DNA of 32,638 nt from Candidatus Roizmanbacteria bacterium (GTDB lineage Bacteria; Patescibacteriota; Microgenomatia; UBA1406; GWC2-37-13). Of this stretch, positions 1 to 32,638 are shown piece by piece; position 1 is the first letter of the stretch, and the number at the start of each line of letters is the position of its first letter. The notes below the pieces were generated by a model. The model made no database searches, was not told the origin of the DNA, and saw only the letters and a program-made list of their open reading frames with translations. Made by a program: the position numbers and the translations under genes. The stretch spans positions 1 to 32,638 of the forward strand of contig CABIKN020000078.1 of NCBI GenBank assembly GCA_902200405.1, read 5' to 3'.

Positions 1-18
1 AGTCTAAAAAACAAAATT

Positions 19-29
19 TACCGTTTATA
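19..29 (-). promoter_or_regulatory. Possible partial copy of the upstream box
   Basis: The minus strand carries TATAAACGGTA, identical to the centre of the upstream box of copy 2, followed by AATTTTG instead of GACAA. It could belong to a gene reading leftward out of the window. Eleven bases only, so this may be chance. Confidence 0.3.
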
Positions 30-57
30 GACCCATTATTTGAAACATAAACTTACA

Positions 58-107
58 ATCGATTAATCGGTAATACACTTTGTATAATCGATTAAACGAT
101 GATACAG
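58..107 (+). promoter_or_regulatory. Downstream pair of operator-like repeats for TrpR-like copy 1
   Basis: Two direct copies, at 58-77 (ATCGATTAATCGGTAATACA) and 87-106 (ATCGATTAAACGATGATACA), 29 bp apart. The second abuts the stop codon of the regulator gene. Each has a near-palindromic core followed by an RATACA tail. The same unit occurs upstream of the gene. Binding by the adjacent protein is inferred. Confidence 0.6.
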
Positions 108-551
108 TTAGGCGTCAATCATTGTCCTTTCCTTCTGTCTTCTTTTATGATCCCAATGCATTTGCCAGTGGCCAATTTTTAATCCTGAAGAAATAAATAT
201 ATCTGCGAATAAATCTTCAAAAAAATGATTGATATTTTCGTTATTTAATAAGTCTCCAATTATTTCGATTAATTTTGTTTCTTTATCATAAAAAAGTAGT
301 GAGAATTTGGCAACCGTAGCTCTTGAACTTTTTAAATATCTTGCAATTGTTGAATGGTCAACACCTTTCAATAAAAGATAAATGATCGCAATCCTTTTGG
401 CGACCATCAATTGTTCGGGTGGGGAAAGAATATCTTTTACTATTTCAAGAAAATCATCTTTATCATCTGCTTTATTTAATATTTCAAACATTAACTGATT
501 AATTTTAATCAGTTTTTTCTCATCAACATATTTTTTTGTCAGATTAACCAT
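108..551 (-). CDS. TrpR/YerC-like transcriptional regulator (copy 1)
   Basis: Predicted DNA-binding protein of the Trp-repressor superfamily, 147 aa. The core with LSPPEQLMVAKRIA (about residues 42-55) and the helix-turn-helix (about 54-85, recognition segment SSRATVAKF) match the YerC/YecD type. A C-terminal tail of about 45 residues (FFEDLF..., GHWQMHWDHKRR) is longer than in ordinary YerC proteins and is shared with the paralogue at 11626. The frame is open to a TTG at 581, but those ten extra codons are the operator palindrome itself, so the ATG at 551 is preferred. No Shine-Dalgarno sequence is seen. The gene is flanked on both sides by TCGATTAATCGA-type sites, which suggests autoregulation. 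Ligand and targets are unknown; binding of tryptophan is not implied. Confidence 0.85.
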   Translation of the reverse strand: MVNLTKKYVDEKKLIKINQLMFEILNKADDKDDFLEIVKDILSPPEQLMVAKRIAIIYLLLKGVDHSTIARYLKSSRATVAKFSLLFYDKETKLIEIIGDLLNNENINHFFEDLFADIFISSGLKIGHWQMHWDHKRRQKERTMIDA

Positions 552-560
552 AGGTGTATT

Positions 561-631
561 ATCGATTAATCGATAAGTCAATTTGTAACATCGTTTAATC
601 GATCATACAGTTTGATTAACCGATTAATCAA
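561..631 (-). promoter_or_regulatory. Upstream operator cluster of TrpR-like copy 1
   Basis: Three palindromic units lie between promoter and start codon: ATCGATTAATCGAT at 561-574, ATCGTTTAATCGAT at 590-603, and TTGATTAACCGATTAATCAA at 612-631. The last overlaps the predicted -10 box. The arrangement fits repression by the product of the gene at 108-551. The spacing of the centres (about 29 and 25 bp) would allow cooperative binding, which is inference. Confidence 0.6.
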
Positions 632-659
632 CTTTACACACTGCTTTTTTTATTGTCTA
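631..659 (-). promoter_or_regulatory. Predicted promoter of TrpR-like copy 1
   Basis: On the minus strand, -35 TAGACA (659-654), 17-bp spacer, -10 TAAAGT (636-631) preceded by TGTG. The -35 box lies inside the 28-bp sequence shared with copy 2, and the -10 region has the same TGTG lead-in as in copy 2. Confidence 0.5.
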
Positions 660-680
660 CCGCTTATAACCTACAAAAGT
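653..680 (-). promoter_or_regulatory. Conserved 28-bp upstream box (copy B)
   Basis: Minus-strand sequence beginning ACTTTTGTAGGTTATAAG and ending CGGTAGACAA. It matches the box at 11566-11593 at 27 of 28 positions, although the downstream operators and the proteins differ. It carries the presumed -35 hexamer TAGACA. Confidence 0.7.
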
Positions 681-736
681 GAGGAATTAGATTATCAGAA
701 AAGGATTATTTTGCTGATATATGTAAGTATTTTTAT

Positions 737-1363
737 CTAAAACTTATTTCTCCCCTCAATTGCTTTTTTTAAGGTCATGTAGTCGGCGTATTCTAAATTC
801 GCCCCCATCGGTAATCCATAAGCTAATCTTGTAATTCGTAATTCGTTATCCGTAATTGTTTTTAATTTATTTTTAATATAAACCGCCGTTGCTTCACCTT
901 CCATATCAGGGTTTGTAGCAAGTATGATTTCTTTAATCCGCAATCCGTCATCCGTAATCTGGTTTTTAATTCTTTTAATTAGTTCTCCTATTTTAATATC
1001 ATCCGGCCCAACTCTATTTAGCGGATCAATCTTTCCATGAAGAACATGATAGACCCCGTTATAAATTTTTCCTTGCTCAAAAGATAACAAGTCTAAAACT
1101 GTTTCAACTACGCAAATGATTGAATGATCGCGCTCGTCGTTATCACAAATTTCACAAATTTCTTTTTCTGTAAAATTAAAACAATTTTCACAAAGTTTAG
1201 TTTTTGATTTTAAAGTCGCCACATTTTCTGCAAATTCTTTTAAATCTTCTTCAGATAAATTAAGTAAAAAAAAAGTTAATCTATTGGCAGTTTTTTCTCC
1301 TATACCAGGAAGTCGCTCTAAAAATAATGAAATGTTTTTTAAACTATTGGGTAAGGTTGACAT
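737..1363 (-). CDS. recR: Recombination mediator protein RecR
   Basis: RecR loads RecA at gapped DNA together with RecF/RecO. 208 aa, close to the usual length of about 200. Visible parts are the N-terminal helix-hairpin-helix (LPGIGEKTANRLTFF, about residues 18-32), the four-cysteine zinc finger (CENC...CEIC, about 58-73), and a Toprim domain with ATNPDMEGEATA and the C-terminal GLPMGANLEYAD segment. It ends in a TAG stop. Two short in-frame insertions (ITDDGLRI and ITDNELRIT) derive from a simple DNA repeat at 831-857 and 933-960; the second replaces a stretch that in ordinary RecR reads like LGIK. The Toprim signatures around the insertions are intact, so the gene is probably functional. 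Confidence 0.95.
   Translation of the reverse strand: MSTLPNSLKNISLFLERLPGIGEKTANRLTFFLLNLSEEDLKEFAENVATLKSKTKLCENCFNFTEKEICEICDNDERDHSIICVVETVLDLLSFEQGKIYNGVYHVLHGKIDPLNRVGPDDIKIGELIKRIKNQITDDGLRIKEIILATNPDMEGEATAVYIKNKLKTITDNELRITRLAYGLPMGANLEYADYMTLKKAIEGRNKF
831..857. repeat. Simple repeat inside recR (copy a)
   Basis: Degenerate tandem of GTAATTCG/TTATCCG units, encoding ITDNELRIT on the minus strand. Same family as 933-960. Confidence 0.7.
933..960. repeat. Simple repeat inside recR (copy b)
   Basis: Degenerate tandem of AATCCGCAATCCGTCATCCG units, encoding ITDDGLRI on the minus strand. It interrupts the Toprim domain just before KEIILATNP. Confidence 0.7.
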
Positions 1364-1412
1364 AATTAATTAACCTAATTGATCTAATTGTTCTAATTAA
1401 CCTAAAAAATAA

Positions 1413-1476
1413 CCAATGACCAAGTACCAAGAAACAAATTAATTTTCGTTTGGAATACTTAGAATTTGGTTATTGA
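1413..1476. repeat. Degenerate inverted repeat between recR and the RNase J gene
   Basis: CAATGACCAAGTACCAAG on the left is partly complementary to AATTTGGTTATTG on the right, giving a long imperfect hairpin. Further simple repeats follow (AATTAGGAATTAGAAATT type, 1485-1514). No gene is visible in the 151-bp spacer. Confidence 0.45.
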
Positions 1477-1514
1477 GATTTTATTAGAAATTAGGTAATT
1501 AGGAATTAGAAATT

Positions 1515-3185
1515 TTATAGCTGTATTACTTCCGCTACTATCAGCGGTTTTCTTCCGGTTGCTTTTCTAAAAAATTCTTCAAGATTTTTTATCACATCAT
1601 ACTGCATTTTTCCAGCGTCAAAAGTCAGACCATTTTTTGTTAAAAAAAGCCCCTCAATCATTTGTTCTGCTTGTGAATATAATCTATCTTCTTGTTTTTC
1701 AAAGACAAATCCTCGAGAGAAAATTTTAGGTTTACCAATTAGTAAACCCTTATTATCTATCATTGATAGAGCAAAAACGATACCGTCCGTCGCCAGTGTT
1801 TTTCTATCTCGAAGAATAACACTGCCAACATCTCCGATACCATAGGCGTCTACATAAATATTTTTTGTTTCAACCTTGTCTCCCTTATAGGCTTTGTTTT
1901 TAACAAACCAAACAGTTTCGCCTTCGTTAAGAGAGTAAACATCTTTTTTAGCATAACCCAGCTGTTCAACCAAATTCTCATACTGTTTTTGATGTCTAAT
2001 TGTTCCTCCAATTGGTATAAAATATCTAGGATTAGTAAATCGCACCAAAAATTTAAGATCTTCTTGGTTGCCATGACCAGATGAGTGAAGTTGATCTGCA
2101 ATATCTGAATAAACAACATCGGCCCCTTCCTCTGATAGCTGTTCTATAGTTTCATAAACTCCATTCTCATTTCCTGGGATCGGATCTGATGAAAAGATAA
2201 TTTTATCACCAGTCTTAATTTGAATATTTTTGTTTTGTCGATCAGCTAATTTGGACAAAGCCGATCCATATTGTCCTTGAGAGCCAGCAACAATCAAACA
2301 AATTTTTGCGGCTGGAAATCGATTGACTTCTTCTTCTTTAATAAAAAGACTTTGTGGTATCGGTAAATAACCAATACTTGACGCAATCTTTGTGTTATCT
2401 CTCATCGATCGGCCTAGGAAACAAATTTTTCGGTTGAATTTAATTGCGGCATCAACACATTGGCGTATTCGGGATATATTTGAAGAAAATGTCGTCATGA
2501 TAAATTTACCTTTAGTCTTTCTCATCTCATCCTCAAAAGTTTGTCCAACAATATTTTCGGAGAGTGTCAATCCTTCTCGCTCAGACCCTAGACAGTCGGA
2601 TAGTAAACATAAAATACCTTCGTGTCCCGCTTTAGCAATCTTATAAAAATCGGGTCCAGGTCCATATGGGGGAGTTAAATCCAATTTAAAATCGCTCCCG
2701 TGATAGATAGTCCCAACCGGCGTCTTAATTATTATGTGAGTTGTATCTGGGATCGAGTGAGTCATCGTTAAATAAGAAATTCTAAAATCACCAAATATAT
2801 ATTCTTTATTAAAATCAACCCGATTAACGGTAATTTTTTTATGTTTATCTTTAAATTTATTTTCAATAAACATTGACGTCAATAAGCTAGCATAAACTGG
2901 TGGTCGACCTAAGTCATCATAAAGAAGAGGAAGGGCTGAAGTATGATCCTCGTGGCCGTGAGTAATCAAAATTGCTCTAATAAATTCTTTTTTATCCATT
3001 AGATAGGTAATATCTGGAATAACAAAATCAACCCCTAATTCTTTTTCTTTAGGAAAACCTATTCCACAATCAACAATAATGATATCTTTGAGCTTGTCAT
3101 CGTTGTACATTTCGTACACATACATGTTTTTTGTAACGCCGACGATACCACCTAAGGGAATAAAGTGAAGTTTATAAGTAATCAT
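1515..3185 (-). CDS. rnj: Ribonuclease J (beta-CASP metallo-beta-lactamase)
   Basis: RNase J degrades and matures RNA, acting as a 5'-3' exonuclease and an endonuclease. 556 aa, the usual size. The metal-binding motif HGHEDH lies at about residues 76-81, the HSIPD histidine near 140, and the GSDFK aspartate follows. The beta-CASP and C-terminal domains are present, with SSGHGNQEDL. The position of the last family histidine, in the FIP(I/V)HGEYR motif, reads FIPIGGTIRH (G at residue 393), so one expected metal ligand is missing. The frame is open to 3266, but the ATG at 3185 begins the canonical sequence and sits 7 nt after an extended -10 box, so it is preferred. Divergent from the SufT-like gene. 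Confidence 0.93.
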   Translation of the reverse strand: MITYKLHFIPLGGIVGVTKNMYVYEMYNDDKLKDIIIVDCGIGFPKEKELGVDFVIPDITYLMDKKEFIRAILITHGHEDHTSALPLLYDDLGRPPVYASLLTSMFIENKFKDKHKKITVNRVDFNKEYIFGDFRISYLTMTHSIPDTTHIIIKTPVGTIYHGSDFKLDLTPPYGPGPDFYKIAKAGHEGILCLLSDCLGSEREGLTLSENIVGQTFEDEMRKTKGKFIMTTFSSNISRIRQCVDAAIKFNRKICFLGRSMRDNTKIASSIGYLPIPQSLFIKEEEVNRFPAAKICLIVAGSQGQYGSALSKLADRQNKNIQIKTGDKIIFSSDPIPGNENGVYETIEQLSEEGADVVYSDIADQLHSSGHGNQEDLKFLVRFTNPRYFIPIGGTIRHQKQYENLVEQLGYAKKDVYSLNEGETVWFVKNKAYKGDKVETKNIYVDAYGIGDVGSVILRDRKTLATDGIVFALSMIDNKGLLIGKPKIFSRGFVFEKQEDRLYSQAEQMIEGLFLTKNGLTFDAGKMQYDVIKNLEEFFRKATGRKPLIVAEVIQL

Positions 3186-3212
3186 TACAGTTATTATACC
3201 AATTGTTATAAT
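3185..3212 (+). promoter_or_regulatory. Promoter of the SufT-like gene
   Basis: -35 TTACAG (3185-3190), 16-bp spacer, extended -10 TGTTATAAT (3204-3212), 7 nt before the ATG. It interleaves with the divergent RNase J promoter, so the two may exclude each other. Confidence 0.6.
3193..3201 (-). promoter_or_regulatory. Extended -10 of the RNase J gene
   Basis: TGGTATAAT on the minus strand, ending 7 nt before the ATG at 3185; predicts an essentially leaderless mRNA. Confidence 0.65.
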
Positions 3213-3219
3213 TATAGAC

Positions 3220-3522
3220 ATGGTATTAAATAAAAAGATTGTTTTAAGTAAATTAACTGAGGTCATGGACCCCGAGCTAAATATCTCAATCGTTGATCTG
3301 GGCTTGGTTTATGAAATAAAAATAATAAAAAATAAAGTAAAAATAATAATGACTTTGACTACAATTGGCTGTCCATTATTTTCATTGATCGAAACACAAA
3401 TTAAAGATAAAATGAAAGAATTAAAGGTTGAAGATAAAGATGTTACTCTCGAATTGACTTTTGATCCACCCTGGTCAATGGAGAAGATGAGCAGACGAGG
3501 AAAGGCGATGCTCGGCATTTGA
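3220..3522 (+). CDS. SufT / MIP18 (DUF59) family protein
   Basis: 100-aa single-domain protein of the MIP18/PaaD/SufT family, whose members help mature iron-sulfur proteins. Evidence is the N-terminal VMDPELNISIVDLGLVYEI signature (about residues 15-33), the TTIGCPLFSLIE segment with the family cysteine (about residue 52), and the C-terminal FDPPWSMEKMSRRGKAMLGI. The start ATG lies 7 nt behind an extended -10 box. It ends with TGA. No other Fe-S assembly genes are in the window, so its client is unknown. Family assignment is firm; the exact role is inferred. Confidence 0.88.
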   Translation: MVLNKKIVLSKLTEVMDPELNISIVDLGLVYEIKIIKNKVKIIMTLTTIGCPLFSLIETQIKDKMKELKVEDKDVTLELTFDPPWSMEKMSRRGKAMLGI

Positions 3523-3525
3523 AAT

Positions 3526-3608
3526 AGTTCATCAAGTTTGTCAAGTTTTTCAAGTCTATCAAGTTGTTTTTTCTTGATGAACTTGATGAACTTTATAACT
3601 TGATAAAC
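3526..3608. repeat. Inverted pair of nonamer repeat arrays
   Basis: The left arm is four and a half 9-bp units (AGTTCATCA, AGTTTGTCA, AGTTTTTCA, AGTCTATCA). The right arm is their complement (CTTGATGAA twice, CTTTATAA, CTTGATAAA). The T-run between makes a large hairpin loop. It fills the spacer between the SufT-like gene and the next start codon. Confidence 0.7.
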
Positions 3609-3614
3609 TTATTT

Positions 3615-4121
3615 ATGGCTAAAGGAAATATTTTAAGTGATACATTTGAACAACTGGCAGAACTTGGGGCTTCAACTGCCAAACAGACCGTTAAGGCGGT
3701 TGGTCAAATAGTAAACCCGTTTGACAAGGCAAAAACTTCCGAGGTTAATCGAGAACAAAACCCTGGAAAAACCTCGGAGGTTAAGCGTGGAAATAACCAT
3801 ACACCTGTTGATTTTGATAAATTAAAAAATAAATTTCAAGATAAGGATAAACTTCAGGCTGAAGCTTTAAGAAATAGGCTATTTCAGAATGTAAAACGTG
3901 AAGATGAAAAAATTATACAACGAAAAGATATGGAGGAGGCACAAAAAAAGAGTCAGGAAGAACAAGTAGTTCAAGAAAAAAAGAGAAGAGAGCAACAACA
4001 AAAAAATCAGAATCAACAGAGTGGCATACCAACCGGAAAAGCCAAGCGCGGATTTATGGCTCAAAAGAAAGTCTCTGATCAACAACACGTAGAAAATAAA
4101 CCTGCATCGGGAAAACAATAA
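3615..4121 (+). CDS. Hypothetical K/E/Q-rich protein
   Basis: 168-aa protein of unknown function. The N-terminus MAKGNILSDTFEQLAELG is followed by STAKQTVKAVGQIVNPF and then a long charged, probably coiled-coil region (about residues 70-140) and a basic Gln-rich tail. No signal peptide or membrane segment is seen. The style resembles small conserved hypotheticals of Microgenomates genomes (I am reminded of DUF5660, from memory only). An upstream extension to 3564 would consist of translated nonamer repeat, so the ATG at 3615 is chosen. The stop codon ends directly before tRNA-Pro, so the gene and the tRNA may share a transcript. Confidence 0.7.
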   Translation: MAKGNILSDTFEQLAELGASTAKQTVKAVGQIVNPFDKAKTSEVNREQNPGKTSEVKRGNNHTPVDFDKLKNKFQDKDKLQAEALRNRLFQNVKREDEKIIQRKDMEEAQKKSQEEQVVQEKKRREQQQKNQNQQSGIPTGKAKRGFMAQKKVSDQQHVENKPASGKQ

Positions 4122-4193
4122 CGGGGTGTATTTCATCGGTAGAATTTTCGGTTCGGGACCGAAAGGCAGTGGGTTCAATTCCCACCACCCCGA
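4122..4193 (+). tRNA. tRNA-Pro (anticodon CGG)
   Basis: 72-nt cloverleaf. Acceptor CGGGGTG/CACCCCG (4122-4128 with 4186-4192), discriminator A; anticodon stem TTCGG/CCGAA around loop TTCGGGA, anticodon CGG; T-arm GTGGG-TTCAATT-CCCAC. CCA is not encoded. It begins on the base after the preceding stop codon and ends 4 nt before the next ATG. Confidence 0.93.
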
Positions 4194-4197
4194 CTTT

Positions 4198-5364
4198 ATG
4201 AAAAATAAACTAACCCAAATTTTTGCTCTTCATTTTTTTAATGATGGTTTTTTGGCAAGCATTATTCTACTTCTGCCATTTATTAAAGGAAGTTTAAATC
4301 TATCCTTAACTCAAATTGGTTTTTTGACTTCTATACTTTCAGTGTCTGGCATCCTCCTATCACTACCTGCGGGATATTTTGGTCATAAAATTGGTGCAAT
4401 AAAAATACTTTCTTTTGCAATATTTTTTTATTCAATCGGTTTTATTGCAGTTGGCTTATCTTTTTCATATTTTTATTTAACAATATCTTTTTTAATAGCT
4501 GCTATTGGCTTTGGGATATTTCATCCAATCGCATTTTCACTTGTTGCTAAGTGGTCCCCAATTAATAAATTAGGTAAAGCAATGGGAGATTTTACTGCTA
4601 TTGGAGATGTTGGTAGAATTGCTCTCTCTTCTGCAATTTCATTTATTATTGTTGCTATAGGATGGCAAAAAACCTCAATTATTTACGGAATAATCTCGCT
4701 TTTTTCTATTTTTATCGTTATGTTTCTGAATAATAAGGAAGACGATGTTGAAACTAAAAAAAATATAATAAAAATAAATTATTGGCAAATAATTAAAAAT
4801 ACAAAATTTATTTTTGCATTGCTTATAACTTTTTTTGATAATTTGGCATCCTCGGCGCTTTTTATTTTTATACCCTTTCTTTTTTTGAGTAGAAACATTA
4901 ACCCTTCAATTCTAGGTCTTTTTACCAGTGCTTTTCTCGTTGGAAATTTAATTGGAAAAACAACACTGGGAAGATTGGCGGACAAATATAAAAATACAAA
5001 AGTATTTATAGTTGCCGAATTTTTTATGGCAGTTTTTATATTTTTACTTACATTAAGTTACTCACAATTTTTAATTATTTTATCTGTAATTCTTGGTGCT
5101 CTAACTGCAGGGACAATTCCGGTCAGATCAACAATGATTTTCGAATCAACTCAACATCACAAACAATATGAAAAAGTTTTTGGTATCGCGAGTTTTGTGG
5201 CAAACATTGCTACTAGTTTAGCACCTATTATCCTTGGATTTATTGCCGATAAATATGGAATAGTTAATGCTTTTAATATAGCTGCGATTTTTGCTCTTTT
5301 GGCAATCATTCCGGCTTTTATTTATAGTAAAGAAAAAAAATTTATTACAAATTCTTCTAAGTAA
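4198..5364 (+). CDS. MFS transporter, fosmidomycin-resistance (Fsr)-like
   Basis: 388-aa major facilitator with about 12 hydrophobic segments in two halves joined by a charged linker (about residues 180-195). The segment GFGIFHPIAFSLVAKWSP resembles the HPxA region of the Fsr drug-export family, and ADKY loops occur in both halves. Substrate unknown; probably a drug or metabolite exporter in the cytoplasmic membrane. The frame is open upstream to 4126, but those codons are tRNA sequence, so the ATG at 4198 is the start. There is no Shine-Dalgarno sequence. Cleavage of the tRNA 3' end would leave a leader of only about four nucleotides. Confidence 0.85.
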   Translation: MKNKLTQIFALHFFNDGFLASIILLLPFIKGSLNLSLTQIGFLTSILSVSGILLSLPAGYFGHKIGAIKILSFAIFFYSIGFIAVGLSFSYFYLTISFLIAAIGFGIFHPIAFSLVAKWSPINKLGKAMGDFTAIGDVGRIALSSAISFIIVAIGWQKTSIIYGIISLFSIFIVMFLNNKEDDVETKKNIIKINYWQIIKNTKFIFALLITFFDNLASSALFIFIPFLFLSRNINPSILGLFTSAFLVGNLIGKTTLGRLADKYKNTKVFIVAEFFMAVFIFLLTLSYSQFLIILSVILGALTAGTIPVRSTMIFESTQHHKQYEKVFGIASFVANIATSLAPIILGFIADKYGIVNAFNIAAIFALLAIIPAFIYSKEKKFITNSSK

Positions 5365-5371
5365 ATTCTGC

Positions 5372-5377
5372 TACAAT
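5372..5377 (+). promoter_or_regulatory. -10 box of cysS
   Basis: TACAAT, ending 9 nt before the ATG of cysS. Fits the leaderless pattern; no convincing -35. Confidence 0.4.
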
Positions 5378-5386
5378 TGATCTATT

Positions 5387-6781
5387 ATGAAACTCTACAA
5401 TACCTTAACCCGAAAAATTGAAGAATTTACCCCCATCAATCCTCCTAATGTTACCTTGTATGTCTGTGGTCCAACCGTCTATGACTTTACTCATATTGGA
5501 CATATGAGAACCTACACAAACAACGATGTTTTAAGAAGGTCACTGGCGTATCGAGGATATAAAGTAAATCACGTTATGAACATTACTGATGTTGGCCATC
5601 TTTCTGGTGATGATGATAGCGGGGAAGATAAGATGGAAAAAGGGGCAAAAAAATACGGAAAAACCGTTTGGGATGTTGCAAAATTTTATACTGAATTTTT
5701 TTTTAAAACCACTGATGCTTTAAATATTCTTAGACCAAATACTGTTTGTAAGGCTACTGAGCATATTGAAGAAATGGTTCAGTTAATTAATAGATTAATG
5801 AAAAATGGTTTCGTGTATGAAACCAAGGAAGCACTTTATTTTGATGTCACCAAATTTAAAAATTACGGGAAATTATCCGGACAAAAATTAAAAGAAAAAA
5901 TTCAGGCCGTAAGGGCCGAAGTTAATGTTGATAAGGGAAAAAAACATCCTGCCGATTTTGCTCTTTGGTTTAAACGAGTTGGTAGATTCGCTGATCATAC
6001 AATGCACTGGCCTTCTCCTTGGGGTGAGGGATTTCCTGGCTGGCATATTGAATGTTCGGCGATGAGCATGAAATATTTAGACGAAACAATTGATATCCAC
6101 TCTGGAGGAATTGATCACGTGCCGGTTCATCACGAAAATGAAATTGCTCAGTCGGAAGGCGCAACCGGTAAACAGTTTGTAAAATATTGGTTTCATAATA
6201 ATTTTTTAACAGTTGATGGACAAAAGATGAGCAAGTCTTTAGGTAATTTTTATACACTTGATGATATTGAAAAAAATAAAATTAACCCGCTTTCTCTCCG
6301 CCTTTTATTTCTTCAATCACATTACCGCCAACCACTTAATTTTACTTGGCAATCAGCCCGCGCCAGTCAAGAAGCTTTTAATAAATTAAGAGAAATTGCT
6401 CTAAATCTAAAACCTCAAAAAAAATTAGTTTCATTAAAATCTTCAAAGGCGCTTTCGTATCAAAAACAATTTGAGGACGTAATTTCAAATGATTTACAAA
6501 CTGCACAAGCCGTTGCCACAATGTGGGATATGATCAAATCTGATATAACGAACGATGAGAAATATTTCTTGCTTATAGATTTTGATAAAGTCTTTGGTTT
6601 AAATTTAGACAATGTTACTGAAGAAAAAATTGATGCCAACATAATTATATTGGCAGAGCGAAGACTTGAAGCTAGAAGAAAAAGAGATTTTGACGCTTCC
6701 GATCGATTGAGAATAAAAATAGAAAAAGCCGGCTTCAAGATAGAGGATAAAGGCGAGACATATTCTATAAAAAAAATTTAG
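5387..6781 (+). CDS. cysS: Cysteinyl-tRNA synthetase
   Basis: Charges tRNA-Cys with cysteine. 464 aa, normal length. Class I signatures are present: [15 protein letters not shown] with the zinc/substrate cysteine at about residue 27 and HIGH at about 37-40, the [10 protein letters not shown] zinc region, the HxxEIAQSE segment, and KMSKS in [11 protein letters not shown] (about 280). The C-terminal helical tRNA-binding domain is complete, including [13 protein letters not shown]. It ends in TAG. The start ATG lies just behind a TACAAT box. It follows the MFS gene by 22 bp on the same strand. Confidence 0.96.
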
Positions 6782-6788
6782 TCAATAA

Positions 6789-6849
6789 TGTCATTCCCGC
6801 GGAGGCGGGAATCCAGGACGTCTGGATCCCCTTCTTCAAGGGGATGACA
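6789..6849. repeat. REP-like composite palindrome
   Basis: 61-bp element bounded by TGTCAT and ATGACA. It holds two hairpins, CCCGCGGAGGCGGG and CCCCTTCTTCAAGGGG, with the complementary CCAG/CTGG between. It separates the convergent cysS and glycosyltransferase genes, where it could also act as a bidirectional terminator. Related copies are at 7372-7400 and 23899-23987. Confidence 0.8.
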
Positions 6850-6855
6850 ATCCGT

Positions 6856-8538
6856 TTAAGATTTAACCTTTTTGTATATTCTTATAACCGGGTGATCAAA
6901 TACCGTCCATGTTTCTTCCGCTTGCTCGTCATTAAACACTAGACATTTATCGGTCGAGGGTAAACAAATTTTAGGAAAAGAATTAAATTCCGCGACTTTC
7001 TCAAACCCTAACTTTCCAGAAAACAAATTTTCATAATATTGATTAAGTAAAGGATATTTCTCTTTTGGATGATTTGCAAAAATTCTTCTTGATGGTAAAA
7101 AAATATAATTAGCTTTTGCTAAATGTTCTTTTAATTCTTGTTGTAATTTAGGATTTTCATCTAAATTATAAAAGTTGAAAGAAATAACTTTATAAACTTT
7201 ATGAACTTTATAACTTGGAACTTCTAGTGGAATATCCACCACATTAGCTGTTTCTGATAAAACATATGAATTTTCCCGAATATTTTTATAGATCCAATCA
7301 GAGGCCTGAAAGCGGACATCGGGATTTTGATAAACCTGAAGATAACTTATTCCAGGAATTATTAGCAATAATGTCATTCCCGCGAAGGCGGGAATCCAGA
7401 ACTTTCGGTTTAGTCGCAGAATAATATTTTGTAAAAATAAAATTGCAAATACACTTATTATTGGAAATACAGGCGCCATAAAACGGCTCCATTTAGCATA
7501 AATTATTGCGCTAGGAATAAAATATATTAAGAAAGCAAAGCGTAGAAGATTGATTTTTTTATCTTTCAAACTTAAACTAATAAATCCTAAAGTTCCCAAA
7601 ATAAAAACTGGCCAACCTAAAGCATATGGAAATATTTTTTCAAATTGAAAATAAAACGGTTCAGTATTAAAAAATTGTCTCGTGTAGAAAACTAAAGATT
7701 TTCCAAGGGCAACATCAGATTCATAATTCATTGAACTAATAAAATCTTTAAAATTTATGAAATTGTGGGGTGAAAATAACATCATAAAAATTATTGTCAA
7801 CATTCCAAATTTAACTAGATTTTTATATCTATCCCACGATCGTAGACTAGATAATATAATAATTAACGGAATAATAATAAATATTATTGAGGAAACTTTC
7901 GTAGCTACTGCCAATCCTGAAATCAAAGCCAACCATACAACCGGGTCGGTTGTACGGCGTTCTAATAATCGCATTGAAAGATAAATAATTAAGCTATAGA
8001 ACAACATCAATAACGACTCGGTCGTCCCGAAATGTGCAAACTGAATTGCATAAGGAGAAAGAGTAAAAATCAAAACACAAAGTGCAAAACCAAGTGTAAA
8101 GTTAAAAGTTTTAAACTTTGAATTTGTTTTTGAGTTTTGATTTTTGATATTTGATATAAGCTCTATTATCTTAACCAAAACAAAAACATTCATTATAGAA
8201 GCAATTGCTGATATTATTCTCAAGCTCGTCACCGCTTCTTCAAAACTAATAATAAAACTTCCAAAGTTTTTAACACCTTTGAATATCCAAATTAACAGAT
8301 AACTTAAATAAAGTGGAAATTGGCCATAAGCAAAGAAGTGGGGATTAAAGCAATCAGCCAGTAGGCGGATTGAAAATTCGCAGTTCAATTGCTGAACTGC
8401 AACTACCATATTTCTCTCATCCGGATGCATTGGATAGGGAAGACCCCAGCCAATATTTATAAATCTGGAATATATTAATAAACCGATAATCAAAAACCAA
8501 ATTATAAACAAAATAACTTTGCCGTTGATTTTTTCCAT
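6856..8538 (-). CDS. GT-C membrane glycosyltransferase (ArnT/PMT-like)
   Basis: 560-aa multi-spanning protein with about ten or more hydrophobic segments and a C-terminal soluble part (about 400-560). After the first helix comes a short loop with MHPDERNM, the acidic DE pair typical of GT39/ArnT-like enzymes that use polyprenyl-phosphate sugars on the outer membrane face. Donor and acceptor are unknown. The start is taken at 8538, because an extension to 8568 would overlap the divergent rpsF start. At about residues 380-389 the peptide WIPAFAGMT is a translated half of the REP-like palindrome found at 6789, lying between two hydrophobic segments, so the insertion seems tolerated. Confidence 0.82.
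   Translation of the reverse strand: MEKINGKVILFIIWFLIIGLLIYSRFINIGWGLPYPMHPDERNMVVAVQQLNCEFSIRLLADCFNPHFFAYGQFPLYLSYLLIWIFKGVKNFGSFIISFEEAVTSLRIISAIASIMNVFVLVKIIELISNIKNQNSKTNSKFKTFNFTLGFALCVLIFTLSPYAIQFAHFGTTESLLMLFYSLIIYLSMRLLERRTTDPVVWLALISGLAVATKVSSIIFIIIPLIIILSSLRSWDRYKNLVKFGMLTIIFMMLFSPHNFINFKDFISSMNYESDVALGKSLVFYTRQFFNTEPFYFQFEKIFPYALGWPVFILGTLGFISLSLKDKKINLLRFAFLIYFIPSAIIYAKWSRFMAPVFPIISVFAILFLQNIILRLNRKFWIPAFAGMTLLLIIPGISYLQVYQNPDVRFQASDWIYKNIRENSYVLSETANVVDIPLEVPSYKVHKVYKVISFNFYNLDENPKLQQELKEHLAKANYIFLPSRRIFANHPKEKYPLLNQYYENLFSGKLGFEKVAEFNSFPKICLPSTDKCLVFNDEQAEETWTVFDHPVIRIYKKVKS
7372..7400. repeat. REP-like half palindrome inside the glycosyltransferase gene
   Basis: TGTCATTCCCGCGAAGGCGG followed by GAATCCAGA. 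One base differs from the left half of the element at 6789. In frame, encoding WIPAFAGMT on the minus strand. Confidence 0.8.
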
Positions 8539-8551
8539 ATTAATTAGTATT

Positions 8552-8557
8552 ATTGTA
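8552..8557 (-). promoter_or_regulatory. -10 box of the GT-C glycosyltransferase gene
   Basis: TACAAT on the minus strand, 13 nt before the ATG at 8538, in the short divergent spacer with rpsF. Confidence 0.35.
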
Positions 8558-8568
8558 CAGATAAACAT

Positions 8569-8829
8569 ATGAAATATGAACTAACTTTCCTCATAAAAGA
8601 AGAGGCTCAGGTAAAAATAATTAAAGATCTAATTGAATCTTATAAAGGTGAAGTTACTAAAGAAGATAGATGGGGGGAAAAGACTTTAGCTTACTCTATT
8701 AAGAAAAATCGCACAGCCTTATTTTATAACTTTCAGTTTGAAGTAAATAAAAAAAGTGTTTTAGAGCTAAAAAATAAACTTAATCTTAACGAAAAAATTT
8801 TAAGGTATTTGTTATTAGTCCGAGAGTAA
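8569..8829 (+). CDS. rpsF: 30S ribosomal protein bS6
   Basis: 86 aa. Starts MKYELTFLIKEE and has the S6 ferredoxin-like fold pattern with WGEKTLAYSIKKNRTALFYNFQFEV (about residues 44-68), ending LRYLLLVRE. S6 pairs with S18 on the central domain of 16S rRNA. It lacks the acidic C-terminal tail of E. coli S6. First gene of the conserved rpsF-ssb-rpsR group, 5 bp before ssb. Confidence 0.95.
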   Translation: MKYELTFLIKEEAQVKIIKDLIESYKGEVTKEDRWGEKTLAYSIKKNRTALFYNFQFEVNKKSVLELKNKLNLNEKILRYLLLVRE

Positions 8830-8834
8830 AGAAT

Positions 8835-9293
8835 ATGTCGAGCCGATCATTAAACCGAATTGTTTTAATTGGCAATCTCACTAGAGATCCTGAGTTAAAG
8901 TATACGCCAACAGGAACTGCAGTATGTACTTTTAGCATTGCCACTAATCGGAGCTGGACATCAAGTGACGGCCAAGCTAAAGAAGAAGTTCAATATCATA
9001 GAGTGGTAGCTTGGCAAAAGTTGGCTGAGCTCTGCGGAAAATTATTAAATAAAGGTCGAAAGGTTTTTGCAGAAGGTAGAATGACCTATCGAACTTTTAC
9101 AGGAAAAGATGGAATTTTAAGAACAATTGCAGAAATTGTCCTTGATGACTTTATTGTTTTTGGAGAGGGAAGAGGAGAAAAAAAGTTGGAGACGACAGTA
9201 TTAAAGAGTGAGGAATTACCAACCAAGCATGAAGAAGTAAAGTCGGAAACATCTAAAGAAGAAACTGTTAATCCCGATGATATTCCTTTTTAA
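8835..9293 (+). CDS. ssb: Single-stranded DNA-binding protein
   Basis: 152-aa SSB. The OB-fold domain (about 1-110) begins RSLNRIVLIGNLTRDPELKY and contains TNRSW and HRVVAWQKLAELC. An acidic, disordered linker follows, and the C-terminus ends DDIPF, the peptide that recruits replication and repair partners. Placement between rpsF and rpsR is the usual bacterial order. Only 5 bp separate it from rpsF, so it is probably co-transcribed. Confidence 0.96.
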   Translation: MSSRSLNRIVLIGNLTRDPELKYTPTGTAVCTFSIATNRSWTSSDGQAKEEVQYHRVVAWQKLAELCGKLLNKGRKVFAEGRMTYRTFTGKDGILRTIAEIVLDDFIVFGEGRGEKKLETTVLKSEELPTKHEEVKSETSKEETVNPDDIPF

Positions 9294-9319
9294 GGAAAAT
9301 TAAAAATTAAAAAATTACA

Positions 9320-9529
9320 ATGAATAAATGTTTTTTTTGTCAGTTTAAGGCAGTCCCTAGTTTTAAGGAAGTTGATAATTTACAGAAATTTATTACTCCT
9401 AGAAAAAAAATTTTGAATCGAGAAAAAACTAATGTTTGTGCTAAACACCAGAGAATTTTAACTAAGGAATTAAAATATGCCCGTTATCTAGCTCTTCTTC
9501 CCTATGTCTCGTATCAGGGTTTGCGTTGA
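9320..9529 (+). CDS. rpsR: 30S ribosomal protein bS18
   Basis: 69 aa. Carries the S18 core FITPRKKILNREKTNVC...HQRILTKELKYARYLALLPY. Cysteines at 4, 7 and 40 with His43 make a CxxC...CxxH set that could bind zinc, as in zinc-type S18 proteins. Partner of S6. Last gene of the rpsF-ssb-rpsR group; the spacer to ssb is a short AAAATTAAAA-type repeat. Confidence 0.95.
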   Translation: MNKCFFCQFKAVPSFKEVDNLQKFITPRKKILNREKTNVCAKHQRILTKELKYARYLALLPYVSYQGLR

Positions 9530-9543
9530 ACATTTTTTCTTCA

Positions 9544-9549
9544 TATAAT
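9544..9549 (+). promoter_or_regulatory. -10 box of the barrel-sandwich-like gene
   Basis: TATAAT, ending 8 nt before the ATG at 9558; leaderless pattern. Confidence 0.5.
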
Positions 9550-9557
9550 GAATTGTT

Positions 9558-10271
9558 ATGCTAATAACTATTTTAATATCTGTTTCTGATCATTGTTTGT
9601 TGAAGGAAGGACAAACAGTAGATTTTGACACGCCTTTTTTGCAAAAAAAAACTGAGGAAGAAGTAAGTATCTCAATTGCTAAAAATTTAAATGTCTCTCC
9701 TCAAAAAATTTTTCATTATCTAAAAAAATTTGTTGGTGAAACTATTGAAAAAAATGAAACAATAGCGATCAGCAAAGGTATTTTTACTACAAAAAAAATT
9801 GTTTCAAAATATTCGGGTCTGATCAAGGAGATCAACCATGCGGACGGTACAATTACAATACTAAGCAAAGAGGAAACCGAAAATACTATCAATTCATACT
9901 TTAGAGGTAAGGTAAGCAAGATTAAAAAAAATGAACTTTCTATTGAAGTAAGTAAAGGTGAAGAATATCCAGGAAAAAATATTAACCAAAATTTTGGTGG
10001 CAAAACGTTTTATTTAGATGAAAATCTTGATTTTAATTCAGAGAACCTTTTTAATAGTATTGTTATTTGTGAGAATATAAGTTCTTACTATATAGCGAAG
10101 GCAGAAGCGCTTGGTTGTCAGGGTTTTTTAAGTTTATCTAAGTTAAATGAAGAGCAGGGAACACCTTTTGCTCAATTAAAAAATATTGATGATTACAAAA
10201 AAATTGCTAAAACAAAATTTACCTATTGCACTATACTTAGTAATTCAAGTAACATTTATTTTTATCAATGA
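9558..10271 (+). CDS. Hypothetical protein, possible barrel-sandwich-hybrid fold
   Basis: 237 aa, function unknown. Residues 16-105 contain two lipoyl-like half motifs, LLKEGQTVDFDTPFL and VGETIEKNETIAISKGIF, followed by SKYSGLIKEINHADGTITIL, as in barrel-sandwich hybrid domains (biotinyl/lipoyl-like, RnfC or RpoC insert type). No lysine in the modified-lysine context is visible, so it is unlikely to be a biotin or lipoate carrier. The C-terminal half (about 140-237) has a segment SSYYIAKAEALGCQGFLSL. No signal peptide. Its TGA stop overlaps the ATG of the S41 protease gene (ATGA), so translation of the two is probably coupled and their roles linked. Confidence 0.6.
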   Translation: MLITILISVSDHCLLKEGQTVDFDTPFLQKKTEEEVSISIAKNLNVSPQKIFHYLKKFVGETIEKNETIAISKGIFTTKKIVSKYSGLIKEINHADGTITILSKEETENTINSYFRGKVSKIKKNELSIEVSKGEEYPGKNINQNFGGKTFYLDENLDFNSENLFNSIVICENISSYYIAKAEALGCQGFLSLSKLNEEQGTPFAQLKNIDDYKKIAKTKFTYCTILSNSSNIYFYQ

Positions 10272-11470
10272 AAAATAATAAACTAACTAACATTCTTTTA
10301 GTTTTATCTTTTATCGTTCTTATCTTTGGGAGTGGCTATAAAATAGGGGAATATAAAAGTCGTTTTCTTCCACTACGAACTACAACCTCCCCACTACAAC
10401 CTAATATAAACTTCGACCTTTTTTGGGAAACATGGACCAAGCTACAAGAAAGATATGTTGATCAAAAAAAATTAGACCCAAAAAAAATGTATTTGGGTGC
10501 TATAAAAGGTATGGTCGCATCTATTGAAGATCCTTATACATTTTTTTTAACTCCTGATGAGAATAAACAGACCAAAGATGATCTGGGTGGAAAATTTGAA
10601 GGGATCGGAGCCCAGCTTGGGTTAAAAGATAGTAGGATTATTATAATTTCTCCATTAAAAAAATCTCCTGCAGAAACAGCTGGTGTCAGGTCAGGTGACT
10701 TTATTAATAAAGTTGATGGCGCTTCAACAAATAGCTGGACTCTATCTCAAGCCGTTTCTAAAATTCGTGGACCAAAAAATACCAAAGTTAAACTAACAAT
10801 TGAAAGAAATGGTAAAGAAATTGATATAACCATTACAAGACAGCAAATAATCGTTTCATCTGTTGAGCTAAGTTATGATAAAAAAATCGCCATTCTTAAA
10901 ATAAATCAATTTGGTGATAATACAAATGATGAGTGGAATGCATCCGCTTCCGAAATAAGTCGTAAATGGTCAAATAAACAGGTAATAGGATTAGTATTGG
11001 ACTTAAGGGACAATCCTGGTGGATATTTAGATGGTTCCGTCTACATTGCGTCAGAATTTTTAAATATCGGAAAACTCGTTGTTAAACAAGAGGCAACTTT
11101 GTATAGCGATAAAGAATATCGAGTATCGAGAATTGGTATTCTTAAAGACATCCCGGTTGTGGTTTTGATAAACAAAGGCTCTGCCTCAGCTTCCGAGATT
11201 TTAGCAGGTGCCCTTCGCGACCACAAACGAGCACAACTTGTTGGAGAAAAAAGTTTTGGTAAAGGATCAGTCCAGGAAGCCCTTGATCTTAAAGAAGGAG
11301 CAGGTCTACATGTAACAGTCGCTAAATGGGTTTTACCAAACGGCGATTGGATCAATGGTAAAGGTATTGAGCCAAAGATTATTGTTGTAAATGAAATAAA
11401 GGAAGGTAATACAATTACCAAAGAAGTTGATAAGCAATTAAACAAAGCTATTGAGCTTTTATTAAAATAA
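10268..11470 (+). CDS. ctpA: S41 family carboxy-terminal processing protease
   Basis: 400-aa periplasmic-type serine protease. One N-terminal membrane anchor (about residues 7-27), then the N-terminal helical part, a PDZ domain (about 90-185, with FEGIGAQLG and SPAETAGVRSGD), and the S41 catalytic core. The catalytic serine lies in KGSASASEILAG (about 304) and the lysine in SFGKGSVQ (about 331), together with LDLRDNPGG. It removes or degrades C-termini of exported proteins; substrates unknown. The start codon overlaps the stop of the preceding gene. Confidence 0.93.
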   Translation: MKNNKLTNILLVLSFIVLIFGSGYKIGEYKSRFLPLRTTTSPLQPNINFDLFWETWTKLQERYVDQKKLDPKKMYLGAIKGMVASIEDPYTFFLTPDENKQTKDDLGGKFEGIGAQLGLKDSRIIIISPLKKSPAETAGVRSGDFINKVDGASTNSWTLSQAVSKIRGPKNTKVKLTIERNGKEIDITITRQQIIVSSVELSYDKKIAILKINQFGDNTNDEWNASASEISRKWSNKQVIGLVLDLRDNPGGYLDGSVYIASEFLNIGKLVVKQEATLYSDKEYRVSRIGILKDIPVVVLINKGSASASEILAGALRDHKRAQLVGEKSFGKGSVQEALDLKEGAGLHVTVAKWVLPNGDWINGKGIEPKIIVVNEIKEGNTITKEVDKQLNKAIELLLK

Positions 11471-11565
11471 TTTTTAAAAATCTCGCTTTTAATCTTTAAT
11501 CTACTTAGAATGAATGATAAAATGTCTTTCAGTAATAATTTATTCTTACAGCAATCTAAATATAT

Positions 11566-11593
11566 ACTTTTGTAGGTTATAAACGGTAGACAA
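11566..11593 (+). promoter_or_regulatory. Conserved 28-bp upstream box (copy A)
   Basis: Begins ACTTTTGTAGGTTATAAA and ends CGGTAGACAA; 27 of 28 positions match the box at 653-680 (minus). It holds the -35 hexamer TAGACA at 11587-11592. The sequence diverges immediately outside it. Confidence 0.7.
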
Positions 11594-11614
11594 AAATATA
11601 CTACTGTGTAATAT
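11587..11614 (+). promoter_or_regulatory. Predicted promoter of TrpR-like copy 2
   Basis: -35 TAGACA, 16-bp spacer, -10 TAATAT preceded by TGTG. The -10 is the centre of the palindrome, so a bound repressor would block it. Confidence 0.5.
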
Positions 11615-11627
11615 TACGAAGTAGTAT
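11598..11627 (+). promoter_or_regulatory. Operator palindrome upstream of TrpR-like copy 2
   Basis: 30-bp near-palindrome with arms ATACTACT / AGTAGTAT and centre GTAATATTAC. It covers the -10 box and the first two bases of the start codon. A matching palindrome follows the gene at 12072-12099. Confidence 0.65.
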
Positions 11628-12063
11628 GATAAGAATCTCTTACTTTAAAATAAATGAGCGAGATTATGAAAAAATATTTTCTATTTTTTATAAGATTTTA
11701 GGCGAATCACAAAATAAAAAGGAATTCAGCAAAATTTTGTTTGATCTCTTAACTCCAGCTGAACGAATTATGCTTATAAAACGTATAGCTGTAATGTATT
11801 TACTACTAAAAGATATTAACTATTTAACTATTTGCGAAGTTTTAAAAGTTTCGAATGGTACCGTAAGCAAATATAAACTATTAATGGAAGACAGTAAGGG
11901 AATCGTTCCTGTCCTAAACAAGATGATAAAAATTGAAAAAGTGTGGTTATTTTTTGAAGAAATATTCAGTCATATTTTTCACCCAGGTAAGATTGGCATA
12001 AACTGGAAAGATGCTTGGAAGATTAGAATGGACTTAGAACGCAAAAAAGAAAAAGGAATGTAA
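11626..12063 (+). CDS. TrpR/YerC-like transcriptional regulator (copy 2)
   Basis: 145-aa Trp-repressor superfamily protein, paralogue of the one at 108-551. LLTPAERIMLIKRIAVMYLLL (about residues 41-61) is followed by the helix-turn-helix with recognition segment VSNGTVSKY (about 75-83), which differs from SSRATVAKF in copy 1. The same extended C-terminal tail is present (FFEEIFSHIF, NWKDAWKIRMDLERKK). No ligand pocket can be read from the sequence. The start codon overlaps the upstream palindrome and there is no Shine-Dalgarno sequence. It lies 155 bp after the protease gene with its own promoter. Probably an autorepressor; other targets unknown. Confidence 0.85.
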   Translation: MIRISYFKINERDYEKIFSIFYKILGESQNKKEFSKILFDLLTPAERIMLIKRIAVMYLLLKDINYLTICEVLKVSNGTVSKYKLLMEDSKGIVPVLNKMIKIEKVWLFFEEIFSHIFHPGKIGINWKDAWKIRMDLERKKEKGM

Positions 12064-12071
12064 ATTTCATT

Positions 12072-12099
12072 CACTACTCCGTAATATTAGAGAGTAGTG
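12072..12099 (+). promoter_or_regulatory. Operator-like palindrome downstream of TrpR-like copy 2
   Basis: 28-bp near-palindrome (12 of 14 arm positions pair): CACTACTC...GAGTAGTG around a TAATATTA centre. It starts 8 bp after the stop codon and shares arms and centre with the upstream site. No U-run follows, so it is not a typical terminator. Confidence 0.6.
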
Positions 12100-12151
12100 T
12101 TTATCTCAAAGGATTTTTACTACGGCATACTTAACTTTCTTAACTTTTTGA

Positions 12152-12157
12152 TATAAT
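12152..12157 (+). promoter_or_regulatory. -10 box of hisS
   Basis: TATAAT, ending 7 nt before the ATG; leaderless pattern. Confidence 0.55.
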
Positions 12158-12164
12158 TCAGATT

Positions 12165-13379
12165 ATGGATAAAAAAATTACACCACAGACGTTGAAAGGC
12201 TTTCGGGATTTTTTGCCTATCGAGGCAATGAAACGTCAGTATGCGGTTAATATCATTAGAAAAACGTTTGAACTTTACGGCTTTGAACCGCTTGAAACAC
12301 CTGCAATCGAATATCTTGAGGTTTTTACTGGAAATATTGGCGAAGACGAAAAACTTTTTTATAAATTTGAGGACACTGGCGGACGAAAAGTTGCCCTGCG
12401 CTATGATCAAACAGTTCCAACCTGCAGGTTAATCGCTCAATACCCTGACAAAATAACCATGCCTTTCAAGAGGTACCAAATTCAAACTGTCTGGAGAGCC
12501 GAAAAACCTCAAAAAGGCAGATATAGAGAATTTTTGCAGTGTGATGCTGATATTTTTGGCGTGGATGATAGAGCATCAGACGGGGAGACAATCGCTCTAA
12601 CAATCGAGATCTTTAAAAATTTAGGCTTCAAAAAACCAATCGCTATTATTAATGATCGGGCTTTATATAAAGATATACCATATAAAGCTATCGTCGCCAT
12701 AGATAAATTAGAAAAAATCGGTGAAGAGGGTGTAATTGCAGAGTTAATTAGAAAGGATTATTCTCCTGATGATGCAAAAAAATTACTTAAACAAGTATCT
12801 TCGTCCCAACCAAATGAAGATCTCAAAAGAATTTTTAAATTTTTAGACGATTATGGAATGAAGGAAAATTATCAATTTAAGCCAACCTTAGCTCGTTCTT
12901 TTTCCTACTCAACAGGAACTATCTGGGAAATAGTCGCAGAGGGTTTTGATAGTGGATCGCTCGCCGGTTGCGAAAGGTTTGATAGTCTGGTTTCTAGATT
13001 TGGCAACCAAAATATCCCAGCGGTCGGTTTTGCCGTTGGGTTTGATCGGACAGTTCTTGCTATGGAAGAATTGGGACTTTTTCCAGATATAAAAACAGCT
13101 TCGAAGGTTCTTGTTACGGTTTTTGAAAAAGATCTACTCGATAAGTCACAGAAGCTAACTCAAATCTTAAGAAAAAATAAAATAAATACCGATCTTTACA
13201 GTGATCCAAATATTAAACTTGATAAACAACTAAAATACGCCAATAAGAAAGGAATTCCTTTTGTGATTATTATTGGACCGGAGGAAGTCAGCAAAAACGT
13301 TATAAAACTAAAGGATATGAGGACAGGAGAACAAGAAGAATTAACAGTTGAAGAATTGGTAAAACAGTTTAATATTTAA
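12165..13379 (+). CDS. hisS: Histidyl-tRNA synthetase (diverged HisA/HisB motifs)
   Basis: 404-aa class II synthetase. Motif 1 (GFEPLETPAIEYLEVF), motif 2 (VWRAEKPQKGRYREFLQCDADI, quoted in parts: VWRAEKPQKGRYREF) and motif 3 (PAVGFAVGFDRTVLAME) are clear, and the C-terminal anticodon-binding domain is present (about 310-404). The two histidine-pocket signatures are unusual: RGLDYYTG is replaced by RSFSYSTG and GGGRYD by GCERFD. The arginine and the first tyrosine are kept. It is more likely a lineage variant of HisRS than the paralogue HisZ, because motif 2 and the anticodon domain are intact. First gene of a long plus-strand block. Confidence 0.88.
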   Translation: MDKKITPQTLKGFRDFLPIEAMKRQYAVNIIRKTFELYGFEPLETPAIEYLEVFTGNIGEDEKLFYKFEDTGGRKVALRYDQTVPTCRLIAQYPDKITMPFKRYQIQTVWRAEKPQKGRYREFLQCDADIFGVDDRASDGETIALTIEIFKNLGFKKPIAIINDRALYKDIPYKAIVAIDKLEKIGEEGVIAELIRKDYSPDDAKKLLKQVSSSQPNEDLKRIFKFLDDYGMKENYQFKPTLARSFSYSTGTIWEIVAEGFDSGSLAGCERFDSLVSRFGNQNIPAVGFAVGFDRTVLAMEELGLFPDIKTASKVLVTVFEKDLLDKSQKLTQILRKNKINTDLYSDPNIKLDKQLKYANKKGIPFVIIIGPEEVSKNVIKLKDMRTGEQEELTVEELVKQFNI

Positions 13380-13391
13380 CTGTCTATATTT

Positions 13392-14081
13392 ATGCTTATA
13401 AACCCTAACGTCGCCATCATCGAGGCTTTACCCGGCGTTGGTGGAGACGAATCTAAGCTCTGGATGGAAGAATTACTGGCCTCCTATCTACTTTTTGCCC
13501 AAAAAAAAGGGTTTAAATTTTCTAATCTGGATGAAAAAACGATCAAGATAGATGGAAGCGGTGCATTTAATTTATTTAAAAATGAAACTGGCGTCCATAG
13601 AGTTCAGCGAATTCCTGATACTGAAAGAAAGGGAAGGATCCACACATCTACTTGCATTATCGTTGTTTTACCGCAAATTATTCAGTCCGATGTCAGAGTC
13701 AATCCAAATGAACTTGATTGGCAGTTTTATAGATCCGGTGGGCACGGCGGACAAAATGTTAATAAGGTCTCAACCGCTGTCCGCTTAACCCATCGTCCAA
13801 CCGGAATCGTCGTTACGGCCAGCCGGGAAAGATTTCAGGAAGCCAATCGAAAAATCGCTTTGGATCTTTTAAACGCAAAACTTTATCAACTTGAAGAAGA
13901 AAAGAAAAAAGGAATGAGACATTCGTATGTTACAAATGTTGGAATAGGGGATCGGGCTGAAAAAATCCGAACTTATAATTTTCCCCAGAACCGACTGACT
14001 GACCACCGGATCAATAAAAGCTTTCATAATCTTGAAGATATTATTGATGAGGGTAAATGGGATAAGGTCTTTGCCTTTTAA
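13392..14081 (+). CDS. prfA: Short peptide chain release factor 1, lacking domain 1
   Basis: 229 aa against about 360 for normal RF1. The protein starts directly in domain 2 (NPNVAIIEALPGVGGDESKLWMEE, quoted in part: LPGVGGDESKLW), keeps the codon-recognition loop as PDT in VQRIPDTERKGR (the RF1-type PxT, for UAA/UAG), the GGQ loop in SGGHGGQNVNKVSTAVRLTH (about 118-137), and the C-terminal part with NFPQNRLTDHRI. The N-terminal domain that contacts the factor-binding site is absent and no other frame upstream encodes it, because hisS ends 12 bp before. It is not PrfH-like, since the codon-recognition domain is retained. No Shine-Dalgarno sequence. Confidence 0.88.
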   Translation: MLINPNVAIIEALPGVGGDESKLWMEELLASYLLFAQKKGFKFSNLDEKTIKIDGSGAFNLFKNETGVHRVQRIPDTERKGRIHTSTCIIVVLPQIIQSDVRVNPNELDWQFYRSGGHGGQNVNKVSTAVRLTHRPTGIVVTASRERFQEANRKIALDLLNAKLYQLEEEKKKGMRHSYVTNVGIGDRAEKIRTYNFPQNRLTDHRINKSFHNLEDIIDEGKWDKVFAF

Positions 14082-14088
14082 AATTTTA

Positions 14089-14097
14089 TGCTATAAT
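14089..14097 (+). promoter_or_regulatory. Extended -10 of rpmE
   Basis: TGCTATAAT, ending 9 nt before the ATG. Confidence 0.55.
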
Positions 14098-14106
14098 TAA
14101 AATCCT

Positions 14107-14400
14107 ATGAAAGCAAAAATACATCCAGAATACTATTCCGACGCTCAAGCCGTTTGCGCTTGTGGTAATACTTTTACGACTGGATCAACTAAAAAAGCCA
14201 TCACAGTTGAAGCCTGTTATAAATGTCATCCATTTTATACTGGAGAACATAAATTTTTAGATAGAAAGGGTCGAGTCGATTCATTCCAGAAAAAAATCGC
14301 CTTCGCAGTAAAATATAAAAGCACCAACGTTGGTAAAAAAGAAAAGGGCAACAAAGAAGAAAAGAACGTTAAATCATTGCGTGAACTTTTGGGGGAATAA
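14107..14400 (+). CDS. rpmE: 50S ribosomal protein bL31 (zinc-binding type)
   Basis: 97 aa. Cysteines at 17, 19, 37 and 40 (VCACGNTF and [10 protein letters not shown]) form the zinc site of C+ type L31. The core [14 protein letters not shown] is intact. A basic Lys/Glu-rich C-terminal extension (about 70-97) makes it longer than the usual 66-80 residues. It is placed right after prfA, an order common in bacteria. Confidence 0.95.
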
Positions 14401-14409
14401 TGATATAAT
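14401..14409 (+). promoter_or_regulatory. Extended -10 of the rplJ-rplL operon
   Basis: TGATATAAT. Transcription from here would start near 14416 and give a leader of about 115 nt, unlike the leaderless pattern elsewhere in the window. Confidence 0.55.
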
Positions 14410-14410
14410 A

Positions 14411-14529
14411 AAACACCTAAGACACTGGGCTTGTCCTGAGCGATGTTCCACTTAACGGAACAGAGTCGAAGGATTGTAAGAATTATCAATTCCCAGCGAA
14501 CTTCTCGCTCAGCGAGGGATGGTAAAAAT
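14411..14529 (+). promoter_or_regulatory. Probable L10 leader (autoregulatory mRNA element)
   Basis: The leader begins CACCTAAGACACTGGG; the CCTAAGACA string recalls the kink-turn side of the L10(L12) binding site in other bacteria. CTGGG pairs with CCCAG at 14491-14496, enclosing a second hairpin GTTCC/GGAAC. A further stem CTCGC/GCGAG (14504-14516) overlaps the Shine-Dalgarno sequence GAGG. Structure is drawn by eye, and the outer stem of the classic element does not pair perfectly. Confidence 0.5.
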
Positions 14530-15075
14530 ATGGTAAACGATAACAAAAAAAATCAGGTAGATTCAATCCTTCAGCAAGTCGAAAATAATCCTAACATTTT
14601 ATTGGTAAAGATAGGTAAAACAACTCATCAAAGCTTAGAATCACTTCGTAGAGAGCTAAGAAAAAGTAATTCAAAAATTAAGGTGATTAAAAACACTCTT
14701 TTTGAAAAATCAGTTAATAAGATCGCTATAAAAAATAAAATCTTCAGAGATCTTAAAGAACAGTTTTTTCCATTAAAGGAAACCACAGCTTTAGTAATTT
14801 TAGGCGAAAATTGGAGCGAAGGTCTTAAGACGCTTTACCTGTTCTCAAAAAAAGACAGCACAATAAGTTTTAAATTTGGCCTACTTGATAAAAGTTTATA
14901 TGATACCGCAAAAACACTTCAAATAGCTCAGTTACCAAGTAAAGAAGAACTATTGGGCAAAATCATCGGAAGTATGAAGAGCCCAATGAGCAAGTTTGTC
15001 TATGCTTTAAAATATAACACTAATAAATTTGTATACATTTTGAATGCTCTATCAAAAAAGGGGGTGAGTAATTAA
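14530..15075 (+). CDS. rplJ: 50S ribosomal protein uL10
   Basis: 181 aa. Stalk base protein that anchors L7/L12 dimers. The N-terminal part ([25 protein letters not shown], quoted in part: [15 protein letters not shown]), the [12 protein letters not shown] segment and the C-terminal helical tail that holds L12 are recognisable. The frame is open upstream to 14443, but that stretch is the structured leader, so the ATG at 14530 with GAGGGA about 11 nt ahead is preferred. Its TAA overlaps the ATG of rplL by one base. Diverged in sequence but clear from context. Confidence 0.92.
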
Positions 15076-15464
15076 TGTCTGAAATAAAATTATCTGAAAA
15101 ATTGAATAAAATCGCTACCGAAATCGAAACTTTGACAGTAGTTGAAATGGCTGAATTAGCCAAATATTTAGAAGAAAAATTTGGTGTTTCTGCTATGCCA
15201 GTTGCCGCTGCTCCAACAGCTTCCGGTACTGCGCCTGCTGCTGAAGAAAAAACTAGCTTTACCGTTGTTTTGACCGCCGCCGGAGAAAATAAATTAGGAG
15301 TAATCAAAGCCGTTCGAGAAATTCTACCTAATCTAGGACTCATGGATGCGAAAAAATTAGTCGAATCAGCACCAAAAGATTTGTTGGTTGATGTGAAGAA
15401 ACCAGCTGCTGAAGAAGCTAAGAAAAAGATTGAAACTGCCGGAGGTAAAGTAGAACTGAAATAA
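15075..15464 (+). CDS. rplL: 50S ribosomal protein bL12
   Basis: 129 aa. N-terminal dimerisation domain (about 1-35, [19 protein letters not shown]), alanine-rich hinge (about 38-55) and C-terminal factor-binding domain with [14 protein letters not shown] and [14 protein letters not shown]. Recruits translational GTPases to the ribosome. A good Shine-Dalgarno sequence (GGGGTGAG) lies 6-7 nt before the ATG, one of the few in the window. Last gene of the rplJ-rplL pair. Confidence 0.97.
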
Positions 15465-15479
15465 GTTTTTAATAATCAA

Positions 15480-15498
15480 GCCCCGCCTTTGGCGGGGC
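15480..15498 (+). terminator. GC-rich hairpin after rplL
   Basis: GCCCCGCC-TTT-GGCGGGGC, a perfect 8-bp stem. No U-run follows on the plus strand, so it may be a 3' stabiliser or a weak terminator. It lies just before the gyrB promoter. Confidence 0.6.
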
Positions 15499-15514
15499 AA
15501 GGAAGTCGGTGTAG

Positions 15515-17466
<1,952 letters not shown>

Positions 17467-17493
17467 ATAAAAGACAGTCCTTGTTAAAATTTT

Positions 17494-17499
17494 TATAAT
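17494..17499 (+). promoter_or_regulatory. -10 box of ppa
   Basis: TATAAT, ending 6 nt before the ATG; leaderless pattern. Confidence 0.5.
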
Positions 17500-17505
17500 A
17501 TTTAT

Positions 17506-18018
17506 ATGGACATAACAAAACTTTCAGCTGGAAAGAACGTTCCTGAAGAAGTTAATGTATTTATTGAGATCCCACAAGGATCTTCAATTAAGTACGAGCT
17601 CGATAAAGATTCTGGAGTAGTTATGGTTGATCGTTTTAATTTTACGGCGATGTTCTATCCATTTAACTATGGATTTATTCCTAGAACAAAAGCTGAAGAC
17701 GGCGACCCAACTGATGTTCTTGTTATTTCAAGCTATAGCGTTGCCCCAGGAACTGTTATCCCGAGTAGACCCATCGGAATGCTTGAAATGGAAGATGAGG
17801 CCGGAATTGACACAAAAATAATTGCCGTTCCAACCTTAAAAGTGGATCCATTCTTTTCAAAGATCAATGATATTTCAGATTTAGATGAGATGACCAAAAA
17901 AAAGATCCAACATTTTTTCAATCATTATAAGGAATTGGAACCTGGTAAATGGGTTAAAACAAAGAAATTTTTAGGAAAAGAAAAAGCATTTGATGATATT
18001 AATAAATCAATGAAATAA
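17506..18018 (+). CDS. ppa: Inorganic pyrophosphatase (family I)
   Basis: 170 aa. Hydrolyses pyrophosphate released by biosynthesis and by tRNA charging. The family signature DGDPTDVLV holds the metal-binding aspartates D65, D67 and D70. Other active-site positions are recognisable in [18 protein letters not shown] (Lys29, Glu31), NYGFIPRT and [14 protein letters not shown]. It has its own -10 box and lies between gyrB and gyrA, 3 bp before the gyrA start, so gyrA may be read from the ppa promoter. Confidence 0.96.
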
Positions 18019-18021
18019 TTT

Positions 18022-20526
18022 ATGGCTAATAACGTTCAGGTCACCGAAATAAATGCCGAAATGAAACGAGCATATTTAGATTATGCAATGTCAGTTATCG
18101 TTTCCCGTGCGCTACCTGATGTTCGAGACGGCCTAAAACCAGTTCATAGAAGAATACTTTATGCGATGTATAAATTAGGACTAACGTCAAGTGCCCGTTT
18201 TTCTAAATCAGCCAAGGTTGTTGGAGATGTACTAGGAAAGTATCATCCGCACGGTGATTCATCTGTCTACGAAGCTTTGGCGAGATTGGCTCAAACTTTT
18301 TCGATGCGTTATCCTCTGATCAAAGGTCAGGGTAACTTCGGATCAATTGACGGCGACCCACCGGCCGCCATGCGTTATACCGAAGTCAAACTAGCTAAGA
18401 TTTCCGACGAAATGGTCACTGATATTGAAAAAGAAACTACCCCCTTCATTGATAACTTTGACGGATCGTTAAAGGAACCTATCTATCTGCCGGCTAAACT
18501 TCCAAATCTTTTATTGATGGGAGCTGAAGGAATAGCGGTCGGTATGGCTACAAAAATTCCTCCACACAATCTTTCTGAATTAGTTGATGCCTTAGTTTTT
18601 ATGATTGATAAAGCAACTATAGATGATGAAAAAAAAGCTAAAAAGATACCAATGGAAGATCTCAAGGAACTAATGTTTAATACTACTTTGGAGGATTTGC
18701 TGACCTTTGTCAAAGGACCGGATTTTCCGACCGCCGGCCTTATTTATGGAGTCTCCGATATTAAAGAGATGTATGCAACCGGAAGAAAGTCTATCATGAT
18801 GCGGGCTAGGGTGACTGATGAAGATATTGGTAAAGGAAAGATGGCTATCATAGTTAACGAGCTTCCTTACCAGGTCAATAAAGCTTTATTAGTTGAAAAA
18901 ATCGCCAATTTAGTTAATGATAAAAAAATAGTTGGTATTTCCGATCTTCGTGATGAGTCTGATCGGGATGGAATTCGCGTTGTGATTGAGCTAAAAAAAG
19001 ATGCTTCTTACAAAAAAGTGTTAAATAACCTTTTTAAATTTACAAATCTGCAGACATCTTTTCCGGTAAATATTGTTGCTCTTGTTGACGGCGTACCTCA
19101 AACATTGTCACTTAAAACGATTTTGGAAATATATATTAGAAATAGAGTCGACGTCATCGTCAAAAGATCTGAATACGAACTGAAGGAAGCCAAATCGAGA
19201 GCTCATATTTTAGAAGGTTACTTGATCGCGCTTGACAATATTGATGCGGTAATTGCGGTTATTAAAAAATCTAAGGATGAGCCGGAAGCCAAAGAAAAAT
19301 TGATGAGTAAATTTGGATTATCTCTACTTCAAGCTCAAGCGATTATGGAAATGCAGTTAAGGCGACTGACCGGACTTGAAAGAAATAAAATTGAGGATGA
19401 ATTAGCACTTCTAAAAGAAACTATCTCCTATTTGGAAAGCTTACTTAAGGATATTTTTAAAATTCTTAAAGTTATAAAAGACGAAATATTATATTTGAAA
19501 ACTAAATATGGCGATGAACGTCGAACTCAGGTAATGAAATTTAAACCAGGTGAAATTACTGATGAGCAGTTGATTGAAAATAAAGAGGTAATTGTTGTTT
19601 TAACCAAAGAAGGCTATATTAAACAGATTCCACGAGAAACGTTCCGATTACAAAATCGTGGTGGAAAAGGAGTCTCGGGAATGGAAACCAAAGATACTGA
19701 TAATGTATATTATATAACGACCGCAATGACTCACGACTATATGCTCTTCTTCAGCAATCAAGGTCGTGTCTTCCAAACTCGAGTCTGGGATGTGCCCGTT
19801 GGATCACGTATTTCCAAAGGAAAGGCTATTATCAATCTCGTCGCTCTTAAACCGGACGAAAAAATAACTTCAATACTTAGCTATAGCGTCGAAACTATGG
19901 ACAAGGCTAAAAATATGTTTGTAATAATGTCCACAAAATACGGGACGGTGAAGAAGTCATCTTTTGAAGATTATATTAATATTCGTACCAACGGCATTAT
20001 TGCCATACGATTGGAAAAAAATGATGAGCTGCTTTGGGTTAAGTTGACCGATGGAACAAAGAATGTTATCCTGGCTTCAAAAAATGGCAAGGCGATCGTC
20101 TTTAAGGAAAAAGAGATCAGGTCAACAGGACGAGCTTCGATCGGTGTCAAAGGTATGAATATCGAAGCAACCGAGGATCATGAGGTAATCGCCGCCGATG
20201 TCTTTTCTGACGCCGAATTTAAAAAAGATATCTTGGTCCTTACCGAACGCGGAATTGGCAAAAAAACTAAACTGTCAAACTTTAAAGGCCAGCACCGTGG
20301 AGGGAAAGGAGTCAAGATCACATCAGTTGATAAAAAAATAGGTTCGGTTGCATATTCTGCAATTATTGAGCCTGAGGACACCACGATCATAATAACCAGC
20401 GCCCTGGGACAGATCGTTAAAATGGAGATAAAAAATATACCGGCACGCTCGAGAACAGCCAAAGGTGTTATTTTAATGAGATTTTCAGATAAGACTGATA
20501 GAATCGTGAGTGCCACCAGCGTATAA
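18022..20526 (+). CDS. gyrA: DNA gyrase subunit A
   Basis: 834 aa. DNA breakage-reunion subunit. The catalytic tyrosine is Tyr119 in [10 protein letters not shown], and the quinolone-determining region reads [15 protein letters not shown] with Ser80 and Glu84. The coiled-coil and tower follow. The C-terminal beta-pinwheel has a slightly altered GyrA box, QNRGGKG (about residue 548), and a repeat of it, QHRGGKG, near 757. The box favours gyrase over ParC. No Shine-Dalgarno sequence precedes the ATG. Confidence 0.96.
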
Positions 20527-20530
20527 AATA

Positions 20531-20539
20531 TGGTATAAT
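20531..20539 (+). promoter_or_regulatory. Extended -10 of folD
   Basis: TGGTATAAT, ending 6 nt before the ATG at 20546. Confidence 0.6.
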
Positions 20540-20545
20540 GTCCCC

Positions 20546-21406
20546 ATGTTTATTGATGGTAGGAAAATCGCTAATAATCTTCTTTCTATACTCAAAAAAG
20601 AGCGTAAAGCAATTAAAAAAAAGGTTGGATTGTCAGTATTTTTGGTAGGCAGCGCTCCTGAACAGCTCTCTTTTGTAAAAATAAAGTCAGAAATGGCTAA
20701 AGCCTTAAAAATTGACTTCAAATTGATCCATTTGACAAAAACACCAAACTTTATTGATTTTGCTAATCTCCTTAAAAAAGAGGTTATGAATCCAAACGTG
20801 ACCGGTATTATAATCCAACAACCGCTACCTGCTCAGCTTTCGACAGACAGTATCTATGACTATATCCCGTTGCTCAAAGAAATAGAAGGTCATAAAAGGA
20901 AAACTGATTTTATTTTTCCTTTAGGACTTGCTGTTATGACTCTTATTAAATATGTTTATTACGGCAAAAGAAAACAGGACGTTGTCTTTGTTGATATGAA
21001 AAAGGATCGTATTTTATTTAAAAATATACTTAAAAGTAAAAAAATAGTTATCGTTGGCCGGGGTATGACAGGCGGAATGCCTATTGGAAAAACTCTTGGA
21101 AACCTCAATATAAATTATATAAGTACTAATTCAACCACAGTTGAACCGGAATCATATTTTAAAACCGCTGATCTAATTATTACGGCAACCGGGAAAAAAG
21201 TAATTGAACCTTCAATGTTAAAACCTGGCGTTGTCCTTATAAATACCGGGGTCAGAAAAGAAAATGGCAAATTAAAAGGTGACTACGAAGAAAGTGAGAT
21301 TAAGAATATCGCTTCATATTTTACCCCAACTCCAGGTGGCAGCGGACCGATTGACGTCGTGTATTTGTACAAGAACTTAATCGATGCCGCCAAGATGCAG
21401 AAATAA
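20546..21406 (+). CDS. folD: FolD-like methylenetetrahydrofolate dehydrogenase/cyclohydrolase (diverged)
   Basis: 286 aa, the usual length. FolD interconverts 5,10-methylene- and 10-formyl-tetrahydrofolate. The catalytic lysine region is present as FVKIK (family YVxxK), followed by IIIQQPLPAQL, the nucleotide-binding loop IVGRGMTGGMPIGKTL and the C-terminal TPTPGGSGPIDVV. Two usually strict signatures differ: KDVDG reads KEIEG and is followed by an atypical stretch, and GPMT reads GPID. It may be a lineage-specific FolD with altered kinetics, or may have lost one activity. The start at 20546 follows an extended -10 box; the upstream extension lies inside gyrA. Confidence 0.85.
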   Translation: MFIDGRKIANNLLSILKKERKAIKKKVGLSVFLVGSAPEQLSFVKIKSEMAKALKIDFKLIHLTKTPNFIDFANLLKKEVMNPNVTGIIIQQPLPAQLSTDSIYDYIPLLKEIEGHKRKTDFIFPLGLAVMTLIKYVYYGKRKQDVVFVDMKKDRILFKNILKSKKIVIVGRGMTGGMPIGKTLGNLNINYISTNSTTVEPESYFKTADLIITATGKKVIEPSMLKPGVVLINTGVRKENGKLKGDYEESEIKNIASYFTPTPGGSGPIDVVYLYKNLIDAAKMQK

Positions 21407-21414
21407 AAAGAGTG

Positions 21415-21478
21415 ATTAGTGACTAGTGAATAGTGTCTAGTTTTACTAATCCCTATTCACTAACCACTAGCCACTAAG
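21415..21478. repeat. Inverted degenerate repeat before miaA
   Basis: TTAGTGACTAGTGAATAGTG on the left, the complement CACTAACCACTAGCCACTAA on the right. Units have a period of about 7 (TTAGTGA-CTAGTGA). A hairpin with arms near 20 bp is possible, ending directly before the miaA start. Confidence 0.65.
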
Positions 21479-21481
21479 CTT

Positions 21482-22345
21482 ATGACTAACATTATTGTTA
21501 TTGTTGGCCAGACTGCCACAGGTAAAACAAAACTTGCCTTAGAACTTGCCAAAAAGCACAATGGAGAATTAATTAATTTTGATTCTCGTCAAATCTATAA
21601 ATATTTAGATATCATTACTGGAAAGGATATTCCGAAAAATAAAATCTGGCTTTATGATATTGTAACTCCTGATCAATATTTTTCTTCTTTTGATTTTGTG
21701 AAATTAGCAACTCCAATAATTGAAGATATAAGTAAACGGGGTAAAACCCCTATATTAGTTGGTGGAACCTATCTTTACTTAAAACATTTGCTATACGGAA
21801 TTGATAATAACAATAACCCTCCTGATTTTAAACTTAGGGCAGAACTTGATGACAAAACAGTCCAAGAGCTCCAGCAAATTCTAAAAACAGTTTCACTTCA
21901 ATCGTTTAATCGATTGAACCACAGCGACGTGAATAATCCACGTCGACTAATTCGTAAGATTGAAATTGCCTTAACCGACTCGACTGATTTAACTGACTCT
22001 GAACGATTATATCTGATTCCAGCTGATTTTATCCGTTTTCATCCCACAATAATTGGCCTCAGATATAAAGATAAAAATAAACTCCGTGAAGTAATTACTA
22101 AAAGGGTGGAGAACAGACTCAAAACTGGTGCCATTGAGGAAGTAAAAAAACTTTTTAAAATGGGTTACGATGAAAACGATCCTGGTTTAAAAACCATTGG
22201 CTATCAACAAATAATTAAGTATTTAAATAAAAAGTTTACAAAAGAAAAAACAATTGAAGATTGGATAAATAAAGAAGTACAATATGCTAAACGTCAGCTA
22301 ACATTTATGAAGAAAGATGAAAATATAAGTTGGAGGGATATTTAA
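21482..22345 (+). CDS. miaA: tRNA dimethylallyltransferase
   Basis: 287 aa. Adds the isopentenyl group to A37 of tRNAs reading UNN codons. P-loop VGQTATGKTKLALELA (about 8-23), NFDSRQIYKYLDIITGKD, VGGTYLYLKHLLYG, and the C-terminal TIGYQQI and YAKRQLTF blocks are in family order. Small in-frame repeat LTDSTDLTDS at about 163-172 (DNA 21971-22004). The DNA at 21901-21914 is an exact operator core of the TrpR-like regulator at 108. The stop overlaps the convergent riboflavin kinase gene by 4 bp. Confidence 0.94.
   Translation: MTNIIVIVGQTATGKTKLALELAKKHNGELINFDSRQIYKYLDIITGKDIPKNKIWLYDIVTPDQYFSSFDFVKLATPIIEDISKRGKTPILVGGTYLYLKHLLYGIDNNNNPPDFKLRAELDDKTVQELQQILKTVSLQSFNRLNHSDVNNPRRLIRKIEIALTDSTDLTDSERLYLIPADFIRFHPTIIGLRYKDKNKLREVITKRVENRLKTGAIEEVKKLFKMGYDENDPGLKTIGYQQIIKYLNKKFTKEKTIEDWINKEVQYAKRQLTFMKKDENISWRDI
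21901..21914. promoter_or_regulatory. Exact operator-core match inside miaA
   Basis: ATCGTTTAATCGAT, identical to the 14-mer at 590-603, and part of the near-palindrome CAATCGTTTAATCGATTG (21899-21916). It may be a binding site or coincidence. Confidence 0.35.
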
Positions 22346-22722
22346 ATTTCTTTTATCTGCTTCACATCTTCCTCTATTTGTTTAACTAAATCTTCAACCA
22401 ATCTAAATTTAATTACCTGTCGAAGATATTTTAATATTTCTACCTTAATAATTTTTTCGTCTAGGTTTTCCAATCCATATTTTGTTAATTCGTTTTCTAC
22501 CAATCCTATTAGGTAAACTTCCAGGCTTTTTTCCTGCTCACTGAAAGTTGGCACCGGACCATAATGGAGCGCTCCAACAAATGTTTTATTTTCGATAACA
22601 ACTTTCGCGGCATAAATTCCATCTTTTAACTCAAAGTTTTCCGGAATTTTTAAATTAATCGTCGGGAATCCCATCGGTTTTCCCCGGCCTTTTCCTTTTA
22701 TATGAGTGCTCTCAAATTGCAT
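22342..22722 (-). CDS. ribF: Standalone riboflavin kinase
   Basis: 126 aa, only the kinase domain of bifunctional RibF; the N-terminal FMN adenylyltransferase domain is absent. It makes FMN from riboflavin and ATP. The nucleotide/flavin loop GKGRGKPMGFPTINL (about 10-24), DGIYAAKV and GALHYGPVPTF, and the C-terminal VEVYL-like and LRQVIKF strands are all in place. The start lies 8 nt after a TACAAT box. It is divergent from the FMN-riboswitch transporter gene, so this locus is a riboflavin salvage module. FAD synthesis must be encoded elsewhere or be absent. Confidence 0.93.
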   Translation of the reverse strand: MQFESTHIKGKGRGKPMGFPTINLKIPENFELKDGIYAAKVVIENKTFVGALHYGPVPTFSEQEKSLEVYLIGLVENELTKYGLENLDEKIIKVEILKYLRQVIKFRLVEDLVKQIEEDVKQIKEI

Positions 22723-22730
22723 AAGGTTTT

Positions 22731-22736
22731 ATTGTA
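22731..22736 (-). promoter_or_regulatory. -10 box of the riboflavin kinase gene
   Basis: TACAAT on the minus strand, ending 8 nt before the ATG at 22722. Confidence 0.5.
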
Positions 22737-22753
22737 TCCGAAATTAGGATGTA

Positions 22754-22782
22754 TTGCAAAATATAAGATTAATTTGTAAAAT
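22754..22782 (+). promoter_or_regulatory. Promoter of the FMN riboswitch-transporter unit
   Basis: -35 TTGCAA (22754-22759), 17-bp spacer, -10 TAAAAT (22777-22782). The start of transcription would be near 22789, at the first base of the riboswitch. Confidence 0.65.
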
Positions 22783-22788
22783 GATCTG

Positions 22789-22925
22789 AATCGTTCCTTC
22801 GGGGAAGGGTGACTCATTCGAGAATTCCCAATCGGTGGTATAGCCCACGAGCCGAGACGCAAGTCAGAGCATGATCCGGTGTGACTCCGGGGCCGACCGT
22901 ACAGTCGGGATAAAAGAAGGATCGC
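22789..22925 (+). promoter_or_regulatory. FMN riboswitch (RFN element)
   Basis: The conserved RFN blocks are present in order: TTCGGGGAAGGGTGA, TCCCAATCGGTGGTATAGCC, CACGAGCC, TGATCCGGTGTGACTCCGG, GCCGACCGTACAGTC and AAAGAAGGAT. P1 pairs CCTTC (22796-22800) with GAAGG (22916-22920). Immediately after, AAAAGAAG (22912-22919) can pair instead with CTTCTTTT (22927-22934), so P1 and that hairpin exclude each other. This is a plausible expression platform for the downstream transporter gene. Confidence 0.93.
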
Positions 22926-22967
22926 TCTTCTTTTGTGCCCCCGAATATTATTAATTCATTAAATCCT

Positions 22968-23882
22968 ATGCGTAAAGTATTTAGCTACGGTCCTTTATTA
23001 ATAATCGTTGCCGCATCCATGTGGGCCTTTGACGGAATTATTCGAAGAAGCTTATTTACTCTTCCTTCCATTACGATAGTTTTTTATGAGCATCTGTTTG
23101 GTGCGGTGATTCTTCTGCCATATTTTATTCGAACTTTTAATAAAGAAGGCCTCACCAGAAAAGAATTTTTTTTGCTTCTTTTTATTTCAATGTTTAGCGG
23201 AGTACTCGGAACACTATGGTTTACGACCGCTCTTTTAAAAACTAGTTTTATTTCTTTTAGCGTTGTTTATCTTATACAAAAATTACAGCCGATCTTTGCA
23301 ATTTCAGCTGCAGCCATTGTTCTCAAGGAAAAGATTACGAAATCTTATATTAAGTGGGCCGTTGTTGCATTAATTGCTGCATATTTTGTGACTTTTAAAA
23401 ATGGCTACATTAATTTCGCTACAGGAATAGGGACAATCATTGCGGCGCTATATGCATTGGGAGCAGCTTTTGCTTGGGGTTCTTCAACGGCTTTTTCCAA
23501 ACTCGCGCTTGTCAAAAGACCGAGTATGTACATAACCAGTCTGCGATTCTTGTTGACCGCTATTTTAGGATTGGGAATGGTTTTTGTTTTTGGTCAAAGC
23601 AAAAGTCTTGCTTCACCTACATTTTCGCAGTTGAGCCGTTTTCTATTGATTGCGGTTTCAACAGGAATGGTTTCAGTTGCTATTTATTATCGTGGCTTGA
23701 AGAAAGTCCAGGCAAACGTATCAACGATCCTTGAATTAGTCTATCCACTCTTGGCAGTTTTTATCGACGCAACATTATACAAAAGTTTCCTTGCACCAAC
23801 TCAGTATCTAGCTGGAGCAATACTTTTGTTTGGGATTTATAAAATTTCTCAGATACAACAGAAAGAATTAAAAAATAACTAA
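22968..23882 (+). CDS. EamA/DMT-family transporter, probable riboflavin importer
   Basis: 304 aa with about ten hydrophobic segments in two EamA repeats (about 1-140 and 150-300). SMWAFDGIIRRSLF opens the first repeat and GAAFAWGSSTAFSKLAL the second. The function is inferred from control by the FMN riboswitch and from the divergent riboflavin kinase: uptake of riboflavin, as known for other riboswitch-controlled DMT transporters (RibN/ImpX types). The frame is open upstream to a GTG at 22935, but the ATG at 22968 starts the first helix and is preferred. No Shine-Dalgarno sequence. Confidence 0.88.
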   Translation: MRKVFSYGPLLIIVAASMWAFDGIIRRSLFTLPSITIVFYEHLFGAVILLPYFIRTFNKEGLTRKEFFLLLFISMFSGVLGTLWFTTALLKTSFISFSVVYLIQKLQPIFAISAAAIVLKEKITKSYIKWAVVALIAAYFVTFKNGYINFATGIGTIIAALYALGAAFAWGSSTAFSKLALVKRPSMYITSLRFLLTAILGLGMVFVFGQSKSLASPTFSQLSRFLLIAVSTGMVSVAIYYRGLKKVQANVSTILELVYPLLAVFIDATLYKSFLAPTQYLAGAILLFGIYKISQIQQKELKNN

Positions 23883-23898
23883 ATTTGTTAATTAACAT

Positions 23899-23987
23899 TG
23901 TCATTCCCTTGAAGAAGGGGATCCAGTCTATAATCACATTTTTAAAATGAATATTTCGCTTGGATTCCCGCCTACGCGGGAATGACA
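23899..23987. repeat. REP-like composite palindrome (second intergenic copy)
   Basis: 89 bp bounded by TGTCAT and ATGACA. Hairpins CCCTTGAAGAAGGGG and CCCGCCTACGCGGG, the same two stems as at 6789-6849 in reverse order, separated by a longer AT-rich middle. Confidence 0.75.
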
Positions 23988-24022
23988 TTGAGTTGATTAG
24001 CTTATTGATCCAGCAAAATCGT

Positions 24023-24054
24023 TTGACATTAAGAAGAAGAAGAAGAAGTACAAT
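24023..24054 (+). promoter_or_regulatory. Promoter with an (AAG)6 spacer
   Basis: -35 TTGACA (24023-24028, perfect consensus), spacer TT plus six AAG units (20 bp), -10 TACAAT (24049-24054), ending 7 nt before the ATG at 24062. One AAG unit fewer would give the optimal 17-bp spacer, so slippage could switch the promoter. Confidence 0.6.
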
Positions 24055-24061
24055 TCTGTTT

Positions 24062-24295
24062 ATGAGTAATGAAAATAAACAGAGTCGTCCCAAAAGAAAT
24101 TTTGACAAATTAAACTTATTTCGATTAAATTTTTTAATAATTCTAAATAAATTAACTCCAGAATCTTTGAATTTACTTATTCCTGGATATGATAAATATA
24201 TTAGAAATCAAAAATTACATGAAGAAAAAGCGCCTCTTGCAGATAAGGTTAGACAGGCTGATTTTAATAGAAAATACAATTTACCTCAATTCTAA
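24062..24295 (+). CDS. Small hypothetical protein with possibly phase-variable promoter
   Basis: 77 aa, basic, not recognised. MSNENKQSRPKRNFDKLN is followed by a hydrophobic stretch LFRLNFLIILNKL (about 19-31), too short and too basic for a firm membrane anchor, and a polar tail ending NRKYNLPQF. An upstream extension to 23960 would be translated repeat and (AAG)n, so the ATG at 24062 is preferred; it lies 7 nt after the -10 box. The gene stands alone between the transporter and convergent lepA. Confidence 0.55.
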   Translation: MSNENKQSRPKRNFDKLNLFRLNFLIILNKLTPESLNLLIPGYDKYIRNQKLHEEKAPLADKVRQADFNRKYNLPQF

Positions 24296-24321
24296 TTTTT
24301 AGATTGTCAAATTAGTAGTGG

Positions 24322-24335
24322 TGCGATTCATCGCA
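24322..24335. terminator. Small hairpin between the 77-aa gene and lepA
   Basis: TGCGAT-TC-ATCGCA, a perfect 6-bp stem with a very short loop and no clear U-run. Possible shared 3' signal of the two convergent genes. Confidence 0.25.
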
Positions 24336-24342
24336 TAATAAT

Positions 24343-26112
24343 TTACCTTTTAAACAACTTCATAAACGCTTCTTTTGGGATCTCGACTTTCCCGATCATC
24401 TTCATTTTTTTCTTACCTTCTTTTTGTTTATCCAAAAGTTTCCGTTTGCGACCAAAATCGCCGCCTCCGACTAATTTCCCACTTTTGATCAAAACGTCTT
24501 TTCTAAACGGTGCCAGACGGGACGAAGCAATTATTTTACCTTTATATTTTGCCTGAATTTTTACCTCATACTGTTGACGGGGGATTAATTCTTTTAAACG
24601 TGAAGTCAAAAAACTGGCCTTTTCGTAAGATCTTTCTTCAACAACAACTTCACTGAATTCATCGATGGGCTCTAAATTTAATAATAATTCTAATTTGTCC
24701 GCTTTCACTTGTTGATATCTCAAAAATTCCCAATCTAGGGAAGCGTAACCGGATGAAGCGCTTTTTAAGTTATCAAAAAAATCGGAAATTAATTCTGACA
24801 TCGGCAGTTCATATTCTAAAACTGTTTGATTTTTATTATCCATATTCATAAATTTTCCTCGATAATTTTGGCATAACTGCATGACTACGCCAACGTATGA
24901 GTCCGGACAAACGATCATAGCTTTAACATAAGGTTCAAAAAAATTATTGTTTTCATGTTTAAACTTAACTTGTGGCGGGGTCAAAACTAAAGAAAGATCA
25001 TACTCGCGCTCCAACCTTTCTCGAACAATGTCAGCATGAAGCAGACCTAAAAAACCGACTCGAAATCCAGCGCCTAAAGCGGTACTGTGGATTGAAGAAA
25101 ATTCAAGCGAAGAATCATTTAAATAAAGTTTATCTAATGCCTTTTGTAAATTTAGATAGTCTCCCGTATCAGTTGGAAAAATCGATGCAAACACCATTGG
25201 TTTGACTTTTTTATAACCAGGTAGTGATAAAGAAGGGTCGGTGACGATACTATCACCAACAGAAACTTTATGAATATCTTTTAAGTTCGTGACAACATAA
25301 CCAATGTCACCGTTTGAAATAACTTCCTGCGGAGTTAGGGCAGGTTTAAAATAACCAACCTCTTTGACTTCAAAAGCCTCATTCGCTGCAGAAAGTATCA
25401 CCTTCTTCCCTTTTTTGAGCTCTCCATCAAAGACGCGGACAAAAGCAATTACACCCCTGTGGGAATCGTAATAAGAATCAAAGATTAATGCCTGAACATT
25501 GTTTGGTGAAACCGAAGATGACAAATTTTTTGCGGTTTGTTGTTTTCCGTCAAAAAATTTCGTCATTGAGGTTTCTTTGGGAGAAGGTATTTTTTTAATA
25601 ATTGCCTCCAACAATTCCTTAACCCCAGCTCCAGTTTTTGCAGATACACAAAATATTTCTTCGTCGCGCACCCCCAAAAAATCGATTAATTGCTTTTTTG
25701 TTTTATCAACTTCAGCGTTGACCATATCAATTTTATTAACAACCGGAATTATTACTAAATTTTTTTCTATCGCTTTGTAAGCATTGGCAATCGTCTGCGC
25801 CTGGATCCCTTGGGTGGCATCGACTAACAAAACAACTCCTTCAACACATGCAAGCGTCCGATCAACTTCGTAAGAAAAATCAACATGACCGGGTGTGTCG
25901 ATCAGGTTAAGTATGAATTCTTTATATTTCATTCTTACCGGTGCCAACTTTATTGTAATTCCTCGTTCGCGCGAAATCGGATTTTGATCCAGCATCTGTG
26001 CTTCATGATGACCGGCTTCAACCGTTCCCGTTAACTCCAACAAACGATCGGCTAGGGTTGATTTTCCGTGATCAATATGAGCAATGATGGCAAAATTTCG
26101 AATATTTTTCAT
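24343..26112 (-). CDS. lepA: Elongation factor 4 (LepA)
   Basis: 589 aa, normal for this ribosome-associated GTPase. G1 AHIDHGKST (about 10-18), G2 region with RERGITI, G3 DTPGH, G4 NKID; domains II-III; the LepA-specific C-terminal domain with SGKLVGGGDFGRKRKLLDKQ (quoted in part) and GRKRKLLDKQKEGKKKMK. The ATG overlaps the TGA of the upstream glycosyltransferase gene (ATGA), so the two are translationally coupled although unrelated in function. Confidence 0.97.
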   Translation of the reverse strand: MKNIRNFAIIAHIDHGKSTLADRLLELTGTVEAGHHEAQMLDQNPISRERGITIKLAPVRMKYKEFILNLIDTPGHVDFSYEVDRTLACVEGVVLLVDATQGIQAQTIANAYKAIEKNLVIIPVVNKIDMVNAEVDKTKKQLIDFLGVRDEEIFCVSAKTGAGVKELLEAIIKKIPSPKETSMTKFFDGKQQTAKNLSSSVSPNNVQALIFDSYYDSHRGVIAFVRVFDGELKKGKKVILSAANEAFEVKEVGYFKPALTPQEVISNGDIGYVVTNLKDIHKVSVGDSIVTDPSLSLPGYKKVKPMVFASIFPTDTGDYLNLQKALDKLYLNDSSLEFSSIHSTALGAGFRVGFLGLLHADIVRERLEREYDLSLVLTPPQVKFKHENNNFFEPYVKAMIVCPDSYVGVVMQLCQNYRGKFMNMDNKNQTVLEYELPMSELISDFFDNLKSASSGYASLDWEFLRYQQVKADKLELLLNLEPIDEFSEVVVEERSYEKASFLTSRLKELIPRQQYEVKIQAKYKGKIIASSRLAPFRKDVLIKSGKLVGGGDFGRKRKLLDKQKEGKKKMKMIGKVEIPKEAFMKLFKR

Positions 26113-27236
26113 ATTTTTAAAACCTTATAATAAAATTCTTCTGTTTCTTTAGCGATTTTTTCCCAACTATATTTCTCTCTCTTCGTTAATAACCATTTCC
26201 TTATTCTTTTCCTCTTTGAATCGTCTAACACTAAGCTTTTTATGGCCTCCCTAAATAATTTAGTGTTTTTATGGGAAACGATCAGATCACTGTCCGGATA
26301 TCCAGACAATATTTCTTTGACACCATTACTATCAAATCCAACTATAGGTATTCCACAAGACATTGCCTCCAGTATAGTAATGGCAAAATTTTCATTTCTA
26401 TATGGAGCACAAAAAATATCACTGTTCTGATAGTATTTAATTTTATTTTTTCCTGTAATATATCCTTTGAATTCGACGAAATTTTCTAGTTGGTTATTTT
26501 TTACGTATTTTTTACACGTAATCAAGTGAGGCCCGTCTCCTAAGACAATCAATTTAATGTTTGGAATGTCTTTTATTAATTCTCTTAAAGTTTTTAAAAG
26601 AATCATTAATCCTTTCCTCGGTACTATTCTCGCTACAAAAAGAAGGGTTATTTTTTTATTTTTATTTTCAAGAGGATAAAACAAATTTGAATGAACACCA
26701 TTATTGATGACGATTTTCTTTACCTTCGCAGGTAAGAGAGAGCCCCATCTTTTAATTCCTATTTTTGAAACAAATATCGACCCACTAACTTTTTTAAAAT
26801 AATCTTGAAATAGTGGAATAAAGCCATTTATGATATTAAATCTGGAGCTTTCATCCCATGCTGTATGAAAAGTCGTCACAATTGGTAATTTTGCTTTTTT
26901 TAATATCTCCCATGCAATCAAAGGTAAATATGGATCGTGAATATGGATTAGGTCAAATTTAGCTTGATTCTCAATTGTTTTAACAGGTTCGTTATATTCT
27001 TTTGATTTAACTGTCAAAAAAATTGTTGCTTCTTTAAAAAAAGGGACTTCAACCAAGTTAGTAATTTTTTTATAGTTTTTAAAAGGAAGAGCACTCTTTC
27101 TATTTGGTCCAAACAAATATACTAAATGTCCAAGCTTAGTTAATTCTTGACTAATATAATATATATGATGAAGTAGTCCATCGGGTTTCTCAGGATTACT
27201 GGAAAAAAACATTGCAATTTTTAATTTTTTTTTCAT
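26109..27236 (-). CDS. GT4 glycosyltransferase, PimA-like
   Basis: 375 aa, GT-B fold. N-terminal Rossmann domain begins KIAMFFSSNPEKPDGLLHHI, contains FDLIHIHDPYLPL and TTFHTAWDES. The C-terminal donor domain starts LLFVARIVPRKGL and carries the E-x7-E motif in ENFAITILEAMSCGIPIVG (about 278-296). Layout resembles phosphatidylinositol mannosyltransferase PimA and other GT4 lipid glycosyltransferases that act on the inner membrane face. Sugar and acceptor are unknown. The divergent neighbour, 12 bp away, may be a CDP-alcohol phosphotransferase relative, which would fit a phosphoglycolipid pathway. Confidence 0.85.
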   Translation of the reverse strand: MKKKLKIAMFFSSNPEKPDGLLHHIYYISQELTKLGHLVYLFGPNRKSALPFKNYKKITNLVEVPFFKEATIFLTVKSKEYNEPVKTIENQAKFDLIHIHDPYLPLIAWEILKKAKLPIVTTFHTAWDESSRFNIINGFIPLFQDYFKKVSGSIFVSKIGIKRWGSLLPAKVKKIVINNGVHSNLFYPLENKNKKITLLFVARIVPRKGLMILLKTLRELIKDIPNIKLIVLGDGPHLITCKKYVKNNQLENFVEFKGYITGKNKIKYYQNSDIFCAPYRNENFAITILEAMSCGIPIVGFDSNGVKEILSGYPDSDLIVSHKNTKLFREAIKSLVLDDSKRKRIRKWLLTKREKYSWEKIAKETEEFYYKVLKI

Positions 27237-27241
27237 ATACT
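27236..27241 (+). promoter_or_regulatory. -10 box of the small membrane protein gene
   Basis: TATACT, ending 7 nt before the ATG at 27249, overlapping the divergent glycosyltransferase start codon. Confidence 0.4.
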
Positions 27242-27248
27242 TTAATTA

Positions 27249-27782
27249 ATGTATTATTTTGTTGTTTTGTTAAGAATAATATCTGCTCCTTTAATCTTTG
27301 TCTGGCCCTTACAAGTCATAATTTTATCATTTTTTTTAGACGTTATAGATATAGAATTCGCTTCTCGTAAAGTTCTTACTTTGGCAAAATATGAGAGATA
27401 TGATAAGGCTCTGGACTTGTGGTGGTATCTTAATGCAATGGCTTTCAGTTGGTTTTATTTACCTGACTATAAATTTTTGTTATTGATATTATTTATTTTT
27501 AGAAGCATCGGTGAAATTATATTCTTTATAAAAAATAATCGGAGAATATTTTTTCTTTTCCCTAATTTTTTTGAAAATATTTTTTTCCTTATTTTCTTTT
27601 CAATTTATTTTAGACAGTTGAATTTTTTACTTGATAAAAAGTTTATATTTTTTTCTTTATCAGTTGTAATAATTGGGAAGATATTTCAGGAGTGGTGGGT
27701 TCATATTGCCCAAATTTCCATACCGGAACATTTCTTCGGAAAGAAAAGAAAATGGAGAAAAAAAACTACTAAGGTTTTGTAG
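27249..27782 (+). CDS. Membrane protein, possible degenerate CDP-alcohol phosphotransferase
   Basis: 177 aa with five or six hydrophobic segments; not recognised by overall sequence. After an opening LLRIISAPLIFV, which resembles the first helix of PgsA-type enzymes, the segment DVIDIEFASRKV...YDKALD (about residues 31-56) has aspartates at relative positions 0, 3, 21 and 25 and alanine at 7. That is the exact spacing of the CDP-alcohol phosphatidyltransferase signature D-x2-D-G-x2-AR-x8-G-x3-D-x3-D. Both glycines are replaced and the arginine is shifted by one. Length matches the family (about 180). Its 3' end overlaps the convergent secreted protein gene by 14 bp. The assignment is a hypothesis. 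Confidence 0.5.
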   Translation: MYYFVVLLRIISAPLIFVWPLQVIILSFFLDVIDIEFASRKVLTLAKYERYDKALDLWWYLNAMAFSWFYLPDYKFLLLILFIFRSIGEIIFFIKNNRRIFFLFPNFFENIFFLIFFSIYFRQLNFLLDKKFIFFSLSVVIIGKIFQEWWVHIAQISIPEHFFGKKRKWRKKTTKVL

Positions 27783-29457
27783 ATTTAAAATACTCTATAA
27801 ATTTTTGCCACCATGATTTCTTGGTTGTTGGTTGAGAAACCGGTTGGGACGGCGAAACATAATCCGATACTCCAAGAGTTGGAGTTTTGATAGTTTTTGT
27901 CTGTTCAACAGTTGGCTCTTTGATTGATGAAGACGTTTTTAAAGAAGTAGAATCATTCACAATAGTTTGGACAAAACCACCGTCCGTTTTTGCCAACATC
28001 CAATTACTCCAACTACCGGTAGCACAACCATTGCCAGCCCGTACTTTAAAATAATAATTAGTATTAGGAGCTAATTCATTAATCGTATAATCAATCACCC
28101 CATCATAATATCCTTTATCAAACTTAACACCAAATCTTTCGTCTCCTTGAGTAAATCCATAAGCAATATAATATTGATCAACGGCATTATTGACTGGAGT
28201 AAAAAATAATTTAGCGGTATTTTTTGTTGTATCTATCTGAAACAAATCCGGAGAATGATCAGGCGCTTGTTTGTCACAACCTGGAGTCGTTGGACTTGAT
28301 GTACTTGATGATCCGCTAGATGAACTTTCAACCGCGGTAAAAGTAGTAAAATGGGCAGCATTAAAAACCAAGGTTTGGGTTGATTTATCATAGGTTAGAC
28401 TTGAGGTAACACCACTCGAATCATCTACGCCATCTATCTGTATTTTTGGACTATTGAGATTAATGCCATACATGGTAATTACCGCTCCGGCGTTTTTTAA
28501 TTCCAATACAGCCTTTGCGTCCAAATTCAAACTTCCATTTGCACCAACCATCTTTGATCCTATGCTCTTCATAAATCTCTGTACTGTTGGGTCAAGCATG
28601 TTGACTGCTTGGGAAAACGCAACTTTCACAACACCAGTCTGGTGCATTGTAAAATTAGTGATTGATCTAAAATCAGTAACTGAGCTAAAATCCGTAGTAC
28701 CTGATCCGGAAAAAAACGTACGGATATCAAGATTGACCGGGCCGCCATCAAGACATTTATATGTCGAACTACTTCCAGAAGTAACTTTTATCAAAGGCAT
28801 ACCTCCACCCATTGTTGCCAAAGTTACCGTATGGGTCGCTTTATATTTTCCGTTACCTTGACTAACAGCAGTTTCCGTATTAGCATTGGAAAAAAGAGTG
28901 GCAGTATAATCGCCCTCAATATAGGAATAGTCTACTTTAACCGTATAATCGTCCCTGTCTGCTACTACAATAATGTTAGCTGTTCTTCCAGCATATAGAA
29001 AGCTTCCTTTTTGTTGATCTTCGTAATAAGCACGAAAGATAACAGGAGTGCCAGCCGCCAGGGTGCAGGTCGGAGGAGTAGCGGAAAATTCTTCCAGATC
29101 AGAATCCGTTCCGGCCGGAACTTGAAATTTAAAGCTAATCGTACCTAAATCGAAATTTTCGTCTGTACTCACTTTAATTGGAAACGTGATTGTATCGGCA
29201 TACTCAAAAGAGGATGGTGCAGTAATAGTGAAAGTCCAGCTTCCCGCAGCAAGTGACTGTGAAAATGTTCCATCGGCAGCAGTACTTCCGGTAACTGTTG
29301 TTGGACCTGTTTTTGTAAATGTGTAACTGACAACTGCAGTTTCTCCATGAGGTCCAACGATCGTTCCTGAAACAGTAGAATCAACAGCTGACACAGAAAA
29401 TGTTAAAAAAGAAAACACTACTAAAACAAGAAAAAAGGAAGCGATTTTTTTAAACAT
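27769..29457 (-). CDS. Secreted protein with Ig-like and FnIII domains
   Basis: 562 aa. Signal peptide MFKKIASFFLVLVVFSFLTF up to about residue 24 (SVSA). Residues 28-115 look like a carboxypeptidase-regulatory or Cna-B-type beta domain (STVSGTIVGPHGETAVVSY). A large beta-rich middle follows (about 115-375), then a Ser/Thr linker (376-390), and a fibronectin type III domain (about 400-490, with NELAPNTNYYFKVRAGNG). The C-terminus is a short aromatic, basic tail (KKSWWQKFIEYFKSTKP) without a membrane anchor. Three or so scattered cysteines. Probably a surface or envelope protein used in attachment; this role is inferred. Confidence 0.75.
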   Translation of the reverse strand: MFKKIASFFLVLVVFSFLTFSVSAVDSTVSGTIVGPHGETAVVSYTFTKTGPTTVTGSTAADGTFSQSLAAGSWTFTITAPSSFEYADTITFPIKVSTDENFDLGTISFKFQVPAGTDSDLEEFSATPPTCTLAAGTPVIFRAYYEDQQKGSFLYAGRTANIIVVADRDDYTVKVDYSYIEGDYTATLFSNANTETAVSQGNGKYKATHTVTLATMGGGMPLIKVTSGSSSTYKCLDGGPVNLDIRTFFSGSGTTDFSSVTDFRSITNFTMHQTGVVKVAFSQAVNMLDPTVQRFMKSIGSKMVGANGSLNLDAKAVLELKNAGAVITMYGINLNSPKIQIDGVDDSSGVTSSLTYDKSTQTLVFNAAHFTTFTAVESSSSGSSSTSSPTTPGCDKQAPDHSPDLFQIDTTKNTAKLFFTPVNNAVDQYYIAYGFTQGDERFGVKFDKGYYDGVIDYTINELAPNTNYYFKVRAGNGCATGSWSNWMLAKTDGGFVQTIVNDSTSLKTSSSIKEPTVEQTKTIKTPTLGVSDYVSPSQPVSQPTTKKSWWQKFIEYFKSTKP

Positions 29458-29510
29458 TTTGTTTACAAACGTTTAACTATGCTTAATGATAAATAATAGT
29501 TTTCAGTTTG

Positions 29511-30617
29511 TCAAATCTTATCAATGATCTTTTCCCACGGAAATATGTCTCTACCAAAATGTCCGTAAGAGGCCGTTTTGAAATAAATTGGCCGTCTTAG
29601 ATTTAATCCGTCAATGATACCTTTTAGAGAAGTATCTAATAATTTTTCAGCAAAACTGTTGATTACTTTTAAAGACTTTTTTTCCGTTCCATATGTTTCC
29701 GTTTCTTGCATAACTGGTTTTTTGGCTCCGATAAAATATGCTAGTCGCACTTCGCAGCGGTCGGCTAACTTATTAGCAACTATATTTTTTGCTAAATAGC
29801 GAGCTGCATAAGCAGCTGACCTATCTACTTTTGTTGGATCTTTCCCAGAAAAGGCCCCACCACCTTGTCTGGCCATTCCTCCGTAAGTATCAACGATTAT
29901 CTTTCTTCCAGTTACTCCAGTGTCAGACGCCGGTCCTCCAATATGCCAAACTCCTGTTCCATTGACAATTAGTTGATTACGATTAATTTTAAAATCGTAT
30001 TCTTTTAAAATTGGAGTCACTAATAAATTAAATAAATCCTCTTTAACCTGTTCCAATTTAATTTTTTCGCTATGAGGAACGGCTAGGACAACATTTTCAA
30101 TTGATTTAGGAATCCCTTTTTCATAACCAACAGTTACCTGAGTTTTTCCATCGGGCCGTAAATAGGGGAGCATCTTGGATTTTCGAAGATCGTCCATACC
30201 CATTGCCAGTCTATGAGCAAGCATAATCGGCAAAGGCATTAATTCTTTAGTTTCGCGGCTTGCATATCCAAACATCATTCCCTGATCTCCCGCACCTAAG
30301 TTATCTACACCAACAGCAATTTCCGGTGATTGAGTATGAATTTTAACAATAATTTCTGATTTGTCAGAAAAATTTAATACCGGAATTGTATAGCCTAGAT
30401 CCTTAACTACCTGCTTGGCAATTTTTTTATAGTTTAATTTCGCTTTTGTGGTTACTTCTCCAGCCATGGCCAAAAAGTTTTTCGTCACCATCGTCTCAAC
30501 AGCAACTCGGGAATATTTATCCACCTTTAAAGCCGCGTCCAGTATCGCGTCAGATACCTGATCACAAATTTTATCGGGATGCCCAGCGCAAACTGATTCA
30601 GAAGTAAAAGTATTCAT
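29511..30617 (-). CDS. metK: S-adenosylmethionine synthetase
   Basis: 368 aa, slightly shorter than the usual 380-400. Makes SAM from methionine and ATP. N-terminal SESVCAGHPDKICDQVSDAI, the GAGDQGMMFGYA hexapeptide region, and GGGAFSGKDPTKVDRSAAY are all intact, as is the C-terminal GHFGRDIFPWE. It lies 30 bp downstream of ahcY on the same strand and is probably co-transcribed. Confidence 0.97.
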   Translation of the reverse strand: MNTFTSESVCAGHPDKICDQVSDAILDAALKVDKYSRVAVETMVTKNFLAMAGEVTTKAKLNYKKIAKQVVKDLGYTIPVLNFSDKSEIIVKIHTQSPEIAVGVDNLGAGDQGMMFGYASRETKELMPLPIMLAHRLAMGMDDLRKSKMLPYLRPDGKTQVTVGYEKGIPKSIENVVLAVPHSEKIKLEQVKEDLFNLLVTPILKEYDFKINRNQLIVNGTGVWHIGGPASDTGVTGRKIIVDTYGGMARQGGGAFSGKDPTKVDRSAAYAARYLAKNIVANKLADRCEVRLAYFIGAKKPVMQETETYGTEKKSLKVINSFAEKLLDTSLKGIIDGLNLRRPIYFKTASYGHFGRDIFPWEKIIDKI

Positions 30618-30647
30618 ATAATTAATTTAAAGCGAAGATACTAAATT

Positions 30648-31901
30648 TTAAGTCCCCTCCTCCCAGCTATTTAAATATTTCTTTTGTTCTTTGGTTAATT
30701 TATCTATCCTAACACCTTCCGAATCTAATTTCAATCGGGCAATTTCGGCATCTAGTTCAGCAGGTAAAGAATAAACCTTATTTTTTAATTTACCCCGATT
30801 ACCCCAAACATATTCTGCGCCCATTGCCTGTCCGGCAAAACTCATATCCATGACCGAGGCCGGATGACCTTCGGCAGCGGCCAAATTAACAAGTCGTCCT
30901 TCGGCTAACAAATATATTTTCTTTGATCCCAAATCGTATTCTTCAACCATTGGTCTGACTCGGGTAATTTTTTTTGCCAACTTTTTCATAGCCTCTTTAT
31001 TTATTTCAACATCAAAATGACCGGCGTTGGCAAGTATTACGCCAGGCTTAGCTACTTTTAAATGCTCTTCGTCAATGACATGTTTGTTTCCGGTTGTTGA
31101 AAGTACAACGTCGGCTTGTTTAATGGCTTCTTTTAAAGTCATTACTAAAAAGCCGTCCATCAAGGCTTCAAGAGCTTTGACCGGGTCAACCTCGGTAACG
31201 ATCACCTGAGCTCCCATCCCCTTGGCTCTCATTGCCACCCCGCGTCCACACCAACCGTATCCACAAACGACAAATTTTTTTCCGGCAAGCAAAATGTTGG
31301 TCGCCCTGATAATTCCATCAATCGTAGACTGACCAGTCCCATAACGGTTATCAAATAAGTGCTTTGTTAAATTATCATTGACCGCAAGGACTGGGATTTT
31401 TAAAGCCTTGTCTTTTTCCATGGCTCGCAAACGAATTACACCGGTGGTTGTTTCCTCACTTGATCCAACGACACCAGATAGCAAATCAGTCCTTTTACTG
31501 TGAAGTAGGCCGACTAAATCAGCTCCATCATCCATCGTCAAATTTGGTTTTTCATCCAAGACTTGATTTAAATGTGAATAATAGCTTTTATTATCCTCGC
31601 CTTTTATAGCAAAAGTTGGAATTCCATAATCCTTGACAAGGGAAGCGGCTACAGCATCGTTGGTTGATAGGGGATTGGAGGCACACAAAAATACTTTTGC
31701 CCCTCCCTCTTTTAAAGTAATCATTAGATTGGCTGTTTCGGAAGTGACGTGAAGACAACAGGCAATTGTCACACCTTTCAAGGTCTGTTCTTTTTTGAAT
31801 CTTTTACGAATCAAATCCAACACCGGCATCTGTAAGTAAGCCCAGTTAATTAACTGATTTCCCAAGGGAGCAAGTTTAATATCCTTGATGTCCGATTTCA
31901 T
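30648..31901 (-). CDS. ahcY: Adenosylhomocysteinase
   Basis: 417 aa. Splits S-adenosylhomocysteine into adenosine and homocysteine. Catalytic regions [10 protein letters not shown] and [19 protein letters not shown], the NAD-binding loop [20 protein letters not shown] (about 212-231) and the C-terminal [11 protein letters not shown] are present. The [10 protein letters not shown] segment is the form found in archaea and Thermotoga rather than the YGCRESL form. The start lies 8 nt after an extended -10 box. With metK and the adenosine-kinase-like gene it forms a SAM cycle. Confidence 0.96.
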
Positions 31902-31909
31902 AAGCTATT

Positions 31910-31918
31910 AATATAACA
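31910..31918 (-). promoter_or_regulatory. Extended -10 of ahcY
   Basis: TGTTATATT on the minus strand, ending 8 nt before the ATG at 31901. Confidence 0.5.
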
Positions 31919-31926
31919 AATTATTT

Positions 31927-32638
31927 TTAATATTTCATCCTTTTTTCTATCTCTTTTTTCGTTGGCTTATGATTCACTGTCCCATATTTCTCAATTGCAA
32001 AGCTCGCCATAACATTTCCCAATTTTAAACAATCTTTAGTTGAATAGTTCCGTAACAATCCCGCCACAAATCCGCCTCTCCAGGCATCTCCCGCCCCCGT
32101 CGGATCAACCATTTTTTCCACCTTCACTGATTTAACCGATTCAACTGACTTGACTGACTCGACAGATTCAACAAATTTAACACCTTTTTCCCCCAATGTT
32201 ATAATAACGCTTATCCCTGTCTCAATTAATCGATTAATCGATAGATTTAACCGTTTCAGAATCATCGCTATTTCATAATCATTTCCTACTAAATACCGGC
32301 AGTTCATTACTCCCATCTCTAAATCTTGATCGCTGATCCATGTTAAGGTCATTCCAGGATCATAAAAATAGGGGACTTTGTTTTTGATCGCTTCTTTTTG
32401 AAAATATAAAAAAGAATTTTTATGATTAGCGGAAATAATCAAGAGGTCTTTCTTCTTGTTTATTTTTTTAAAATCAATGTATGGAATTTTTTCCGAAGCT
32501 CCATAATAAAATCCCCAGATTTGATTATTTTTCGTATCGGTGATGACCGACCCTGCCGACGTATATAATTTTTTATCAACAATCACCCCAGTGGCATCAA
32601 TCTTATTTTTTTTAAAAAAATTAATAAAATCTTTGCCA
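31927..32638 (-). CDS. PfkB-family carbohydrate/adenosine kinase (partial)
   Basis: The reading frame is open through the right edge, so the N-terminus is missing; the GTG at 32586 is an internal valine, because the family sequence (GKDFINFFKKNKIDATGV) continues upstream of it. The C-terminal PfkB signature DPTGAGDAWRGGFVAG is clear, with YLVGNDYE and ITLGEKGVKF ahead of it. Adjacent ahcY suggests adenosine as substrate, which would pull the SAH hydrolase reaction forward; this is inferred. An in-frame SVESVK-type repeat (DNA 32123-32172) sits directly before KMVDPTGAGD. An exact operator core of the TrpR-like regulator lies at 32229-32242. Confidence 0.87.
   Translation of the reverse strand, partial: GKDFINFFKKNKIDATGVIVDKKLYTSAGSVITDTKNNQIWGFYYGASEKIPYIDFKKINKKKDLLIISANHKNSFLYFQKEAIKNKVPYFYDPGMTLTWISDQDLEMGVMNCRYLVGNDYEIAMILKRLNLSINRLIETGISVIITLGEKGVKFVESVESVKSVESVKSVKVEKMVDPTGAGDAWRGGFVAGLLRNYSTKDCLKLGNVMASFAIEKYGTVNHKPTKKEIEKRMKY
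32123..32172. repeat. In-frame simple repeat in the PfkB kinase gene
   Basis: Degenerate units of about 9 bp (GATTCAACT, GACTTGACT, GACTCGACA) encode alternating SVES/SVKS on the minus strand. Confidence 0.65.
32229..32242. promoter_or_regulatory. Exact operator-core match inside the PfkB kinase gene
   Basis: ATCGATTAATCGAT, the same perfect 14-bp palindrome as at 561-574. It may be a binding site or coincidence. Confidence 0.35.

Follow-up and report, generated by a model that had tools for sequence, protein, structure and literature searches.

A gene for a TrpR-like protein at position 11626 of the window (the whole 32,638-nucleotide stretch analyzed here, contig C78 of the 1.18-Mb draft genome G000) is framed by palindromes of a single type, one before its start and one after its stop. 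An earlier note had read this gene and a paralogue in the same window as self-addressed regulators that duplicate and then change their operators, and had named a mobile unit of the REP/RAYT kind as the alternative. The locus raises the question of what such paired palindromes are for, and whether they serve a single gene.

The cassette and its palindrome pair

The cassette consists of the following features.

11626-12063, forward strand: TrpR-fold DNA-binding protein of 145 aa (Pfam Trp_repressor, AlphaFold model, PDB matches)
11598-11627: upstream palindrome ATACTACTGTGTAATATTACGAAGTAGTAT, a putative autoregulatory operator, over the -10 and up to the start codon
12072-12099: downstream palindrome CACTACTCCGTAATATTAGAGAGTAGTG, of the upstream copy's type (sequence, shuffles)
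11523-11593, forward strand: competence-like promoter box of ~70 bp, with a TCTTTCA block, a AGCAATCTAA block, TTTTGTAGGTTATAA and a -35-like TAGACA
11587-11614, forward strand: sigma70-like promoter, -35 TAGACA at 11587-11592 and -10 TAATAT at 11609-11614, predicted from sequence only

The palindrome pair described in the earlier note was recovered at the same coordinates. The upstream copy reaches the ATG, the downstream copy begins 8 bp past the stop, and the two are identical at 23 of 28 positions. Their palindrome scores are 9 and 8, and a scan of the whole window found none higher. For CACTACTCCGTAATATTAGAGAGTAGTG, the best score among 30 shuffles was 5, and an equally good match was present in 1 of 47 other upstream regions. 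The -10 element falls inside the centre of ATACTACTGTGTAATATTACGAAGTAGTAT; because the palindrome covers the promoter, autorepression is the plain reading. The predicted mRNA is possibly leaderless.

Pfam scores for the Trp_repressor domain were 31.2 bits for the 145-aa protein and 31.4 bits, above the cut-off of 27. The AlphaFold model of the 145-aa protein has a mean pLDDT of 75, with the C-terminal part less certain, and its top Foldseek matches are TrpR or TrpR-like structures (probability 1.00, TM-score by target 0.76), at weak E-values of 0.02 and above. With the curated NCBIfam model TIGR01321, which tests for TrpR/YerC equivalogs, the window protein scored 17.9 bits against a cut-off of 67.25. 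The C-terminal extension of the protein is conserved in the family. On either side of the gene lie an S41 peptidase gene and hisS; these two names, like all gene names below without a Pfam or structure match, were read from the sequence.

The second gene of the window, copy 1, has the following features.

108-551, reverse strand: copy 1, a paralogue from another clade (Pfam, family tree)
653-722, reverse strand: competence-like promoter box 5' of copy 1
559-631: upstream palindromes of copy 1, TTATCGATTAATCGATAA at 559-576, TGTAACATCGTTTAATCGATCATACA at 584-609 and TTGATTAACCGATTAATCAA at 612-631
54-106: downstream palindromes of copy 1, of the CGATTAATCG type, at 54-73 and (TGTATAATCGATTAAACGATGATACA) at 81-106

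As had been claimed, the palindromes of copy 1 differ from those at 11626, forming a CGATTAATCG-type set instead, and the recognition-helix segments of the two proteins differ as well (VSNGTVSKY versus SSRATVAKF). Both genes carry the ~70-bp upstream box, which the earlier note had overlooked. The box model matches it with E=1.9e-17 at 11523-11593 and E=2.2e-19 at 653-722, both sequences being part of the model's training set. The start of the contig (window 1-45, taccgtttatagaccc) also resembles part of the box, with a model match worse than E=5.

A family with clade-specific palindromes

Genome G000 has 11 Pfam matches to Trp_repressor, 9 of them over the cut-off; seven of the matches are extended paralogues of 143-148 aa. 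Across the genus, 15 of 20 genomes have a match, and we read about 48 full-length members; the member list and the site types were chosen after looking at the data. These genomes are drafts that are 76-97% complete, so little weight can be put on a gene's absence. The close relatives of the 11626 gene belong mostly to Candidatus Roizmanbacteria (Microgenomates group, Patescibacteria).

Paired flanking palindromes in other members of the family had been set beforehand as the test of the earlier reading. We found that 30 of the 48 members have a palindrome pair of their own that matches at 80% or more, compared with 4% of non-own pairings. The mean similarity of upstream and downstream copies was 0.80 within members and 0.59 to those of other members (z=17; none of 20,000 permutations was as high). 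On the family tree, the palindrome type is clade-specific, with ACTTCATTATATTAATATAATGAAGT, ACTTCAATCGATTAAACGATTGAAGT, ACTTCGATGTATCGATACATCGAAGT and ACTACAATTAATTAATTAATTGTAGT as examples; the members include some of ACTTCAATCG and CGATGTATCG type. The palindromes are typically about 26 bp long, and many clades share the ends ACTNC...GNAGT. In two clades the upstream copy lies before the box, replacing or adding to the promoter copy, and about 10 of the 48 members have no clear upstream copy within 130 bp. Relatives in Daviesbacteria, in Nomurabacteria and in a further Microgenomates genome, at ~27-33% identity, keep the pair. The part of the earlier note's proposal that concerns a paralogue family with one layout and clade-specific palindromes is borne out: the upstream and downstream copies change together, and the layout persists even in Nomurabacteria.

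Because the two copies co-vary, we infer that each family protein is specific for one palindrome type. Similar recognition-helix sequences pair with different palindromes; for example, the SPSTVAKF and SPSTIAKF clades have different ones, and no simple rule leading from helix to palindrome was found among the members.

Three other origins were considered and rejected. Chance palindromes are excluded by the shuffles and by reversed-pattern controls. An invertible cassette is contradicted by the orientation of the gene to the box, which is identical in all members. As to a viral origin, IMG/VR contained neither a relative of the protein nor an exact copy of the box.

A shared promoter box

In 25 genomic copies, the ~70-bp box upstream of genes has sharp edges of conservation and ends in TTGACA, and over all boxes a conserved -10 sits ~17 bp after the TTGACA. 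The box is present at essentially all full-length members, with a weak match in G010 and partly decayed upstream blocks in a few. A model trained solely on 41 TrpR boxes matched 3-36 copies in each of the 20 genus genomes. Exact-pattern counts had suggested that half of the genus is without the box; the model search overturned this by finding variant boxes in all 20 genomes. The sequence varies by species group, ending ...GGTTATAAGCGGTTGACA in one and ...GCRTATAGTCYATAGACA in another. A general genome promoter is rejected as an explanation, since the 1.18 Mb contain no more than 23 exact cores.

According to Pfam, the genes after the box include recA, comEA (SLBB + HHH), comM (Mg_chelatase), radC and LTD proteins, as well as Y1 transposases (RAYT), a PaaX-type protein and an AAA_14 protein. 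Reading of open reading frames alone adds TIR, NYN, toxin-antitoxin, four-helix-bundle and small membrane proteins. A promoter common to late competence and recombination genes is the mark of a competence regulon, and recA, comEA, comM and radC share one here; judged by gene content, the box genes probably form a competence-like regulon.

Patescibacteria account for much of bacterial diversity, and hardly any of them can be cultivated. A limited search of open-access text found no competence regulon or self-DNA marking system described in them, and we know of none; the box motif offers a testable marker of such a competence-like regulon.

Two further observations concern the genes behind the box. 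Predicted membrane proteins of 60-70 aa recur there (L158, L166, L169, L177, L180, L186, L192 and others); the single member tried (L158) had no Pfam match. Several RAYT-like (Y1_Tnp) genes per genome also stand behind it (L162, L171, L183 and other loci).

Dispersed copies of the palindromes

We searched the genus for further copies of four clade palindromes and one variant, and Nomurabacteria for one type. All types searched have copies away from the regulator gene, mostly in conserved genes, and one such copy lies in the window.

21895-21920: dispersed palindrome ACTTCAATCGTTTAATCGATTGAACC of another clade, inside miaA, identical to that clade's palindrome at 24 of 26 bases and coding for SLQSFNRLN

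Extra copies are present in most genomes that have the cognate gene and in few others; for three types the association gave Fisher values of 1e-3, 2e-4 and 1e-3, at thresholds picked after seeing the counts. Reversed-pattern controls were zero, apart from a single genome in one of the searches. In an unbiased scan covering 392 kb from one genome, 29 strong palindromes (score at least 11) were recovered where ~1.7 were expected, almost all of them TrpR types or GTAG-tagged REPs. Copy number is low, ~1-17 sites per genome and type, with at most 19 matches. The description of the regulators as self-addressed alone is not right: palindromes of the matching type are also dispersed elsewhere, mostly inside conserved genes.

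Of the 101 catalogued dispersed TrpR-type sites, 70 lie in coding sequence; of the 31 intergenic ones, 12 are flanked by convergent genes and 5 by divergent genes. The concentration at promoters that is seen in a classical transcription-factor regulon was not found among these sites. Since they are found inside genes and at the ends of genes, and only rarely at evident promoters, a role as addresses fits them better than a role as operators.

A conventional repressor family is the main competitor to this reading. Here the proteins would be autoregulated and, in a competence-like state, would act as intragenic roadblocks on housekeeping genes, as a brake on growth. The palindrome over the -10 of the gene's own promoter is in keeping with this, as are the several targets in translation or cell-wall genes (queA, miaA, rsmI, lysS, fmt, murD and mpl, names partly by sequence reading) and some intergenic sites near gene starts, for example in the tuf-uvrD region and upstream of a YerC-like gene, which are expected of a regulator. 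Yet the position along the gene is arbitrary (one site is at codon 453 of 776), the intergenic sites between convergent genes are hard to reconcile with it, and the targets further include glycosyltransferases, an LTD protein and uvrD, so that a common theme is absent. We consider this explanation somewhat unlikely.

It is very hard to credit that the palindromes are RNA hairpins only, serving as terminators or mRNA stabilisers, with an incidental likeness of upstream and downstream copies. Many intergenic copies do lie close behind a stop codon, and the downstream cassette copy often has T-rich flanks. A hairpin, however, requires complementarity and not the same sequence upstream, downstream and at unlinked loci, and the upstream copy covers a promoter. 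Moreover, one palindrome type uses three reading frames inside genes, so selection seems to be on the DNA and not on the peptide.

At three loci shared between two species the site is 88-92% identical and the flanks 63-75%. The Nomurabacteria genome has four dispersed copies, one of which is in a LysS-like gene, ~1.5 codons from the Roizmanbacteria site in a pairwise alignment. In two draft genomes (G006 and G013) sites are present and the cognate gene was not found; G013 carries five palindromes of the CTAC(T/A)GTCTAATATTAGAC type (L235, L372-L375), with no TrpR-like paralogue detected. No his or trp operon gene was recognised among the genes in the site catalogue, and the cassettes that were read do not stand beside trp or his biosynthesis genes.

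Palindrome types switch at fixed positions

At six gene positions the palindrome type differs from species to species, and the codon register is usually the same. In queA, four types occupy one position (in G015, in G016, in G017/G019 and in G005/G009), and G010 has an apparently decayed palindrome there. Three types were found in rsmI, four in a glycosyltransferase (LGGGEK), and two or more in each of an NMNAT-like gene, a second glycosyltransferase and the end of a cca-like gene. The register is identical in 31 of 44 homologous site-gene pairs of differing type, although these pairs are not independent. G008 has a dialect: the palindrome at the regulator's own gene is shifted, and the sites in mpl, uvrD and a glycosyltransferase show the same shift.

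We know of no described bacterial binding-site system in which the position is conserved while the type switches in place, and these address sites are testable objects. As the paralogues share a promoter, a palindrome type at an address can give way to another, and this would account for the switching at fixed codons. Interchangeable repressors on one promoter would permit it as well.

The same positions bear on the idea of a REP/RAYT-like mobile unit, in which the palindromes would be the ends of an element together with scattered miniature versions of it, mobilised either by the protein or by a RAYT transposase. REPs are GTAG-tagged palindromes associated with Y1 transposases (PMC2817692, PMC3733652), and the points of likeness are these: a gene flanked by two palindromes, cognate dispersed copies as in RAYTs (PMC2817692), and several types per genome. 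RAYT genes also stand behind the same promoter box, and GTAG-tagged repeats occur in the same genome. Against this, synteny is kept within clades; for the 11626 gene, most other species with its clade have homologous neighbours on both sides. The TrpR-like protein has no nuclease, transposase or Y1/HUH domain (Pfam, NCBIfam, Foldseek), and its palindromes lack the GTAG head, starting with ACTNC or varying. REPs have a GT(A/G)G head, are mostly extragenic and are abundant, whereas the sites here are few and most lie in place within coding sequence, where one position is re-used by different types.

Where this was checked, sites inside genes also add no length. In 13 genomes, queA is of equal length with or without a TrpR-type site; the QueA site aligns ungapped to a homologue of known structure, RsmI shows against a known structure a one-residue gap after the site, and MiaA a small gap, only after the site. 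By comparison, an in-frame GC-rich REP-like hairpin at the same spot of queA does lengthen QueA in two species (G014 and G006; L315, L316). The alternative offered by the earlier note is not supported for these cassettes, in view of conserved synteny, the lack of a catalytic domain and the unchanged length in the genes compared. A RAYT-like mobile unit is unlikely, and we hold it highly improbable that the palindromes are the ends and miniatures of such an element.

As a separate observation, G015 (L381-L400) commonly shows palindromes with a GTAG tag (GTAGAGACAAGGC..., GTAGGGAACAAAAA...), 12 of 15 being inside predicted coding sequence.

A possible address function

Our preferred reading, which we would put at an even chance, is that the cassettes encode autoregulated, type-specific TrpR-fold proteins whose dispersed sites serve as genome addresses in a competence-like state. 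The proteins, presumably dimeric and each with one palindrome type, would be transcribed from the common competence-like promoter. Judging from the anatomy of the cassette, each would bind both the palindrome that overlies its promoter and the one that follows its stop codon, perhaps bridging the two, and so limit its own expression. It would also bind the dispersed copies, whose observed positions are for the most part within conserved genes or at the ends of genes and rarely at evident promoters. In the last and least certain step, these copies would act not as classical operators but as addresses for recognising the cell's own DNA, for recombination or for organising the chromosome.

A stronger form of this proposal, which we advance tentatively and expect to be wrong rather than right, is a competence-linked address code in which several orthogonal TrpR-fold proteins in each cell, all expressed from one competence-like promoter, mark the bacterium's chromosome at fixed places in core genes. 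If it is true, long-term selection acts on the place, whereas the palindrome type found there is exchanged between species, and the sets of types could serve as dialects for telling self from non-self or for recombination. Patescibacteria are thought to live on the DNA of other cells.

Comparison with known systems

The putative addressing system of TrpR-fold proteins and palindromes is apparently undescribed. In its logic, its closest analogue is the dialects of DNA uptake sequences, which vary by species round a common core, have intragenic sites in permissive positions and are linked to competence (PMC3630211). The two are also alike in that a stop codon in some frames limits placement, and in that some sites are at gene ends (PMC3630211). 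They differ in that the palindromes here are ~26 bp long, are of several types per genome and number in the tens, with at most 19 matches per type and genome where uptake sequences have thousands. The binder here is a predicted intracellular TrpR-fold protein and not a pilin, and any role in uptake is speculative.

Chromosome-organising proteins such as those of ParB/parS, Noc, MatP/matS and SlmA have a dedicated binder and dispersed palindromic sites that lie largely within genes. Unlike them, the family described here has several orthogonal paralogues in a genome, switches type at a single address and has a competence-like promoter. These pairs of protein and palindrome, of one fold and differing specificity, are a natural set for learning protein-DNA recognition.

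The TrpR fold itself is common to this family and to the TrpR/YerC (HisR) repressors (PF01371, TIGR01321, TIGR02531). HisR has a 20-bp palindromic motif with a lineage-specific consensus and is frequently autoregulated (PMC9413887). The present family is set apart by its C-terminal extension, by paralogues that number up to 7-8 per genome and differ in their palindromes, by the second palindrome after the stop and by the dispersed intragenic sites. Shorter relatives occur beside it: contig C34 of G000 has two short TrpR/YerC-like genes without the box (L001, L002), and a ACTACATTATA-type palindrome lies 21 bp upstream of a short YerC-like gene in G017.
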